Shown here one piece after another: positions 1 to 64,000 of a DNA stretch of 64,000 nt. A model generated the notes under the pieces. That model did not search any database and was not told the DNA's origin. It worked only from the letters and a program-made list of their open reading frames with translations. The position numbers were made by a program, and so were the translations under genes. The stretch's first letter is position 1, and each line of letters starts with the position of its first letter. Origin of the DNA: Nitrososphaeria archaeon (lineage in GTDB: Archaea; Thermoproteota; Nitrososphaeria; Nitrososphaerales; JAAOZN01); contig JARVJZ010000005.1 in the NCBI GenBank assembly GCA_029775855.1, positions 62,001 to 126,000 on the forward strand, in the 5' to 3' direction.

Positions 1-1
1 C

Positions 2-724
2 CCCGCACTCCTCATAGAAGAAGATGACATACACCACCTTATCATCGCTGACCTACACATAGGGTTTGAAGAGCGGTTCAAGGCTGCTGGGGTTAAACTA
101 CGCCTCTCAACACAAGCCATGCTTAACGAAATCACAGAAATCTGCACACAGCAGAGAATCGATGAAATAATTATACTAGGCGATGTAAAGTTTACAGTAG
201 GAAGGGTTAGCGCATTAGAGCGCAGAGAGGTTCCTATCTTCTTAGAGCAGGTATCGAGATTAGCTAAAACAACAATTGTATTGGGAAACCACGACGGCAC
301 TCTTTCAACCCTTATACCTCGTGGAGTTTCTCTCCACACAGAGCCTCATATGATTATACGGGATATTTGCCTCCTTCACGGGCATACTAAGCTTCCAGAA
401 CTGCTTACAGATGTAAGTAGGGTTGTGATGGGGCATATACACCCAACCTATCTGAGAGAAGGTAGTGTGTTATCTGGTAAACATGTCTGGCTGGTGCTCA
501 AAGTTAGAAGAGAAGCCCTATGGAGCAAGCAGAGTGGAGTTATAGAGATCTATGTGTTGCCGCCTCTCAACAGGGAACTTTCATATGTGGGCTTCGCGGG
601 GAGAACGGGCAAGATCATATCACCAATCATAAGGAGAGCTTTGAAGGGTATATGTGATGCCTTGGTCTTAACGGTTGAAGGTGAAATAGTTGGTTATGTT
701 GACGCATTACCTTATGTCATCTAA
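2..724 (+). CDS. ICC-like metallophosphoesterase, 5' truncated by window edge
   Basis: The frame is open from base 2, so the ATG at 119 in the ORF track is internal and the real start lies outside the window. About 240 residues are visible. Calcineurin-like phosphoesterase motifs occur in order: DLHIGFE near the visible N-terminus, GDVK, GNHDGTL, LLHGHTK and GHIHPTY. This arrangement fits the archaeal COG1407 ICC-like phosphoesterases, which are predicted metal-dependent hydrolases of unsettled substrate. The residue after GDVK is Phe; I recall His there in relatives, so one motif may be altered. The gene converges on the DUF364 gene, overlapping it by four bases. Family call is firm; function is open. 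Confidence 0.85.
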   Translation, partial: PALLIEEDDIHHLIIADLHIGFEERFKAAGVKLRLSTQAMLNEITEICTQQRIDEIIILGDVKFTVGRVSALERREVPIFLEQVSRLAKTTIVLGNHDGTLSTLIPRGVSLHTEPHMIIRDICLLHGHTKLPELLTDVSRVVMGHIHPTYLREGSVLSGKHVWLVLKVRREALWSKQSGVIEIYVLPPLNRELSYVGFAGRTGKIISPIIRRALKGICDALVLTVEGEIVGYVDALPYVI

Positions 725-1461
725 CCTCGCTCAAAATATACTTTAACACTAGCTTTAAGCACATCATCAGCCCTACCCCTACTCTTAGAGAGAGAACTAC
801 AGCTGTCAATCTTAACTCCAGCGACTATATCAGCGCCTCTCTTAAAGAAGGGCTCAGGTGTCATACTTGAAGTAGGCCCAAGCACTATAACCTTCTCCGC
901 ACCTTTAGCCAGCTTCAAGTAGCGCTCTAACCCACCGTAAACTAGACAGGAGCCTGTAATCAAAACGATGTCTGCTCCACTCAACACTTCTTCAGCCTTC
1001 TCAGGCGGGTAAACACCCTTCATTTTCTTCCTTTCAACGATCTTCAGACTTTTAGCTGACTTAAAGCGCCAGAATATAGGCTTAAAGTAGCCTACAACAC
1101 CAACACGCTTACCTTTAAAATCAAGCGAGTCAAGCGGGTCGCCAACCTTAAACGGAGGCGTCGGCTTAAGCGCCCAAGTAAGTGCATTTAACGCTGCTAC
1201 ACCTACAGCCCTTCTTCCAGCGACCCTACTCATACATAGTTTAGCAGCATCCAACGGATCTCTCAGCGCCAATTTAGGTGCGGTCGGTGTTAAATCATAA
1301 GGATAATATGCAACCCCGCAGACTCCTGTTGAGAGTTCAAGCAGAAGGTATCTCTTAAGCACCAGCCAACCTTTAACTTCAACCCCCTCGATGCAGCGCC
1401 CCGCGATTATCTTAAATGCTTCATCAAGTATCAATGTAAAGTAAGGTCCTTCAGATATCAA
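721..1461 (-). CDS. DUF364 (putative heavy-metal chelation) protein
   Basis: 246 residues with a TTG start. The second half has a Rossmann-like DUF364 domain: RVGVVGYFKPI near residue 119, then ADIVLITGSCLVYGG and IVLGPTSSMTPEPFF. The N-terminal half matches the DUF4213 part (GVAALNALTWAL). The family has been proposed to chelate metals because of fold and gene context, but no reaction is established. It stands alone here, converging on the phosphoesterase gene and divergent from the ABC transporter operon across about 80 bases. The family call is good; a role in metal or organic-ligand metabolism is only inference. Confidence 0.8.
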   Translation of the reverse strand: MISEGPYFTLILDEAFKIIAGRCIEGVEVKGWLVLKRYLLLELSTGVCGVAYYPYDLTPTAPKLALRDPLDAAKLCMSRVAGRRAVGVAALNALTWALKPTPPFKVGDPLDSLDFKGKRVGVVGYFKPIFWRFKSAKSLKIVERKKMKGVYPPEKAEEVLSGADIVLITGSCLVYGGLERYLKLAKGAEKVIVLGPTSSMTPEPFFKRGADIVAGVKIDSCSSLSKSRGRADDVLKASVKVYFERG

Positions 1462-1507
1462 CTTAAATTTTTACTTAAACCGCTAATATTACGAATGCTC
1501 TGTCAAA

Positions 1508-1518
1508 AACTATTTAAA
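1508..1518 (+). promoter_or_regulatory. TATA-like box for the liv operon
   Basis: The A/T-rich stretch ACTATTTAAAG lies about 35 bases before the ATG at 1550. An archaeal TATA box here would start transcription roughly at 1540-1545. The mRNA would then be leaderless or nearly so, which fits the lack of a clear Shine-Dalgarno sequence before livK. Seen by eye only. Confidence 0.45.
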
Positions 1519-1549
1519 GTATACTGGATAACAGTTAGATGTGAATCTT

Positions 1550-2842
1550 ATGCTGAGTAGAAAACATAGAGGTCTATCAAACACTATAGCAGGCGCAGCT
1601 ATGATTATACTTCTTTTCATAGGTGTAGGCATAGGCTACGTTATACCAAGAGAAGCCCCAGTAGCCCAAACCATCACAGTAACAAATGTAGTGACACAGA
1701 CCGTAACTCAGACAAGAGTTGAAACAACAACCGCAACAGTGACTGCAACACAGCCCGCTACACCTATCAAGATAGGCTTTTCAGCCCCGTTAACAGGTGC
1801 AGGCGCTTTCTATGGGCAGCAGGCGCTATGGGGTGCACAGATGGCGGTCGATGAAATCAACGCCAGAGGTGGTGTGCTTAATAGGCAGCTTACATTAATA
1901 GCTGAAGATCATCGTGGTGTGCCTGCTGAGGCTGTGTCTACTGTCGAAAAGCTGATAAACGTAGATCAAGTCAGCGTGATAATAGGGACGTTCTTCAGTT
2001 CACCAACCTTGGCTGTTATGCCTATCGTGGCTAAGGCTGGTGTTCCGCTATTCTCACCCGTATCTTCAAGTCCTCTAATATATAATCAGACTGGTGTTCA
2101 GGGGAATAAATGGGTCTTCAAGACAAACCCTAGTGACACTCTGATGGTTAGAGCTTTGGCCAAGTTTATGTTCGATGTTAAAGGCTATAAGAGTGTCAGC
2201 TTAGTTGCAGAAGATACAGACTTCGGTAGGGGTATAGTAAACACGCTCGAAGCAGAAGCTGGTAAATACGGTGTGAAGGTGCTCTCCAAAGACTTTGTGG
2301 AGCAAGGAGCCAAAGACTTTACAGCAGTGCTCACCAAGATTAGGGGTTTGAAGCCTGATGTCATAGGGCTTGGCATCACGGGCACGGCGCAGATCGAACT
2401 TATTGTGAAGCAGAGCAAGGAATTAGGGGTAAAGATACCGTTGAGTGGTAGATATGACATCTTCGCACCTGAGCTAAAACCATACATAGAGGCTGGAGAA
2501 GCAGAGGGCTTCAACACTGTTACACCATACTCGCCACTATTTGAGGGAGGCAGAAACCCAGAGTTCGTTAAATCGTTTAAGGCTAGAACTGGGCAAGACC
2601 CGCACTGGAATGCTTTCTTAGCATACGAATGCGTCTATGTTGTAGCTAAAGCTATTCAGAAAGCTGGCTCATCTGATAGAGCTGCGATAAGGAATGCTGC
2701 TGAAGGCTTGGAATACGATTCAGTGACAGGGTTAAAACTCAAATTCGACGAAAACAACCATATGTTCCCATACTGCTACATCATCGAGGTCAAAGACAAG
2801 AAGTTCAACCTTCAAGTGATTGAAACCGCTGCTCTAAAGTAG
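1550..2842 (+). CDS. livK: Branched-chain amino acid/amide-type ABC transporter substrate-binding protein
   Basis: About 430 residues of a type I periplasmic-binding fold (LivK/AmiC type): PIKIGFSAPLTGAGAFYGQQ near residue 75, AVDEINARGG, and the ligand-pocket region IIGTFFSSPT. The N-terminus reads RKHRG, then LSNTIAGAAMIILLFIGVGIGYVI, then a Thr/Val-rich linker. A basic stretch plus Gly directly before the hydrophobic segment resembles an archaeal class III (prepilin-type) signal rather than a lipobox. The ATG at 1550 is preferred to the GTG at 1541 because of the TATA spacing. It is the first gene of a five-gene operon. The ligand (Leu/Ile/Val, urea or another amide) cannot be told from sequence. 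Confidence 0.9.
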   Translation: MLSRKHRGLSNTIAGAAMIILLFIGVGIGYVIPREAPVAQTITVTNVVTQTVTQTRVETTTATVTATQPATPIKIGFSAPLTGAGAFYGQQALWGAQMAVDEINARGGVLNRQLTLIAEDHRGVPAEAVSTVEKLINVDQVSVIIGTFFSSPTLAVMPIVAKAGVPLFSPVSSSPLIYNQTGVQGNKWVFKTNPSDTLMVRALAKFMFDVKGYKSVSLVAEDTDFGRGIVNTLEAEAGKYGVKVLSKDFVEQGAKDFTAVLTKIRGLKPDVIGLGITGTAQIELIVKQSKELGVKIPLSGRYDIFAPELKPYIEAGEAEGFNTVTPYSPLFEGGRNPEFVKSFKARTGQDPHWNAFLAYECVYVVAKAIQKAGSSDRAAIRNAAEGLEYDSVTGLKLKFDENNHMFPYCYIIEVKDKKFNLQVIETAALK

Positions 2843-2847
2843 CAGCT

Positions 2848-2863
2848 CCCCCTTTTTTTATTT
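2848..2863 (+). terminator. Poly-T tract after livK
   Basis: CCCCCTTTTTTTATTT directly follows the livK stop. Archaeal RNA polymerase can terminate or pause at T-runs without a hairpin. Partial termination here would leave the binding protein in excess over the membrane subunits, a common need in such operons. This is inference from the T-run alone. Confidence 0.4.
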
Positions 2864-2864
2864 A

Positions 2865-3752
2865 GTGAGAAACTTGTCTGCTGAAATAATATTCACTCAA
2901 CATCTTGTAAACGGTCTACTCTTAAGCGGCATATACGGTTTAGTAGCCGTAGGACTTACTTTAATCTATGGTGTGCTAGAGATAGTCAACTTTGCACACG
3001 GCGAGTTCTACATGCTCGGCGCATACCTCACATTTATAGCCTCTGCTTGGCTCGGACTACCGTATTATGCGAGCGTCATCTTAGCAGTCCTGTCTTCAGC
3101 TTTTATCGCTCTAATAGTTGAGAGAGGTGCGATAAGACCGATTGTAGAAAGGTCTTTTGAAAGTAAGGTGCTCAGCACCTTCGCAATCTCAATGATCTTA
3201 GCGAATGCGGTGCTCCTACTTTTTACAGCAACACCACGAACTGTAAGAACCGGCATAGCTGGCACCATCGAGTTTGCTGGCGTATTTTTTAGCGTTGAGC
3301 GTGTCGTGGCTCTGCTTACAGGCTACTTAGCTTTCTTGGCTTTACATATGTTTCTTCAGAGAACGAGGTTGGGTAAGGCTATTCGGGCGGTTGCTCAGAA
3401 TAGGGATGCGTGTTATGTTGTTGGTATAGATCTTCATAAGATGGCTCGCTTAACGTTTGCGTTAGGTATAGGTTTGGCTGGGTTGGCGGGTGCTCTTATC
3501 GCACCTATCTTCTCTATTGAGCCGAGCATGGGTCAAGCTGTTGTTTTGAAGGCTTTTGCCATAGTTATTGTTGGCGGCTTTGGTAGTGTGAAAGGTGCAG
3601 CTTTAGCTGCTCTAATAGTGGGTTTAGGTGAGAGCTTGGTTGGAGGTTATGTTTCAGCTACGCTGAAGGATGGTTTAGCCTTCCTCATAATCATACTCGT
3701 ATTAATCATTAGGCCCCAAGGTATCTTTGGTAGAGCGACTAGGGTGCTTTAG
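2865..3752 (+). CDS. livH: Branched-chain amino acid ABC transporter permease LivH
   Basis: 295 residues, GTG start 22 bases after livK. It is strongly hydrophobic with about eight membrane segments. Family signatures are ALGLIYGVLEIVNFAHGEFYM-like text near residue 30 and the ABC-interacting region RAVAQNRDACYVVGIDL near residue 175. The C-terminus ends in the usual LIIRPQGIFG. It should form the heterodimeric membrane channel with LivM. The operon position (K-H-M-G-F) is the classical order, and the next gene begins one base after this stop. Confidence 0.92.
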   Translation: MRNLSAEIIFTQHLVNGLLLSGIYGLVAVGLTLIYGVLEIVNFAHGEFYMLGAYLTFIASAWLGLPYYASVILAVLSSAFIALIVERGAIRPIVERSFESKVLSTFAISMILANAVLLLFTATPRTVRTGIAGTIEFAGVFFSVERVVALLTGYLAFLALHMFLQRTRLGKAIRAVAQNRDACYVVGIDLHKMARLTFALGIGLAGLAGALIAPIFSIEPSMGQAVVLKAFAIVIVGGFGSVKGAALAALIVGLGESLVGGYVSATLKDGLAFLIIILVLIIRPQGIFGRATRVL

Positions 3753-3753
3753 T

Positions 3754-4746
3754 ATGGCTTTCCGCTTAGACGCAAAGAAGGTAGGAAGGCTGACGCTCTA
3801 TTGTGCTGTAGTTGTGGCGGTTCTCATAGTGCCATTCTTTATCCAATCACCTTACATCTTACACATCCTAATTTTAGCCGGAATCTACCTTATATTGGCT
3901 CAGAGCCTTAACCTTATGCTTGGTTATGTGGGTTTTCTCTCTCTGGCTCAAACAGCCTTCTTCGGAATAGGGGCATATACATCAACCATCTTAACCGTAT
4001 CTTATAAGCAGCCGTTCTGGATTGGGCTTCTACTAGCCATAATCTTTCCCTCAATTATCGCTGCGGTTGTAGGCATACCCTTCCTAAGGCTCTCTAGGCA
4101 CTCATTCGTTATATCGACTTTAGGGTTCTTGCTTATCTGTTGGCTCATTGCTAGAAATTGGGTTGAAGTGACTAGAGGACCCTTAGGTATACCCGGCATA
4201 CCTTCTCCAACTCTCAACCTATTTGGTGTTTTGGAGCTCGACTTTTCAAGCAGACCAGCTTACTACATGCTTGTGATGCTCTTAGTTTTAATCATAATCT
4301 TATTCCTAATTAAACTGGTAAATTCACGTATAGGTAGAGCGTTTATCGCCATAAGGGAGGATGAGGCTTTGGCGCAGTCTGTAGGGATAAATACCTTAAA
4401 GTATAAGTTGGTTGCCTTCTCAATATCAGCTGCTATAGCTGGTGTAGCTGGAAGCCTCTTCGCCCACTACATAACTTTTCTTGATCCAACAGTATTCGAG
4501 TTTTATAACCTTGAGAATATTCTAGTGATAACTTTAGTGGGAGGCTCAGGCACTGTAGGTGGACCTATATTGGGCTCAATAATATTTACAATCCTACCTG
4601 AGGCTTTAAGGGTTGCTAAGGAGTTTAGGCTGATTGTTTATGGCGTCATACTGCTCTTTACAGTCCTTTTGATGCCTGAGGGCATAGGTGGTCGATTCAA
4701 AGCATATATGCACAAAAGAAGGTTAAAGGGGGTTTACGCATCTTGA
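3754..4746 (+). CDS. livM: Branched-chain amino acid ABC transporter permease LivM
   Basis: 330 residues from the ATG at 3754. The ORF track starts at an upstream TTG inside livH, but the ATG right after the livH stop is the better choice. The protein is hydrophobic with the LivM signatures LNLMLGYVGFLSLAQTAFFGIGAY near residue 45 and the cytoplasmic coupling loop AFIAIREDEALAQSVGI near 205. It pairs with LivH. Its stop overlaps the TTG start of livG, which suggests translational coupling. Confidence 0.92.
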   Translation: MAFRLDAKKVGRLTLYCAVVVAVLIVPFFIQSPYILHILILAGIYLILAQSLNLMLGYVGFLSLAQTAFFGIGAYTSTILTVSYKQPFWIGLLLAIIFPSIIAAVVGIPFLRLSRHSFVISTLGFLLICWLIARNWVEVTRGPLGIPGIPSPTLNLFGVLELDFSSRPAYYMLVMLLVLIIILFLIKLVNSRIGRAFIAIREDEALAQSVGINTLKYKLVAFSISAAIAGVAGSLFAHYITFLDPTVFEFYNLENILVITLVGGSGTVGGPILGSIIFTILPEALRVAKEFRLIVYGVILLFTVLLMPEGIGGRFKAYMHKRRLKGVYAS

Positions 4747-5498
4747 GCCTATTAAAGACCGAAGGCGTAGTGAAGAAGTTCTACGGTTTGGTTGCGGTAG
4801 ACCAAGTAGATCTAGAAATTAATGAAGGGGAAATAGTTGGACTCATAGGCCCGAATGGCTCAGGCAAAACTACATTATTTGACTGCATAACAGGTTTCCT
4901 TAAAGTGGATGCTGGGCGTGTATTATTCAAAGACAAGGACATAACCAACAAGATGCCTTATGAAATATCCCTGCTGGGCATTTCAAGAACCTTTCAGAAT
5001 GCTCGCCTCTTCCTCAAGCTGACAGTTGAACAAAACATGATGATAGCCATCCAACAACATCAACGTATATCGTCTTTAAGCGCCCTAGCATCAAGGAGGA
5101 AGGTTAAGGAACTAGAGAGGGAGGCTTCTGAGCGCGCTGATGCTCTGCTTAAACTTGTGGGGTTAGATAGGTTAAGCCAAGAGTATGCTGGCAACTTATC
5201 TTATGGGCAAAGGAAGCTCTTGAGCTTCGCTATGGCTCTCATACCATATCCTAAACTAGTTTTGCTTGATGAGCCTGCTGCTGCGGTTAACCCTACTATG
5301 ATAGAGAAGACGAAGGTTCTCATAAAGGAGCTTAACCGCAAGGGTCTAACCTTCTTCATAATAGAGCATAATATGGAGGTTATAATGAACATATGCGATA
5401 GAGTCATCGTGCTCAACCACGGGGTAAAGATTGCTGACGGAGCCCCAGACGAAGTTAGAGCCAACCCTAAAGTTATAGAAGCGTATCTGGGTGAATGA
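4743..5498 (+). CDS. livG: Branched-chain amino acid ABC transporter ATPase LivG
   Basis: 251 residues, TTG start overlapping the livM stop. Walker A is GPNGSGKTTLF near residue 37. The signature motif is the LivG-type variant LSYGQRKLL, and Walker B is LVLLDEPAAAVNP followed by the His switch IEHNME. The Ala-Ala-Val-Asn-Pro D-loop form is typical of the LivG branch. It works as an ATPase heterodimer with LivF to power uptake. Confidence 0.92.
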   Translation: MSLLKTEGVVKKFYGLVAVDQVDLEINEGEIVGLIGPNGSGKTTLFDCITGFLKVDAGRVLFKDKDITNKMPYEISLLGISRTFQNARLFLKLTVEQNMMIAIQQHQRISSLSALASRRKVKELEREASERADALLKLVGLDRLSQEYAGNLSYGQRKLLSFAMALIPYPKLVLLDEPAAAVNPTMIEKTKVLIKELNRKGLTFFIIEHNMEVIMNICDRVIVLNHGVKIADGAPDEVRANPKVIEAYLGE

Positions 5499-5499
5499 T

Positions 5500-6213
5500 A
5501 TGCGTAAAACACTTCTGAAGATCGAAGGGTTATCCTCTGGCTACGGTGGCATTGACATACTGAAGGATGTCTCCTTTGAAGTAAAGGAATTTGAAGTAGC
5601 TTGTATAATAGGGCCTAACGGCGCAGGCAAATCTACCTTAATAAAGACTGTATATGGACTACTGAAGCCGTCATCAGGAAAGATCACCTTTAAAGACGAA
5701 GACATAACAGGCTTGAGCCCCTTAAACATATTAAAGAAAGGAATCTCATATCTTCCTCAAGGCAGAGCAATCTTCCCACTTATGACTGTTCAAGAGAATC
5801 TGGAGATGGGCGTATTTAGCAGAAGAGACACAAAAATAAAAGAGGACATAGCAAAGATCTATGACAAGTTCCCTATTTTAAAAGAGCGGCGAAACCAGTT
5901 GGCTGGAAACTTGAGCGGCGGAGAGCAGCAGATACTCGCCATCGCTATGGCGCTTTTACTATCTCCCACGCTTATGATGCTGGATGAGCCTTCGCTTGGG
6001 CTTTCACCACAGAGTATGAGTATAATCTTTGAGACTATAAAGGCACTTAATAAAGATGGAATAACGCTGCTTATGGTTGAGCAGAATGCGAAGAAGGCTC
6101 TTCAGCTGGCAGACCACGCAATAGTGCTTGAGCTTGGAAGAAAGAGGTTTGAAGGTAGTGGGCAGGAGGTTCTATCTAATCCTGAGCTTAAGAAGCTTTA
6201 TCTAGGTGGTTAG
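5500..6213 (+). CDS. livF: Branched-chain amino acid ABC transporter ATPase LivF
   Basis: About 237 residues from the ATG at 5500; a GTG at 5491 overlapping livG is an alternative. Walker A is GPNGAGKSTLIK, the LivF hallmark YLPQGRAIFP follows, then signature LSGGEQQ, Walker B LMMLDEPSLGLSP and switch MVEQNAKK. It is the last gene of the operon and converges on the UPF0104 gene with a four-base overlap. Confidence 0.92.
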   Translation: MRKTLLKIEGLSSGYGGIDILKDVSFEVKEFEVACIIGPNGAGKSTLIKTVYGLLKPSSGKITFKDEDITGLSPLNILKKGISYLPQGRAIFPLMTVQENLEMGVFSRRDTKIKEDIAKIYDKFPILKERRNQLAGNLSGGEQQILAIAMALLLSPTLMMLDEPSLGLSPQSMSIIFETIKALNKDGITLLMVEQNAKKALQLADHAIVLELGRKRFEGSGQEVLSNPELKKLYLGG

Positions 6214-7226
6214 AGTCTGTTAAGATCCTTGCTTTTTATATTCTTACTTATAAGTTCTTTATAGCTGAGCGCCGCTAAAGAAGCCCCGCATATCGTTAAC
6301 GGTAGATGATATGTTACGATTCTCCAAGCGATTACCTTAGCCCAGCTGCTCAAGCCTAATATATTTGCTGCAAAGTATTTCATCGTTAACTCTGATATAC
6401 CTGAGCCCCCCAGCGTGATAGGCATGTTTCCTACTACAAGTGAAATGTAGAATCCACTTATGGAGAGCAGCAGCCCATTTAGGTTAGGTGCGCCGCCCAC
6501 AATAAAATAGGTTACAGCACCGCTTAGCAAGATCATTAGTAATGTGCAAGCTGCTGCTCCTAAAGCTCGTTTAACCGTGAAGACACTTCTGAGGCTGCTT
6601 GCTGAGTTATGGTATGAGAGTAAGGTCTGCTCTAAAGATCTTACTATCCTTGCACCCCGCTCTACACCTAAAAGACGGCTGATTGAATTAAGAAGCCAAG
6701 TAGGTAGGCAAATAACTTTCTTCCTCGAGTAGATAAAGATGAAAGTAAAAAAGGCAGTAGTCCCGGTTGAGATTAAAGCGGACAATAAGGCTAGCAAGTA
6801 TTCACCAATCATAACCAAGTAGTAAGTTGAAATATAGATCACCAAAGCTGTTGAAGCTACATCAAAATAGATCTCTAAGAAGACAAGCCAAGCAGCTTTA
6901 CCGAGCTCCACATTCTTAGCCTTCAACCAAGCGATTCGAACCGCTTCTCCACCAACAAAGGTTGGTGTGGTTAAACTCACGAACTCAGATGAAATCCTCG
7001 CTAACACGCTGCTTAAAACGCTTCTATGGGTTAAGCCGCTTGTCAATATGTGAAAGCGAATCCCCTGCGTGATCAGCCTTAAAACCACCAAGCTGCCGGA
7101 CGCTAATAATGTTGCCACCTCTAAAGAGGCTACATCTTCAAACCTAACGCCGAAGAGCAGAGAATAGAGAATGATGAAGCCTATGCTTAAAGCGATAGCT
7201 GCTGGCGTAGCCTTCGCAAGCTTCAA
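6210..7226 (-). CDS. UPF0104 / LPG-synthase-TM-like membrane protein
   Basis: 338 residues, TTG start, about eight to nine hydrophobic segments. The patterns FVSLTTPTFVGGEAVRIAWL near residue 90 and LVVGNMPITLGGSGISE near 270 are those of the lysylphosphatidylglycerol-synthase transmembrane region / UPF0104 family (AglD-like flippase-related proteins). Archaeal members are suspected to act in lipid or glycan transfer across the membrane. It lies 13 bases behind leuD on the same strand and may be co-transcribed, though no functional link is evident. Confidence 0.8.
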   Translation of the reverse strand: MKLAKATPAAIALSIGFIILYSLLFGVRFEDVASLEVATLLASGSLVVLRLITQGIRFHILTSGLTHRSVLSSVLARISSEFVSLTTPTFVGGEAVRIAWLKAKNVELGKAAWLVFLEIYFDVASTALVIYISTYYLVMIGEYLLALLSALISTGTTAFFTFIFIYSRKKVICLPTWLLNSISRLLGVERGARIVRSLEQTLLSYHNSASSLRSVFTVKRALGAAACTLLMILLSGAVTYFIVGGAPNLNGLLLSISGFYISLVVGNMPITLGGSGISELTMKYFAANILGLSSWAKVIAWRIVTYHLPLTICGASLAALSYKELISKNIKSKDLNRL

Positions 7227-7239
7227 ATCTAAGACTACT

Positions 7240-7884
7240 CTAACCGCTCTGACTAGTCTTCTTAGGAGAAGGTTTCGCAGGTATAACCCAAGGGCGTGCA
7301 GTTTTCATCTTAGCTTCATACTCAGCGATCTTAGACTCGTGTTTGAGCGTCAGTCCTATATCGTCTAAACCCTCCAGCAGCCTATCTTTGATGAACTTTG
7401 GTATCTCAAATCTATATTCTAAGCCAGAAGGTTCTGAAACCTTCTGCGCCTCCAAGTCTACAGTCAAATAAAGGGTGCCTTCTGTTGCTCTCTTCATGAT
7501 GGTATCAATCTCGTCTGGCTTCAAGGTTATCAGCAGAAGACCGTTCTTGTAGGCGTTGCTGTAGAAGATGTCTGCAAAGCTCTCAGCTATTACCGTTTTT
7601 ATTCCATAGTCAAGAAGCGCCCATACAGCGTGCTCCCTTGAGCTTCCGCATCCGAAGTTTGATCTGGTGACAAGTATGGATGCCTTCTTATATTGAGACT
7701 GGTTTAATACGAAGTCCGCTTTAGGTTCACCGCGTTCATCAAAGCGCCAGTTGAAGAAGAGGTAGTTGCCGAAACCTTTACGCTCTATCAGCTTAAGAAA
7801 CTGCTTCGGTATAATCTGGTCTGTGTCTACATCACGCCTATCAAGAGGCGCGACCAATCCAGTAAAGGTCTTAAAAGGATGCAT
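7240..7884 (-). CDS. leuD: 3-isopropylmalate dehydratase small subunit, bacterial type
   Basis: 214 residues from the ATG at 7884, preceded by GGAG eight bases upstream; the ORF track begins three codons earlier at a GTG lying inside that ribosome-binding site. Key text: DRRDVDTDQIIPKQFLK near residue 18 and FGCGSSREHAVWAL near residue 77. With LeuC it isomerises 2-isopropylmalate to 3-isopropylmalate in leucine synthesis. At over 200 residues it matches the bacterial LeuD class, whereas archaeal LeuD/HacB proteins are nearer 165 residues. It is translationally adjacent to leuC. Confidence 0.93.
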   Translation of the reverse strand: MHPFKTFTGLVAPLDRRDVDTDQIIPKQFLKLIERKGFGNYLFFNWRFDERGEPKADFVLNQSQYKKASILVTRSNFGCGSSREHAVWALLDYGIKTVIAESFADIFYSNAYKNGLLLITLKPDEIDTIMKRATEGTLYLTVDLEAQKVSEPSGLEYRFEIPKFIKDRLLEGLDDIGLTLKHESKIAEYEAKMKTARPWVIPAKPSPKKTSQSG

Positions 7885-7896
7885 ATTCAACACTCC

Positions 7897-9303
7897 TTAT
7901 TCAAAACTCCACTCCCTTACATCAACGAACCTACCAGCTATCGCAGCGGCTGCAGCCATCATTGGGCTGACTAGATGTGTCCTACCGCCCGCACCCTGTC
8001 TTCCTTCGAAGTTTCTGTTAGATGTGCTAGCGCACCGCTCACCAGGAGCCAAGATGTCTTGATTCATACCTAAGCACATGCTGCACCCAGATTCACGCCA
8101 CTCAAATCCAGCTTCTCGAAAGATCTTAGCCAAACCACGCTCTTCGGCTTCACGCTTTACCGTCTGCGAGCCAGGAACCACCATGGCTCTAACCCCAGAT
8201 GCTACTCTCCTACCTTTGACAACCTTCGCCGCAGCCTCTAAATCACTCAGCCTAGCGTTTGTGCACGAGCCTATAAACACCCTATCAACCTTAATCTCTG
8301 TAATAGGTGTTCCAGGTTTAAGCCCCATGTATTCTAGTGCCCGCTCAACAGCCTTCCTCTCAACCGGATCTTCGAAGCTATCTGGATGTGGCACAACATC
8401 AGTCACATCTACCGCCATCGCCGGTGTGGTCCCCCAAGTAACTTGGGGGGCTACTATGTGTGCATCTATTTTGACGGTTTTATCGAAGGATGCGCCTTGG
8501 TCGGTTTTAAGGCTTCTCCAGTATTCTGCTGCTTCTTCAAATGCGTTATTCTTAGGCGCATACCTTCTCCCTCTAAGATATGTGATGGTCTTCTCGTCTG
8601 GTGCCACAAGCCCGCATCTTGCCCCTGCTTCTATGCTCATGTTGCAGAGCGTCATTCTTTCATCCATGTTGAAGCCTTCTACTGTATCCCCTCTGTATTC
8701 GATTGCGTAGCCACTACCACCACTTACACCAATCTTCCTAATCATATACAACGCTAGATCTTTAGCTGACACACCCCTACTTAGAGAACCAGAAATGTTA
8801 ACCTCCATAACCTTAGGTTTCTCAACCCAGACACACTGCGTAGCAAGCACATGCTCCACCTCACTCGTGCCTATGCCAAACGCCAAAGCACCAAAAGCGC
8901 CATGTGTAGATGTATGGCTGTCTCCACAAACTATAGTCAAACCTGGAAGCGTCAAACCTAGCTCCGGCCCTATCACGTGAACTATTCCGTTGTAGGGGCT
9001 TGATAAATCGAATAGTGTGATTCCAAACTCTGCGCAGTTCTTTTCTAAGGTTGCGATTTGTACCGCAGCAAGCTGATCTGAGACTGGCAGTAAGCGGCTT
9101 GTTGTTGGTATGTTATGGTCCATAGTTGCGAACGTTAGTTCTGGTCTTCTCACCTTGCGTTTAGCTAACCTCAGACCCTCGAATGCTTGGGGTGATGTGA
9201 CTTCATGTATGTAGTGTCTATCTACATAGAGTAAAGCCGGCTTCCCCTCTTCTTGATAGATAACGTGTTCATCCCAGATCTTTTCAAAAAGTGTTTTTGC
9301 CAT
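7897..9303 (-). CDS. leuC: 3-isopropylmalate dehydratase large subunit, bacterial type
   Basis: 468 residues, an aconitase-family protein. Iron-sulfur ligands are visible in [16 protein letters not shown] near residue 345 and [11 protein letters not shown] near 405; the active-site text [19 protein letters not shown] is near 135. The length and wording ([12 protein letters not shown] start, ATMDHNIPT) match the bacterial LeuC class of about 466 residues rather than the archaeal class of about 420. No leuA or leuB lies in the window. Upstream is an inverted repeat that probably controls the leuCD pair. Confidence 0.94.
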
Positions 9304-9323
9304 CCTATTGCCAACCTCTGCCT

Positions 9324-9347
9324 AAAGGTTAATGATAGATAACCTTT
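9324..9347. promoter_or_regulatory. Perfect 8-bp inverted repeat upstream of leuC
   Basis: AAAGGTTA and TAACCTTT flank an 8-base spacer about 20-45 bases before the leuC ATG. The A/T-rich spacer and inner arm positions are where a TATA box for a short-leader leuC transcript would be expected. A regulator bound here would control leuCD, and perhaps the divergent tRNA gene. No regulator gene is adjacent, so the binding protein is unknown. Confidence 0.5.
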
Positions 9348-9402
9348 TTCCTCGGTTTAGCAGAAACCTATTTAGCCACATTTTTGTTTGGAGAAGGTGG
9401 TA

Positions 9403-9500
9403 GCCGGGGTAGCTCAGCCTGGTTAGAGCGCCAGCCTCCACATAATAGGGCGTCACTCATAATCTGGAGGTCGCGGGTTCAAAACCCGTCCCCGGCACCA
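9403..9500 (+). tRNA. Elongator tRNA-Met (CAU) with 20-nt noncanonical intron, CCA encoded
   Basis: Acceptor GCCGGGG pairs with CCCCGGC, followed by A73 and an encoded CCA. The D-arm is GCTC...GAGC and the T-arm GCGGG/CCCGT. Read through, the anticodon stem fails, but removing bases 9435-9454 gives CCAGA-CTCATAA-TCTGG, a perfect stem and loop with anticodon CAT. The intron therefore sits between positions 30 and 31 of the anticodon stem. A bulge-helix-bulge supports this: exon CGCC pairs with intron GGCG, leaving three-base bulges around both cut sites. Elongator Met is preferred over tRNA-Ile2 (also CAU) from the GCCGGGG acceptor; the initiator is unlikely. Confidence 0.92.
9435..9454 (+). 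other. tRNA-Met intron at position 30/31
   Basis: The excised segment is CCTCCACATAATAGGGCGTC. Its GGCG pairs with CGCC of the 5' exon to form the four-base central helix of the splicing-endonuclease motif, with bulges AG|C and TC|A. The intron carries a CATAAT that repeats the exon's anticodon text, which can mislead tRNA callers towards a Trp-like CCA reading. Confidence 0.85.
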
Positions 9501-9563
9501 CGTATGAGTAGGTTTGAGTCTTTGATTACTATAGGTTTAATTGGCTGTTTCTGCTAGTGTCCT

Positions 9564-10307
9564 ATGGTGGAGATGGAGATAGAGGTTCGCAGGTATAAGG
9601 ATATTAATCTTAGGGACGGTGTTGTGCTCGACGGCTTCCCTTCAGCTGGGCTTGTAAGCAGCATCTCAGCGAGCTACCTTATAGCAGCCCTAAATTTAGA
9701 CCAGATAGCGGTACTTGACTCACCGCACTTCCCACCCATATCCTTGATCTTTGACGGTAAGCCGAAGTTTCCCGCTAGGATACATGCTTCTGAGAAGCCG
9801 AAGCTCGCTGTATTTTCAGCTGAGTTTACACCATCCCCTCTTTTGGATAGGGCTCTGGGTAAACGGATACTCGCTTGGTCTAAGGATCATTACTGTAGGA
9901 TGATAGTTACGATAGTCGGAAGACCAGTAGAGGAGACTACCTTTACTACAAGCACACACGACGTTATGGCTGTAGGAAGCACTGAGAGGGCTAGGAGGCT
10001 TATAGAGGGTGCGGGGCTAGAGCAGATGAGGCTGGGCATGGTTACGGGCATACCTGGAACACTGCTTAACGAAGGTAGATGGGAGAATTACGATGTGGTT
10101 GCACTTGTGGTTAAAGCTAGGGAGCATATCGCTGATGCAACAGCGGCGGTTAAGGCTCTTTCAGCATTTTGTAAGCTTGTGCCAGATATATCTATAGACC
10201 TCACACCCTTGGCTCAAGAAGCGGAGAAGATAGAGGCTAGGTTGAGGGTTATGAGGAAAGAGGTCGCTGCCGTTCAGCAACCCCTTGGAAGTGACATCTA
10301 CAGGTGA
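9564..10307 (+). CDS. PAC2-family protein (proteasome assembly chaperone-like)
   Basis: 247 residues, ATG start. The N-terminal pattern DGFPSAGLVSSISASYLI and the DSPHFPPISLIFDGKP stretch near residue 50 mark the PAC2 superfamily; VTGIPGTLLNEGRW appears near 165. Archaeal PAC2-like proteins are proposed chaperones of 20S proteasome assembly or relatives that bind other ligands. It begins a three-gene run with an unknown gene and an Hjc-like nuclease, overlapping the next gene by four bases. Confidence 0.85.
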   Translation: MVEMEIEVRRYKDINLRDGVVLDGFPSAGLVSSISASYLIAALNLDQIAVLDSPHFPPISLIFDGKPKFPARIHASEKPKLAVFSAEFTPSPLLDRALGKRILAWSKDHYCRMIVTIVGRPVEETTFTTSTHDVMAVGSTERARRLIEGAGLEQMRLGMVTGIPGTLLNEGRWENYDVVALVVKAREHIADATAAVKALSAFCKLVPDISIDLTPLAQEAEKIEARLRVMRKEVAAVQQPLGSDIYR

Positions 10308-10660
10308 ATATGATGGCGGTTTTCCCAAAGTGGGCTGCTGAGGAGATATCTAAAGCTAATTTTACATATGTCGAGACGGTAAAGTACAGTGGTTATCCTC
10401 TTGACATAGATTCTGAGAAGAAGAGGGTAGATGTTCAGTTTTATGATAGGCTTCCTGATGGTAGGTATATCGCGACCTTGGATGTGCCTGACGCTAAGTT
10501 GTTGGATGGTGTGGAGAAGGCAGAAGTCTATATATTCAGCGTCAAAGTCTATGAAGCTAGCCTCAGCGATAGATTGAAGAAGCTTCTAAGTGAGGAATAT
10601 GGGGTATCTATTGATAAGATGTATAAATTTGAACTCGAGTCTATAGAAAGGATGGATTAA
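10304..10660 (+). CDS. Conserved-looking hypothetical protein, 118 aa
   Basis: I do not recognise this family. The start is either the GTG at 10304, overlapping the PAC2 stop, or the ATG at 10310. The sequence looks globular and mixed alpha/beta, with a basic/acidic helix (SDRLKKLLSEEYG) near the C-terminus, no cysteines, no membrane segment and no known catalytic motif. It is tightly packed between the PAC2 gene and the Hjc-like nuclease (one base to the next start). Co-translation with both is likely; a function cannot be given. Confidence 0.7.
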   Translation: MNMMAVFPKWAAEEISKANFTYVETVKYSGYPLDIDSEKKRVDVQFYDRLPDGRYIATLDVPDAKLLDGVEKAEVYIFSVKVYEASLSDRLKKLLSEEYGVSIDKMYKFELESIERMD

Positions 10661-10661
10661 G

Positions 10662-10946
10662 TTGGTTTCAACCCCATATACTAGGGGTAGGAGCAGAGAA
10701 TACGCTGCACTTAAGATACTTAGAGAGGAGGGTTGGCTGTGTAGCAGAAGTGCAAAGTCTCACAGTCCAGTCGACATCTTTGCTGGTAAAGATGGTAGGT
10801 TGATTTTGATTCAGGTGAAGAGCGGCTCAGCTAAGGTTAGTAAGGGTGAATTATTAGAGTTGAGGGCTTGGGCTGAAGCTTTTGGTGGCGAAGCGGAGGT
10901 GTGGTTCTTTAAGAAGGGTGGTGAAGTAGTTAGAAAAAGGGCTTAG
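10662..10946 (+). CDS. Hjc-like PD-(D/E)xK nuclease, short form
   Basis: 94 residues, TTG start. It shows GRSREYAALKIL at the N-terminus (Glu13), SPVDIFAG (Asp38) and LILIQVKSG (Gln51, Lys53), the order seen in archaeal Holliday-junction resolvase-like nucleases. The usual Glu of ExK is Gln here; QxK variants exist in Mrr-type nucleases, so activity is not excluded. It is shorter than classical Hjc (about 130). A true Hjc may be encoded elsewhere; this could be a paralogue acting on other DNA or RNA structures. It converges on the nitrilase gene with a 17-base overlap. Confidence 0.7.
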   Translation: MVSTPYTRGRSREYAALKILREEGWLCSRSAKSHSPVDIFAGKDGRLILIQVKSGSAKVSKGELLELRAWAEAFGGEAEVWFFKKGGEVVRKRA

Positions 10947-11754
10947 TTAAGGCGCTGTAGAATTTCGGTCTCCTATCCTTGAAGATGTCGTTTAACTCAG
11001 TCAACTTTTTATTTCTTGCTAGCTCAAGGTTTATTTGCGCAGCTTTACATTCTACTTGGTCGTCTGAGGCTGATGCAAGAACCTCCATCTTAGGGCTTAC
11101 GATCTGGCTTCTTCCGATGTATTTAAGATGATAGTTTCCTCGCTTCTCCTCTCCTACTCTATTCGCTGTTACAGTGTATATGTGGTTTTCAAATGAGCGG
11201 GCTAACATAGCTCTTTGGCAGTAGTAGGGTAGCACAAGATTCGAGGGATGAGCTATGATATCAGCACCCTTAAGAGCTAAAACCCTCCATATTTCTGGAA
11301 AGAGCCAATCAAAGCAGATCAGCACACCTAACTTCACACCTTCAACATCATAAACCTTAGGCATTAAGTCCCCTCTGTTGAACAAAATCTTTTCTCTGTT
11401 AAAGAGGTGTATCTTACGATATGAACCCACAAGCCTACCTTTGGAAACAATGACTGCACTGTTATAAACCGCATCTCCAGCCTTTTCAGCCAACCCTGCT
11501 ACGATTGTCTTCTTCTGTCTACCAGATTCTTCTATAAGAGCTCTGCAAGTCTCCCCGTGAGGCACTTCTTCAGCAAAGCGTTTAACCTCTTCTCTATCGA
11601 TAAAGGCGTAGCCTGTGTTGAAGAGTTCTGGAAACACAATTATATCTGCATCAGTGCTTCGAATTAGCGTTAAAGCGTCTTCCACATTAGATTCCACTTC
11701 GCCGAATGTAGGATTCGTCTGGGCATATGCTAACTTTATGACTCTCTCAACCAA
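10930..11754 (-). CDS. Carbon-nitrogen hydrolase (nitrilase superfamily)
   Basis: 274 residues, TTG start. The Glu-Lys-Cys triad is visible: IVFPELFNTG (Glu near 43), YRKIHLF (Lys near 117) and LICFDWLFPE (Cys near 150). The family hydrolyses amides such as omega-amides, N-carbamoyl compounds or nitriles. The F-D-W after Cys recalls N-carbamoylputrescine/beta-ureidopropionase-like amidases, but the substrate cannot be fixed. It is downstream of the glyoxalase-fold gene on the same strand, six bases apart. Confidence 0.88.
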   Translation of the reverse strand: MVERVIKLAYAQTNPTFGEVESNVEDALTLIRSTDADIIVFPELFNTGYAFIDREEVKRFAEEVPHGETCRALIEESGRQKKTIVAGLAEKAGDAVYNSAVIVSKGRLVGSYRKIHLFNREKILFNRGDLMPKVYDVEGVKLGVLICFDWLFPEIWRVLALKGADIIAHPSNLVLPYYCQRAMLARSFENHIYTVTANRVGEEKRGNYHLKYIGRSQIVSPKMEVLASASDDQVECKAAQINLELARNKKLTELNDIFKDRRPKFYSALTKPFF

Positions 11755-11760
11755 AGTAGT

Positions 11761-12138
11761 TCAGCCTTTTTCTATCAGCTCAATCCAGATTCCATTAGGG
11801 TCTTTTATGAAGGCTAGGCGCTTACTTCCGCCTTTTAGCATATAGGGTTCTTTTGCTACTTCAACCCCTTCATTCTTCATCTTCTTGATTGTTGTGTCTA
11901 AGTCTTCTACTTCGAAGGCGAGATGGTCAAGTTGGTCACCTTCTTCATAGCTCTTCTTATCCCGCCAATATGTCAACTCAAGCTCTGTGCTATGTGCCTC
12001 ATCTGTTAGAAAGGCTACTTCAGCATTATTTTCCGGAATCTCTCTGCGCCTAAGCAGTTTAAGCCCAAGACGCTTTGTGTAGAAGGTGATAGTTGCATCC
12101 ATATTCTTGACAGTTATTGAAGTGTGCAGGAACTTCAT
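11761..12138 (-). CDS. Glyoxalase I-fold (VOC) protein, lactoylglutathione lyase-like
   Basis: 125 residues, one vicinal-oxygen-chelate domain made of two beta-alpha-beta-beta-beta modules. Candidate metal ligands are His5 (FLHTSITV), Glu in STELELTYW, His in QLDHLAFEV and Glu in GIWIELIEK. Wording is closest to GloA-type lactoylglutathione lyase. Since archaea mostly lack glutathione, the true thiol or substrate is uncertain. It leads a two-gene unit with the nitrilase-family gene and is divergent from porDABC. Confidence 0.85.
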   Translation of the reverse strand: MKFLHTSITVKNMDATITFYTKRLGLKLLRRREIPENNAEVAFLTDEAHSTELELTYWRDKKSYEEGDQLDHLAFEVEDLDTTIKKMKNEGVEVAKEPYMLKGGSKRLAFIKDPNGIWIELIEKG

Positions 12139-12378
12139 CTTAAATTAAGATAGGAAATTCTCTACACATAAACTTTATCCTCAACCTTCGATTATCTTTG
12201 CATTTACTAGATTTTTATTTGCCTAGTCGTAAAATACCTATAGAAGTCTTGAGTTCAGATTAGATATACAACATTGTTCAAATGCAAGAATCTAATTTTC
12301 AAAATCATATCTCTAGTATTAGTTAAAGAAGTTAAACTTTAAGTATGGTTTCTGCACATAATTAACTAGGCGGCTTCG
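12139..12378. promoter_or_regulatory. Divergent A/T-rich intergenic region (VOC protein / porD)
   Basis: 240 bases without a convincing ORF or RNA. The right end has AGTTAAAGAAGTTAAACTTTAA at about 12322-12343, with two GTTAAA repeats and a TATA-like TTAAACTTTAA some 35 bases before the porD ATG. I see no strong hairpin. It most likely holds the two divergent promoters. Confidence 0.5.
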
Positions 12379-12669
12379 ATGGCGGGTCAAAAGACCAAGA
12401 TATTTGATTATACCGCTTACTCTCTTCCAACCGAAGGTTCTGCAGGGTTTACCGGAAGCTGGAGGTCTAAAAGACCTGTTATAGTCGATGCTAAGTGCAC
12501 GAAGTGCAATTTATGCTGGCTCTACTGCCCAGAAGGCACGATAATCAGAGTTAAAGGTAAAATCCCAATAATAGATCTAACTTACTGCAAGGGTTGCGGC
12601 GTCTGTGCAAACGAGTGCCCCAGCAAAGCCATAAATATGGAGGATGAATCCAAGTGGCTGAGCAAATAG
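12379..12669 (+). CDS. porD: Pyruvate:ferredoxin oxidoreductase delta subunit
   Basis: 96 residues, ATG start, a two-cluster ferredoxin. CTKCNLCWLYCPEG near residue 40 and CKGCGVCANECPSKAI near 70 give the eight cysteines for two 4Fe-4S clusters. It relays electrons between the catalytic subunits and ferredoxin. It is first of four overlapping or abutting por genes. The substrate could be pyruvate or a related 2-oxoacid; the four-subunit layout fits the pyruvate type. Confidence 0.92.
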   Translation: MAGQKTKIFDYTAYSLPTEGSAGFTGSWRSKRPVIVDAKCTKCNLCWLYCPEGTIIRVKGKIPIIDLTYCKGCGVCANECPSKAINMEDESKWLSK

Positions 12670-13820
12670 AGGTCTTAACAGGAAACGCAGCAGCAGCATA
12701 CGCCGTAAAACTCGCCAAGGCTCAAGTCATTGCAGCATACCCAATTACACCACAAACCACATTAGTAGAAAGAATAGCAGACTTCATAACAAAAGGTGAG
12801 TTAAAAGCAGAATATATCAAAGTAGAATCTGAACACTCAGCATTAGCAGCGTGCATAGGCGCATCTCTCGGTGGAGCTAGAGCATTCACAGCGACATCTG
12901 CTCAAGGGCTTCTACTCATGCAGGAGATGCTCTTTTGGGCTGCATATGGTAGGACGCCTATGGTTATGGCTGTAGTCACTAGGGCTATTGCGCCTCCTTG
13001 GAATATGTGGTCTGAGCATACCGATGCTTTGTCTCAGAGGGATAGTGGTTGGATACAGATCTTCTGTCATAACAATCAAGAGGTGCTTGATACAGTTATT
13101 CAAGCGTATAAGATATCTGAGGATAAGCGTGTTATGCTTCCGGTGATGGTGTGTTTTGACGGCTTTGAGATTTCACATACTTCTGAGAATGTTAAGGTTC
13201 CTGAGCAGCGGGATGTAGATGACTTTCTGCCTTCTTATGACAACGACCTAATAGATCCTGAGAAACCTAAGCTTCTGTGGAATGGTGTGTATCCTGATGA
13301 TGCGTTCAAATTTAAGATGCTCTTCTCTGAGGCTGCGCAGAAAAGTAAAGATGTAATAGATGAAGTGCATAAGGAGTTCGACTTAAGATTTGGAAGAAGA
13401 TATAGTGCAATAGAGGTTTACGGTAATCCAGACTCCGAAATAATCTTGATCGCTATGGGCTCAGTAGCTTCTTCAGCAAAAGCGGCTGTAGATGTCTTGA
13501 ATAAAGAAGGTCTACCTATAGGCTTGATAAGAATAAGGCTCTTCAGACCCTTCCCCACGAACGAACTCCAAAAGGCAGTGGAGAGAGCAGAAGCCATCGT
13601 CGTGCTCGACCGAAGCCTATCTTTCACACGCGGAATCTTAAGCACAGAGGTCGCAGCGGCGCTTTACAACGCTAAGCGGAGACCAACGCTCTTCGAATAT
13701 ATAACTGGGTTAGGTGGTGCAGTAGTAAGCCATAGATCGATAGTTGAAGCGGTAAAACACTTACTTCCCAAGATCCGCGAACAGCCTAAAGGTGTGTTAT
13801 GGATGAAAGCGGGAGGCTGA
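12654..13820 (+). CDS. porA: Pyruvate:ferredoxin oxidoreductase alpha subunit
   Basis: 388 residues, GTG start inside the end of porD. It has the pyrimidine-binding domain of a 2-oxoacid:ferredoxin oxidoreductase: AAYPITPQTTLVERIADF near residue 28, then VESEHSALAACIGASLGGARAFTATSAQGL. The C-terminal domain carries RIRLFRPFP. It binds the diphosphate and substrate side together with PorB for CoA-dependent oxidative decarboxylation. Confidence 0.93.
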   Translation: MAEQIEVLTGNAAAAYAVKLAKAQVIAAYPITPQTTLVERIADFITKGELKAEYIKVESEHSALAACIGASLGGARAFTATSAQGLLLMQEMLFWAAYGRTPMVMAVVTRAIAPPWNMWSEHTDALSQRDSGWIQIFCHNNQEVLDTVIQAYKISEDKRVMLPVMVCFDGFEISHTSENVKVPEQRDVDDFLPSYDNDLIDPEKPKLLWNGVYPDDAFKFKMLFSEAAQKSKDVIDEVHKEFDLRFGRRYSAIEVYGNPDSEIILIAMGSVASSAKAAVDVLNKEGLPIGLIRIRLFRPFPTNELQKAVERAEAIVVLDRSLSFTRGILSTEVAAALYNAKRRPTLFEYITGLGGAVVSHRSIVEAVKHLLPKIREQPKGVLWMKAGG

Positions 13821-13827
13821 AATCAAA

Positions 13828-14721
13828 ATGGTCACTATAAACGAGCTTACAGACGACGAGTTCCTGTTAAAGGGGAACTCTTCATGCGCAGGCTGCGGCG
13901 CTACAATGGCTATAAGGTGGGTGCTGAAGATCTTAGGTAAGAACACAGTTCTCGTAATGCCAGCTGGATGTGTCAGCGTCTTCCAAGGCATGTTTCCAGC
14001 AAGCGCCTTTGGGGTTCCTGTAATAGATTCAAGTTTCGGTGCTCAGTCATCGATATCAGCGGGTTTAGCTGCTGCGTATAAGGTCAAAGGTAAGAAGATT
14101 AACATAGTTACGCTAGCTGGCGACGGAGGCACAGGAGACATAGGTTTACACGCAGTGTCGGCAGCTGCGGAAAGAGGTGATGATGTGCTATACATATGTT
14201 ATGATAATGAAGCGTATATGAACACAGGAGTTCAAAGAAGCAGCCTTACACCTTACGGCGCGAAGACTGGCACAAACCCAGAAGGTAAGATGGAGTGGAA
14301 GAAGAACCTACCTCTCATAATGGCTGCACACAACATAACTTATGTTGCAACAGCATCAGTAGGTTTCCCATTCGACTTGATGCGTAAAGTAAAGAAGGCA
14401 GCATCACTATCAGGATTCAGATACATACATATCCTAACACCTTGCCCACCCGGCTGGGGAACTGCTGAAAACCTTGCTGCTGAGTTGGGTAGGCTTGCTG
14501 TGAGATGCGGCATCTTCCCTCTGTTTGAAGTGGAGAAAGGTAAGCTAACCCTACATAAGGTGAGCTCAAGACTCCCAGTATCAAAATATTTTGAGGTTCA
14601 AAGGAGGTTCGAAGGGCTTACAGAAGAGCAGCTAAAATATATTCAGAGCAGAGTTGACGAAGAGTTAGCATATTTAGAGCAGCTGGAGAAGATTACATCA
14701 AAGGTGAGTAAAGCTGAATAA
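13828..14721 (+). CDS. porB: Pyruvate:ferredoxin oxidoreductase beta subunit
   Basis: 297 residues, ATG start. CAGCGATMAIRW near residue 21 supplies cysteines of the proximal 4Fe-4S cluster. LAGDGGTGDIGLHAVSAAAE followed by YDNEAYMNTG is the thiamine-diphosphate motif. The PCPPGW text near 210 is typical of the PorB class. It forms the catalytic centre with PorA; the porC start follows after one base. Confidence 0.94.
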   Translation: MVTINELTDDEFLLKGNSSCAGCGATMAIRWVLKILGKNTVLVMPAGCVSVFQGMFPASAFGVPVIDSSFGAQSSISAGLAAAYKVKGKKINIVTLAGDGGTGDIGLHAVSAAAERGDDVLYICYDNEAYMNTGVQRSSLTPYGAKTGTNPEGKMEWKKNLPLIMAAHNITYVATASVGFPFDLMRKVKKAASLSGFRYIHILTPCPPGWGTAENLAAELGRLAVRCGIFPLFEVEKGKLTLHKVSSRLPVSKYFEVQRRFEGLTEEQLKYIQSRVDEELAYLEQLEKITSKVSKAE

Positions 14722-14722
14722 G

Positions 14723-15280
14723 TTGATTGAACTCAGATTCCACGGCAGAGGGGGGCAAGGAGTAGCTACAGCCGCTGAACTCTTCGTCAGAGCTGCGGCA
14801 TACGAAAATTGGTTCGTTCAATCAACACCATTCTTCGGTGCTGAAAGACGGGGTGCACTGGTTGTAGCCTATGCTAGGGCATCAGATAGCCCCATATGGC
14901 TGCGCGAACCCGTGTATAATCCAGATATTCTAGTCGTATTTGATCAAAGAGCGCTTTCTGAAGCAGGGGTGCTTGATGGTTTGAAGGCGAGGGGTAAGAT
15001 ATTAGTTAACTCCACTCAGAGGCCAGAAGATGTTAAGCCTAATATCGATGGTGATTTTCAAGTGTTTACAGTGGATGCAACTGGTATATCGATGAAGCAT
15101 CTAAAGAGACCTACAGTAAACACAACTCTTTTAGGAGCGCTCGCCTCTATTACAGACTTGATATCTCTGGAAGCCCTTAGGCGTGCGATTCTATACCGCT
15201 TCCCCAAGATCGACATAGAGGCTACTATGAAAGCGGTGGATGAAGCCGCCACTACTGTAGTAGGCACATATTTATCCTAA
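14723..15280 (+). CDS. porC: Pyruvate:ferredoxin oxidoreductase gamma subunit
   Basis: 185 residues, TTG start one base past the porB stop. The start of the protein, IELRFHGRGGQGVATAAELF, is the classic gamma-subunit signature; STPFFGAERRGALVVAYAR follows. The order D-A-B-C differs from the C-D-A-B order of several archaea, but all four parts are present. It completes the complex that links glycolytic pyruvate to acetyl-CoA and reduced ferredoxin. Confidence 0.93.
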   Translation: MIELRFHGRGGQGVATAAELFVRAAAYENWFVQSTPFFGAERRGALVVAYARASDSPIWLREPVYNPDILVVFDQRALSEAGVLDGLKARGKILVNSTQRPEDVKPNIDGDFQVFTVDATGISMKHLKRPTVNTTLLGALASITDLISLEALRRAILYRFPKIDIEATMKAVDEAATTVVGTYLS

Positions 15281-15299
15281 TTCAATTTAGGGTTATAGT

Positions 15300-16481
15300 G
15301 TGGAGACTTTGGATGTTGATAGAGTAGCGGCTAGAGTTAGGGGCGTCGAACTCTCTGGTATAAGGGTTATATTTGATATGGCGGCAAAGATGCCTGATGT
15401 TATTCGACTTGAAGCCGGAGAGCCAGACTTCAAGACCCCACAGCACATATGTGAAGCAGCACAAAAGGCTATGAAAGAAGGAAGAACACGCTACACGACG
15501 AGCCGAGGCATACCAGAGTTAAGGGCAGCTATAGCGTCAAAAGCTAAAAAAGAGAATAATATAGATGCCGACCCAGATGAAGAAATCGTAGTCACAGCAG
15601 GAGGCTCTTGCGCAGTCTACCTAGCCATAAACACAGTCGTAGAGGAAGGAGATGAAGTGTTAATTCCAGACCCAACTTGGCCGCACTACGAAGCCTGTGT
15701 GAAACTCGCTGGAGGAAGACCTTTAACCTACCCTCTGAAAGAGGAACTTGGCTTCAGCTTTGACATAGATGAGATAAAGAAGATGATAACAGATAGAACA
15801 AAGATGATAGTTGTGGCTACGCCAAGTAACCCCACTGGCGGCGTTATCCCTCTGAAGGATCTAAAGGCATTAGCTGATGTAGCCATAAACCACGACATCT
15901 TGATACTCTCAGATGAAGTTTATGAGAAGATAGTTTACGATGGAGAAAAGCACTACAGCATCGCGTCACTATCTGGAATGAAAGATAGGTGCATAACTGT
16001 AAACTCGTTTTCAAAGACATATGCTATGACAGGGTGGAGGCTAGGCTACGCTATAGCCCCAAAAGATATAGCTACAAATATGGCTAAGCTTAACCTGTTT
16101 GTCAACTCTTGCCCAAGCTCAGTCTCACAAGAGGCTGGGTTAGCGGCGCTAACGGGTCCTCAAGATGATGTGGTAATGATGCTTAACGAATACTCGAAGA
16201 GAAGGCGTGTAATCGTGGATGGATTAAGTAGAATAGAGGGCTTCACAATTAACCCTCCAAAAGGAGCTTTTTACGCTTTCCCAAAAATCTCCAAGTTGAA
16301 TTATTCTTCTTGGGACCTTTGTATGCTCTTATTGAAAGAAGGGAGGGTTGCAACAGTTCCCGGTTCCGCCTTCGGCGCTTGTGGTGAAGGATATATCAGA
16401 ATCTCGTATGCTAACTCGGTTGAGAAGATCAAAGAGGCAATCTCTAGAATTGAAGAAACGCTTTCTAAGATCCGTCGATAG
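15300..16481 (+). CDS. Class I/II pyridoxal-phosphate aminotransferase (AspAT-like)
   Basis: 393 residues, GTG start. Fold-type I motifs: RLEAGEPDFKTPQHI near residue 40, TPSNPTGGVI near 175, ILSDEVYEKIVYDG near 205 and the PLP lysine in SFSKTYAMTGWRLGY near 240. The C-terminal arginine for the substrate carboxylate lies in YIRISYANS. This places it in the aspartate/aromatic aminotransferase group; exact donor and acceptor are undetermined. It follows porC by 20 bases and may be read through from the por promoter. Confidence 0.9.
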   Translation: METLDVDRVAARVRGVELSGIRVIFDMAAKMPDVIRLEAGEPDFKTPQHICEAAQKAMKEGRTRYTTSRGIPELRAAIASKAKKENNIDADPDEEIVVTAGGSCAVYLAINTVVEEGDEVLIPDPTWPHYEACVKLAGGRPLTYPLKEELGFSFDIDEIKKMITDRTKMIVVATPSNPTGGVIPLKDLKALADVAINHDILILSDEVYEKIVYDGEKHYSIASLSGMKDRCITVNSFSKTYAMTGWRLGYAIAPKDIATNMAKLNLFVNSCPSSVSQEAGLAALTGPQDDVVMMLNEYSKRRRVIVDGLSRIEGFTINPPKGAFYAFPKISKLNYSSWDLCMLLLKEGRVATVPGSAFGACGEGYIRISYANSVEKIKEAISRIEETLSKIRR

Positions 16482-17667
16482 TTCTGCCTTTTTTGTTTAA
16501 CAGCCCTTCAATTTGTTTAAAGAGCGCCTTAACTTCATTTGACGCTATGATGGAAAAGAGCTTTACTATACCCTCCACGCCTAAGAGCTGTCTTATCGAC
16601 TTTGAGTGCCTATCGAAGTCGCCTTCCTCAAATATGCTGTTAAGCACCTCTTTCTTCCTAAGCAGGTTGAAGATCTTCTCTAAGCTTTTGTTATCCAACT
16701 TTTCGAATAATCTCCGCGCGTATAATGTGGTTCTGATATCATCCTCAAGTAGGCTGAGCCACCTTTGACTATACCTTTGAAGCGCTTCCTCTTCGCCATC
16801 TAAAATGTAGGCTGCGGCAGCTTGGCCAGACAACACTCCGCCTAAGCCGCCCAAGTATATGCCACCTCCCGTAGATGGCTTTGTCTGACCAGCACTATCT
16901 CCAACAAGCATAATTCTACCATTAACGAACTTCTCCACCGGGCCGCCGACATAAATCGGCGCTGAAACCTTTTTTGTGGGATAACCACCTCTACGCTTTA
17001 AGAATTCATCTAAGGTGGAGAAGCAGTTTATAGAGCGCCCAGCAACCCCAAGTTTTGCTGTATCTCTACTTGTTGGTATGACCCATAGGAAGAAGCCGGG
17101 ATATCTTAGGTTATCTAAATATATTTCTACCGTGTCTTGGTTTATCCATTCTGCTTCTATGTCATATCTTGCGGCTGGGAGGAGTGAATTCTGCTTCTCT
17201 GGTGGTAGGGCTGTTGTGCCTCTTGCATCTATATAGACCTTCGAATTAAAGGTTTGTTTAGCCTTTACCTCAACATAGCCTTCCTTTTCAACCGCTTGAT
17301 AGACTCTTTCTCCAAGATACAGTTCAGCTCCCCTTGACAGAGCTGTTTTGGCGAGCTCTTTGTCGAATATGCTCCTATGTAAGACGATGATGTTCTGCTT
17401 GGATATATCTGCTTCGAGCGGCTTTCCATTTGGAGGATATATTAGAACTCTTTTTACGGTGTTCTGCACAGCTCTGCTCGATGGGATAACACCGAGTTCC
17501 ATGAGCGCTTTCATACTTACAAGCCCATCGCATCTCTCTGGAACACCTATTTCTAGATCTTCTTCAAGCACAGCGACGCACAACCCTTTTGAAGCCGCTT
17601 CTCTGGCAGATAATAGCCCAGCCAAACCTCCGCCAGCTATAATCACATCATAGTCCAGTGTCTCCAT
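16465..17667 (-). CDS. Geranylgeranyl reductase family FAD protein
   Basis: 400 residues, ATG start. FAD-binding DVIIAGGGLAGLLSAREAA is at the N-terminus, with PERCDGLVS near residue 43 (the Cys typical of the family) and RIMLVGDSAGQTKPSTGGG near 255. Archaeal members reduce the geranylgeranyl chains of membrane lipids (digeranylgeranylglycerophospholipid reductase), which suits this window's isoprenoid genes. Other paralogues act on menaquinone side chains, so the substrate is not certain. Confidence 0.85.
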   Translation of the reverse strand: METLDYDVIIAGGGLAGLLSAREAASKGLCVAVLEEDLEIGVPERCDGLVSMKALMELGVIPSSRAVQNTVKRVLIYPPNGKPLEADISKQNIIVLHRSIFDKELAKTALSRGAELYLGERVYQAVEKEGYVEVKAKQTFNSKVYIDARGTTALPPEKQNSLLPAARYDIEAEWINQDTVEIYLDNLRYPGFFLWVIPTSRDTAKLGVAGRSINCFSTLDEFLKRRGGYPTKKVSAPIYVGGPVEKFVNGRIMLVGDSAGQTKPSTGGGIYLGGLGGVLSGQAAAAYILDGEEEALQRYSQRWLSLLEDDIRTTLYARRLFEKLDNKSLEKIFNLLRKKEVLNSIFEEGDFDRHSKSIRQLLGVEGIVKLFSIIASNEVKALFKQIEGLLNKKGRTIDGS

Positions 17668-17712
17668 TGTTTAACCAAAGGCTTATTCGATAGAGCGCAT
17701 AAATACTCTCCT

Positions 17713-18078
17713 ATGGCAAGCCGTTGGGACTATAAGCAAGCGATAGTAGTTAGGACAGATCTTAAGATGGGTAAGGGTAAGATTGCTGTTCAAGCCGCGC
17801 ACGCATCTATCTTGGCTGCCGAGGAAGCAAGGCTACAGAAGCCCCAATGGCATCGAGCTTGGCTAGATAGTGGGATGGCGAAGATAGCCTTAAAGATCCC
17901 TTCACTAACCGAGCTTAAGATGCTGGAGAAAGAGGCTAAGGAAAACGACTTACCCGTAGCGACTGTAGAAGACAGAGGCCTAACACAAATACCACCAGGC
18001 ACTATAACCTGCTTAGCCATAGGTCCAGCGCCGGCACAGAAAGTTGATTCTATTACTGGTAGGTTAAAGCTACTATAA
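17713..18078 (+). CDS. pth2: Peptidyl-tRNA hydrolase, archaeal/eukaryotic type (Pth2)
   Basis: 121 residues, ATG start. The motif VVRTDLKMGKGKIAVQAAHAS covers the active-site Lys and His; TVEDRGLTQIPPGTITCLAIGP and the C-terminal VDSITGRLKLL complete the family pattern. It releases tRNA from peptidyl-tRNA that has dropped off ribosomes. truD starts three bases downstream, so the two are likely one transcript. Confidence 0.95.
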   Translation: MASRWDYKQAIVVRTDLKMGKGKIAVQAAHASILAAEEARLQKPQWHRAWLDSGMAKIALKIPSLTELKMLEKEAKENDLPVATVEDRGLTQIPPGTITCLAIGPAPAQKVDSITGRLKLL

Positions 18079-18080
18079 CC

Positions 18081-19355
18081 TTGCAGCCTCCCCCTCTTGA
18101 CAGAAGCATAGGAATGATGGTGTATGCAACGCCACATGAAGGAGTAGGGGGTAGGCTGCGTGTTGAGTTAGAAGATTTTTTCGTTGAAGAGATCTTAGAT
18201 GGCGTTGTATTTAGACATCTTTCTAACGATCCTCAGAAGCAGAATTCGTTTACGCTCTACACATTAACTAAGGAGGGATTAGATACTCTACACGCTTCGG
18301 AGGTTATCAAAAGAAAGTTTGGCGTTAGAGTTAAGTATCTTGGCATCAAGGATGCGAGAGCAGTCACAACTCAATATATCACTATACCTTCGTCAGCAGG
18401 ATGTCTTAGAGAAAAGGTTTCGGATAAAATCACGGTTAGAAAACTAGGCTACCTAACTTACCCTCTAAACCGCAACCACCTCCTTGGAAATCGGTTCAAG
18501 ATCAATGTTAGAGATGTGATTAAGGCTGAAAATCTTGATAAAATCCTTGACGCATTGGGGGAGCACGGTGTGCCTAATTTTTTCGGTTATCAGCGTTTCG
18601 GCTCAAGAAGACCCGTTTCGCATCTTATAGGAAGAGCCTTGGTTAAAAGAAGATTCGAAGAAGCGGTCGAACTGCTTCTATCATACACTACGGGTGAAGA
18701 GGATCTAGAGGTGCAGCGGCTAAGAAGACTGCTAAGCGAAGAACCTAGCGTAGTGGATATCGAATCTCTTCCACCTCTGATGGATATAGAGAAGACCGTT
18801 TTAAGAGAGTTGAAGAAGAGCCCTACGGATTATGTTAAGGCTGTTAAAGCGCTACCCCTTCGTATAACTAGACTTTTTGTAAATGCTTACCAATCCTACA
18901 TCTTTAATAAGACTCTAAGCGCAGCTATCGAAGATGGTGTGAATTTATCTTCAATACAACCCTCAGACCTTTACGCAGAGTTTGCTGGGTTGAAGATGGG
19001 TGAAGTTAAGAAGGCTGACTGTAAAATTTCGTTAGATAATTCAAAGAAGCCTCTGCTACTATGCCCAATTGTAGGCTATCGCTACAGAGAAGAAAGATCT
19101 GGCAGATTCAGAAGATATGTTTCTGAAATTCTTTCAGACGAAGGCTTGTCTCCTCGAAGCTTCTACATAGATGAAATACCTGAGTTGAGTGTAGAAGGCG
19201 ACCTACGACCAGCAACTATTCCCATAGAATCATTCGGCGCTAAATTCGATGGGGGTATGCTGTCCATCGAGGCTACGCTAAGTAAGGGATGCTACATAAC
19301 ATCGCTCTTAAGAGAAATCATCAAGCCAGCAGACCCTGTTAACGCAGGCTTTTAG
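18081..19355 (+). CDS. truD: tRNA pseudouridine synthase TruD
   Basis: 424 residues from a TTG. The catalytic motif [12 protein letters not shown] sits near residue 88, and [21 protein letters not shown] near 160 is the second TruD hallmark. The N-terminal phrase DFFVEEI is also typical. Archaeal TruD/Pus7 proteins modify U13 (and in some species U35) of tRNA. An in-frame ATG is 11 codons downstream but would remove conserved N-terminal text poorly, so the TTG is kept. It converges on eL15. Confidence 0.94.
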
Positions 19356-19801
19356 CCGCTAACTACCTTACCTATGTTAACATCACTCTTCACAGCTGGA
19401 TGTGTTGGGTCAACCATTATAACCTCATACCATCGATACTTCCCATCCTCGTATAGCAGATAAGAGCCGAGCACCTTAAGGTTTGGGTAACGCCGCACAG
19501 CCCTATTTTCAGCTATCCTTTGGCTGTTTATCGCGCGCTTAATCTTAACTACACCAAGATGCTTCGGTCTTCTACCCGCTCTTGGGCGTATACGCACTCT
19601 TCCCCCACGACCCACTCTAACCCTAACAACAACGAAACCTTGCTTCGCTTTATAACCTAGACTTCTAGCTCTATGCAGCTTAGTAGGCTTCTCCAACCTA
19701 ACTATAGCCCGCTCCTTCCTCCACTCTATAGCACGCTGCCTTAGAGTTTCCGGCTTCTCCTTGTAGATCTTCTGCCAAGTTTCCGCTAAATGTCTATACA
19801 T
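19352..19801 (-). CDS. rpl15e: Large ribosomal subunit protein eL15
   Basis: 149 residues, ATG start. The text [23 protein letters not shown] and [19 protein letters not shown] is diagnostic for eL15. It is very basic and binds 23S rRNA in the large subunit. It stands apart from the main ribosomal cluster, following the dehydrogenase gene on the same strand by 40 bases. Confidence 0.97.
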
Positions 19802-19840
19802 CAGCGCTCATACGACTGGCTCAAACATACACACTTAAAC

Positions 19841-20755
19841 TTATCTTACACCCAACGCCTTGACGACCTTCTCAGCAAGAAGTTCACCAGCAGCGTCTTG
19901 CGCCTCAACCGTCTGCGCACCTATGTGTGGTGTGCAAACGACATTAGGCAACTTAACGGCTTCGGTGGTTGGGGGTTCGTGTTCAAATACATCTAGCGCT
20001 GCGCCGGCCAGCCACCCCTCTTTAAGCGCCATGTATAGGGCTTCTTCGTCGACTACCTCACCCCTTGAAGCATTTATCAGATAGGCGCCTTTCTTCATCT
20101 TCGCAAATCTCTCTCTATTCATCATATGCCTAGTTTCCGGGGTCAGCGGGACATGTAATGTAACGAAGTCTGAATTGGAGAGCAAAGTATCTAGGTCTAC
20201 TACCTGCGCATCAAGAGACTTCACAAGCTGCTCTGGGAGTTGAATTACATCATATACAAGTATCTTCATGCCGAAGGCCTTTGCCAACGCTCCAACTCTG
20301 CTCCCTATTCTGCCTAAGCCGACTATGCCTAGTGTTTTACCCTTCAGCTCAATTCCCATCATCTCACCTTTTAGCCATCGTCCTTCTTTCAAACCCCTGT
20401 CTCCAATCGGGATCTTTCTGGCGAGGCTCAGCATGAAACCAAGCACCAACTCAGCTACCGCTTCTGTTGAGGATTCTGGCGTGTTGAGCACGACTATACC
20501 CCTCTTGGCAGCAGCCTCTGTATCTATATTATCTAACCCAACGCCAGCTCGACCTATTACACGCAGCTTCTTACCAGCATCTATCACCGACGAAGTAATC
20601 TTTGTCCTACTTCTAACCACGACAGCATCAAACTCAGATATCTGCTTGATCAACTCATCAGCAGAGATCTTCGGCTGATAGGACACCTCAAGACCAGCAG
20701 ACTTCAGAATATCTATACACTTACTTGATACCGGGTCGCAAACCAGTACCTTCAA
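19841..20755 (-). CDS. D-2-hydroxyacid dehydrogenase, 3-phosphoglycerate dehydrogenase-like
   Basis: 304 residues, TTG start. GLGRIGSRVGALAKAFGM near residue 147 is the NAD-binding loop; RVIGRAGVGLDNID, INASRGEVVDEEAL and the catalytic His in CTPHIGAQT follow the SerA pattern. It lacks the C-terminal ACT domain of long PGDH forms, so it is a short-type SerA or a glyoxylate/hydroxypyruvate reductase relative. Serine synthesis is the favoured role but is not proven by context. Confidence 0.85.
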   Translation of the reverse strand: MKVLVCDPVSSKCIDILKSAGLEVSYQPKISADELIKQISEFDAVVVRSRTKITSSVIDAGKKLRVIGRAGVGLDNIDTEAAAKRGIVVLNTPESSTEAVAELVLGFMLSLARKIPIGDRGLKEGRWLKGEMMGIELKGKTLGIVGLGRIGSRVGALAKAFGMKILVYDVIQLPEQLVKSLDAQVVDLDTLLSNSDFVTLHVPLTPETRHMMNRERFAKMKKGAYLINASRGEVVDEEALYMALKEGWLAGAALDVFEHEPPTTEAVKLPNVVCTPHIGAQTVEAQDAAGELLAEKVVKALGVR

Positions 20756-20788
20756 CCCGCATCAGAAAGAGCTTATCAGCATAACATG

Positions 20789-20797
20789 CTTTTATAT
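20789..20797 (+). promoter_or_regulatory. TATA-like box before the YchF-type GTPase gene
   Basis: CTTTTATAT lies about 27 bases before the ATG at 20821, the spacing for a leaderless transcript. This supports the ATG at 20821 over the TTG one codon earlier. Confidence 0.45.
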
Positions 20798-20820
20798 CCT
20801 ACGCTTCCTCAGAATCCTTG

Positions 20821-22026
20821 ATGCTAGTAGGTATAGTCGGCAAACCTAACACCGGCAAATCAACCTTCTTCAACGCAGCAACTCTGATGAATGTACCAAT
20901 GGCTAGCTACCCTTTCACAACGATACAGCCAAACTATGGTGTAGCCTATCTTAGAAAAGATTGTGTCTGCAAAAGGCTCAATGTAAAAGATAACCCAGTA
21001 AACTCGGTCTGCGTGAATGGTGTTAGATTAATACCAGTCAAACTCGTGGATGTAGCGGGTCTAGTTCCAGGAGCGTCCCAGGGTCGAGGTTTAGGGAATA
21101 AGTTCCTTGATGATCTTAGGCAAGCCGATGCGTTAATACATGTTGTGGATGCTTCAGGCTCTACAGATGAAGAAGGTAGGGTCTGTGAGGCGGGCAGCCA
21201 TGACCCTTTGAAAGATGTAGAGTTTGTTGAAAGAGAATTTAACCTTTGGCTCAAGCAGATAATTTCAAAGGATTGGCAGAGAGTGGCAAGAACTGTTGAG
21301 GCAGGTGCAGGTAAGCTCGCACCTATGTTGGGTCAAAGGCTAAGCGGTTTATCGATAGGCGAGCAGATGATACAAGAAGCTATTGGAAAACTTGGATTAA
21401 AAGCTGAAAAACCAACCTTATGGTCTGAAGAGCAGATAGACCGCTTTATAGACTATTTGAGGAGAAGGTCTAAGCCAAGCCTCATAGCCGCAAATAAATG
21501 CGATTTACCAACAGCAGAAAAGAATATAATAAAACTTAAAGAGAGCGGCAGACTCGTCATACCCACCGCTTCCGAAGCCGAGCTCGTCTTAAGGAGAGCA
21601 GCAGAAAAAGGGCTCATAGATTATATCCCAGGAGATAGAGAATTTAAGATCAAAGATTCTACGAAACTTACAGCAGAGCAGAAGAAGGCGTTAGACTTCA
21701 TAGAGAACAGAGTATTGGCTAAATGGGGTTCAACAGGAGTCCAGCAGACGATTAACGCAGCATACTTTGAACTCTTAAACAGTATAGTTGTATATCCGGT
21801 GGAAGATGAATCTAAGCTTTCGGATAAAAAAGGGAACGTTTTGCCAGACGCTAAGGTGGTTAGACGAGGCACCACAGCAAGAGACCTTGCCTACATCATA
21901 CATACAGAGCTCGGTGAAACCTTCCTATATGCGGTCGATGCTCTTACTGGTGTGAGATTGGGTGCTGATCATGTGCTGGAAGATGGGCAGGTAGTTAAGA
22001 TTGTGGCTGCTGGTAAGCGTGGTTAG
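20821..22026 (+). CDS. YchF/Obg-family GTPase with C-terminal TGS domain
   Basis: About 401 residues. P-loop GKPNTGKSTFFNA is at the very start, G3 is VDVAGLVPGASQGRGLGNKFL and G4 ANKCDLPTA lies near residue 220. The C-terminal 80 residues form a TGS domain (LTGVRLGADHVLEDGQVVKI). Archaeal members of this group are ribosome-associated translational GTPases/ATPases. The gene converges on eS3A with a four-base overlap. Confidence 0.92.
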   Translation: MLVGIVGKPNTGKSTFFNAATLMNVPMASYPFTTIQPNYGVAYLRKDCVCKRLNVKDNPVNSVCVNGVRLIPVKLVDVAGLVPGASQGRGLGNKFLDDLRQADALIHVVDASGSTDEEGRVCEAGSHDPLKDVEFVEREFNLWLKQIISKDWQRVARTVEAGAGKLAPMLGQRLSGLSIGEQMIQEAIGKLGLKAEKPTLWSEEQIDRFIDYLRRRSKPSLIAANKCDLPTAEKNIIKLKESGRLVIPTASEAELVLRRAAEKGLIDYIPGDREFKIKDSTKLTAEQKKALDFIENRVLAKWGSTGVQQTINAAYFELLNSIVVYPVEDESKLSDKKGNVLPDAKVVRRGTTARDLAYIIHTELGETFLYAVDALTGVRLGADHVLEDGQVVKIVAAGKRG

Positions 22027-22712
22027 TTTTGTGAAGACTCTTCTTCTAATTCATCTTCCTCTTCTTCTACTTCTTCTCCAGTAGCGGTTGCTTCTACTAT
22101 ACTCGTAGCTGAAGCCATTATGGGTATTCCTTTAACGATTTTGAATTTACTTATCCCCACGTGTCTTAATGCTGCAACCTTTCTAGCCTCATTATATATA
22201 TCTGAGCCGATTTTACTTAAAACAGCTTCTTGCACAAATTGGTCATAAGTTAAAGATGAAGTCTTCTCTGTGAGCACCTTATCAGCTACTAATCTTACAG
22301 AATGCTTTTTTGATGAGTTTACTCTCTTTTGAGTAAACGCTATGACGTACACTCTTACAGTTATCCCATCTTTGGTTATGTAATCTTTTATAAAGTTAAT
22401 CATCGATGAGCCTCTTCGCACAAGGCTTCTCAAATACTCTCTAGAATACTCATATGCTTTAAGGATGGATTTTGCTACGCCGTCTTGAATTTCTGTTATT
22501 TGGAAGTATAGTTTGTATACATACTGCTGTGGGTCTTGCTTGACGATGTCGTAAAGTGTTGTCTCTACAACTCGCCCTACAGCTTTATCTGGGTCTGTAG
22601 CTGGTATATAGCCTACTTGTGTGCTGCCAAAGGATGGTGGAGCCTCAACTATCAACCAAGTCTTATCCCGCCATTTATCCTTGATCTTTCCGGACTTCTG
22701 ACGCTTCGGCAT
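22023..22712 (-). CDS. rps3ae: Small ribosomal subunit protein eS3A
   Basis: About 229 residues. The ATG at 22712 gives MPKRQKSGKIKDKWRDK, matching the family's usual N-terminus; the ORF-track start seven codons earlier overlaps the serS end region without support. DKWRDKTWLIVEAP and IYNEARKVAALRHVGISKFKI are recognisable eS3A patterns. The tail is strongly acidic (EEVEEEEDELEEE), which is unusual for a ribosomal protein. It follows serS directly. Confidence 0.93.
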   Translation of the reverse strand: MPKRQKSGKIKDKWRDKTWLIVEAPPSFGSTQVGYIPATDPDKAVGRVVETTLYDIVKQDPQQYVYKLYFQITEIQDGVAKSILKAYEYSREYLRSLVRRGSSMINFIKDYITKDGITVRVYVIAFTQKRVNSSKKHSVRLVADKVLTEKTSSLTYDQFVQEAVLSKIGSDIYNEARKVAALRHVGISKFKIVKGIPIMASATSIVEATATGEEVEEEEDELEEESSQN

Positions 22713-22734
22713 ACTAAACAGCCAAGCCCACAAC

Positions 22735-24030
22735 CTACTTAGATTTAAGCCCTACTCTACCAGACAAGACTAGCCTCTCATCCCCAAAGTATGGTATAAG
22801 AACCTTCGGGATGTTTATCGAATTATCTTCGTTCTGATTATTCTCCAAGATAGCTATCAGCGTTCTTTCGGTTGCGACCAGCGTGCTGTTAAGGGTGTGA
22901 ACAAACTTTGACTCTTCATTGGGCTTATCTCTATATTTTATTCTTAATCCACGAGCTTGGTAGTCTAAGCAATTACTGCAGGAGACAACCTCCCTATATG
23001 TGTTCTGGGCTGGAAACCAAGCTTCCAAATCGTAGGTCTTTGCAGCCGTCTTACCCAAATCTCCTGTGCATAGTAGGACAACTCTATATGGAATCTCTAA
23101 CGATTGGAAAAACTCTTCAGCGTTGCGTAAAAGTAGTTCGTGCTCTCTCCATGAATCTTCTGGTTTAGAGAAGATAAACTGCTCAACCTTTTCAAACTGA
23201 TGAACCCTAAAGATCCCTTTCGTATCACGCCCATGCGCCCCCGCTTCTTTTCTGAAGCAAGGACTTACACCTCCATATCTTAGGGGTAGTAGAAAACCAT
23301 CTAATATTTCATCCATATGCATAGCAGCTATCGCGTGTTCAGAGGTTCCAATAAGGTAGAGGTCTTCACCTTCTATTTTATAGATTACATCCTCAAAATC
23401 CGAAAGTATTACAGCGCCCTCTATTGCCTCCCTTTTTAGCATGTAAGGTGGCTGCAGAAGTAGGAAGCCTCTCTGCTTTAAGAAATCAAGCGCATAGGAT
23501 ATTAAAGCATAGTTTAATCTGACTAGATTATCTTTTAGATAGTAGAATCTTGAGCCAGCCACTTTTGCTGCTCTATCTGTATCGATGATGTCTAACCATA
23601 TGCCTAAAGTTATGTGGTCTCTTGGTGGAATTTGGAGCGGTTTAGGTTCACCCCACCTTCTAATGACGACGTTATCTGACTCATCTTTCCCTACTGGTAC
23701 TGATTCGTGTATAAGGTTAGGGAGGGACTTTAACATGTTGTTTACTTCTTGGTCAAGTGCCTTTGCTTCCGAGTCTAATTGCTCTATTCTATCTGATATC
23801 TCTTTGACGGTATGGAGTTTTTCGAGGGTGTCTCTGCCTTCTTTTTTCGCTTGCGCTATCTGTAAAGAGATCAAGTTTCTTTGATGCTTAAGCCTCTGAA
23901 CTTCTGTGAGTAGCTGCCTCCTTTTAGCATCCTTTTTTAAAAGTTCTTCGAGTGGAAAGGAGATGTTCCTTTTTTCAAGCATATCCTTTATTATCTCTGG
24001 GTGTTCTCTTACCAGTCTAAGGTCAAGCAT
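22735..24030 (-). CDS. serS: Seryl-tRNA synthetase
   Basis: 431 residues, ATG start overlapping the Pcc1 stop (ATGA). An N-terminal two-helix coiled coil (about residues 30-105, rich in Lys/Glu and Leu) binds the long variable arm of tRNA-Ser. The class II core has motif 2 SPCFRKEAGAHGRDTKGIFR near 250 and motif 3 VATERTLIAILEN near 390. This is the standard SerRS, not the rare methanogen type. Confidence 0.96.
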   Translation of the reverse strand: MLDLRLVREHPEIIKDMLEKRNISFPLEELLKKDAKRRQLLTEVQRLKHQRNLISLQIAQAKKEGRDTLEKLHTVKEISDRIEQLDSEAKALDQEVNNMLKSLPNLIHESVPVGKDESDNVVIRRWGEPKPLQIPPRDHITLGIWLDIIDTDRAAKVAGSRFYYLKDNLVRLNYALISYALDFLKQRGFLLLQPPYMLKREAIEGAVILSDFEDVIYKIEGEDLYLIGTSEHAIAAMHMDEILDGFLLPLRYGGVSPCFRKEAGAHGRDTKGIFRVHQFEKVEQFIFSKPEDSWREHELLLRNAEEFFQSLEIPYRVVLLCTGDLGKTAAKTYDLEAWFPAQNTYREVVSCSNCLDYQARGLRIKYRDKPNEESKFVHTLNSTLVATERTLIAILENNQNEDNSINIPKVLIPYFGDERLVLSGRVGLKSK

Positions 24031-24278
24031 CAGGTCTTCACCACATTTATCGAGTCCAAGGCTGAGTTTATATCCTCAAGCATTTCTTCTATGGTGGATA
24101 TTAAGGTTTCAAACTTGGATTCAGATTTAACTTCTATGGTCATTTTGCACCCTATCAAATCCATTCTAATGTGGAGCCCCTTTGGTAGGTTAGTGTTATC
24201 TGGATATAGGGCGTTGTAGAGTGCTTTAAGCAGATTCTGGTCGAGACTTGTTATCTCTAAGTTTATTTTAGAGATCAA
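24030..24278 (-). CDS. pcc1: KEOPS subunit Pcc1
   Basis: 82 residues, ATG start. The text ALYPDNTNLPKGLHIRMDLIGCKMTIEV and the C-terminal ISTIEEMLEDINSALDSI match the small alpha/beta Pcc1/LAGE domain. It dimerises and bridges Kae1 in the KEOPS complex that makes t6A37 in ANN-decoding tRNAs. It overlaps the DHH gene upstream by 11 bases and serS downstream. kae1 and bud32 lie 3 kb upstream in the same gene run. Confidence 0.85.
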   Translation of the reverse strand: MISKINLEITSLDQNLLKALYNALYPDNTNLPKGLHIRMDLIGCKMTIEVKSESKFETLISTIEEMLEDINSALDSINVVKT

Positions 24279-25665
24279 CGTTTAGACCTTCTTGGAGTAC
24301 CTCCACTAACTTACTTGGCTCCATGTAGATTAGAGTTGCTCCTCCGGCTGCTTTATGCCCCCCTCCTTGACCATTAACCTTTTCAGCCACTTTTCTTAAT
24401 GTAAGCCCGATGTTCACTTGCCCCTTGAATGCTGCACCTATTCTTGCAGAAACTCTTAGATTTCCTTCTTTTGTTTTAGTGGTTAAAAATAGTGGTTTCT
24501 CTGAAAATTTGGGTACACTTGAGAGTATGGATGAAAGTGAGCCAAGCATCTCAGCGTTAACTAAACCTTCGGCTACAATTAGGTTAAAGAGTTGATGCTT
24601 TATGATTCTAGTTTCATCTTCGGTAAGCACCTTGACCAACCTACTTATAGTCTGCCGGTATTCTGCAAGAACCTTTTCAGCTTCGCTCAGAGAATAACCT
24701 CGATCACCTAAGCATAGACCTATTGCAAGCCCAGCTTTACCCATCCTACCACAAGCATTAAGAAGTGTGCCAAACTCTCTAGCATCCCTTAGCGGTGAGA
24801 ATTCATCCTCCTTAACCAAAGTGTATATGTAGCCTACGAGCTCGTCAACACCTCTCCCACCTATGTATGGAAGAAGCACTTCAACGATCTTCTGCTTCTC
24901 CTCTATCGTAAGCTCAGCTAATGTGCGCCAGCGATCATCCTCTCTTAATTTGATGCCTCCTGCATTCAACGCATTTAGGCAGGCTTCTCGATTGCCGCTT
25001 AACCCGTGTATGTAAGGTGTTGTTGTAGCAGCTAATGCTTCGTGCACAGCTCTGGTCTCACGCCCGTAGAAGAGTAGATCTACACTATCATTTATTAAAC
25101 CAGCTTCTTTAGATACTTCAAGAACTACTTTGTTAGCACCTGTTAACGCTCTCCTCTCTCCTTGATCCTGCTTATCAGCTAAAGCAGCTACTACTGGAAG
25201 CCAGCTGAAGTTTTTGATGCTATGGTCTATGTTGGCTGCGACATAGTAGGATAGGGTTGCTGCACAAGCATCTACGCCACCGTCAAAACCGTATGCCCAA
25301 GCGTTCAAGATGGAAGGGTGCTCAAGCTCCTCTTGCGGAACTTGGTGGTGGTCTATAAGAACCCACTTTGAGCCTAGATTTGTTTCTATATCTTTAAGCA
25401 TCCCTCCACCCATTTCACAGAGTATATAGAGGTCGTATTCGCTTTCCTTTAATGCTTGGAGTGCTTGTATGCTTAGGTCGTTGTATATCCGTATTGTGTA
25501 AGGTGCTTCTAGACATCTTAAGGAGTTTGCGATTAGGCTTGCTGAAGATATGCCGTCAGCATCGATATGGCCTATGATGATTATACGCTGCCTACGCTCT
25601 GCTACTTCTACTATCCTCTCAGCTATGTGCGCGGCTTTTGTCTTTAGGGATTCGAAGTTACCCAA
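24268..25665 (-). CDS. DHH-family phosphoesterase, archaeal RecJ/GAN-like
   Basis: 465 residues, TTG start. IIIGHIDADGISSASLIAN near residue 30 and VLIDHHQVPQ near 103 are DHH-domain metal motifs. The C-terminal NGQGGGHKAAGGATL is the DHHA1 motif. Archaeal RecJ-like proteins are single-strand nucleases, and some associate with GINS and MCM as Cdc45 counterparts. GINS lies elsewhere in this window. Whether this copy is the replisome GAN or another paralogue cannot be told. Confidence 0.88.
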   Translation of the reverse strand: MGNFESLKTKAAHIAERIVEVAERRQRIIIIGHIDADGISSASLIANSLRCLEAPYTIRIYNDLSIQALQALKESEYDLYILCEMGGGMLKDIETNLGSKWVLIDHHQVPQEELEHPSILNAWAYGFDGGVDACAATLSYYVAANIDHSIKNFSWLPVVAALADKQDQGERRALTGANKVVLEVSKEAGLINDSVDLLFYGRETRAVHEALAATTTPYIHGLSGNREACLNALNAGGIKLREDDRWRTLAELTIEEKQKIVEVLLPYIGGRGVDELVGYIYTLVKEDEFSPLRDAREFGTLLNACGRMGKAGLAIGLCLGDRGYSLSEAEKVLAEYRQTISRLVKVLTEDETRIIKHQLFNLIVAEGLVNAEMLGSLSSILSSVPKFSEKPLFLTTKTKEGNLRVSARIGAAFKGQVNIGLTLRKVAEKVNGQGGGHKAAGGATLIYMEPSKLVEVLQEGLNVDL

Positions 25666-25678
25666 CTCTAACTATCGT

Positions 25679-26128
25679 TTATGCTAGCTGTGCTATAACG
25701 GCGGAATACTTCCAATCTGGGCTGATGCGTCCTATTCTCTTATAATATTTTGAGAGCCTGTGTATCTTTGCCTCCAGTAGTTCCAGTGAACGAACATTCT
25801 TTCTATCGTTTTTGTGAACTCTAAGGTGTTCTTGAAGACGCGTCGCTCGATTGATCAACCTCTCCAAATCTTCTGGGTGATCGCTTAACAGATTATTCTC
25901 CTTAAGCACCTCTGTTATTGATTTGCCTAAGATGGGTTTAACAAGAGGTATATTATATTCGTCTCTAAGTCTAACACCAATCTCAGAAGGCTTTAATCCA
26001 CTTTTAGCCAGCTTCACAATTAGCGCTTCAACTTCTTCTGGGCTATGGGTAACCCAGCTAGGAACCCTCTTTGAAGTCGGTCTAATTGAATGCGACTTCC
26101 CCTTTCTGTGAGAGTGTATCCTCGCCAA
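25679..26128 (-). CDS. rps15: Small ribosomal subunit protein uS15
   Basis: 149 residues if translation begins at the TTG at 26128, giving M-ARIHSHRKGKSHS, the usual archaeal uS15 N-terminus. The ORF track starts ten codons upstream. The C-terminal half (KPILGKSITEVLKEN, LRVHKNDRKNVRSLELLEAKIHRLSKYYKR) is classic uS15/S13e. It binds 16S rRNA early in assembly. It lies between the ITPase and DHH genes, all on the same strand. Confidence 0.95.
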   Translation of the reverse strand: MARIHSHRKGKSHSIRPTSKRVPSWVTHSPEEVEALIVKLAKSGLKPSEIGVRLRDEYNIPLVKPILGKSITEVLKENNLLSDHPEDLERLINRATRLQEHLRVHKNDRKNVRSLELLEAKIHRLSKYYKRIGRISPDWKYSAVIAQLA

Positions 26129-26178
26129 AGTCTCTGTTACAGCGCCTACATTACCCACAACATAAACCTTACGGATAA

Positions 26179-26757
26179 CTATTTGTATTCTTCAAGTAGC
26201 ATAGACGCTAAAAGGCGAGCCGCCTTAGCTCGATGCGAAAACATATTTTTCTCTACAACGCTCATCTCTGCGAAGGTCTTTGAGCATCCTTTCGGTATAA
26301 ATATTGGGTCGAAGCCGAACCCACCACATCCTCGCGCCTCCTCTGCTATCGTTCCTTCACACGAGCCTCTGCATAGTTTTAATGAGCCTTCTTCGTTGAT
26401 GTATGCTATCTGTGAGATAAATTCTGCTTCTCTATTACTTTGACCAAACATAAGCTTTAGAACACCATCTACACCTATCGTCTTATAGACGAATGATGAA
26501 TAAGGGCCTGGGAAGCCATTTAATATCTTCACAAAGAGCCCCGCATCCTCTACAAAGAGTGGTTTCTTTAAAGTTTGGTAAGCATATAATGCGCTTTCTC
26601 TTGCTATTTCCCCTATATCTTCGCTCTGTATTTCGCGCTTCTTTATTTGTGATACGACTATTGAGATATCGTAGGTGGAAAGCACATTCTCAATCTCCTT
26701 TGCTTTATTGATGTTGCTGGTCACGAAGATTATGCTTAGCTTAAACGACTCTGGCAT
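26179..26757 (-). CDS. rdgB: XTP/dITP diphosphatase (RdgB/HAM1 family)
   Basis: 192 residues, ATG start. FVTSNINKAKEIENVL at the N-terminus, KKPLFVEDAGLFVKILNGFPGPYSSFV near residue 65 and GCGGFGFDPIFIP near 145 are diagnostic. It removes non-canonical purine nucleoside triphosphates. Its start overlaps the bud32 end by 17 bases, a linkage common in archaea. Confidence 0.94.
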   Translation of the reverse strand: MPESFKLSIIFVTSNINKAKEIENVLSTYDISIVVSQIKKREIQSEDIGEIARESALYAYQTLKKPLFVEDAGLFVKILNGFPGPYSSFVYKTIGVDGVLKLMFGQSNREAEFISQIAYINEEGSLKLCRGSCEGTIAEEARGCGGFGFDPIFIPKGCSKTFAEMSVVEKNMFSHRAKAARLLASMLLEEYK

Positions 26758-27364
26758 ATCTTCCTCTACGCTCTATCTCACGAATTTTCACTTTAAGAAT
26801 GTTAACGACTTCAGCGCCAAGTATTGAGCTGTAGCCGTTTAACACTGAGTTGAAGAAGGCATCTGCTTTATCGGTGTATGTGCTGAGCAACACGCTCTTA
26901 AGTAGGTGTAGATCGACAGCCCTATCTTCTATCTTCTTGGAGGTAAAAGATAACCCAAAGTCGATAACTACAAGCCCTTTTTTTGATAAAATAAAGTTAG
27001 AAGGTGTTAGATCGCTATGCATGATATCACCTTGATGTAGAAGCGCTATAACCTTCCCCATCTGCTCACAGAGCTTTAAGCATTCATCATACGCTCTACT
27101 TAAAAGCAGTTCTTTAAGCCGTATCCCTTCAATAAACTGCATAATCAGCTCAGCACCCTTAGGGTCCACATAATAGACTACAGGAGTTAAGACGCCGCAT
27201 TCACGCGCCTTCTTCAAGAATAGGGCTTCGTGCGATGTTCTGTAGGTTCTGAGGGCCTGATCAAGTTTAGGTTGAAGATAAGATTTTGAGACCCTAACTT
27301 TCTTAACAGCTGGTAACCCAACCCAATCTATCAGATATAGGTCTGCTTCAGCACCTTTCTTCAT
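26741..27364 (-). CDS. bud32: KEOPS kinase Bud32
   Basis: About 207 residues from the ATG at 27364, which overlaps the kae1 stop (TGATG); the ORF track uses a TTG four codons earlier. MKKGAEADLYLIDW begins the N-lobe and the catalytic loop IMHSDLTPSNFIL near residue 120 is followed by VVIDFGLSF. It is a compact P53RK-type kinase/ATPase that regulates Kae1. Here it is separate from kae1, not fused as in some euryarchaea. Confidence 0.94.
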   Translation of the reverse strand: MKKGAEADLYLIDWVGLPAVKKVRVSKSYLQPKLDQALRTYRTSHEALFLKKARECGVLTPVVYYVDPKGAELIMQFIEGIRLKELLLSRAYDECLKLCEQMGKVIALLHQGDIMHSDLTPSNFILSKKGLVVIDFGLSFTSKKIEDRAVDLHLLKSVLLSTYTDKADAFFNSVLNGYSSILGAEVVNILKVKIREIERRGRYARVV

Positions 27365-28374
27365 CAGCTTCTCCAAGGTGTATCTACCGAATCAAGCCTC
27401 CAAGACTGCCTTATCACACTCTTCTCCAAAGGTATAAAGACACCTGTACTGAATGCCAAAAGTCCAGCCCAAGCGATTTGAGCACCACAGTCCCCAGCGA
27501 ATCTACTCGACACAGCACAGAACTTGGCATTATGCCTTAAAGCGACAGCATTAAGCATCTCACAAAGCCTTCTGTTCGCAGCCACACCACCAGCTACCAG
27601 AAGTTCACTCTTTTCAGTAAAAGCCAGCGCCCTCTCTGTTACTTCGCAGAGCATAGCAAAGCCAGTTTCTTGAAGCGAATATGCTAGATCTTCCAAAGAT
27701 TCACCTGATGCCAGCATATTCTTCGCAGCTGTTAAGATGCCTGAAAAGGAGACATCGTTGCCTTTCACAGTATAAGGTAGGCTTATATATCTTTCAGCAG
27801 CTTTTGCGAGCTCTTCAAGTTTTCTGCCGGCTGGTGAAGCGAAGCCTGCTGCTCTGCCGAATTGATCTAGAAGCTGACCAATGGTTATGTCAAGAGTTTC
27901 ACCGAAGATCCTCCACCTTCCATACGAGTGCGCTGATATAAGTGTGTGGCCACCTGAAACTAACAGAACAAGCGGGTCTGAAAAGCCGGCTTCAAGAGCC
28001 GCTATTTCTATATGACCAACCGCGTGATTAACTGGTATAAGAGGTAAATTAAAGTAAGATGCTATCGCTCTAGCTACAGTAGCACCAACTCTCAGACAAG
28101 GGCCTAAGCCTGGTCCTGCAGAGTATGCTATGAACGACAGATCTCTAGCTTTTATTCCCGCGCCTCGTAAAGCTTCATCTATTACATTAGCAGCCTTTTC
28201 TGAATGGTGTCTTGACGCCTCTCTGGGGTGTATGCCTGAGCCTTGCGGTGGTATATAAACTGATTTAGCGTCTGTCAAGATTCTACCCGTTGAGTCAACT
28301 ACCGAAGCTCCAAAGGTGTGTGCTGTAGATTCTATACCTAATCCGTAAACTATCTTCTTCCCGGTTTTATTCAT
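27364..28374 (-). CDS. kae1: tRNA threonylcarbamoyladenosine synthase Kae1
   Basis: About 336 residues from the ATG at 28374 (MNKTGKKIVYGLGIESTAHT); the longer ORF-track start adds 19 non-conserved residues and runs back into the upstream gene. The ASKHA-fold motifs are clear: GIESTAHTFGASVV, metal-binding NHAVGHIEIAAL near residue 108, LLVSGGHTLI, and GGVAANRRL near 250. It transfers threonylcarbamoyl to A37 of tRNA within KEOPS. Confidence 0.95.
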   Translation of the reverse strand: MNKTGKKIVYGLGIESTAHTFGASVVDSTGRILTDAKSVYIPPQGSGIHPREASRHHSEKAANVIDEALRGAGIKARDLSFIAYSAGPGLGPCLRVGATVARAIASYFNLPLIPVNHAVGHIEIAALEAGFSDPLVLLVSGGHTLISAHSYGRWRIFGETLDITIGQLLDQFGRAAGFASPAGRKLEELAKAAERYISLPYTVKGNDVSFSGILTAAKNMLASGESLEDLAYSLQETGFAMLCEVTERALAFTEKSELLVAGGVAANRRLCEMLNAVALRHNAKFCAVSSRFAGDCGAQIAWAGLLAFSTGVFIPLEKSVIRQSWRLDSVDTPWRS

Positions 28375-28399
28375 CTCCACACCAAGAGGATATATTTGG

Positions 28400-28966
28400 T
28401 TAGGTTGGTTTATGCGCTCTATAAAGATCACCTAGCAGCTCGATGTAAGGCTTTACTTCTATTAGAAAGTCATCAAACTTAGCTTTTTCGTAGTAGAATT
28501 CAACCCCACCACCTTTAACCACACACTTTGCTATAAGCACTATACCTTTGCTTCGCTCCGGCTTCTTTGGATCAAGCTCTGGAAAGTAGATTAGAGCGCC
28601 GTAGCCGACCTTTTGGTCCTTCAGTTTGAAGATTAGATTATAGTACATGCTCATCGTCTTTGTGAATTCTCTCATCTGCTTCTTTCTGCTTTCTGAGCGT
28701 TTAACTTCTTCGAAGTCTCCGCTGGTAAGTGTGTTGACCATTTCTTTAAGAAACTTTAGTTCTGGTATTCTTTTTGTGTACCCCCCGTATTCTATCGGTA
28801 TCTCATATACTGAGTGCATAACCGTATCCCAATCATCTATGTATCTGAATTTTTTCCCCGATTCTAGAAACATTTCTCGTCTAAGTTGCTCTTCTAGCAG
28901 ATCTTCTATCCTTAGGTCTCCGGTCGTCTTCTTTTTTTGACTCAAATCTATATCCCTTCTCCACAT
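28400..28966 (-). CDS. Hypothetical protein upstream of kae1, 188 aa
   Basis: I do not recognise the family. ATG start. The N-terminal third is charged and helical (RIEDLLEEQLRREMF). The remainder looks alpha/beta, with IPIEYGGYTKRIPELKFLKEM and a C-terminal strand-rich part (VLIAKCVVKGGGVEFYYEK). It has one cysteine, no membrane segment and no nuclease or kinase motif. It is the first gene before kae1 on the same strand with a 25-base gap, so a role tied to tRNA modification or translation is possible but unproven. Confidence 0.7.
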   Translation of the reverse strand: MWRRDIDLSQKKKTTGDLRIEDLLEEQLRREMFLESGKKFRYIDDWDTVMHSVYEIPIEYGGYTKRIPELKFLKEMVNTLTSGDFEEVKRSESRKKQMREFTKTMSMYYNLIFKLKDQKVGYGALIYFPELDPKKPERSKGIVLIAKCVVKGGGVEFYYEKAKFDDFLIEVKPYIELLGDLYRAHKPT

Positions 28967-29027
28967 ACTTACCAGTAACCGATATGAATAAAGATATAGG
29001 TGGCATGTCTGATAAGCGGTTAGACGC

Positions 29028-29474
29028 TTGACTAAGATTGTATTTATGTCTGCGGAGGTTTCATTTCATCTACATGCTACAGAGGATGAAGAGAGGTGTT
29101 TATCAACATTCGCAGAGACATTAGGTATAGAGCCGCAGCAATTCGCTAAGAGCGTTCTTACTGGGCATTATGGTAATGAAGTTAAAAGGTATGTAGCACA
29201 CTTAACAGGTCAAAAGGCTGACGATTGGGGTAGGCTCCTCATATCCAAATTAGATGAGGAAGATAGAAAACATATTGCGCGTGAAGTAGAAAGGCATGTT
29301 GACGAGCATGGTAAGCTCTATCTACGATTAGATAAACAGAGTTTAGTAGATGGTTCAGTTAGGTTAGGTTCTAGTGATGTTGTAAGGGTGAAGTTAAAGC
29401 CTAGGTTTAGGTGGAATACGCTTAAGATGTATGATGAATTTGCGCGCCTTTTTCTTGAGGCGCGTAAAGGTTAG
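29028..29474 (+). CDS. RNA-binding protein of the PF01877/COG1325 (exosome-associated) family
   Basis: 148 residues from a TTG, or 142 from the ATG at 29046. The motif VSFHLHATEDEERCLSTFAETLGI followed by GHYGNEVKRY defines the family, which is predicted to be an RNA-binding subunit linked with the archaeal exosome and translation genes. VRVKLKPRFRW near the C-terminus is also conserved-looking. It converges on secY with a four-base overlap. Confidence 0.85.
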   Translation: MTKIVFMSAEVSFHLHATEDEERCLSTFAETLGIEPQQFAKSVLTGHYGNEVKRYVAHLTGQKADDWGRLLISKLDEEDRKHIAREVERHVDEHGKLYLRLDKQSLVDGSVRLGSSDVVRVKLKPRFRWNTLKMYDEFARLFLEARKG

Positions 29475-30883
29475 CGTTTACCAAGCAGCCCAGCCAATCT
29501 AGGCATCATTGTTTCCAGCTGCTCCCTCATAAGTAGCTGATAGTAGTTAATTATGATACCTACCATAAGAAGAATACCTATCCCAGAACCAAACACACCC
29601 AAGACCTGTGAAGCTCCAGCGATAAGACCGATGAGGATACCACCTATTATCGTGAGTGTTGGAATATACTTTTCTAAGATGTGTTCAACAGACACACCAG
29701 CCCTCCTAAAACCTGGAACTTGGACATTAGCATCAAGCAGACTCTTAGCCGCAGCTTTGGGAGATAAGCCTCCAATTTCAACCCAAATCTTAGAGAAGAG
29801 CACAGCAAAGCCTATCAAGATCAAAATCGAGGTGACGGTGCGTATAGGCTCAGATAATGCAACATCAAGTGAAGTAGGTATTGACATGTAGTAGAGAAGC
29901 CCTCCTGTAGGTCCGGCGCCGGGGTTGGTTTGGTTGAATGTGACTATGGTGTTTAATATCGGGTTATCGTTATTTGGGTTAAGGTTGCTCCACAAGATTT
30001 GAGAAAAGAAGGTTATGTTAGCCATTAAGGCTGATGTTAAAATTACAGGGATGTTTGAGACATATAGTAGCTTGATTGGATATACCCCTGAGAAGCCTCG
30101 GTATCTAGTAGATGTTATCGGTATCTCGATTCTAACCCCCTCTATGTATATGATGGCAAGTATGACTAAGATTGTGATGAAAAGAGTCGATATGCTAGGC
30201 AGCGCGCCGTGCCTAAACCAAGCTTCGTGAGGCACTCCGGCAAGCGTCGCGTTGATTGCGTGTGGAATAGCGCCAAAATAACCAGCACCAGTAGGCAGTA
30301 TGCTGAACATATCCCATACTATACGCTGAGCTACACCCGCCATGATAAAGAGGGATATCCCGCTTCCAATACCCCAACCCTTCTGAACTAACTCATCTAA
30401 GAGCATAACCACAACGCCCGCAAAGAGAAGTTGAGCTAGAAGAATTATGATAGTTGTTGAAGTGAGATTTCTGCCGAACGCTCCTCCAGCAATATAGGCT
30501 GAGGCTTCAACGATTATCACTATAAAAGTGAGTAGCTTAGTAGCGGATGTGAAGAGCGCCCTATCTTCAGGCTTCTTAAAATCGACTCTAAATATGTCAG
30601 CACCTTTAAGGAGCTGAAGAATAAGACCCGCGGTAACGATAGGGCCAATACCAAGCTCCATAAGAGTCCCTTGCGATGAAGCGAAGATAATTCTCGTAAA
30701 AGCGAGCTGATCTTGACCGCCTACAGCAACACCATAAAGCGGCACTTGAGCCATAACAAGGTAGATTACCAAAGCAATAGCCGTCCAAATAAAACGCTCA
30801 GTAAGGCTAGGCTTCTTAGGGGGCTTCGGAACCTCGGGTAAAATAGTTGACGCAGATGATATGAAGTTCCGAAGCGCGCTCAT
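29471..30883 (-). CDS. secY: Preprotein translocase subunit SecY
   Basis: 470 residues with about ten membrane segments. The start region (PSLTERFIWTAIALVIYLVMAQVPLYGV) and the plug area GTLMELGIGPIVTAGLILQLLKGA near 75-105 are typical. Cytoplasmic loops holding SFRYRGFSGVYPIKLLYVSNIPVI-type text lie mid-protein. It forms the protein-conducting channel with SecE and Sec-beta. It closes the ribosomal superoperon after uL15; the adenylate kinase often found next is absent, replaced by a convergent gene. Confidence 0.96.
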   Translation of the reverse strand: MSALRNFISSASTILPEVPKPPKKPSLTERFIWTAIALVIYLVMAQVPLYGVAVGGQDQLAFTRIIFASSQGTLMELGIGPIVTAGLILQLLKGADIFRVDFKKPEDRALFTSATKLLTFIVIIVEASAYIAGGAFGRNLTSTTIIILLAQLLFAGVVVMLLDELVQKGWGIGSGISLFIMAGVAQRIVWDMFSILPTGAGYFGAIPHAINATLAGVPHEAWFRHGALPSISTLFITILVILAIIYIEGVRIEIPITSTRYRGFSGVYPIKLLYVSNIPVILTSALMANITFFSQILWSNLNPNNDNPILNTIVTFNQTNPGAGPTGGLLYYMSIPTSLDVALSEPIRTVTSILILIGFAVLFSKIWVEIGGLSPKAAAKSLLDANVQVPGFRRAGVSVEHILEKYIPTLTIIGGILIGLIAGASQVLGVFGSGIGILLMVGIIINYYQLLMREQLETMMPRLAGLLGKR

Positions 30884-30889
30884 GATCGA

Positions 30890-31294
30890 TTAGCCCTCTA
30901 TCAACTGACCCCCAACTGCTTCTATCTTTGATTTAGCTTGTTTAGTGTATGCTCTTACTGTCACCTTTATCGGTGTTTTGATCTCTCCTGAGCCTAGTAG
31001 TTTGTCGTAGCCTAGGTTTGTTAGGTTTATCTCATTTGTTTTTTGCTTCTGTGCTATCTCTTCTAGTTTGCTTAAGTTGATCCATCTGCGTGGTCTTGAT
31101 TCTTTTTTCGGTTTTAATGAGTCTCTGCTGAAGTGCTCTGGGGCATATTTTACCACCCAACTCCATTTGTGTTTATGCAGACCAGCCTTGCCTCTGCCGC
31201 CTTTTCTTCCACTCTTTCTATGCTGCCCTATTTGGCCCCATCCGTGAGTTCTTGAGCCGCGAAGTTTTCTTACTTTGCGTAGTCTAGTCGGCAT
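30890..31294 (-). CDS. rpl15: Large ribosomal subunit protein uL15
   Basis: 134 residues, ATG start. The N-terminus RKVRKLRGSRTHGWG and GRKGGRGKAGLHKHKW is the extended, Gly/Arg-rich tail that threads into 23S rRNA. Six bases separate it from secY. A 75-base A/T-rich gap precedes it, the widest inside this superoperon, so an internal promoter for uL15-secY is possible. Confidence 0.95.
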   Translation of the reverse strand: MPTRLRKVRKLRGSRTHGWGQIGQHRKSGRKGGRGKAGLHKHKWSWVVKYAPEHFSRDSLKPKKESRPRRWINLSKLEEIAQKQKTNEINLTNLGYDKLLGSGEIKTPIKVTVRAYTKQAKSKIEAVGGQLIEG

Positions 31295-31369
31295 ATCATT
31301 TACCCTCTTTTAAGCACAACTAGAGTATTTAGCCCCTAAGATAAACTTGTTTATTGAAGTCATCTTAAG

Positions 31370-31831
31370 TCACAGCATACTCGCTATAAGCTTTGGTAGC
31401 TCGGGATTTTCACCAAGAATGCCATCTTTGTAAAGCCTTCTGCTTGAGGCGGGGAATCCACCTCTTGGTGGATGAAGGGCGAAGAATGGTTTTATCGGCT
31501 TGAGCTTGCTTAAAGATATCTTACACTGAGCCAGAGATGCTGCTAGAGAAGAGAAGTCGTCAAACCCTAGCTCCTTAACTACATCAAGGCTAAGTCGCTT
31601 ATTTCCTGAAACTTTGCCACGCTTCTCCAGAAGTGCTTTTACCAACTCGGCGTCAGCAACACACCAAGCCACATAATCTTTAACCTTCTTGAGCATACCT
31701 ATAACAGAAGGCGAGTCTGCAACTAAAGTTGCTCTGAACCGCTTATCTAGATTAAGTAAGCGTAGGGTCGTCTTAGCCCAATATGGGACATTTACCGTCC
31801 CTCTTAACCTTACAACTACTAGGCAAGCCAT
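31370..31831 (-). CDS. rpl30: Large ribosomal subunit protein uL30
   Basis: 153 residues, the long archaeal/eukaryotic form. VVRLRGTVNVPYWAKTTLRLLNL opens the conserved ferredoxin-like fold, and FFALHPPRGGF near residue 115 is typical of archaeal L30. It binds 5S rRNA-proximal regions of the large subunit. Gene order uS5-uL30-uL15 is standard. Confidence 0.95.
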   Translation of the reverse strand: MACLVVVRLRGTVNVPYWAKTTLRLLNLDKRFRATLVADSPSVIGMLKKVKDYVAWCVADAELVKALLEKRGKVSGNKRLSLDVVKELGFDDFSSLAASLAQCKISLSKLKPIKPFFALHPPRGGFPASSRRLYKDGILGENPELPKLIASML

Positions 31832-31840
31832 ATTATCCCA

Positions 31841-32461
31841 CTACCTAGATACAATATTCAACTTATGCATGTTCTTAAACGCCATACTTACAGCATTAGT
31901 TATGGAAGACGGTGTGTTAGTCGAGCCAAAGGTTCGTGTCCAAGCATCCACAACACCAGCCAAGCTGAGAAGTTTCCTTACCGTCTCACCAGCCACCAAC
32001 CCTAAGCCCCTTGGTCCGGGTATGATCTCAACAGTAACACTTCCAGCCTTCCCCACTATCTTATAGGGGACGCTGTGTGGTCTCGCGCATCTACATTCCC
32101 AGCTCCCACACCCAAGTTTAACGGGTAAAATATTTAGCAGCGCGGCGTTTGTAGCTTTATCGATGGCGCTTCGCATTTGCATAGCTTTACCTCTCCCCAC
32201 ACCAAACCAGCCAGTAGTGCCAACTGCGACTATAGCAACAAACCTTGTGACTTCTCCTGCGTCTGTCTGCTTCTGAACTATGCCGGCGCTTATCACCTCT
32301 GTTTTGATGTCTGGAAGTAATGTTTTGACGATCTCCGGCTCTCTTATTCGATAACCCATTTCGAAGACGTTGCTGAGTGAGGTTATCTTACCGCTTTGCA
32401 CCATCAGACCTAGCTTGGTTCGAGGGTTCCAGATCTGCTTATCCTTCGATTCTAAACTCAC
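31841..32461 (-). CDS. rps5: Small ribosomal subunit protein uS5
   Basis: 206 residues, GTG start overlapping the uL18 stop by four bases. It has VVAVGTTGWFGVGRGKAMQMRSAI-type text near residue 80, a cysteine-bearing GCGSWECRCARPHSVPY in the archaeal insert, and GPRGLGLVAGETVRKLLSLAGV near 150. It helps shape the mRNA entry channel and decoding accuracy. Confidence 0.96.
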   Translation of the reverse strand: MSLESKDKQIWNPRTKLGLMVQSGKITSLSNVFEMGYRIREPEIVKTLLPDIKTEVISAGIVQKQTDAGEVTRFVAIVAVGTTGWFGVGRGKAMQMRSAIDKATNAALLNILPVKLGCGSWECRCARPHSVPYKIVGKAGSVTVEIIPGPRGLGLVAGETVRKLLSLAGVVDAWTRTFGSTNTPSSITNAVSMAFKNMHKLNIVSR

Positions 32462-33060
32462 TTTGCTTTCACCTTTAACTCCTTAAACAACTTCGATTTA
32501 ACCAACGCTGTGTGCTTAGCATATTCTTCAGGTTTAAATCGACGAGAAAGTAAAAAGGAGAACCTTCGCTTATACTCCTCTGGTGAGGAAGAGAGCAGCA
32601 TATTAGCGTACTCAGATATATGCTTTCCAGATAAATACTCCTCTTTTGGCAGTAGCTCAGGATCTACTGGAACATCGACGCCAGCATCGATTATCCCCTT
32701 GACTAAAGCTGTGACTCTAGAACCCTTGACAAATCGCCTAGGACCCAAGTAGAGGACTGCTGACTTTACACCTTTTTCTAAGGCTCTTAAGCCTACTAAT
32801 AGTCCAGTAAGGTATGCTGAGGGTATGTTCTTCCTTGAACCCTTCCACCCATATTTTGTTAGTTCTTTTGAGTTAGCAGAAGCTATAACTATGTCTCCTT
32901 TTAGTTCCGGTTTGTGAATCTGGCAGTATATGGTGTAGTTACTTTTGTGGAATGTTATGAATGGTTTCTTACCATATAGTAGAAGCCTTCTCTTCTTATA
33001 GTCGGTCTTTCCCTCTCTTCTCCTTCTGAATATTGGGATGTAGCTCTTCTGGATATTCAA
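32458..33060 (-). CDS. rpl18: Large ribosomal subunit protein uL18
   Basis: 200 residues, TTG start overlapping eL19 by four bases. FRRRREGKTDYKKRRLLLYGKKP at the N-terminus and YLTGLLVGLRALEKGVKSAVLYLG near residue 85 identify the archaeal uL18, which carries 5S rRNA into the large subunit. Confidence 0.95.
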   Translation of the reverse strand: MNIQKSYIPIFRRRREGKTDYKKRRLLLYGKKPFITFHKSNYTIYCQIHKPELKGDIVIASANSKELTKYGWKGSRKNIPSAYLTGLLVGLRALEKGVKSAVLYLGPRRFVKGSRVTALVKGIIDAGVDVPVDPELLPKEEYLSGKHISEYANMLLSSSPEEYKRRFSFLLSRRFKPEEYAKHTALVKSKLFKELKVKAK

Positions 33061-33491
33061 GATTTACTTACCTCTTTTACGAGTTCGTTTAGATGGCGTA
33101 GGCTTCTTACTTGCCCACCCTTTATCTGCAGATAAAGCTCGTCGAAGACTTTACCAGTTATTACCCCCCTATCTCTGAGCAGCTTTAACCTTCTCCTTAA
33201 TGCCCTTACGCGGGTTACCCAATGTTCCTTCTTTCCCATTCTTGCGCCTTTAGCGCCTTTTTTGCTTCCTGCACCACGCTTACTTTTCCTATCTTTAGTT
33301 AATCTATGCCTACCTCTTGATACACCTTTAGCCGGCTCAGCCCATATAACGCCTCTTTTTATTAAGTTCCTTATGGATGCACGAGTTATAGCGTCAGCTA
33401 TCGCATCAGCCTCATTTGGGTCTAGCCTAACTCTGCTAACTCCGACCTTCAATATATCTGCAGCCAGCCTCTTCTTTGCACTAAGATCCAT
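33057..33491 (-). CDS. rpl19e: Large ribosomal subunit protein eL19
   Basis: 144 residues, ATG start. The sequence AADILKVGVSRVRLDPNEADAIADAITRA and the basic hinge KGVSRGRHRLTKDRKSKRGAGS are diagnostic. It bridges large-subunit rRNA domains and lies between eL32 and uL18 in the usual archaeal order. Confidence 0.96.
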   Translation of the reverse strand: MDLSAKKRLAADILKVGVSRVRLDPNEADAIADAITRASIRNLIKRGVIWAEPAKGVSRGRHRLTKDRKSKRGAGSKKGAKGARMGKKEHWVTRVRALRRRLKLLRDRGVITGKVFDELYLQIKGGQVRSLRHLNELVKEVSKS

Positions 33492-33494
33492 AGT

Positions 33495-33899
33495 CTACTT
33501 CACCCGCTTAGGAACAGTCGGATTAAGAACCTTTATGCCCATTTCCTTTGCTTTAGCCATAATTTCCAGCCTCTTCTTAGCGCCCACAGTAGACGCTATT
33601 CTAGCCGCATCAGTCTCAGGATTGAGGCTTTCAAGATCCGAGGGGTTATAGATGAGTATATCCCTGTAGCCGCTTGGATGTAAACCTCTGACAGCAGCGG
33701 GGCCTCTGTATCCTATCTTTACAATCTTTGGCCATCCCTTGACTTGCAGCCGCATTTTGCTGTCTATACCTTTTGGTTTACGCCAAGATGGCTTTAACCT
33801 ATTATATCTCCAGCTCTCTTGCCTAACAAATTTAGGTCTCTTTGATGATAACTGTTTTCTAAGCGTTAACATCTGTTTAATGTCTGACCTACTGCTCAA
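33495..33899 (-). CDS. rpl32e: Large ribosomal subunit protein eL32
   Basis: 134 residues, TTG start. PKFVRQESWRYNRLKPSWRKPKGIDSKMR is the conserved core, followed by VKIGYRGPAAVRGLHPSGY. It overlaps the uL6 stop by four bases, indicating coupled translation. Confidence 0.96.
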   Translation of the reverse strand: MSSRSDIKQMLTLRKQLSSKRPKFVRQESWRYNRLKPSWRKPKGIDSKMRLQVKGWPKIVKIGYRGPAAVRGLHPSGYRDILIYNPSDLESLNPETDAARIASTVGAKKRLEIMAKAKEMGIKVLNPTVPKRVK

Positions 33900-34444
33900 G
33901 GGTTAACCACCTTTTCGTAGATATATATGCCGTCCAAAAAGACTCTTTGATCCTTTCTTTTAATCCTCGTAGCTTGCTCTATGTTGGCAGCTGTCGCACC
34001 AACATGCTCTTTATCTATTCCAGTAACTATAACGTCTTCACCTTGCACTTGAACCTTGCATTCACCAACTATTTCTGCGGTCCTTGGGCTACGCTCACCA
34101 TAAAAGTTTTCAATGTAGACTGTTTTATCTTTGACCCTAACAGTAATCGGAAAATGAGCATAAACAACTTTAAGCTTGTATGTAAATCCCTTTGTGACTC
34201 CGATAACCATATTTGAAATTATAGATTTAGCAGTGCCCAGCACAGCCTTATCACGCCTCCTACTCGATGGCACAGTAAGAACTACTTTATCCCCACTAAC
34301 CTTCAACAACACAGGGATCTTCGAGAAATCTTTTGAAACAGCACCTAAAGGACCCCTAATCTGAAGAATGTAGCCGTCCAACTTGCCTACTACACCATCA
34401 GGTAGAAGAATTTCTTCAGTTAAGGGATTAGTAGACGTAGCCAA
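33896..34444 (-). CDS. rpl6: Large ribosomal subunit protein uL6
   Basis: 182 residues, TTG start overlapping uS8. LQIRGPLGAVSKDFSK near the N-terminus and the second domain's EHVGATAANIEQATRIKRKDQRVFLDGIYIYE fit uL6. It sits at the base of the factor-binding stalk near the sarcin-ricin loop. Confidence 0.95.
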   Translation of the reverse strand: MATSTNPLTEEILLPDGVVGKLDGYILQIRGPLGAVSKDFSKIPVLLKVSGDKVVLTVPSSRRRDKAVLGTAKSIISNMVIGVTKGFTYKLKVVYAHFPITVRVKDKTVYIENFYGERSPRTAEIVGECKVQVQGEDVIVTGIDKEHVGATAANIEQATRIKRKDQRVFLDGIYIYEKVVNP

Positions 34445-34829
34445 GCAATCTCCCCCCTACTCCTTGCTCTATAGCCTCATAATGTGACATAACACCCTTT
34501 GGTGTTGTGACAATAAGTATCCCCACGCCTACTGCGGGTAGGAACCTCTGCTCCCATACGCTGAATTCATCTTTAGCGACGCTGAATCGAGGTGTGATTA
34601 CTCCACATTTATTGATTCGCCCTAGCAGCTGTATTCTTAGTTTTCCCGAGAGACCATCGTCAATAAACTCGAATTCGCCGATATACTTGTAGCGCTGCAT
34701 AGTTCGAAGGACTTCGCTAGCAAGCTTTGAAGCTGGTATAACGAGGCATTCCTTCTTATTCCTAATCTCGTTGTTATAAATAGTTGAGAAAAGATTTGCA
34801 AGCACGTTTTGAGCTGGCATAACTAGCAC
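34428..34829 (-). CDS. rps8: Small ribosomal subunit protein uS8
   Basis: About 130 residues. The ATG at 34820 (MPAQNVLANLFSTIYN) is the likely start; the interval shows the longer ORF-track form beginning three codons earlier. GRINKCGVITPRFSV and the C-terminal IVTTPKGVMSHYEAIEQGVGG are diagnostic. It is a primary 16S-binding protein and an autoregulator in some organisms. Confidence 0.95.
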   Translation of the reverse strand: MLVMPAQNVLANLFSTIYNNEIRNKKECLVIPASKLASEVLRTMQRYKYIGEFEFIDDGLSGKLRIQLLGRINKCGVITPRFSVAKDEFSVWEQRFLPAVGVGILIVTTPKGVMSHYEAIEQGVGGRLLGYVY

Positions 34830-34991
34830 CTACTCATACTTCTTAAATCCCAGCTTCTCTGCGACTTCTCTGAAGCACTGTCTGCATAGCTGAAGATCGT
34901 ATTTTCTGATTAGGGCGTTGTATTGCCCACATCTCTTACACCACCTAGCACCCTTACCAAATTTTCTTGGCTTACCGTGCCTTTCCTTCAA
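34830..34991 (-). CDS. rps14: Small ribosomal subunit protein uS14, zinc type (not in ORF track)
   Basis: This 53-residue gene is too short for the ORF track. Translation from the TTG at 34991 gives [20 protein letters not shown], then [18 protein letters not shown]. The two CxxC pairs bind zinc. It is the archaeal/eukaryotic S14/S29 type. It starts two bases after the uL5 stop and ends ten bases before the uS8 ATG, exactly where the conserved spc order requires it. Confidence 0.96.
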
Positions 34992-34993
34992 AC

Positions 34994-35521
34994 TTAAACC
35001 ACCTCTACACCGAAGTTTGACTTTAAGAATTCTATCGCATCTTCTCTCTTGACTCTGTGGGCTCGTCCAACCTTAGAACGGGCACGTCTACGATACATAA
35101 CTCTGTATCCTGGTCTTGTGATAAATACAGAGACGTTCATTCCAAAGATGCCTAATTCAGGCTTATATTTTACACCAGCTATGTCTATATGTTCTTTTAA
35201 TCCGAATGAGACGCTTCCGTTTACATCGAAGCTTGATTCTGGGAGCTTATTTCCCTTTGCTTGTAGAAGCTTCTTAAGTGCTTCCGTTGCTTTGTCCCCT
35301 CTTAAAGTCACAGAGACACCGATAGGTTCACCTTTTCTTACACCAAAATCTCTTATTGTCCTCCGTGCCTTTCTTACGCTGGGTTTTTGCTGAAAGAGTT
35401 CTTCTAGTATCGTTGAAGCTTTCTGCAGGGGTTCGCCTGACTTTCCTACTCCTATATTTACTACAACCTTCTCTATACGCATCATTCGCATAGGATTCTC
35501 AGAGATCTGTATGGCTGACAT
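34994..35521 (-). CDS. rpl5: Large ribosomal subunit protein uL5
   Basis: 175 residues, ATG start. [23 protein letters not shown] and [23 protein letters not shown] lead to [27 protein letters not shown], all typical of archaeal uL5. It contacts 5S rRNA and the P-site tRNA. It follows eS4 by two bases. Confidence 0.96.
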
Positions 35522-35523
35522 GA

Positions 35524-36258
35524 CTACCTACTCCCTATATATATGAGGGGCTTATCTTCACCCACAGGCATGAGTATGTTTGTAGGTAGTTCAACCGTTG
35601 CTGCCCCGGTTAAAAGGGTTGCTGTTGGTTTTCTAGTAAACGTTCCTGGCTTAAGGTCTTCCACATAGCCTAATAGTCCAGCCCTCTCTCCACTAGTCAC
35701 CAATGCTTGGATACCCTTCTTCATTCTTATGGTATTGATAAGCCTTTGTGAGGGAACTTCAATGAGACAAGTATCCCCAGTCTTAAGAGACAAGTCACCT
35801 TCATCCAATAGGCATCGACCATCGTGTAGAGTATATTGTGTAATCCCGCCTCTGACGGTGTTCTTTTTAAGTATCTTGCATAGCTTTAGATTCTTTTCAT
35901 CTGGAGATATTTCAATGGGCACAAGAGGTTTCCCATCACGTGGGACAAGCCGATACACCTTTCCAAGACCATCGAATTCCACAACATCCATCAAACCTAT
36001 CGGAAAGTCTAAAGCACGCCTAACAACACCATCTACCCGCACTTTACCCGAAGATGCGACAAACCTTGCTTCCCTATAGGTGTTTACTAACTTAAGCACG
36101 TCCCTAATCAAAACAGCGAGAGCATAGCTACTGTCTTTACCATGCGGCCCTGGGCTTGTTTTGACCGTGAACTCTTTTACTTTACGGGGTATAGGCCAGA
36201 ACGGTGGTGCGGTAGACCTTTTAGCTCTGTTTGACCCTCCCTTTTTACCCAACTTCAC
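35524..36258 (-). CDS. rps4e: Small ribosomal subunit protein eS4
   Basis: About 244 residues. I choose the GTG at 36258: it overlaps the uL24 stop (GTGA) and GGAGGT lies five bases upstream. The ORF-track start 13 codons earlier would encode non-conserved residues inside uL24. GSNRAKRSTAPPFWPIPRKVKEF and KTSPGPHGKDSSYAL mark the N-terminus; an S4-like RNA-binding motif (KVRVDGVVRRALDFPIGLMDVV) and a KOW-type end follow. Confidence 0.95.
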   Translation of the reverse strand: MKLGKKGGSNRAKRSTAPPFWPIPRKVKEFTVKTSPGPHGKDSSYALAVLIRDVLKLVNTYREARFVASSGKVRVDGVVRRALDFPIGLMDVVEFDGLGKVYRLVPRDGKPLVPIEISPDEKNLKLCKILKKNTVRGGITQYTLHDGRCLLDEGDLSLKTGDTCLIEVPSQRLINTIRMKKGIQALVTSGERAGLLGYVEDLKPGTFTRKPTATLLTGAATVELPTNILMPVGEDKPLIYIGSR

Positions 36259-36608
36259 CTTACACCTCCTTTGCGCTCCAATATCTTCTGTCTCCATTTG
36301 TCGTCTAGATTGAGCGATGTTATCATAACCTTCGAAGCGTGTATCTTTACTGGAGCTGTGCCTCCAGCGATCTTTTCACGTGTTACACCCTCTACCGCGA
36401 TTCTACCCATCGCTCGATAAACCGCGGTAACCTTACCCTCTACCCCAGCGTATTCACCACGCAGGATCTTTACCGTATCCCCCTTCCTTAACGGAAGCGA
36501 CCTTATACCATATTTTGCTCTGAGATCGTCGGATAGATGTGCTGAAAGCATCTTACCACGCTTATGGTGTGGAACAGTCTTCAGAATTATTCTGCTTCTG
36601 CTCGGCAT
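36255..36608 (-). CDS. rpl24: Large ribosomal subunit protein uL24
   Basis: 117 residues, ATG start. A KOW motif (RKGDTVKILRGEYAGVEGKVTAV) near residue 40 and the archaeal extension ALSAHLSDDLRAKYG-type text identify it. It initiates large-subunit assembly near the exit tunnel. Confidence 0.95.
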   Translation of the reverse strand: MPSRSRIILKTVPHHKRGKMLSAHLSDDLRAKYGIRSLPLRKGDTVKILRGEYAGVEGKVTAVYRAMGRIAVEGVTREKIAGGTAPVKIHASKVMITSLNLDDKWRQKILERKGGVR

Positions 36609-36621
36609 ATCGTGTTCACCA

Positions 36622-37056
36622 TCACACTATCATAGACGCCAAGTTTGCGATTCTAGGCCAACGTTCAGCGGCTTCAGCGGCAACAGGACCTTTTATGTCC
36701 GTGCCCTTAAGGTCACCTTCTGGTGTAACTATTACCGCTGCGTTGTCTTCGAAGCTGACTCTAAGTCCACTCGCCCTTCTAATAGGATATTTTTGCCTAA
36801 CTATTACCGCGCCGAAAACTTGTTTTCTTAGCTCTGGATTACCTTTTTTCACAACGACGGTCACGTGGTCTCCAACTGAGGCTGCGGGTATTCTTTTAAG
36901 TCTGCCTTTAAATCTAGTAACTTGAACGAGCTTTAGGGTCTTCGCACCTGTGTTGTCTGCGCAGTTGATTACTGCGTTCGCTGGTATTGCTTTGGTTATG
37001 TATAGCTTAAATTCAGATACACCCTTTGCTGATACAGCACGAGACTTTGGCAACAC
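36622..37056 (-). CDS. rpl14: Large ribosomal subunit protein uL14
   Basis: 144 residues; the start is a GTG or the next-codon TTG. INCADNTGAKTLKLVQV and VGDHVTVVVKKGNPELRKQVFGAVIVRQKYPIRR are the conserved uL14 patterns. It forms an intersubunit bridge and is a docking site for anti-association factors. Confidence 0.95.
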   Translation of the reverse strand: MLPKSRAVSAKGVSEFKLYITKAIPANAVINCADNTGAKTLKLVQVTRFKGRLKRIPAASVGDHVTVVVKKGNPELRKQVFGAVIVRQKYPIRRASGLRVSFEDNAAVIVTPEGDLKGTDIKGPVAAEAAERWPRIANLASMIV

Positions 37057-37379
37057 TATTCACTCTCCTTACTTATGACTACGAAGGCTACAGATTTTGC
37101 TAGAGGTCTGCACTCAGCTATCTGCACCACGTCGCCCTCTTTCACATCAAGGCAAGGTGGTAGGTGTGCGTGAATTCGGCTTCTTCTCCGCTCATATCTC
37201 ATAAACTTCGGTATATAGTGGAGGTATTCTTTCTCTACAACCGCTGTATTCTTCGACTTCACACTGACTGCCTTACCCTTTATCAGCTTACCTCTAATGC
37301 TGAGTTTGCCATGGAAAGGACATAACACGTCTGTGCAACTTTTTTTTGGTGGTTCAACATCTATTCCTATGCGTCTCAT
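37056..37379 (-). CDS. rps17: Small ribosomal subunit protein uS17
   Basis: 107 residues, ATG start. PPKKSCTDVLCPFHGKLSIRGKLIKGKAVS, the archaeal N-terminal extension with two cysteines, precedes the OB fold. HLPPCLDVKEGDVVQIAECRPLAKS closes it. It overlaps Rpp29 by four bases. Confidence 0.95.
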   Translation of the reverse strand: MRRIGIDVEPPKKSCTDVLCPFHGKLSIRGKLIKGKAVSVKSKNTAVVEKEYLHYIPKFMRYERRRSRIHAHLPPCLDVKEGDVVQIAECRPLAKSVAFVVISKESE

Positions 37380-37651
37380 CTTAATCTCAACCTCTTCACT
37401 CTATCTTCTGGTCGCCCCACAAGTTTCCACCCTTCCACTTCAACAACACGCTGAGGCAGACGTAAGGCAAATCTACAGACATCTTTTGGGACGACCTTTA
37501 TCCTACCATTTGCAGAAATATGTAGCGTCTTCTTAGTTTCGTAAACTACTACACCATTTAGATTAATAAGTGTAGGTTCTTTACTGTCAACTATCTTAAT
37601 ATTTAGTCCAATTAATTCATGGCATAATAAATTTATAGGCGTTATCTTCAC
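37376..37651 (-). CDS. rnp1: RNase P protein component 1 (Rpp29/Pop4)
   Basis: 91 residues, GTG start. An Sm-like barrel protein with LLCHELIGLNIKIVDSKEPTLINLNGVVVYETKKTL-type text and VPKDVCRFALRLP near residue 55. It is a protein cofactor of the RNase P ribozyme that matures tRNA 5' ends. Its place between uL29 and uS17 is the conserved archaeal location. Confidence 0.93.
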   Translation of the reverse strand: MKITPINLLCHELIGLNIKIVDSKEPTLINLNGVVVYETKKTLHISANGRIKVVPKDVCRFALRLPQRVVEVEGWKLVGRPEDRVKRLRLR

Positions 37652-37884
37652 CCGCTTACACCTCTCTTAGCGGCAAGTTCCTTCTCTCTTATTATAGTCA
37701 GCACTCTTGCAAGATTTCTTCTTACGCTTCTGATCTTACCTGACTCCTTTCTTAATGTGCCTCTTGCTGACGCGGTGCGCAGTCTAAGAAGCTCACTTCT
37801 AAGTTCTCTTACCTTTGAATTAAGCTCCTTGATGTCCATCTTTCTCAGCTCAGCTGGCTTTAGCTTGGTCACCTTCTTTCTCAC
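37648..37884 (-). CDS. rpl29: Large ribosomal subunit protein uL29
   Basis: 78 residues from a GTG; an in-frame GTG at 37872 is an alternative with less overlap into uS3. LKPAELRKMDIKELNSKVRELRSELLRLRT is the two-helix uL29 pattern. It lies at the peptide exit tunnel, where it serves as part of the SRP and chaperone docking platform. Confidence 0.94.
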   Translation of the reverse strand: MRKKVTKLKPAELRKMDIKELNSKVRELRSELLRLRTASARGTLRKESGKIRSVRRNLARVLTIIREKELAAKRGVSG

Positions 37885-38476
37885 CTTCCTCTTTTAACTC
37901 AAATTCAGATGGAACAACATCTTTTAAAGCGATCTTAACCTTGATACCATAAAGCCCCATCTTAAGCAAAACATGTGTCACAGCTTCCCTCACCATCTTT
38001 TCAGCAGGGTCGCCGCTCTTAGGTAAGACACCTATACGATACTTTTCATAGTTAGCCCGCTCGCTTCTAAGCTTACCTGCAATCCTAATTTCAGCACCGC
38101 TCGCTCCAGCAGCCATTATAGAGTTGAGCGCCCATAGAGCAGCCCTACGGAAGGCTGTTCCCTTTGTAACCATTTGTGCTATTCGATTGCACATTATACG
38201 TGGATTTAGTTCAGGTATTTCAACTTCCGTAACCGAGATCTGGGGGTTAGGGAGGTTGAACTTCTTTTCGAGCTTCTCTGTTAATTCTTTAATTCCTAAA
38301 CCTCTTCTACCTATGACTAAACCTGGGCGTGTGACGTAGATGGTTATCCTTGTTCCTATGGGTGTCTTGAGGATATCTGAGGCACCGTAGCCTGCTTCAC
38401 TCAGCTCTTGTTGGAGAAATTCATCTATTTCAGCGTTTCTTATATAATTTTTCATTACATTCTTGACCGCGGACAT
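37850..38476 (-). CDS. rps3: Small ribosomal subunit protein uS3
   Basis: 208 residues, ATG start. A KH domain includes RITIYVTRPGLVIGRRGLGIKELTEKL near residue 45, with the GRRG loop. GAEIRIAGKLRSERANYEKYRIGVLPKSG lies near 130. The C-terminus is Glu/Lys-rich. It lines the mRNA entry site. It overlaps uL29 by about 34 bases with the longest uL29 start. Confidence 0.96.
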   Translation of the reverse strand: MSAVKNVMKNYIRNAEIDEFLQQELSEAGYGASDILKTPIGTRITIYVTRPGLVIGRRGLGIKELTEKLEKKFNLPNPQISVTEVEIPELNPRIMCNRIAQMVTKGTAFRRAALWALNSIMAAGASGAEIRIAGKLRSERANYEKYRIGVLPKSGDPAEKMVREAVTHVLLKMGLYGIKVKIALKDVVPSEFELKEEGEKEGDQAKAS

Positions 38477-38479
38477 AGA

Positions 38480-38941
38480 CTACACCACCTTACCAACAAC
38501 CTCTATATGCACCAAAGTGTTAAAGCTCGGGCTTGAACGCCCAAACGCTCTTGGAACATAGCTCTTCACTTTTCTGCCTCGATGAGCAGCAGCATGCACT
38601 ATAACAAGATTATCTGTGTCAAGTCCTCTGAACTCAGCATTTGCCTCTAGATTTTCAAGAGCAGAAAGAACCTCCTTCGCGGCTTTAACCGGATATCTAC
38701 CAGCGTAAAACTTGACCAAACCAGATTTATGCCCAAGATCCTTCTTGTACTTCCTAAAAGGCACACAACACTTTTTCTCTATAACCTCATTTAAAAGACG
38801 CTTCGCCTCAGAAAGGGTCTTACCTTTTATAAAGGCGCAGACTTCGGTTGCAGCCTTTGGGCTAACATCTACTTCGCGCCTACTGGCGCGCACGTGTATA
38901 AGAGGGTCGTATTCTTTGAAGCTGTAACCGAACTCTGGCAA
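38480..38941 (-). CDS. rpl22: Large ribosomal subunit protein uL22
   Basis: 153 residues, TTG start. HVRASRREVDVSPKAATEVCAFIKGKTLSEAKRLLNEVI and the C-terminal AAHRGRKVKSYVPRAFGRSSP fit archaeal uL22, whose loop lines the exit tunnel. It is the first gene of the cluster here. The usual upstream genes (uS19, uL2, uL23, uL4, uL3) are not present, so the S10-type operon is broken at this point. Confidence 0.96.
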   Translation of the reverse strand: MPEFGYSFKEYDPLIHVRASRREVDVSPKAATEVCAFIKGKTLSEAKRLLNEVIEKKCCVPFRKYKKDLGHKSGLVKFYAGRYPVKAAKEVLSALENLEANAEFRGLDTDNLVIVHAAAHRGRKVKSYVPRAFGRSSPSFNTLVHIEVVGKVV

Positions 38942-38976
38942 TATGGAACCCCAATCTTGATTTGACCCGTCACACC

Positions 38977-38990
38977 ACTAAATAAATACT
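38977..38990 (-). promoter_or_regulatory. TATA-like box before the ribosomal superoperon
   Basis: On the minus strand, AAGTATTTATTTAGTG lies about 40 bases upstream of the uL22 TTG start. It is the only evident promoter for the tightly packed uL22-to-secY genes and supports uL22 as the operon's first gene. Confidence 0.45.
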
Positions 38991-39026
38991 TTACCTTATA
39001 TCAGAAGACAAAGCTCTTCTTCTGCC

Positions 39027-39977
39027 TTAGGAGATTTGCAGCATCCTTTCTATAGCTACTCTTGCTCTTCTTGCTACATCATCATCCACTTTAACTACAT
39101 AAACCATATTCTTTAACGAAGCAAGAACTTTATCAAGAGTTATCATCTTCATGTATTTGCAGACGGCATCTTCTTTGACAGGTATGAACGTTTTATCTGG
39201 GCTCTCTTTTGCCAACCTATGCAGTAAACCGACCTCGGTTGCTATAATGAATTCTTTAGCTTGTGATAGCTTAGCTTCCCTTAGCATACCGCTTGTAGAT
39301 AATACAGCCATACCGTTATAGCCCTCTGAAGCGCATAAATAAAGGCACTGGCTTACGCAACCGCACTCAGGATGTATAAGTAGTTTAGCATTTGGATGCC
39401 TTCTTCTGACAGCCTCGATATCTTGCAATCTTATTCCCGCGTGCACATGGCATTCACCAGTCCAGATGTGCATTTTACGACCTAGCTTGGCTTCTGCGTA
39501 TGCGCCGAGGAACATGTCTGGTAGGAACAGAATCTCTTTTTCTTTTGGTATAGCTTCTATGACTTTGAGGAGGTTGCTTGAAGTGCAGCAGTAATCGCTT
39601 TCAGCTTTAACCTCTGCTGTTGTGTTCACATAGCTTACGACTACTGCATTAGGATGCTTCTTCTTCCAATCTCTAAGCTGCTCAACATTTATCGTATCAC
39701 ATAGTGAGCATCCAGCGCCAAGATCTGGTATGAGGACTGTTTTGTCTGGGTTCAGTATGGCTGCTGTTTCAGCCATAAACTTTACACCGCATAAGACTAT
39801 AACCTTAGCTTTGATTTTTGAGGCGTATCTTGCTAGTTCTAGTGAGTCGCCTATGTAGTCTGCTATATCTTGAACTTCTGGGATTTGGTAGTTGTGCGCT
39901 AAGATAGTCGCTTCCCTAACTTCCTTCCAATGCTTTATCTCCGCCTCTATGCCTTGTAGGGTCTTCGCACTCTGCAC
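39027..39977 (-). CDS. nadA: Quinolinate synthase NadA
   Basis: 316 residues, GTG start. The three domain-repeat cysteines of the 4Fe-4S cluster appear in IVLCGVKFMAETAAIL (near 82), the pair region GAGCSLCDTI, VVSYVNTTAEVKAESDYCCTSSN, and HPECGCVSQC near 200. It condenses iminoaspartate with dihydroxyacetone phosphate to quinolinate. It lies downstream of nadX, across a 90-base gap that has its own promoter-like region. Confidence 0.95.
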   Translation of the reverse strand: MQSAKTLQGIEAEIKHWKEVREATILAHNYQIPEVQDIADYIGDSLELARYASKIKAKVIVLCGVKFMAETAAILNPDKTVLIPDLGAGCSLCDTINVEQLRDWKKKHPNAVVVSYVNTTAEVKAESDYCCTSSNLLKVIEAIPKEKEILFLPDMFLGAYAEAKLGRKMHIWTGECHVHAGIRLQDIEAVRRRHPNAKLLIHPECGCVSQCLYLCASEGYNGMAVLSTSGMLREAKLSQAKEFIIATEVGLLHRLAKESPDKTFIPVKEDAVCKYMKMITLDKVLASLKNMVYVVKVDDDVARRARVAIERMLQIS

Positions 39978-39998
39978 ATAATATTTAGCGAATAATAT

Positions 39999-40011
39999 TT
40001 AATAAAAAATG
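39999..40011 (-). promoter_or_regulatory. TATA-like region for nadA
   Basis: The minus strand reads TTTTTTATTAAATATT about 22-35 bases before the nadA GTG, followed by repeats of AAATATTAT. The position suits a leaderless nadA message, so nadA may be transcribed separately from nadX. Confidence 0.4.
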
Positions 40012-40019
40012 TAGGTTTT

Positions 40020-40065
40020 CGGCAATTTAGGCAAGTATGATTGATTTTTGCTTCTTAAATTGCCG
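40020..40065. promoter_or_regulatory. Perfect 10-bp inverted repeat between nadX and nadA
   Basis: CGGCAATTTA (40020-40029) and TAAATTGCCG (40056-40065) are exact inverted repeats, and GCAA/TTGC inside them could extend the stem. It begins one base after the nadX stop and sits just upstream of the nadA TATA-like region. It may be a repressor operator for nadA, a processing or stop signal for the nadX message, or a structured leader element. Seen directly; role inferred. Confidence 0.55.
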
Positions 40066-40066
40066 T

Positions 40067-40900
40067 TTAAGTGCCTACTTTAAGACCAAGAGTGCATATG
40101 CTTCTTAGGGTAGAGATGGCTGAGAGTGCTGCTATATAGCTCGTTTTAGGGTTATTTGGGAAGGGTTTATTTTTAAGCACTATGCTTATTTCCCCAAATT
40201 TACCTTTTGCTACTACCTCATGTATGTTTACGTCTAACGTTGGGTCTGCTATGACGCGTATTGTAGGCTCTCTATTCGGAGAGGCCGCTAGTGTGAGCGT
40301 TGCACCCACGTTCACATTTGCTGGAAAGAGTCTCGCAGCTTCGACGGCTCCTCCTTCATAAAGTGTGGTTGGTTCAGTTATGCTGCTGGGGTCGATTCCT
40401 TTTTCGGCGAAGAAGGGTGAAGAGGCTAGTGCTCTTGGATGCTTACGTGTAGTTAGGCTTAGTTCACTAAAGCCGACTATACTTGCAGCCTTTACTGCAT
40501 CAATGCCTCCAAGTGCTCCTGAGACTACATAGATTTTACAACCGTATCTTTGACATAGTAAAAGTAGTCGTTGGAGTAATTCTCTGTCCAGTAGTGCTCC
40601 TACGCTTAACACGACGAGGTCTTTTCTGCTCTTAAGGATCTTTTCAGAGTATTCTCTTACAGCTTGCTGTGACGCTGCTTCTACTATTAAATCTATATTG
40701 CTCTTTAGGAGCTCGGCTAACGTTTTGACTGGTTTGTATCTCTTTTTTAGGTGTGTGTTGAGTGTGTGTAGTGCTTGGAGGTTTTTGTCTAATGCTGCTT
40801 TGAGTTCAGCGTTTGGTACCAGCCCCTCATCTATAGCTTTTGCTATTTCGCTTCCTATCGCGCCGCAACCTATAAGTCCTATGCGCACCTTCTTAGACAC
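40067..40900 (-). CDS. nadX: L-aspartate dehydrogenase NadX
   Basis: 277 residues, GTG start. IGLIGCGAIGSEIAKAIDEG is the Rossmann loop; VEAASQQAVREY and VVSGALGGIDAVKAAS near residue 125 match aspartate dehydrogenase. A conserved His lies in DVNIHEVVAKG near 225. It makes iminoaspartate for NadA, replacing NadB (aspartate oxidase). It is downstream of nadC by ten bases. Confidence 0.94.
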   Translation of the reverse strand: MSKKVRIGLIGCGAIGSEIAKAIDEGLVPNAELKAALDKNLQALHTLNTHLKKRYKPVKTLAELLKSNIDLIVEAASQQAVREYSEKILKSRKDLVVLSVGALLDRELLQRLLLLCQRYGCKIYVVSGALGGIDAVKAASIVGFSELSLTTRKHPRALASSPFFAEKGIDPSSITEPTTLYEGGAVEAARLFPANVNVGATLTLAASPNREPTIRVIADPTLDVNIHEVVAKGKFGEISIVLKNKPFPNNPKTSYIAALSAISTLRSICTLGLKVGT

Positions 40901-40910
40901 ATTCTCACCT

Positions 40911-41759
40911 TCAAATAGGTTCCAATTCTAAGCTTATGTCTATGTATTGTGGTGTAGAGGTTAGGCTGCCCATCGAAATTATATCTACACCAGCCATAGC
41001 GTAGTTGAGCACATTTGAATAGTTTATTCCCCCAGAAGCCTCAAGTAGAACCTTCTCACGCAACCCCCTTCTCTTAAGAACATCAACCACTTGTTTAACG
41101 TCGTCAGAAGATAGGTTATCGAACATAACTATGTCCGCACCGGCTTCTATCGCTTCTAACGCTTCATCCAAAGACTTAACCTCTACTTCGATCTTCATAG
41201 AGAAGCTTGAACCAGACCTAACCTTTTTAACAGCCTCACCTACCCCGCCGCATAATGCTATATGGTTATCTTTTATGAGGATCATCGAAGATAGATCCAT
41301 CCGATGCGGGTCACCACCTCCAGCTAAGACCGCCTTCTTCTCGAACAGCCTTAAACCAGGGTGGGTCTTCCTTGTGGCAGCTATACGTGTGTATAGACCA
41401 TTTGCTCTAAGGAGATCCACGATGTTTTTGGTCGCTGTTGCTACTCCACACATATGTGATAGTAGGTTCAGAAGCGTCCTCTCGATTAGAAGTATGTCTT
41501 TGGCTTTACCTGTTATCTCACCTAACACGCTTTGTGCTTTGAATCTTTCCCCGTCTTTGAGGTTAAGCTTGCTTGATAGGTTGAAGAGTGAAGATAGTGT
41601 CTCAACTTCTTCTGAGCCTGCGAAGACGCCGTCTGTCTTTGCTATTAGGCTTGCCCTTGCCTCTGTTTTAGGGTCTACTATAAGATGTGTTGTGATGTCT
41701 CCCCAAGGAGCATCTTCCTCTACAAATTTCATTAGTAGGTCTTTAATAAGCGGGTTCAT
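40911..41759 (-). CDS. nadC: Nicotinate-nucleotide pyrophosphorylase NadC
   Basis: About 282 residues from the ATG at 41759 (MNPLIKDLLMKF); the ORF track begins at an upstream GTG. EDAPWGDITTHL at the N-terminus, AATRKTHPGLRLFEKKAVLAGGG near residue 130 and ILIKDNHI are diagnostic, with VEVKSLDEALEAIEAGADIVMFDN in the barrel. It converts quinolinate and PRPP to nicotinate mononucleotide. It overlaps the upstream AIR-synthase-like gene by 17 bases. Confidence 0.95.
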   Translation of the reverse strand: MNPLIKDLLMKFVEEDAPWGDITTHLIVDPKTEARASLIAKTDGVFAGSEEVETLSSLFNLSSKLNLKDGERFKAQSVLGEITGKAKDILLIERTLLNLLSHMCGVATATKNIVDLLRANGLYTRIAATRKTHPGLRLFEKKAVLAGGGDPHRMDLSSMILIKDNHIALCGGVGEAVKKVRSGSSFSMKIEVEVKSLDEALEAIEAGADIVMFDNLSSDDVKQVVDVLKRRGLREKVLLEASGGINYSNVLNYAMAGVDIISMGSLTSTPQYIDISLELEPI

Positions 41760-42765
41760 CACTTTTTTGCCCCCCTTCACTTTCTTCTAATCTCCAGAGC
41801 TCATCTACAACTGCTTTCGGATAAGCATGCTTTTTTCCCATTTCATCCACAACAATACGCTTTGAAGCTGTAAATCTACCTATCTCAGCTACTGATATGC
41901 CTTTACATTTAAGCTGACTTTTAACCTCCTCCACACCTTTTGGGTCAACCGCCATAAGTAGTGAGCCAGAGCTGATTAGAAGAAGCGGGTCTATACCCTT
42001 CAATCCACAGATCTCTCTAGTCACAGAAAGCACTGGAATCTTAGATCTGTAGACTATAAAACCTAAGCCGGATGCTACAGCCATCTCACATAACCCCCCT
42101 ATAACCCCGCCTTCGGTCGGGTCATGCATAGCGTGCACATAGCCAGTTGAGTAAGCAGTCAGAGCGTCCTCTACTATACTGATCTTCTTTGCTAAGTTGA
42201 TAGCCTTCTTCCTAGTTGAATTAGGAAGATTTTTTAAAGATCTGTCGAATCTAGCTAAGATCGATGTGCCTTCTAATGCCGCTGCCTTAGTCATCATTAT
42301 TACGTCTCCAAGTCTTGCGTCTGCAGATGTTACGTATGTTTCCGCTACGCTGAAGCAAGTTGATATTACGATAGGTTTTTTGAGGCCTTTCACTGTTTCT
42401 GTATGTCCTCCGGTTATTGAGATACCTAGCTTCTTAGCTGCCTTATGCATATCATAAGCTATCTGTTTAAGCGTGGAAGCATCTGAGCCCTCAGGAAGTA
42501 ATATGACTGACTGCAGAAACATTGGTCTAGCCCCTGATGTTGCAACATCGTTTGCAGCGACATTCACAGCATACCAGCCTATCTCCTCTGCTACACCCGT
42601 TATCGGGTCTGAGGATAGGATAAGGTAGTGCTCTTTAAGTGCTATGACAGCTATGTCTACGCCTACTTTTGGCTTAACAAGGAGTAACGGGGAAAAAGCA
42701 CCACCCTTCTTAAGCACGATAGATTCAAGAATTTGTGGAGGAACCTTACCTAATGGTAGAGCCAT
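41743..42765 (-). CDS. AIR synthase-related (HypE/ThiL-like) protein
   Basis: About 340 residues from the ATG at 42765. It has the two-domain PurM/HypE fold: LSSDPITGVAEEIGWYAVNVAANDVATSGARP near residue 52, GGHTETVKGL near 120, and MHDPTEGGVIGGL near 215. It lacks the C-terminal PRIC-type cysteine of true HypE. Together with the absence of other hyp genes, this argues against hydrogenase maturation. The family binds ATP and phosphorylates carboxyl or amide groups. It leads the NAD gene run, so a link with nicotinamide or a cofactor is possible. Confidence 0.8.
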   Translation of the reverse strand: MALPLGKVPPQILESIVLKKGGAFSPLLLVKPKVGVDIAVIALKEHYLILSSDPITGVAEEIGWYAVNVAANDVATSGARPMFLQSVILLPEGSDASTLKQIAYDMHKAAKKLGISITGGHTETVKGLKKPIVISTCFSVAETYVTSADARLGDVIMMTKAAALEGTSILARFDRSLKNLPNSTRKKAINLAKKISIVEDALTAYSTGYVHAMHDPTEGGVIGGLCEMAVASGLGFIVYRSKIPVLSVTREICGLKGIDPLLLISSGSLLMAVDPKGVEEVKSQLKCKGISVAEIGRFTASKRIVVDEMGKKHAYPKAVVDELWRLEESEGGQKSDEPAY

Positions 42766-42848
42766 GCCCTTCAACTATCTTCTAAACTCATTTATACGCT
42801 TAAGCATCACACTAATAAGCTATTAGGTTAAAAGCGAAGGGGTAGGGT

Positions 42849-43748
42849 GTGTCGACAACACATATAGCAGCACAAACATTAAAGAGCCTCAGCTCAGAAG
42901 ATTGGAGCGTACTTTCAGCGCTTGAGAGAGCGCTCGAAGCATATGAAGTTGTGCCATTTGAGTACATATCTAAAACAACAAACCTACACCTTGATGAAGT
43001 AAAGTTTAGGCTTAAACGGCTAGACCAATTAAAACTCATCCACCTTACCACAAACGGAGCTACATTAGTATCTGCGGGTCTAGATGCATTAGCCCTCAGA
43101 GGCTTTGTGAAACGAAACTTCATATCTGGCATAGGGCCAATAATAGGTGTAGGCAAAGAATCTGATGTCTACGAAGCCATAGACGACGCAGGCAGAGCCT
43201 ATGCGGTAAAGTTCTATCGAATAGGGCGCATAAGCTTCAGAGCCATAAAGATCAAGCGGAGCTACGTGGAGCCAACCGCACACCACCATTGGCTAAAGGT
43301 GAACATCAGCGCAGCGAAAAAAGAGTTTGAAGCAATTAAAAAATTGAGCCAAGTTGGTGTATCTGTACCTGAAGTTATAGCGCGTAATAGGCATGCGCTG
43401 CTGATGGAGAGAATTCGAGGAATGCTTTTAGTAGATTGTAAGGAGCTTAAGGAGCCTAAGAAGGTGCTTAAAGAGATCTTAAAGAATATCCGCTTAGCCT
43501 ACACTAAAGCTGGTATAGTTAACGCAGACCTCAGCGAATTTAACATCTTATGCAGCGACTCAAAGATCTTGCTTATAGACTGGCCTCAAGCAGTAAGTAA
43601 AGAGCACCCTAATGCAACTATACTCTTAGACCGAGATGTGTTGAACATCTTGAAGTTTTTTAGAAGAAGGTTTAAAATTGATTGCTCAATGGAGGATGCC
43701 TCTTTTTATGTTAGGGGCTGGCGAGACAGTGTAGAACTTCACAGCTAA
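42849..43748 (+). CDS. rio2: Rio2-type serine protein kinase
   Basis: 299 residues, GTG start. The N-terminal 90 residues form the winged helix specific to Rio2, then GVGKESDVYEAIDDAGRAYAVKFYRIG is the phosphate loop and catalytic Lys. IVNADLSEFNIL near residue 220 is the catalytic loop and LLIDWPQAV is the metal-binding loop. Rio2 acts in late 40S/30S maturation. It is divergent from the NAD operon and converges on metK. Confidence 0.93.
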   Translation: MSTTHIAAQTLKSLSSEDWSVLSALERALEAYEVVPFEYISKTTNLHLDEVKFRLKRLDQLKLIHLTTNGATLVSAGLDALALRGFVKRNFISGIGPIIGVGKESDVYEAIDDAGRAYAVKFYRIGRISFRAIKIKRSYVEPTAHHHWLKVNISAAKKEFEAIKKLSQVGVSVPEVIARNRHALLMERIRGMLLVDCKELKEPKKVLKEILKNIRLAYTKAGIVNADLSEFNILCSDSKILLIDWPQAVSKEHPNATILLDRDVLNILKFFRRRFKIDCSMEDASFYVRGWRDSVELHS

Positions 43749-44956
43749 AATAGCGTAACCTCTCGGCGCCTTATCATCTCCGAAACCTGGGAAGTCTTAC
43801 CTAATTCCTCTTCAATTATTTTTTCAACATCCCCTCTAACAGCGCCCAGCGTCTTACCTTTCTCAAGGAGCAGAGCTGCGCTTGCTACTTGAGGTTCAGC
43901 TATAGGTGAGCCTATTCTGCTTAATATCCTCACATAGACTTCTTTAATTCCACTAACTTCTTTGATGATTCTGTTTGCAGCGCTCTGAGCGATTACTTGA
44001 TATATCTTACCCGTATGGTTCACCGGATTCTTACCAGCTGTAGCTTCCATGGAGTATTGGCGCATGGGTGTGATAAGCCCATTAACTCGGTTTCCTCTAC
44101 CCGTATTGCCATCATCACCTGCTTCAGCTGAGGTGCCTGTAACGGTTAGGTAGTAGCTGCCGGTTGACTTTATGTCCCCTGAATTTACTTTTACTTCTAC
44201 TTCTAGTTCACTCTGCCTAGAGGCTAGGTCTTTAATCAAATTGCTTGCTTCTTCGATTACACTCTCGTAATGAGATGCGTCGGGGATAAGCCCGCTTACT
44301 GTAGCTAGAGCTACTGTAAGATGTAGCTTCTTTCCTCTTCGGAAACCCATAACCTTTATGTCCTCGCCAGTTTCAGGCAGCATCTTCTTAACACGCTCTG
44401 AGTTAAGCATCTTTTCAGTTTCTAAGACAAGAGTCTCAGTTGGTGAAAGAGGTGCATAAGCCACACCGATAGAGGTGTCGTTAGCTAAGGGTATCTTGTT
44501 TGAAGATGTGAAGACAGACATAAGATCTTGTGAACCCTGTTTTATCTTATAGTCCACTACTACATGTGTCTCTACGTCAAGGTGTCTGACGGTCTGCTTA
44601 AGATAGCGTTTGACTGCAGAGATGGCGATGCCGCCTATTGGAACTGAGAGCACTTCTGAGCCTTTGTTTATGAATGATGTCGCTCTGCCTGCTATAAGTA
44701 TGTAGATGGGTTCTATAACCTCTCCGCCTCCGAATCTAGGCTTTGATCTACCGCCTACAAGAAGCCCTTTGTCCACGTTATGATGGAGGATGGTGCCAAA
44801 TTCTTTAAGGTAGTACTCACATAAATTCAGAGAAACCGCTTCACACGCACCATCTATGAGGCTATCTGGGTGTCCTAATCCTTTCCTCTCAACTATCTCA
44901 ACCTCGAGTTCAGAAACCATAGGTGCTTTGATTTCTTCTGTATGTAGAAAGGACAT
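43745..44956 (-). CDS. S-adenosylmethionine synthetase, archaeal type
   Basis: About 403 residues from the ATG at 44956. It is the archaeal MAT family (COG1812), not bacterial Met[22 protein letters not shown] near residue 25, [32 protein letters not shown] near 60, and [19 protein letters not shown] near 280. It makes SAM from methionine and ATP. The symbol is left blank because naming of this family varies (mat/metK). Confidence 0.95.
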
Positions 44957-44978
44957 CAACACCACCCTATATTCGGTG

Positions 44979-45218
44979 CTATATATCGTCTTCGAATTTA
45001 ATGAAGAGTACGTTATTTCCTCTTATAACTACTTTGCCGAATTGAGCTGAAAGCACACCCTTTGAAAACTCCTGTGCGTCAACAAGTATAACATTCATGT
45101 AGTTATCCACATTCGCCATTTTTCCTCTGTATTCCAAATCACTCTTTAGCTTCACAGATATATGCTTGTTAATCGCTTTCTGGAGGCATTGAAGTGGCTT
45201 CTTTCCGCTTTGCAACAA
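44979..45218 (-). CDS. Sm-like (Lsm) RNA-binding protein
   Basis: 79 residues, TTG start. The Sm1 motif is ISVKLKSDLEYRGKMANVDNYMNVILVDA, and the Sm2 motif is GKVVIRGNNVLFIKF near the C-terminus. Archaeal Lsm proteins form heptameric rings that bind U-rich RNA. In many archaea this gene precedes rpl37e, but here it is followed at 14 bases by the SAM synthetase gene. Confidence 0.92.
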   Translation of the reverse strand: MLQSGKKPLQCLQKAINKHISVKLKSDLEYRGKMANVDNYMNVILVDAQEFSKGVLSAQFGKVVIRGNNVLFIKFEDDI

Positions 45219-45303
45219 CCGTGTTCACTTCTCTATCTTATAAAGACGCTTCCAGATGCTAAATAAAAACCTTCCTAATTTAGATATGGGTTGAATTGAA
45301 GCC

Positions 45304-46098
45304 TCAAAGACTCCTTGCATATGCCTCCACCAAGTCTCTAGCAGTAACTATACCCACAAGATCTTCTCCTTGAACAAGAGGAAGCCTCTTTATCCGCTTC
45401 TCCACCATAATCTTGGCCGCTTCGCTTACAGACACATTAACTGAAGCTGTGATAAGTGGTGTAGAGAGCAAGAATTTTAATTCGGTTGTGAAAGGTATGT
45501 TTTGTGCGGCAACCTTTGTCATAAGGTCTCTCTCAGCGAATATGCCATACGGTTCATCGTCTTTTGTTACTATTACACTACCTATCCTCTTTGATGCCAT
45601 CATTTGAGCAGCATCAAGGGCTGTTGCATTCTCATCCAAACAGTAGACCTTTTTCGACATAACACCATCTACACCAACACGGAGGTTGAGTTCAGATATA
45701 CCTTTAACAAGATCTGAAGCGGTCACTATACCCGCAACTTTATCACCTTCAAAAACCAAAAGACGCTTCTTCTTTTCAAGCATAAGCTTAGCGGCATCCT
45801 TCAGTGAAGCGTCAGAAGCGATACGACCATAGGCGATAGACATAACCTCCAGCACTAAGGTTGTTGATAAATCCCTCTTCAATGCTATAACCTTCCAAAT
45901 TATGTCTGTCTCTGTTAGAAGGCCTATTGGGCCAACACTACCTATCACTACTAGGCTTCCTATATGCTTCTCACCTAATATGGTTGCTGCTACCTTCAGT
46001 TTCTCAGTTGGGTTTATACACTGCACATTCCTTTGCATAACATCCTCAACTATCTTAAACAATCTAATCTCTACTTTTAGGCATCTCCTATTAAACAT
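45304..46098 (-). CDS. Protein with four CBS motifs
   Basis: 264 residues, ATG start, made only of CBS motifs in two tandem pairs: VEDVMQRNVQCINPTEKL, VLEVMSIAYGRIASDASL, VDGVMSKKVYCLDENATALD and the last beginning FLLSTPLITASVNVSV. CBS pairs bind adenine nucleotides or SAM and usually regulate a partner. With a SAM synthetase nearby, SAM or AMP sensing is conceivable but not shown. It follows the alcohol dehydrogenase gene. Confidence 0.88.
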   Translation of the reverse strand: MFNRRCLKVEIRLFKIVEDVMQRNVQCINPTEKLKVAATILGEKHIGSLVVIGSVGPIGLLTETDIIWKVIALKRDLSTTLVLEVMSIAYGRIASDASLKDAAKLMLEKKKRLLVFEGDKVAGIVTASDLVKGISELNLRVGVDGVMSKKVYCLDENATALDAAQMMASKRIGSVIVTKDDEPYGIFAERDLMTKVAAQNIPFTTELKFLLSTPLITASVNVSVSEAAKIMVEKRIKRLPLVQGEDLVGIVTARDLVEAYARSL

Positions 46099-46111
46099 AA
46101 CGTATGCTGAC

Positions 46112-47137
46112 TCACTTATTTGGGTTGATAACCACTTTTAGCGCTTTACCCTCAATAACCAACTTAAAACCAGACAATATTTCAGAAAGAGGTAGACGGT
46201 GGGTAATTAGGTCTTTTAACTCAAGCGTCTTAGCGGATACCATATCAAGAGCTTCTTTTAGATCTTTTGGCGCTGCACCATAGGAGGTTGTCAAAGTCAC
46301 TTCGTTCCTCCAGTAGTCAGTTAATGGGATATGCGCTCTAAACGCTGGGTCAGGTACTGCAAAAAATAATATGGTGCCTCCTCGATCTACACATTTCAAA
46401 GCATCTTTATAGGCTGATGATGAGCCTGTGCATAGAATAACTTTATCAGCTCTTTTCCCCTCATTAAAGTCTAAGAGAGCCTGCTCAACATCATCTTTCA
46501 GAGCGTTTATAGTTAAGTCAGCACCAAAGCGCTTAGCATAATTGAGCTTGAGATCGTTAACATCTGTCGCAATTATCTTCGACACCCCTCTATGATGAGC
46601 CAGTTGTATATGAAGAAGCCCAGCCACACCACTACCTAGTATGAGGACTGTGTCTCTGCTCTTTACTTCTGCCACTCTCTGACCGCGTATAACACATCCT
46701 AAAGGCTCGATGAACACGCCTTCTTCGAATGAGATTGTGTCTGGTAACCTAAAAACTCCTCTCTCCACGTTTATCTTAGGCACCCTAATGTATTCTGAAA
46801 ATCCACCAGGATAGTAGTTCGTTGTATGTAGGGTTTCGCAAGCTGTTTCCTTGTCTGAAAGACAATATTTGCATACACCGCAAGGTACATGGTGCGAAAC
46901 GAAGACTCTATCTCCGCATTTATATTCCTCCACACCTGCGCCTACTTCTACTACTTCCCCTGTAGCTTCGTGTCCTAAGACGGTGGGTGCTCTTTTCTTA
47001 CGATACCATTCTAATACATCAGTTCCGCAGATTCCGCAGGCTTCTGTTTTGATTAGTAGTTCTCCGCTTCTGATTTTTGGTCGCTCTACCTCCTCTACTC
47101 GTATATCTTGGTTGCTGTAGTAGACTGCGACACGCAA
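46112..47137 (-). CDS. Zinc-dependent alcohol/polyol dehydrogenase (MDR family)
   Basis: 341 residues, TTG start. Catalytic zinc residues are in ACGICGTDVLEW (Cys near 37) and LGHEATGEVVEVG. The structural-zinc lobe CGVCKYCLSDKETAC is complete with four cysteines. ILGSGVAGLLHIQLA near 165 is the NAD(P) loop. It resembles sorbitol/threonine dehydrogenase-like members; the substrate is unknown. It is 15 bases behind the LsrF-like aldolase gene, so a joint sugar-phosphate or ketose pathway is plausible. Confidence 0.88.
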   Translation of the reverse strand: MRVAVYYSNQDIRVEEVERPKIRSGELLIKTEACGICGTDVLEWYRKKRAPTVLGHEATGEVVEVGAGVEEYKCGDRVFVSHHVPCGVCKYCLSDKETACETLHTTNYYPGGFSEYIRVPKINVERGVFRLPDTISFEEGVFIEPLGCVIRGQRVAEVKSRDTVLILGSGVAGLLHIQLAHHRGVSKIIATDVNDLKLNYAKRFGADLTINALKDDVEQALLDFNEGKRADKVILCTGSSSAYKDALKCVDRGGTILFFAVPDPAFRAHIPLTDYWRNEVTLTTSYGAAPKDLKEALDMVSAKTLELKDLITHRLPLSEILSGFKLVIEGKALKVVINPNK

Positions 47138-47152
47138 CTGTATCTAAACCTT

Positions 47153-47947
47153 TTAACCTGTTAGTTTAGCTCTTTCGAACTCATCTTGTGCCTCTTTAGG
47201 TGTGTAGTTTTCGTGGATCAACGCTCTTAAAGCCTTTATCATAGCTACAGGATGGTCGTGTTGCCAGATGTTTCTTCCCAAGTTCACACCTATCGCCCCT
47301 TTCTGAAGGGCATCATATACCCACTCAAAGACCTCTAGCTCTGAATCAACTTTTGGCCCTCCAGCTATAACCACTGGCACTGGGCATCCTCTAACAACTT
47401 TTTCGAAGCCTTCTTTGCAGTAGTATGTCTTCACTATTCTTGCACCTAGTTCTGCTGCTATCCTTGAACTTAACGCTAAGTATCGTGCTTCACGCTTCTC
47501 CAACTCCTTCCCAACCGCTGTGACCGCCATCACAGGTATACCGTAATCTTCACATACATTGACTAACCTCGCTAGATTCAGTAGTGATTCGCGTTCATAT
47601 TTATGGCCGACGAAGATAGAGAGCGATACAGCCGATGCATTCAGCCTTATAGCCTCCTTAACTGATGTTATAATCCCCTCGTTAGAAAGGTCTTCACCGA
47701 TAACACTAACACCACCTGAAACCCTGAGTATGATTGGTTTGGTGTTTGTTGGATCTATACAGGAACGCAGCACGCCACGTGTAAGCATTATAGCATCAGC
47801 ATAAGGCATAAGAGGCGCAACGGTCTTACCAGGCTCTTCGAGGCGTGTAGTAGGGCCTTGAAAGTAGCCGTGGTCTATCGGTAGGAAGAGTGCACGCCCA
47901 TCTTTCTGGATTAGTTGGGCTAACCTATTCTTCATACCCCAATCCAT
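47153..47947 (-). CDS. DeoC/FbaB-type class I aldolase, LsrF-like
   Basis: 264 residues, ATG start. FLPIDHGYFQGPT near residue 21, the Schiff-base Lys in ARIVKTYYCKEG near 172, and IAGGPKVDSE are typical of COG1830 aldolases. The end GRNIWQHDHPVAMIKALRAL resembles LsrF (3-hydroxy-5-phosphonooxypentane-2,4-dione thiolase) more than FbaB or the aminodideoxyheptulosonate synthase of archaea. No quorum-sensing genes are nearby, so the actual substrate is likely a different ketose phosphate. Probably co-transcribed with the zinc dehydrogenase. Confidence 0.8.
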   Translation of the reverse strand: MDWGMKNRLAQLIQKDGRALFLPIDHGYFQGPTTRLEEPGKTVAPLMPYADAIMLTRGVLRSCIDPTNTKPIILRVSGGVSVIGEDLSNEGIITSVKEAIRLNASAVSLSIFVGHKYERESLLNLARLVNVCEDYGIPVMAVTAVGKELEKREARYLALSSRIAAELGARIVKTYYCKEGFEKVVRGCPVPVVIAGGPKVDSELEVFEWVYDALQKGAIGVNLGRNIWQHDHPVAMIKALRALIHENYTPKEAQDEFERAKLTG

Positions 47948-47997
47948 AGCGGCTCATCAACCATATGCTCTAGTTATTAGATAACCTTTTACTGTTA

Positions 47998-49068
47998 TCA
48001 GCCTAACCAATCTTTTAAGGGTTGTGTTATAACTTTTCGAGCGTTTCTTAGTTCGCTGACTTTTTGCGCACCAACTAAGAACATAGTTGCTTTGAAATGT
48101 AGGATTATCTTATTAAGTGTGGCTTCAACTTCTTCCTTTGAGACAACCGCTGCCTTTAGAAGGGGGTATGCCATCCCACTTAGAGCAGCGCCTAGAGCGA
48201 TACATTTTGCAGCCTCCAAACCTGTTCTTATGCCTCCAGAAGCTATAACTGGAACCTTAACCGCTTTAACCACCTCTATGAGCGCTGCCGCTGTTGGTAC
48301 CCCCCAGTCCCAGAAGACTTCGCCTAATTCAGCCTTTTGCGTCACGTTTGCATCTTGGGCTCGTTGGCTCTCTATGCCCGCCCAGCTTGTTCCCCCTGCT
48401 CCAGCTACATTTATTGCAGCAACACCAGCTAGCTGCAGTTTTAAGGCTACTTCCCTTGATATTCCACAGCCGACCTCCTTTACAATAATAGGTATATTCA
48501 ACTGCTTCGTTAGTTCACGTATTCTTTCTAAAACACCCTTATAGGTAGGCTCTCCTTCTGGCTGTATAAGCTCTTGCAGAGGATTTAGATGAACTACAAG
48601 CGCATCTGCCTTCACTATGTCGATAAGCTTCTTAACATTCTCAACGCTTAAGCCTCTTGCGAGCTGCGCCCCACCTATATTGGCGGCTAAAAATATGTTT
48701 GGTCCTTCTTTTCTTGCAACTCTGTAGGTTTCCGCTAAGTCTTCACCTAATAGTGCTGCTCTTTGGCTCCCAAGCACCATACCTAGGTTTAACTTTTCGG
48801 CTGCTGCAGCTAAGTTTGCGTTTATCTTGGTTGCTTCTGGGGTTCCTCCCGTCATTGCATCTATGAGTAGGGGTGCACCGAATCTGTGGTTTAGGAATGT
48901 TGTTGATGTATCTATACTGTTAAAGTCTAATTCTGGTAATGCGTTGTGAATTAAGTGCACGCATTCAAGTAATGTGGATGTTGTGCGTGCTTGAACATTT
49001 CGCTCTAAAGGTATTTTGAGTCCGTCTAGCTTCCTCTTAGCTATAACTTCTTTTTCATCTTCCTTCAA
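47998..49068 (-). CDS. fni: Isopentenyl-diphosphate delta-isomerase, type II (FMN)
   Basis: 356 residues, TTG start. LLIDAMTGGTPEATKINANLAAAAEKLNLGMVLGSQRA near residue 75, LNPLQELIQPEGEPTYKG near 160 and GGTSWAGIE near 225 identify the FMN-dependent IDI-2. It interconverts isopentenyl and dimethylallyl diphosphate. It overlaps isopentenyl phosphate kinase by four bases, which matches its metabolic order after that enzyme. Confidence 0.96.
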   Translation of the reverse strand: MKEDEKEVIAKRKLDGLKIPLERNVQARTTSTLLECVHLIHNALPELDFNSIDTSTTFLNHRFGAPLLIDAMTGGTPEATKINANLAAAAEKLNLGMVLGSQRAALLGEDLAETYRVARKEGPNIFLAANIGGAQLARGLSVENVKKLIDIVKADALVVHLNPLQELIQPEGEPTYKGVLERIRELTKQLNIPIIVKEVGCGISREVALKLQLAGVAAINVAGAGGTSWAGIESQRAQDANVTQKAELGEVFWDWGVPTAAALIEVVKAVKVPVIASGGIRTGLEAAKCIALGAALSGMAYPLLKAAVVSKEEVEATLNKIILHFKATMFLVGAQKVSELRNARKVITQPLKDWLG

Positions 49069-49823
49069 GACCTTACCCTTCCAGACACCATTGTGCTTAT
49101 AGTTTCCTCTCCACGTAATACCTTTAAAACTCTTTCAGGGTATAGCCCGTTTACAAAGTATACATCTGAACCCAGAGAGGCGATCTTTTGGGCTTCTCTA
49201 ACCTTCCCTAATATGCCGCCTGTCACATCAAATTCTACACCCGCATTGTGCTCTGTACGCCAAGTCAAAGAGATTTCTTTAAGCAGCCTACCAGACTTAG
49301 GGTCAGTATCATACAGCCCATCAACATCGATTATGAACACCACTTTTCTCGGCTTAAGGTATTCTGCAAGGAGACGCATCAGCATATCCCCAGATATAAC
49401 GAAGCACCCCTCTTTGCTTGGAATGACATCGCCGTATGTTATAGGTGTTAAGTTGCATGAGAGAGCTTCGTTGAGGACATTGATGCACTCTTTATATAGG
49501 ATATGGTGTGGGTGTATACTATATACTGGTATGCCAGCCCTTAAGAGGCTCAGCACGACCTCGTTGTGTAAAGTAAAGACGCCTAGGCGTGTAAGTGTGA
49601 CTCCTTTAGGCTCAACTTTTGCTGGCTCAATCTTCAACCCATATTTTTTTGCTATCGGGTGAGCATAAGAGCCGCCGCCGTGCACCAGCACCAACCTACC
49701 CTCATAGCGTGCTAATGCTGAGGAAAGGTTGTTTAAACAGTTGAATCTAAGAGATAGCGGTTTGCTTTTATCCGTGATTACTGAGCCGCCGATCTTAACT
49801 AAAGTTAACTCTTCTGAATCCAA
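49065..49823 (-). CDS. ipk: Isopentenyl phosphate kinase
   Basis: 252 residues, TTG start, amino-acid-kinase fold. VKIGGSVITDKS opens it, RLVLVHGGGSYAHPIAKKYGL near residue 46 holds the conserved catalytic His, and FDVTGGILGKVREAQK near 200 follows. It makes isopentenyl diphosphate from isopentenyl phosphate in the archaeal variant mevalonate route. It overlaps mevalonate kinase by 19 bases. Confidence 0.95.
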   Translation of the reverse strand: MDSEELTLVKIGGSVITDKSKPLSLRFNCLNNLSSALARYEGRLVLVHGGGSYAHPIAKKYGLKIEPAKVEPKGVTLTRLGVFTLHNEVVLSLLRAGIPVYSIHPHHILYKECINVLNEALSCNLTPITYGDVIPSKEGCFVISGDMLMRLLAEYLKPRKVVFIIDVDGLYDTDPKSGRLLKEISLTWRTEHNAGVEFDVTGGILGKVREAQKIASLGSDVYFVNGLYPERVLKVLRGEETISTMVSGRVRS

Positions 49824-50758
49824 GTCTTTACCCCGCTGTTAGGTAAGGGTGTGGCGAAGGCTTCTGAGGATATGCTTGAGATCTCTTTAACAACATTATC
49901 TACCTTATCCTCTGAGCATAGTATAATCACGCTACCACCTCCGCCAGCTCCTGTCAGCTTCGCACCGTATGCTGAAGATGATAGAGCTGCTTCAACTATC
50001 CTATCGATTTCCTTTATCGAAATTCCAAGCCAGCTTAAAGTTGCGTGAAAGAAGTTGAGTATAGCCCCAGCCCTCTTAAGGTCGCTTAAACATAAGGCGT
50101 CGGCGCAGCAGTGCGACATTACAGTTGAAGACTCCACAAGACTGTTAAACAAAGACGGATTCTCCTCCCTCCAAACCTTAACCCGTTCAATTAAATCACT
50201 TGTCTTCCTCTCTATACCAGTGCAAGCTACTACAAAACTCACATTTTTGCTGAGGGTCAGAGTTTGTGGTTTAGCACCTTTTTTGAATAAGAGTAAACCG
50301 CCTCTGGCTGAAACTTGAACATCCACACCAGAGGGGCTCCTATGCACTAAACGTTCAGCAGACATCGCTAACTCTATAACTTCATCTAAAGACAATTTAT
50401 GCCCAAGGGCCAGCGCGGTAGCAGCTACTGTGGCGACTGCCGATGAGCTCGATGAACCTAATCCGGATCTAGGCGGTATGTTGCTTTGAATCGTTAGTTT
50501 AACTCCTCTTTTTTCGTTTAAATATTCTTTTGTGGAGGAGATTGCTGCTGCGAGTGGTTTAAGTTTTTCTGGAATCTTGTTAGTTGATAGGTCTGCTTGC
50601 ATCTCGAGGTTCTTGGAGTATATAGTGGTTGTAGGCGAGGTTTCGGCTATGGCTGTTGTGCCTCGATTTATGGCTGCTGCGAGGGCTGTTGCGCCGTAGA
50701 CTACAAAATGTTCTCCGCAGATTATTATCTTTCCTGGGGCGTAGGCGTATGCTTCCAA
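49805..50758 (-). CDS. mvk: Mevalonate kinase
   Basis: 317 residues, TTG start, GHMP kinase fold. APGKIIICGEHFVVYGATALAAAI at the N-terminus, IPPRSGLGSSSSSAVATVAA near 93 as the phosphate loop, and KLTGAGGGGSVIIL near 270. It phosphorylates mevalonate at C5. With ipk and fni downstream it forms a tight isoprenoid operon. Phosphomevalonate dehydratase/decarboxylase genes are not in the window. Confidence 0.95.
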   Translation of the reverse strand: MEAYAYAPGKIIICGEHFVVYGATALAAAINRGTTAIAETSPTTTIYSKNLEMQADLSTNKIPEKLKPLAAAISSTKEYLNEKRGVKLTIQSNIPPRSGLGSSSSSAVATVAATALALGHKLSLDEVIELAMSAERLVHRSPSGVDVQVSARGGLLLFKKGAKPQTLTLSKNVSFVVACTGIERKTSDLIERVKVWREENPSLFNSLVESSTVMSHCCADALCLSDLKRAGAILNFFHATLSWLGISIKEIDRIVEAALSSSAYGAKLTGAGGGGSVIILCSEDKVDNVVKEISSISSEAFATPLPNSGVKTWIQKS

Positions 50759-50764
50759 CGCTCA

Positions 50765-51598
50765 TCATTTACTAAACTTTACTGAGGCGTAGCCGACTAC
50801 CGAACTTTTGTCCCCTGTGATATCGCCGCTTGTAGCGTATTTGAGAAGCTCAGCTTTTCTTAGATTAAGTTCGTTCACAGCGGTTATCAACGCAGCTATA
50901 GGACCATACCCGCAAGCAGATACATCTAGGCGTTGCAGCACATTATAGAGCTTAGATACATCTAGAGTAAGTGCAGCTTTAATAAATTCATAATCTTTGG
51001 TTGAGGCTTGTTTATGGCTCTCATAGTGAGTTAGATCTGAAGACGCTATTATTATGCATCTCCTTCCCCTAACTATCTTCGCCAAAGCGTGTCCAACTTC
51101 CGTAGAAGTTTCTTTATCTTGGAAGAGCATAGATATAGGTAGGATCTTAAACTGTGAATTGAAGATGTATTGTAGGAAGGGGAGTTGAACCTCTATCGAA
51201 TGTTCACGCTTATGTGACTCAGCGTTGAAATCGACTATACCTGAAAACTTTACGAGAGTCTTAGCGTCCTCTGAACTAACTTCAAGAGCACCTAAAGGTG
51301 TACGCCAGATTCCTCCTGATACCGTGGCAACCCCACTACCGAGCCCCCAGTGATTAGGCCCCATGATTACAACGAGCTCAGGATTAGGCAAGGCTGAAGC
51401 ATAATAGTAGCCGTGTGCAGCGATTGGACCTGAATACATGTAGCCAGCGTGTGGAGAAATAAGTCCAATAACTTCTTCATCAGACCTTGGAGCTGGCGGT
51501 ATCTTCTGAGGCCCGAGTGGATGTAAGAAGCATTCTTCGATGCTCTCCTTGAGCTTAGTAGGGTCTGATTCGTAAAACTGCCCGGCTACGGCAGGCAT
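50765..51598 (-). CDS. Memo-family protein (AmmeMemoRadiSam system protein B)
   Basis: About 277 residues from the ATG at 51598 (MPAVAGQFYESDP). LISPHAGYMYSGPIAAHGYYY near residue 48, MGPNHWGLG near 80, IIASSDLTHYE near 185 and SACGYGPIAAL near 225 supply the His/Cys set of the Memo fold (LigB-like dioxygenase relatives). Its biochemical role in archaea is not settled. Archaeal Memo genes commonly sit beside mvk and uS2 as here, suggesting a link with isoprenoid synthesis or radical-SAM chemistry. Confidence 0.92.
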   Translation of the reverse strand: MPAVAGQFYESDPTKLKESIEECFLHPLGPQKIPPAPRSDEEVIGLISPHAGYMYSGPIAAHGYYYASALPNPELVVIMGPNHWGLGSGVATVSGGIWRTPLGALEVSSEDAKTLVKFSGIVDFNAESHKREHSIEVQLPFLQYIFNSQFKILPISMLFQDKETSTEVGHALAKIVRGRRCIIIASSDLTHYESHKQASTKDYEFIKAALTLDVSKLYNVLQRLDVSACGYGPIAALITAVNELNLRKAELLKYATSGDITGDKSSVVGYASVKFSK

Positions 51599-51650
51599 TC
51601 TAACCTCCAAAGAGCATCGGATTAGAGTAGTAGGTGCTGGCTTTAAAACA

Positions 51651-52331
51651 TTAGGGCTTAGATGTTCCTTCTGCTGCTTCCTCTATGATTTTGGTTTCAA
51701 AGTCCTCTATAGTGTATTTCATAGGCTGGTCTGCGGTTAATCTGCCTGTCCGTATAAGTACTGCTCTGGCTAGTAGCCAAAAGACTGCCGCCAAAGCCTT
51801 TCTGCCACGGTTATTTGCTGGTATTACTAAATCGACTTTAGAGGTTACATTGTCTGTGTCGCAGACCGCAATAACAGGCACACCCATCTTGGATGCTTCA
51901 TCAACTGCTTGTGCGTCTATCGCTGGGTCACTTACTATAAGGAGCTCTGCATCTATATGGTAAGGGTAGAGCGGGTTTGTAAACGTACCAGGCATAAAGC
52001 GTCCGGTTACAGGGATTGCTCCAGTTAGTTCGCAGAACTTTTCTACTGGGGTTTTACCGTATTCTCTGGCTGAATATACTACGACTTTGCTTATGTCTGC
52101 TCTTGATATGAAGCGAGCTGCTGTCTCGATCCTCTCTAAAGTTTTGCCTAAGTCTATGTAGTGTAGGCCGTCGGGGGTTGTTCTGCTTATAAAATGCGCC
52201 ATGGCTTTAGTCTTTACCATTGTGCCTACGCGTATACCTGTTGCGAAGAGTGTCTTCTCTGTTATTGCGGTTCCAGCTTTTGCTAGCTGATCTACACCTT
52301 CCGATTCATCATTTAGGTCTTTTTTGGACAT
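51651..52331 (-). CDS. rps2: Small ribosomal subunit protein uS2
   Basis: 226 residues, ATG start. GIRVGTMVKTKAMAHFISRTTPDGLHYIDLGKTLERI near residue 30, RFMPGTFTNPLYPYHIDAELLIVSDPAIDAQAVDEA near 115 and CDTDNVTSKVDLVIPANNRG near 155 are archaeal uS2. It is 40 bases before the Memo gene; the uS2-Memo-mvk order is widespread in archaea. Confidence 0.96.
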   Translation of the reverse strand: MSKKDLNDESEGVDQLAKAGTAITEKTLFATGIRVGTMVKTKAMAHFISRTTPDGLHYIDLGKTLERIETAARFISRADISKVVVYSAREYGKTPVEKFCELTGAIPVTGRFMPGTFTNPLYPYHIDAELLIVSDPAIDAQAVDEASKMGVPVIAVCDTDNVTSKVDLVIPANNRGRKALAAVFWLLARAVLIRTGRLTADQPMKYTIEDFETKIIEEAAEGTSKP

Positions 52332-52422
52332 CTTGCTTATTTCACGCTTACCGCATATTAGGCTTCCTACAGCTTCTTTATAAGGGTATGCTGGGAGCTC
52401 GATAAGGTTTTAATTGGGTGGA

Positions 52423-52827
52423 ATGAGGTTCTCTGCTGGGTTGGAGTATTCTTATGCTGATGATGTTAAGAAGATGGCTGAATCCATAGTGAATGCGCTC
52501 AGTTTAGGATACATCGATCTTTCGAGGCTTGGTTTCGTTAGGAGCAGAGGCAGTAGATCTAGGCAAGCTGTTGCGAGGATACATGCAGTAGGTAGGGCTT
52601 GGGAGGCTGCTTTCAATATTAGACCGATGTATCTTATAGAGGTTATATCTGAAAGGTTTGATAGGCTCTCCCAGCAAGAGAAGGAGAAGGTTATTATACA
52701 CGAGTTGCTACATATACCGAAAGGTTTCAGTGGAGGGTTTGTACCTCACGGCAGAGGTGTGAATCGAAGAAGAGTTGATGAGATGTATGCTAAATACATA
52801 GAGAAGAGCATTCTATTCAGATGTTAA
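52423..52827 (+). CDS. Small putative zinc metallopeptidase (COG4900-like)
   Basis: About 134 residues from the ATG at 52423. The zinc motif is KVIIHELLHIPKGFSGGFVPHG: HELLH plus a third His 13 residues later. IHAVGRAWEAAFNIRPMYLIEVI precedes it. This pattern occurs in small archaeal and phage metallopeptidases with unknown targets. It converges on the dodecin gene with a four-base overlap. Catalytic ability is likely from the complete motif; the substrate is unknown. Confidence 0.8.
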   Translation: MRFSAGLEYSYADDVKKMAESIVNALSLGYIDLSRLGFVRSRGSRSRQAVARIHAVGRAWEAAFNIRPMYLIEVISERFDRLSQQEKEKVIIHELLHIPKGFSGGFVPHGRGVNRRRVDEMYAKYIEKSILFRC

Positions 52828-53021
52828 GATACTTTATATCCTATCTTAACAGTAACTTGGAACTCCTTTACTTCCCCTTCCTTTATGCTGCCTCTAATCT
52901 CAGATACTGAGAACCATGAGATCTGCTTACTTTCTTTATAGGCTTCCTTCACAGCCTTCTTTATGGCGTCATCCAACCCTTCTTGGGATACACCTACTAC
53001 TTCAATATATTTGTAGACCAA
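52824..53021 (-). CDS. Dodecin-family flavin-binding protein
   Basis: 65 residues, GTG or ATG-type start at 53021. VYKYIEVVGVSQEGLDDAIKKAVKEA, ISWFSVSEIRGSIKEGEV and EFQVTVKIGYKV match the dodecin beta-alpha-beta-beta fold, including the Trp that stacks on flavin. Dodecins form 12-mers that store riboflavin, FMN or CoA. It is divergent from the ferritin-like gene, with about 105 bases between. Confidence 0.9.
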   Translation of the reverse strand: MVYKYIEVVGVSQEGLDDAIKKAVKEAYKESKQISWFSVSEIRGSIKEGEVKEFQVTVKIGYKVS

Positions 53022-53081
53022 TAACCATCAGAATAGAGGTAAACAGTTCTTGAATATCAGTTTTGCGCTTCGGTTAGATAA

Positions 53082-53097
53082 CTAAATTTTTATACTA
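53082..53097 (+). promoter_or_regulatory. TATA-like box before the ferritin-like gene
   Basis: AAATTTTTATACTATA lies about 35 bases before the ATG at 53128. This is a plausible archaeal TATA element for the ferritin-like gene. Confidence 0.4.
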
Positions 53098-53127
53098 TAG
53101 GTGTCAAATTTGATTGCGTGGTGCTGA

Positions 53128-53607
53128 ATGGGCAAGAAAGGAAGGGAAGTAGTTGAGGGTGATGTCAACTTACTTATCAAGGAGCTTCAGAAGGCTCACG
53201 CCGATGAATGGATAGCATTCTACTACTACACTTTAGCATCTGAAGTAGCTGAAGGTAGAACCTCACCTATGATCATAGATGCCTTAAAAGACCTTGCTAA
53301 AGATGAACTTGAACACGCAAGCGAGCTAGCGGAGAGGATAATTGAACTCGGCTCAGAGCCGACTACAGATTTCGCCCAACTCACAAAGGTAGCAAACTAC
53401 CCTGAGGTTAAGCTGCCTAAAGACCCCAAGGATCTTGATGGCATAGTTAATGCAGTCATCGAAGCTGAAAGAGGGGCTATAGATGTATACAACAATTTGC
53501 TAAAGAAGCTGATGAAGGATTGGAAAGACCCAGTGACCTTCCACATAATACGGCATATAATGCAGGAAGAGGTGGCTCACGAAGAGAGGATGGAGGACAT
53601 CCTCTAG
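53128..53607 (+). CDS. Ferritin-like di-iron protein (bacterioferritin/Dps-like)
   Basis: 159 residues, ATG start, four-helix bundle. The di-iron ligands are complete: Glu in HADEWIAFYYYTL, DELEHASEL (ExxH), Glu in EAERGAIDVY and EEVAHEERM (ExxH). It should store iron or detoxify peroxide in the cytoplasm. The sequence is closer to bacterioferritin/DPSL proteins than to rubrerythrin, as no rubredoxin part is present. An FTR1 iron permease lies 5 kb away. Confidence 0.85.
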   Translation: MGKKGREVVEGDVNLLIKELQKAHADEWIAFYYYTLASEVAEGRTSPMIIDALKDLAKDELEHASELAERIIELGSEPTTDFAQLTKVANYPEVKLPKDPKDLDGIVNAVIEAERGAIDVYNNLLKKLMKDWKDPVTFHIIRHIMQEEVAHEERMEDIL

Positions 53608-53630
53608 CCACCGCTCTTATTTTTACCTCG

Positions 53631-55640
53631 CTATGACAATAATCTTCTTAACTCATCCCTACTTGTAGTCGGCGGATAGCAACTCTGTTTAACACACACA
53701 TAGGCTGTAGGCAAACCGTTTAAGGGCACCTTACCTTTAACAATTGGAATAACAGTTGAGTGCTCTGACCCATCTAGAGTTTGGGCTAAGACTTTGTTCG
53801 GTAGAGGTCTTCGATGTACCTCTTCAATCAAATGTTTGGCTTGCTTAGGGTCTCCTACTATAACCACTTCAAGTTGTGAATTCTTGTATTCTGCTGCTGT
53901 TATTAGTGTTGTATGCTGCTCTGGTAGTTCAGCGACAGCACCCCACATAGCTTTTATAGCTTTTTCTGATACTGAGTAGAATCTGCTGTTTTGGTTTAAT
54001 GCAGCTAATCTGAGCAAGTTTAGGGTTAAGGTTGCGGCTGGAGATGGGGTAGCGCCGTCTTGAGCATCCTTAAGTCTTAATATGGTGTTTCCTTCTACTG
54101 TATTGTAGAAGCCACCCTCACCTTTGTCTTCGAATAGTTCAATCGCTTTCTCTGCAAGCCTATAAGCCCATTCTATCCACTCTATGCTAAAGTCTGATTC
54201 GTATAGGTCTATTAGAGCTTTGATCAAGTAGGCGTAATCTTCAAGTAGACCTTTTACTCGAGCTTCACCTTCACACCAACTGTGATAAAGTATGTCTCCT
54301 TCGGTTAAATGCTGCTTTATGAAGAGGATGGTCTTTCCCGCCACTTGAAGGTAAGTGTCGTCGCCGAAGGCTTGGTAGGCTGTTGAGAAGGCTGAAGCTG
54401 CTAGAGCGTTCCAAGATGTCAGTATCTTTTTATCTATGCTAGGTTTTGTGCGCCTTCCTCGCTCCTCTAGTAAGGTTTTGTGCGCCTTCAAGAGTCCCTC
54501 TTCAACCTTGGTTTCATCAATCCCTAATTCTGAAGCAACTTGCTTAACATCCTTAGATACATAAAGTATGTTTCTCCCTTCAAAGTTTCCCTCTTCTGAT
54601 ACGCCATAGGCTAAGTTAAAGGCCTCTGAGCCTACTAATCGGTCTAACTCATCTTTCGACCAAGTGTAGAATTCACCCTCCACTCCGCCGCTTTCTGCGT
54701 CTTGGGCTGAGTAGAATCCACCTTCAGGCGCAGCCATCTCATTAAGCATCCATTGCAAAGTCTTCTCAGCAACCCGCCTATAAAGTGGTTCTCCAGTAAT
54801 CCTCCAAGCGTCGATGTAAATAGATGCTAATAGAGCGTTGTCGTAGAGCATCTTTTCAAAGTGCGGTATAAGCCAATACCGATCTGTTGAATATCTGTGA
54901 AAGCCGCCGCCAAGTTGGTCAAAGACACCCCCTTTAGCCATATGTGTTAAGCTCTTGTTGAGCATCTTAAGCGCTAAGCTGCTCTTCGATTTAACATAAT
55001 ACATTATTAGAAAGGATAAGTAAGGTGCATTCGGAAACTTCGGCGCCTCGCCGAAGCCTCCATAAAGTTGGTCAAACATCCTACTCAGGTTAAGGAAAGC
55101 CTCATGACTGACCTCTTGAGTAGGCACACCAAATGAAGATTTAGATGACTGGCGGAGATATTCTAGCAAGTTTGACGAAGCCTCAACTATCCTTGCTCTA
55201 TCATTCATCCAAAAATGCGCTATTGTCAAGAGTATCCGTTTAAAGCTTGGAAAACCGAACTTATCCTCTGGCGGGAAGTATGTGCCACCATAAAATGGTT
55301 TTAATTCAGGTGTAAGAAAGACTGTAAGCGGCCAACCTCCTTGCCCAGTTAAGCTGACCACAGCCTTCATGTAAAGTTGATCTACATCAGGTCTCTCCTC
55401 TCTGTCAACTTTAATGGCAACAAAATACTTGTTGATTATAGAGGCGGTTTCTTCATCCATAAAGCTTTCTCGATTCATAACATGGCACCAGTGGCAAGTA
55501 GAGTATCCTATGCTCAGTAGTATCGGTTTATCCTCAGCAACGGCTTTAGCGAAAGCTTCATCACACCAAGGATACCAGTCAACTGGGTTAGAGGCGTGCT
55601 GTTGCAGATACGGGCTCTTTTCTCTAGCTAATCTATTCAA
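53631..55640 (-). CDS. DUF255 thioredoxin-domain protein (YyaL/SPATA20 family)
   Basis: 669 residues, TTG start. An N-terminal thioredoxin-like domain begins [20 protein letters not shown] and has [14 protein letters not shown] near residue 48. The rest is an alpha/alpha toroid glycosidase-like domain: [27 protein letters not shown] near 245, [21 protein letters not shown] near 310. The family is conserved from archaea to animals, with no agreed biochemical activity. Confidence 0.92.
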
Positions 55641-55682
55641 CTCGACTATATATTAATACATAAACCTACTTGATTAACATTC

Positions 55683-57644
55683 CTAATCATTATCCTTCCT
55701 ATATTCAGATAACAAATTGAGGAGTTTTGCGATGTCTTTATCATTCGTGAACTGCTCGATGCTGAACTTCGCCCTCTTCCTCCAGTTTCCCGCTTCAACA
55801 CCTGTACCCGGTATATTATGTGCTTCTTCTTCTAGCCAAAGATCTTCTAGGTTGACTAGCAGTATCTTTGCTTTGCTTAGTGCTAGCAATTTTAGCGCCG
55901 CTTCTAGTAGGTCTTTTTCGCTTTGGCTTTTTTTGAGTAGTTTTGCGGTCTTTAGATGCTGCCTTAGTTCCTCTATTTGATGCGTTCGCTGTGTTATTTC
56001 ATTTTCTGCTTGCTCTTTGTCTATTAGACCCATTTTAAATCTTAATTTGATGTCTCTTCCTTCTAGGTAAGCTTTGAATGGTGGCATGTCGTGTGTGTTA
56101 AGAGCGGTTAAAGTGTTTGTTGACACATTCTGTAGCGCTGCTAATGGTTTAATTTGTAGGATGAAGCAGCCAATTAACCCATGCCTTTGGATTGCATTAT
56201 TTATGTAGTTTGGTACCGTCCCTAGGTTCTCACCTATTACTGCGCACCTATGCCTATGTGATTCTAAACTGATTATAGCGTAAAACTCTTCAGCGTTATA
56301 TTCCACATAGACACCTTCGTCGCCACCAGCTCCCTTAGGTATCCAATAGAGCCTATGGAGAGCCATCACATGATCTAACCTCAAGATTTGTGCGAAGCGC
56401 ATATGGTGCTGTATGCATTGAATGAAGTAGTCGTATCCTTCTTCCCTTATCTTCTCTGGATGGATCGGATTAATACCCCAGTTCTGCCCCTTTGGAAAGA
56501 AAGAGTCTGGTGGAGCACCTACATAAACATCTTTAACGAATATGTTGCTCCAACGCCAAGCGTCATATCCATCTGGGCTGCAACCTAGAGGTAAGTCAAG
56601 ATATAGTTTTACTCCATGTTTTTTAGTTTGAGAGGCTAGGTGTTTTAACTGCAGTTGGGCTAGGGTCTGTAGGTAAAGGTGTTGTTTGAATCTAGCCTCA
56701 TATTCCTTATTAGATGATGCTTGCTTCGATGCCCTAAACCTCGCGTATTCTTCCAACTCTGGGTGTTCTTTGATATACCTCTTTATGGTGTGGTCTCCGT
56801 TTTCGATGGCTTCCTCAGCAAGATTAGCTGCAACCAGCTCTTTTATTTTGATTATATTCTCGTAATCAACCTTCTTGGATGCATTCACTTCCTTTATCCT
56901 CTGCTTTAAGGTATGACTTAACTTTCTTAGGTTAGAAGGTGTGTTAAGGTCTACATAGAATTCGCTCCAAAACACCTTGCTGAATGGTGTGTATGGGCTT
57001 GGGTCAAAAGTATGGTTTGGGTTTAAAGGGAGTAGGGGGGTTGTGCCAACGAAACCAGCTCCAAATTTAGAAACCCATCTGCTAAGTGTTAGAAGGTCGT
57101 TGTATGTTCCAGCACCCCAGCTTCTTTTTGAATAGAGTGCATAGAGTGGTATGTATACTCCCCAAATCTTACTTTTAAGCTGATATGCTTTAGAAGGCGC
57201 TGAGATGATAAGAGCCTTACTCAACAACCCCTCTACCGCTATCTCAAACCTGTGGTAGCCGAAGGGTATCCTAAAAGGTAGATTTAGCGTTCTATTCTCT
57301 TTTAACTCAGCGAACCACGACTTAACCCTTCTTTCACCCTCTAGGAGAAGCCGACACTCAACTCTTTTGCAGCTATCCACATTTGATTTGACGGGTAAGG
57401 AGCGGGCGCCATCAAACAACACTACAACAGGTTCGATGAGCCTCGATTCAAGTTGAGCAAGCCTATATCTATAGGCGTTCTCCAAATCAGAAAGAGTATC
57501 TAATCTTGCACCAAGCGCTTTCAACACCTTCAGCAACGAAGCCAAAGGAGGTCTCCTAAGCCTACCAAACACATCTCGATACCGTATTTGAACACCATAC
57601 GCTCTACATAAATCGGTTAAGGTGGGCTTTCTTTGACGGTGCAA
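55683..57644 (-). CDS. malQ: 4-alpha-glucanotransferase MalQ (GH77)
   Basis: 653 residues, TTG start. GH77 catalytic text: LYLDLPLGCSPDGYDAWRW near 350, nucleophile Asp in ILRLDHVMALHRLYWIP near 425, acid Glu in VIGENLGTVP near 480, and ALNTHDMPPF near 525. The N-terminal 150 residues (DLCRAYGVQIRYRDVFGR) are the extra beta domain of the bacterial long MalQ type. It transfers maltodextrin segments in glycogen or maltose turnover. No other glycogen gene is nearby. Confidence 0.92.
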   Translation of the reverse strand: MHRQRKPTLTDLCRAYGVQIRYRDVFGRLRRPPLASLLKVLKALGARLDTLSDLENAYRYRLAQLESRLIEPVVVLFDGARSLPVKSNVDSCKRVECRLLLEGERRVKSWFAELKENRTLNLPFRIPFGYHRFEIAVEGLLSKALIISAPSKAYQLKSKIWGVYIPLYALYSKRSWGAGTYNDLLTLSRWVSKFGAGFVGTTPLLPLNPNHTFDPSPYTPFSKVFWSEFYVDLNTPSNLRKLSHTLKQRIKEVNASKKVDYENIIKIKELVAANLAEEAIENGDHTIKRYIKEHPELEEYARFRASKQASSNKEYEARFKQHLYLQTLAQLQLKHLASQTKKHGVKLYLDLPLGCSPDGYDAWRWSNIFVKDVYVGAPPDSFFPKGQNWGINPIHPEKIREEGYDYFIQCIQHHMRFAQILRLDHVMALHRLYWIPKGAGGDEGVYVEYNAEEFYAIISLESHRHRCAVIGENLGTVPNYINNAIQRHGLIGCFILQIKPLAALQNVSTNTLTALNTHDMPPFKAYLEGRDIKLRFKMGLIDKEQAENEITQRTHQIEELRQHLKTAKLLKKSQSEKDLLEAALKLLALSKAKILLVNLEDLWLEEEAHNIPGTGVEAGNWRKRAKFSIEQFTNDKDIAKLLNLLSEYRKDND

Positions 57645-57680
57645 GATAGAATCTGTTTACTATTCAAGCTCTTTTTAGTC

Positions 57681-58418
57681 TTATCCCTCCTCGGCTCCTA
57701 CATGTTCACCTAAAGCTATCTTCAAGATCTTTGTATGCTTCTTTTCATCTATGTCGATAGAGGTTAAGAGTGCTTTCACCGTTGGACTAGTTTCCTTCAA
57801 AAAGTCTAGTCTGCTATCAATAGCCTCATCCTCCATCTCTAAAACAGCCCTTAATGTTTGAAGCTCTGCGTCAGTAAAATATGGTTCATTTAATTTATCA
57901 AGCCTAGCGAAAATATGTGAAACTATGTCAGCATGCCTTAGGCTGTCTGCTGCTATCTGTCTGAATAGAAGTTCAATTAACTCATCTCTAATGTTGTCAG
58001 TAGCCTTAAGACAACGCTGCGCTGTTTTAATCTCTAACAACCTTCTAGCGTTAAGTAGAGCTGCTAATTCGCCAATCTCACCTTCAGCCTTAGGCTGCAT
58101 CTTTGAACCTTTTTTAAGCGAAATTATCTGTTTTGCAGCATCAAGTAGATTGAGTTCAACAGCATCCGCATCTAAACCTCCAGCAACCTTCTGCGTAAGC
58201 TCCTCAACAACCAACTGAGCCTCACCATCAAGTAACTCACGAAGCCTAACACCACGGCTACCCTTCATATACTGCGATACAGCAGCAGGCGTCACACAAA
58301 GCACGGTAGCCGCATCCTTCTTAGAAAAGCCGTATCTTGAGATAAGTAGAGCTGCAACAGACGCTCTTAAAGGTGGAATGATATCCTCACTTCTAACTCT
58401 CTTAAGTTTTTTATCCAT
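57681..58418 (-). CDS. HTH regulator fused to a ferritin-like helical domain (candidate iron regulator)
   Basis: 245 residues, ATG start. Residues about 15-60 form an XRE-like helix-turn-helix (LLISRYGFSKKDAATVLCVTPAAVSQYMKG). Residues about 115-240 are a four-helix ferritin-like domain with candidate metal residues in LEIKTAQRC, ADSLRHADI, LEMEDEAID and DEKKHTKIL. The first ExxH-type site is imperfect (Ser at the usual Glu), so metal binding is not certain. It is divergent from the FTR1 permease gene across 77 bases holding palindromic repeats. Direct iron sensing is inferred from fusion and context. Confidence 0.75.
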   Translation of the reverse strand: MDKKLKRVRSEDIIPPLRASVAALLISRYGFSKKDAATVLCVTPAAVSQYMKGSRGVRLRELLDGEAQLVVEELTQKVAGGLDADAVELNLLDAAKQIISLKKGSKMQPKAEGEIGELAALLNARRLLEIKTAQRCLKATDNIRDELIELLFRQIAADSLRHADIVSHIFARLDKLNEPYFTDAELQTLRAVLEMEDEAIDSRLDFLKETSPTVKALLTSIDIDEKKHTKILKIALGEHVGAEEG

Positions 58419-58432
58419 TTGTTATTCACACT

Positions 58433-58470
58433 GTTAACCAGTTAAATTAACGCCGTAAGGATTATTTAAC
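58433..58470. promoter_or_regulatory. Palindromic GTTAA/TTAAC cluster between the HTH-ferritin and FTR1 genes
   Basis: GTTAAC (58433-58438), the 11-base palindrome GTTAAATTAAC (58441-58451) and TTTAAC (58465-58470) lie in the divergent promoter region. The 11-base palindrome is placed where the regulator's own TATA box would be, and TTATTTAAC where that of FTR1 would be. Binding there could shut both genes. It is a good operator candidate; A/T richness makes chance occurrence possible. Confidence 0.5.
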
Positions 58471-58495
58471 TCTATTTCCACTATATTTACTATAG

Positions 58496-59392
58496 GTGCC
58501 GTGTTTGATTGGGCAGACGCTGATTGCATTGAGAGAAGGGTTTGAAGCAGCTCTAATCACATCGATAATAATAGCATACCTTACCAGACTGAATCGAAAG
58601 GACTTGACAAAGCAAGTCTGGATAGGAGCCTATTTATCCCTAGCTTTAAGCGTATTGCTTGGCGCAGCCATCTGGTTCACATACGGAGCCATACCTAAGA
58701 GCACACAAGTTCTATTTGAAGGAGTAGCGGCTTGGATAGCAGTTATTGTTCTCACGTCGATGATATACTGGATGGCTTCAAAAGGTAGGAGGCTAAAGGA
58801 AGAAATCGAGCATAAGATAAACCAAATTATGCATAAAGAAGTTGTAGCAACATTTGGTAGCGGCTCCTCAACCTACCTTATCCGCACCTCAACACTAGCA
58901 TTTGCGGCTCTTAGCTTTGTTGTGGTGTTCAGAGAAGGCTTGGAGACCGTTCTCTTCCTTACACCATTCTTACTAAGTAGCGTATTTGAAACATTAGCCG
59001 GAGCAGCCGCAGGTATTGGCGTAGCATTCCTCTTATCCTACCTAATATTCAAAGTAGGCATGAAGCTAAACCTACGAAGATTTTTTTACTATACAAGCAT
59101 ACTCTTAACATTACTGGCAGCTGGTCTAGCTGGATACGGAACACACGAACTTCTAGAGTACTCCAAATCTGTAGGCTTAGACTTAGGCTGGCTCTCTAAA
59201 AACGCTTACGCATTAAACATACCAGACGATAGCATCCTACACCATAAAGGCGCCATAGGATCTATATTCGCTGTTATGTTCGGCTACACCATTAAGGCGG
59301 AGTGGCTTAGAGTATTTGTACATCTAATCTATTTAGCTGTAACTTTACCCCTTATACTATATGCCTACTCTAATAAGCGAAGCAGCAATTGA
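58496..59392 (+). CDS. FTR1-family iron permease
   Basis: 298 residues, GTG start, with about seven membrane segments. Both REGxE signatures are present: IALREGFEAALITS near residue 12 and VVFREGLETVLFLTPF near 145, the iron-permeation motifs of Ftr1/EfeU. No EfeO/EfeB or multicopper oxidase gene is adjacent. It is divergent from the HTH/ferritin-like gene. The start could be a TTG three codons downstream. Confidence 0.92.
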   Translation: MPCLIGQTLIALREGFEAALITSIIIAYLTRLNRKDLTKQVWIGAYLSLALSVLLGAAIWFTYGAIPKSTQVLFEGVAAWIAVIVLTSMIYWMASKGRRLKEEIEHKINQIMHKEVVATFGSGSSTYLIRTSTLAFAALSFVVVFREGLETVLFLTPFLLSSVFETLAGAAAGIGVAFLLSYLIFKVGMKLNLRRFFYYTSILLTLLAAGLAGYGTHELLEYSKSVGLDLGWLSKNAYALNIPDDSILHHKGAIGSIFAVMFGYTIKAEWLRVFVHLIYLAVTLPLILYAYSNKRSSN

Positions 59393-59427
59393 GCCCTTCT
59401 TTCCATATTCTATATATTAAAGGTAAG

Positions 59428-59438
59428 AAATATTTAAA
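59428..59438 (+). promoter_or_regulatory. TATA-like box before the SufR-like regulator
   Basis: AAATATTTAAA lies about 35-45 bases before the ATG at 59473, giving the regulator its own likely promoter rather than read-through from FTR1 alone. Confidence 0.45.
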
Positions 59439-59472
59439 CCAATGTATCTACAACTAAGAGGCGTGCGATAAT

Positions 59473-60168
59473 ATGAGTGTAGGGGCAGAAGTCTCAAAAG
59501 TTTTGTCTAGCAGCTCAAGGTGGAAGATACTAGAAATACTAGCAAAAGGTCCTAAAGATATTAAGGCTATAGTGAAAGAAACAGGAATACAGCCCACAGC
59601 AGTCAGATATCACATACAATCACTACATCGGCTTGGATTAGTCGAAACCTACGAAGAAAAAGGCACCATCGGCAGACCACGCATATACTATAAACTCTCT
59701 AAAAAGCAAATCTCTGTAGGCTTCCCAGCTAGAAACTACATACTGCTAGCCACACTCCTAATAGAAGCGATAAAGCAGAACTTAGGCACAGAAGAGGCTA
59801 AAAAGTTAATTCATATAGCGGGGGTTAAAAAAGGGAAGGAGCTCGTAGAAGAGCTAACCTCAAAGTATAATATAACGAAGTGGAAACCACATGACTTCAA
59901 ATCAATCTATATTGAGGATTATCTTACTCAAATAGGTGTTCAACCCGAAGTAGTGAAGATGAGCAGCGATAGAATTGTCTTTAGAGAGCATAGCTGCCAA
60001 TTCTTAGAGCTGGCAACAAAGTATCCTGATTTGGTTTGTGATGTCCTTGACACAGCTATACACTCTGGCATAAGTGAAGCATTAAAGGATGTGAAGATAA
60101 CTAAAACCAAATGTATGGGACACGGCGACGAATTCTGCGAATACACAGTATCTTGGAAGAAGAGTTAA
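59473..60168 (+). CDS. Winged-helix regulator with cysteine-bearing sensor domain (SufR-like)
   Basis: 231 residues, ATG start. Residues 8-75 form an ArsR/DeoR-type winged helix (SSSSRWKILEILAKGPKDI, TAVRYHIQSLHRLGLVE, GRPRIYYKL). The C-terminal half ends with FREHSCQFLELATKYPDLVC and KTKCMGHGDEFCEYTV. The cysteine spacing (HxC...C...C-x7-C) resembles SufR-type Fe-S sensors (COG2345) and V4R-like domains. It may sense an Fe-S cluster or iron, in keeping with FTR1 just upstream. The ligand is not proven. Confidence 0.8.
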   Translation: MSVGAEVSKVLSSSSRWKILEILAKGPKDIKAIVKETGIQPTAVRYHIQSLHRLGLVETYEEKGTIGRPRIYYKLSKKQISVGFPARNYILLATLLIEAIKQNLGTEEAKKLIHIAGVKKGKELVEELTSKYNITKWKPHDFKSIYIEDYLTQIGVQPEVVKMSSDRIVFREHSCQFLELATKYPDLVCDVLDTAIHSGISEALKDVKITKTKCMGHGDEFCEYTVSWKKS

Positions 60169-60647
60169 CTTTCTAAAAGCGCGTTGCAGTATCTGCGTAT
60201 GTGTTCAGCTGCTTTACCCTCTTTAATCCATCGTCTTTTCAATAGAAGGGTGGCTTTTACTCGAGCGCCTTTTTTGTTAAGGAGCTTAATCATCTGCTTT
60301 AGGTAACGTCGCTCATCAAATCCACCGTATGTTATAAATAGACCTAGCGTTTTCCCCCTAAGATTTACCTCTTTAAGATACTGGTTTATAGGCGGGCAGC
60401 TTACTGTCCACTTCGGCAGACCCAAGCATACCAAATCGTATTGGCTCGGGTTTGCTTTAGGCGGTTTTATGGGGGTGCGTAACTTTGGGATGAATGATAG
60501 TATAAGCCAGTATAGGTACGGTTGGTGCCTAGTAGGCTGTATCTCTTCTAAATCTACATCCACTTTCTCATTTAAAACTGAAGCTAAGGATTCTGCGACC
60601 TTTCTGGTGTTGCCGGTGTATGAGAAGAAGGTTATAAGAACCTTCAC
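60165..60647 (-). CDS. Flavodoxin-like protein
   Basis: 160 residues, GTG start. The FMN phosphate loop TFFSYTGNTRKVAESLA is at the N-terminus; LVCLGLPKWTVSCPPINQYL and GLFITYGGFDERRYLKQM form the isoalloxazine region. Flavodoxins replace ferredoxin under iron shortage, which suits the adjoining iron genes, though many archaeal members have other roles. It converges on the SufR-like gene with a four-base overlap. Confidence 0.85.
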   Translation of the reverse strand: MKVLITFFSYTGNTRKVAESLASVLNEKVDVDLEEIQPTRHQPYLYWLILSFIPKLRTPIKPPKANPSQYDLVCLGLPKWTVSCPPINQYLKEVNLRGKTLGLFITYGGFDERRYLKQMIKLLNKKGARVKATLLLKRRWIKEGKAAEHIRRYCNALLES

Positions 60648-60696
60648 AACACATATAGGAGTAGAGATGCTTTAAAAAGATGATAAGGAAGAGTGG

Positions 60697-61185
60697 ATGC
60701 GGTTGAGGGTAATCGCTATATCAGACACACACATACAGAGCCTTAACGAGCTGCCTCAGAAGGCGATAGATGTTTTATCGAAAGCAGACATAATCCTACA
60801 CGCTGGAGACTACACTGGTATACAACTTATTCTAGATCTTAAAGAGTTAACTGAATTTAAAGGGGTCTACGGAAACATGGATCCACCGAGTATTAAAGCC
60901 CAACTTAGATCTGTTGAAGTTATCGAAGAAAAAGGGTTTAAAATAGGGCTCACACATCCGAGCGAAGGAGGAAGCCCCTTCGGACTCATAGATAGAGTGA
61001 GTCGACACTTTAAAGATGTTGATGTTGTGGTATATGGTCACAGCCACAAGGCTAGAAAAGATGTCGTTGGAGAGGTGATTTACCTAAATCCAGGCAGTTT
61101 GACTGGAGCCTTCCCCGCTATTCGGAAGACTTGTGCTGAAATTACGGTAGGCGATAAGATCGATGTTAATATCATAGAGCTCTAA
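60697..61185 (+). CDS. YfcE/MJ0936-type phosphodiesterase
   Basis: 162 residues, ATG start. AISDTHIQSL, ILHAGDYTG, VYGNMDPP, IGLTHPSEGG and VVYGHSHKAR are the calcineurin-like metal motifs in order, and LNPGSLTGAFP closes the fold. The compact length matches the MJ0936 phosphodiesterase family. The natural substrate is unknown. It is followed by the UlaG-like gene on the same strand. Confidence 0.9.
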   Translation: MRLRVIAISDTHIQSLNELPQKAIDVLSKADIILHAGDYTGIQLILDLKELTEFKGVYGNMDPPSIKAQLRSVEVIEEKGFKIGLTHPSEGGSPFGLIDRVSRHFKDVDVVVYGHSHKARKDVVGEVIYLNPGSLTGAFPAIRKTCAEITVGDKIDVNIIEL

Positions 61186-61236
61186 AGGGTGCATTAAACT
61201 TAATAGTATGTGTGTATTAATTTCTTGTGAGCTAAT

Positions 61237-61887
61237 ATGTTTGAGTATAGTGGTGTTAAGATATCTTGGTTAGGGCACGACGGCTTTAAGATTAAAAACG
61301 ACGTCACAATATACATAGATCCATTTCAGATCTCAGGCGGAGAGAAGGCGGATATTGTGTTAGTGACTCACGAGCACTTTGATCACCTCAGCCCAGAAGA
61401 CATTAAGAAGGTCTCTACACCAGACACAACGATTGTGGCGCCTAAGATCGCTGAATCTGGGCTTAAGGGTATTAAATGTAAGCAAGTCTTAATAATCAAG
61501 CCGGGCGAGGTTAAGGAGGTTAAAGGTGTTTCTATTCAAGCGGTTCCGGCATATAACATAAACAAGTTTAGGGCTCCTGGTCAAGTCTTCCACCCAAAGG
61601 AAGACGGGAGAGTCGGATATGTGGTAAAGGTGAAGGGTGTAAGCATATACCACGCAGGGGACACAGACGCTATACCAGAGGTAAAAAAGTTGAATGTTGA
61701 CATAGCGCTTCTTCCAGTCAGCGGCACTTATGTTATGACAGCGGATGAAGCTATAGAGTTGGCTAACACTATGAAGCCCAAGCTTGCTATCCCGATGCAC
61801 TACGCAGCCATAGTAGGAAGTGAAGCTGATGCCCAACGATTCAAGAAAGGCGTGGTAGGTAAGGTAGAAATCTTGGAGAAGGAGTAG
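61237..61887 (+). CDS. UlaG-like metallo-beta-lactamase-fold hydrolase (UPF0173)
   Basis: 216 residues, ATG start. The metal motif is VTHEHFDHLSPED near residue 48, with later ligands in YHAGDTDAIPE near 140 and AIPMHYAAI near 190. This is the UPF0173 metal-dependent hydrolase group related to UlaG lactonase. Archaeal substrates are unknown. Confidence 0.9.
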   Translation: MFEYSGVKISWLGHDGFKIKNDVTIYIDPFQISGGEKADIVLVTHEHFDHLSPEDIKKVSTPDTTIVAPKIAESGLKGIKCKQVLIIKPGEVKEVKGVSIQAVPAYNINKFRAPGQVFHPKEDGRVGYVVKVKGVSIYHAGDTDAIPEVKKLNVDIALLPVSGTYVMTADEAIELANTMKPKLAIPMHYAAIVGSEADAQRFKKGVVGKVEILEKE

Positions 61888-61929
61888 GGAAAGAGTTAAT
61901 AGGTTGGTTTCCGAATAGAAACATAGGTC

Positions 61930-62202
61930 TTGTCGGAAGTAGAAAGCGACCCTGACTTCGAGAATATAGTGGGTCAAGAGTTAGTGACTTACGCGCAGCT
62001 AAAGAAGATAAGAGAATACCTCATAGCTAAGCTAGCATACAGAAGCCCACGAGTAAGTAAGAGAATAATACATCATAACAATAAAGCGTATATGCTTACA
62101 ATAAGGCTTGAAGAGGTTAAGCCGAAGATAGAGGTTCCTGAAGGTGTGCCTGAACCTGAGAGTGCAACAACTCAGACAGCCGAAGCTAAGAGCGGTGAAT
62201 AG
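61930..62202 (+). CDS. Hypothetical protein, 90 aa
   Basis: Unrecognised. TTG start, 42 bases behind the UlaG-like gene and probably in its transcript. The core (YAQLKKIREYLIAKLAYRSP, then IIHHNNKAYMLTIRLEE) looks like a small alpha/beta domain. The last 25 residues are Pro/Glu/Thr-rich and probably disordered. No cysteine or metal motif. The coding frame looks real from its charged, balanced composition, but no function can be suggested. Confidence 0.55.
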   Translation: MSEVESDPDFENIVGQELVTYAQLKKIREYLIAKLAYRSPRVSKRIIHHNNKAYMLTIRLEEVKPKIEVPEGVPEPESATTQTAEAKSGE

Positions 62203-62215
62203 CAGATACCCACAT

Positions 62216-62392
62216 CTAACTATTTTTTGAGGTTTCTAAGGCTTCTACCTCAAATTCGAATGCGCCACTCTGTCTAGATAGGAGACCTAGAGCTTCGATG
62301 AGCATATTTCCAAGGTATACCTTATCAACCCAAGTGAACTTTGGCTTAAACTTTATCTTAAATTCAAACTCTTGTTGCGGCAACCTGTTCAA
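62216..62392 (-). CDS. Small unannotated ORF downstream of GINS, 58 aa
   Basis: Not in the ORF track. From a TTG at 62392 the frame encodes 58 residues, including FEFKIKFKPKFTWVDKVYLG and a helix-like MLIEALGLLSRQSGAFEF, ending at a TAG. The alternation of strand-like and helix-like text and low stop density suggest a real small protein. It lies 48 bases behind the GINS gene on the same strand and converges on the 90-aa hypothetical. I do not recognise it; chance ORF remains possible. Confidence 0.5.
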   Translation of the reverse strand: MNRLPQQEFEFKIKFKPKFTWVDKVYLGNMLIEALGLLSRQSGAFEFEVEALETSKNS

Positions 62393-62439
62393 CCACTACA
62401 CTATCTTTACACTTATATAAAAGGCAGATGTTTCAACAC

Positions 62440-62994
62440 CTATTCATTTAACAAAATTTCTATAGCAACCCCTTGACTTATAAGTGGCTTAGCGTTTTCG
62501 AGCGGTATAGTAGCTACATCTTCAGGCTGAAATGGACCATACTTCTGTAAGTCCACACCTATTATAGCATCAAATGGTTTTAGGAAGCGTAGTGTGACTA
62601 GTTTTTTTATGCTGCGTTCCTGTATGCTTGTAAGTAGGGAGACTTGTCCGTTCTTTAGGGCGTTTTCGATCTTATTTATTCGCTGCTTCACCGACGCTTC
62701 GGCTTCAAGTATGTATCTCTCTTCGGCTAGGAGGTTTGCTTCTTGAAGTTTTAGACCATTTTTTGCTTTGGTTAACCTAAGTTGCAACAGATTTAATGTG
62801 ATCTTTAATATGAGTTCCTTTTCTCTTGCCTTTAGATGTGTGAGCAAAGTTTCTGTGAAATGGTCTGTGTTTCGCGCATTCTTTAGAAATAGAGCAACGG
62901 ATCTGTAAAGGTCTTGCGGTATGCTTCTAAGCTCTTTATCTACCATCTCCTCTTCAAGCAGCTTACCGAGTAGGTTAAGGTTCATTTCGGTCAA
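62440..62994 (-). CDS. GINS complex subunit (Gins51/Gins15 type)
   Basis: 184 residues, TTG start. The N-terminal 125 residues are helical (GINS A domain). The C-terminal B domain has TLRFLKPFDAIIGVDLQKYGPFQPEDVATIPLENA. The A-then-B order fits Gins51 (Sld5/Psf1-like) rather than Gins23. It activates the MCM helicase at forks. It sits four bases behind the primase small-subunit gene, the conserved archaeal pairing. Confidence 0.88.
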   Translation of the reverse strand: MTEMNLNLLGKLLEEEMVDKELRSIPQDLYRSVALFLKNARNTDHFTETLLTHLKAREKELILKITLNLLQLRLTKAKNGLKLQEANLLAEERYILEAEASVKQRINKIENALKNGQVSLLTSIQERSIKKLVTLRFLKPFDAIIGVDLQKYGPFQPEDVATIPLENAKPLISQGVAIEILLNE

Positions 62995-62998
62995 CGCC

Positions 62999-64000
62999 CT
63001 ACACCATCTTTGCTAAGCCTTGCCCCAGTAGGTATACTGCTGCTGCAAGTGGTAGTTTAACTTTCTGCGCTTCTTTGAATTTATAGTTCTGGTCTAGCAT
63101 GGTGAAGTGAAGAGCGTGTGTGATTTCCACTTCAACCTTTTCTTCACCGAAGGCTACTGCGTCAACGAAAGGATTGAATTCATCTAAAGAGTAGACCCTC
63201 TTCTTTATTAAACCTGTTTCTCCGTGTAGTGTGCCGGGAAGCCTGAGTATTCTATGTACATCTGTTGTGACATTTGTATCTATTGTTGCACCCATTTGTC
63301 TTGCGCATTCCTCTAGAACTTTCTTGAAGCCGCTGTATCTGGTTTTTGTGTAGAGTTCTATAATATTCTTCTTCGGGTCTTCTTTGCCCTTGTTCGCAAA
63401 GTATTCTGCGATTCTGCCCCTCCAGCCGCCTTCGTCTATGCGAGGTAGTCTGCTTATAAGTTCGTCTGCTGTCGCTCTTTTGGAGATTCCTATGAACTCT
63501 GGTATAAGCCCTCTACCACATACATAGTCTGCGAGCTCCATCCTACCCATTTGATCTAGGTTTTCATAGGCTGTGTCTTCTAGTATTATGTGATAACCTT
63601 TGCTTCCAGAAAAGTAGACTTTGATCTGCTTTTTTGTGAAACCTAGGTCACTTATCAGAATCTCTATTAGCTTGTTTGCTTCGTGTTTCGCGCCGTTTAA
63701 GCAGTTTCGACAGACCATATTTAGCTGTGTGAAAGATGTGCTGCCGCAGATGCATCTTTTGGGTTTGTTTCCCCGACCTTGTCTACCACATTTGCTGCAT
63801 GACCATATGTCGTGTTCTTTTTTGCATTCTAGGTTTAGGTCGTCACAGTCGATGTCGAAGGCGATGTCTGCGCCTTTCCATCCTTTTTCTTGCATCGGCA
63901 GGGTTGGCTCATAGTAGTATGCGATTGAGTAGTAGAAGGCTCTTGGAGCCTCTTTTACCAGCTGAGCCTTTAGCTCGCCTTCGTTTTTGTATGATAGATG
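62999..64000 (-). CDS. priS: DNA primase small subunit PriS, 5' truncated by window edge
   Basis: The frame continues past base 63895 to the window end without a stop, encoding APRAFYYSIAYYYEPTLP before the ORF-track Met, so the start is outside. The catalytic motif is IAFDIDCDDLN with the metal-binding aspartates. A zinc knuckle follows (WSCSKCGRQ...CICGSTSF...MVCRNC). YFSGSKGYHIIL and HRILRLPGTLHGETGL are the other primase motifs. With PriL it makes primers at replication forks. Confidence 0.95.
   Translation of the reverse strand, partial: HLSYKNEGELKAQLVKEAPRAFYYSIAYYYEPTLPMQEKGWKGADIAFDIDCDDLNLECKKEHDIWSCSKCGRQGRGNKPKRCICGSTSFTQLNMVCRNCLNGAKHEANKLIEILISDLGFTKKQIKVYFSGSKGYHIILEDTAYENLDQMGRMELADYVCGRGLIPEFIGISKRATADELISRLPRIDEGGWRGRIAEYFANKGKEDPKKNIIELYTKTRYSGFKKVLEECARQMGATIDTNVTTDVHRILRLPGTLHGETGLIKKRVYSLDEFNPFVDAVAFGEEKVEVEITHALHFTMLDQNYKFKEAQKVKLPLAAAVYLLGQGLAKMV

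Follow-up and report, generated by a model that had tools for sequence, protein, structure and literature searches.

Can a protein that joins a DNA-binding domain to a ferritin-like domain act as a genetic switch for iron uptake? The question is raised by two divergent open reading frames, with 77 bp between them, in the stretch of archaeal DNA analyzed here (64,000 nucleotides; hereafter the window). The first-pass annotation had described open reading frames of 245 and 298 aa, which were found as noted, and had taken the second for an FTR1 iron permease lying head-to-head with the first, an identification borne out by Pfam. The coding features are as follows.

57681–58418, minus strand: helix-turn-helix (HTH) plus ferritin-like regulator gene, 245 aa open reading frame
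58245–58391, minus strand: XRE-type HTH, residues about 10–58, with invariant R18, Y50 and R55; placed by model helices, HTH_3 and invariant residues
57714–58085, minus strand: ferritin-like four-helix domain, residues 112–235, with invariant E129, D158, H162, E196, D224, E225 and H228; placed by alignment, model and Pfam
58496–59392, plus strand: FTR1-family iron permease with two REGxE motifs, 298 aa, the presumed target (PF03239, E 2.4e-69)

Taken alone, the window protein matches the Pfam families HTH_3 (19.8 bits, E 8e-4) and Rubrerythrin (PF02915; 19.6 bits, E 1e-3, with a cut-off of 22.8) at levels that fall short of the cut-offs, and as a single query against PDB sequences it gave chance matches only. 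Among 58 homologues, Rubrerythrin was matched at E≤0.01 by 39 and HTH_3 by 36, with a best value of 4e-7 in each case, and a profile search with the C-terminal domain of the homologues found a mini-bacterioferritin at E 1e-4. Judged by this significant profile similarity, the C-terminal domain is a member of the ferritin-like superfamily (rubrerythrin branch). The N-terminal domain belongs to XRE/HTH_3 on the basis of profile matches together with its HTH helices, with the reservation that the window protein itself stays under the cut-off. The fusion claimed at the outset is thus upheld by the homologue matches and by structure prediction. In Pfam, the window protein had no match to the N-terminal HTH of DtxR plus its metal-binding dimerization domain, and only 2 of the 58 homologues matched the former (PF01325), weakly; a Fur profile was absent among the matches shown from Pfam and NCBIfam. 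By these criteria the protein belongs to neither the DtxR/IdeR nor the Fur family.

The full-length AlphaFold model (mean pLDDT 88) places a four-helix domain after an HTH. Helices at residues 10–29, 33–39 and 44–52 occupy the HTH region, two more (66–79 and 84–102) lead into a linker, and the ferritin-like domain comprises helices 112–142, 146–175, 183–200 and 212–235. Modeled alone, this domain gave a pLDDT of 92 and a pTM of 0.81. The top Foldseek matches were bacterioferritin, ferritin and sulerythrin, with a probability of up to 0.99 (mini-bacterioferritin), but superposition on closed ferritins was partial (best TMq about 0.43, rmsd about 12–20 Å, no E value below 0.05). In the model, the helical hairpins agree locally with those of ferritins and their mutual packing apparently differs; only a short segment (residues 176–182) is predicted to connect helix B to helix C. 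Sulerythrin is a domain-swapped dimer, and either a swapped dimer of this kind or an all-antiparallel bundle is a possible, inferred arrangement that fits the prediction. The ferritin-type fold proposed earlier is borne out in part: the domain has four helices, is related to ferritin/rubrerythrin by sequence and keeps its ligands invariant, but its superposition on closed ferritins is incomplete and does not confirm a closed bundle topology.

The residues listed above as invariant, together with R125 and K227 in the C-terminal domain, were conserved without exception in 58–60 sequences that share 26–72% identity with the query. Alignment with bacterioferritin places the invariant residues at its ligand positions, namely those of helices A and C, the His of helix B and the ExxH of helix D. 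Five positions of the canonical set E, ExxH, E, ExxH are retained (E129, H162, E196, E225 and H228), and the sixth, the helix B Glu, is replaced by S159, or by Cys in nine sequences, next to the invariant D158. The first-pass annotation was correct in seeing Asp/Ser where Glu is expected, and had called the ligand set partly degenerate. That description holds for the helix B position, but the doubt attached to it is largely removed by the rigid conservation of the set, which, despite the partial degeneracy, suggests a functional metal site. The unusual helix B motif DxxxH of the regulator was also observed in small standalone ferritin-like proteins of about 120–160 aa (L055, L056, L057, L058 and L059), where it appears as DSLRH, DGLRH or DVSRH.

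Of 300 genomes from the same order, 23 carry the fusion, and a survey across the phylum found it in 51 of 398, the source genome counted; at least nine families are represented (f1, f6, f9, f11 and f14 inside the order; f25, f26, f30 and f45 outside). In another phylum, 394 genomes yielded HTH-length matches only, and a contig scan returned HTH-only relatives, whose 14 genomes gave no match to the ferritin-like domain. Searches of open-access full text turned up no publication in which an HTH is joined to a ferritin-like domain, which is not proof of novelty.

The divergent pairing of regulator and FTR1 is retained in the genus and elsewhere. Over 62 loci (60 with open reading frame calls, plus L092 and L099), the divergent partner was FeoA then FeoB in 12, FTR1 in 9, ZIP in 8, a PhnD-like ABC transporter in 6 and an FbpA-like protein in 1, this last locus having ABC-transporter genes on the regulator's other side. 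Such transporters made up 0/395 of genes at least four positions away, and none was found alongside standalone XRE paralogues (0/21 loci). On the regulator tree the partner changes repeatedly, with at least 5 changes for FTR1, at least three for Feo and 16 for all labels together. A chance pairing with FTR1 was rejected on these grounds, and the co-occurrence with iron genes in relatives on which the earlier reading depended is strong and phylogenetically repeated. Because architecture, neighbor and intergenic motif are all conserved among relatives, the observation is far from chance. Two loci with near-identical regulators and the same downstream genes (L122 and L123) carry FTR1 in one case and a PhnD-like transporter in the other at the same position, a swap that suggests equivalent roles for the two partners.

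Not every homologue fits this pattern. Ten homologues in f26 retain all of the ligands with neither a metal-transport partner nor the operator described below; the link to iron is either not universal or was lost in that family. Most f45 loci also lack a metal-transport partner. In f26 (L150–L161) the usual divergent neighbor of the regulator is an unknown protein of 143 aa that has no match in Pfam, followed by MalQ, and MalQ is the downstream neighbor in the window as well. At L128, L130 and L132 the regulator is flanked by two transporters, a PhnD-like ABC system that is divergent from it and an ABC-3 (Znu/Mnt-type) one that is convergent; from this placement, the PhnD-like systems may carry a metal or metal complex and not phosphonate.

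Intergenic regions common to the regulator and its partner contain a palindrome, TWACRSYGTWA, usually as a pair spaced 21–24 bp apart. In the window, the pair and the putative promoter elements around it are:

58426–58436, read on the plus strand: operator core A, TCACACTGTTA, about 12 bp from the regulator start codon and distal to FTR1
58448–58458, read on the plus strand: operator core B, TAACGCCGTAA, 22 bp center-to-center from core A and abutting the FTR1 TATA box
58462–58469, plus strand: putative FTR1 TATA box, TTATTTAA, from sequence and the conserved core–TATA spacing
58442–58450, minus strand: regulator TATA-like element, TTAATTTAA, between and partly overlapping both cores, from sequence and inference

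The pair falls inside the fragment (58419–58495) that had been named beforehand, for which there are no binding data. Counted across loci, the palindrome gave 79 sites in 52 upstream regions, compared with a mean of 6.2 and a maximum of 13 in 200 shuffles, and it occurred in 41/63 upstream regions versus 20/393 control upstream regions, none of which contained a core pair. Where cores were paired in the upstream regions, spacings of 21–23 bp were the commonest. The FTR1 TATA box starts 9 bp from the center of core B and spans 34 to 27 bp before the start codon. A core precedes a TATA-like box by 7–14 bp in 21/29 transporter promoters, and by exactly 9 bp in 12 of those 21, versus 2/393 controls; with this spacing the proximal core covers the BRE. 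The motif itself came from the upstream regions in which it was counted, which makes the comparisons with shuffles, control promoters and TATA spacing the meaningful ones. Among the places found by a scan of the window genome, only the intergenic site of the fusion gene is double. A pattern built on exact GTTAAC half-sites was also tried and proved too strict.

The mechanism that we propose starts from what was observed: the architecture, the invariance of the ligands, the repeated occurrence next to iron-transport genes, and the operator and where it lies. Iron as the ligand, a dimer or tetramer on the core pair, the corepressor direction and DNA binding itself are inferred. We consider it rather probable, in the absence of binding or expression data, that the protein is an autoregulated, iron-responsive, one-component repressor of iron uptake. 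The C-terminal helices would bind Fe(II), probably at a di-metal site formed by E129, D158, H162, E196, E225 and H228, which may be shared between two subunits, as helix B is joined to helix C by only a short link. With abundant iron, the metalated protein, probably as a dimer, would place its HTHs on both TWACRSYGTWA palindromes, 22 bp or two helical turns apart. Binding to the promoter-proximal palindrome would cover the BRE beside the FTR1 TATA box, so that TFB and TBP are excluded and FTR1 is silent, and the bound regulator would cover its own promoter too; the flanking of its TATA-like box by the core pair suits autorepression. When iron is scarce, loss of the metal would release the DNA and allow FTR1 to import iron.

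The same anatomy could respond to another signal. Mn(II), Zn(II) or redox state, with O2 or peroxide acting through a rubrerythrin-like di-iron center, might tune metal import; rubrerythrins react with peroxide, and ZIP partners at 8 loci and ABC-3 permeases beside three lend the idea some weight. We regard it as unlikely but still worth keeping in view, because the commonest partners, FTR1 and FeoAB, and the FbpA-like partner are iron families and occur in separate parts of the tree. To that extent the one-component iron regulator first suggested is supported by its pairing with iron genes, while the choice of iron over another metal or redox as the signal is an inference. An iron-regulated activator would use the same site differently, the apo protein recruiting TBP/TFB from just upstream of the BRE under iron scarcity and iron abolishing the effect. 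The location of the proximal operator, directly upstream of the TATA box in those 21 of 29 transporter promoters, is one also used by archaeal activators, but the BRE is overlapped by the site and does not stay free, and the core pair of the window also lies to either side of the TATA-like box of the regulator itself. Activation therefore seems improbable to us.

A further possibility, raised in part by the first-pass annotation, is that the ferritin-like domain is merely a dimerization scaffold or binds some other ligand, such as heme, with no direct role for iron. In favor of this are the replacement of the helix B Glu by Ser/Cys and the partial fold match to closed ferritins. A scaffold, however, needs none of the seven invariant acidic or His residues at ligand-type positions, which are kept even in f26, and an invariant Met or Cys that could ligate heme is absent; the invariance of the di-metal ligand set disfavors both versions and leaves them only a slender chance. 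We likewise see little prospect that the operator is owned by a different regulator, either a standalone XRE paralogue or the SufR-like HTH protein at 59473, with the fusion acting elsewhere. In favor of such an owner, the recognition helix of the standalone XRE proteins is near-identical, and similar TAACRSYGTTA sites precede sufB whether or not a genome has the fusion gene. Against it, cores paired 21–24 bp apart and their enrichment track the promoter of the fusion gene in many families, and the window genome's double site is confined, among the places examined, to the intergenic region of that gene.

An iron-responsive repressor of this design would resemble DtxR/IdeR/MntR and Fur in binding palindromes at iron-uptake promoters in a metal-dependent way, which for the fusion is only proposed, and it differs from them in having an XRE HTH and a ferritin-like bundle as its DNA-binding and sensor domains. 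With rubrerythrin, bacterioferritin and sulerythrin it shares sequence homology, a four-helix domain and the residues E / (D)xxxH / E / ExxH, and it departs from them in its HTH, its short B–C connection, the Ser/Cys in place of the helix B Glu and the lack of a rubredoxin domain; an enzyme or cage role has not been shown for it. FBXL5 is a hemerythrin-like eukaryotic iron sensor with a di-iron helical bundle. In plants, a di-iron helical bundle in the hemerythrin-type protein BRUTUS reports cellular iron (PMC12022348), and this sensor is the nearest functional parallel. FBXL5 and BRUTUS belong to another bundle family, and their output is a ubiquitin ligase where the fusion has a DNA-binding domain.

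The protein looks like an uncharacterized type of genetic iron switch. Whether it stands for a distinct metalloregulator family of this phylum, with a ferritin-like di-iron site, perhaps formed between domain-swapped subunits, that senses iron and directs XRE HTHs onto a paired operator at the BRE, is a proposal that could as easily fail as hold. Were it correct, the ferritin-like fold would join the short list of folds that sense iron for transcription, a storage or oxidase fold turned sensor in parallel with the hemerythrin-type iron sensors of eukaryotes. For many archaea of this phylum few players in iron regulation are defined, and the locus supplies a testable regulator, operator and targets for several archaeal families. 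A 2020 review of bacterial iron biology covers DtxR/IdeR and RirA/Irr, and the passages retrieved from it do not mention a ferritin-like sensor (PMC7762939).

Several observations concern related proteins and sites. Archaeal XRE regulators also exist as standalone proteins of about 140 aa, which we take to be COG2522-like; these have the same HTH as the fusion and a near-identical recognition helix (xTxAAVxxYxxxxRG). They differ in ending with a conserved C-x2-H ... C-x2-C in place of the ferritin-like domain and in having no iron transporters adjacent. They are widespread in the order (G000:C1:29816-30055, which is L002; L026–L045), and their recognition helix suggests that they may be a sister regulator that senses metal or Fe-S and possibly controls the suf genes. 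In the source genome, single TAACRSYGTTA palindromes precede sufB, sufC and a TusA-like gene. A wider regulon was not assigned to the fusion protein on this basis, as the sufB site is found in 7/26 genomes without the fusion gene versus 6/20 with it. The single palindrome before sufB and sufC, ATAACRSYGTTAT, is conserved in the genus (G000:C4:196290 and G000:C4:199348, which are L210 and L211; L219, L221; L225–L272), and since it also occurs in genomes lacking the fusion, the Fe-S assembly genes are probably controlled by a different regulator that uses a similar site. Located 3′ of FTR1 on the same strand, positions 59473–60168 (plus strand) of the window encode an ArsR-type HTH that is joined to an output domain and bears a weak resemblance to SufR (TIGR02702, E 1e-12, which is below the cut-off); this gene keeps its place in the genus (L046, L047). 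Finally, ZIP and FTR1 promoters of f9 and f11 (L051, L052, L091–L099) carry a second palindrome, ATAACATATGTTAT or ATGCCGTATGGCAT, just 3′ of the TATA box, and a similar one precedes sufB at L228, L235, L240 and L275, which suggests a further regulator.
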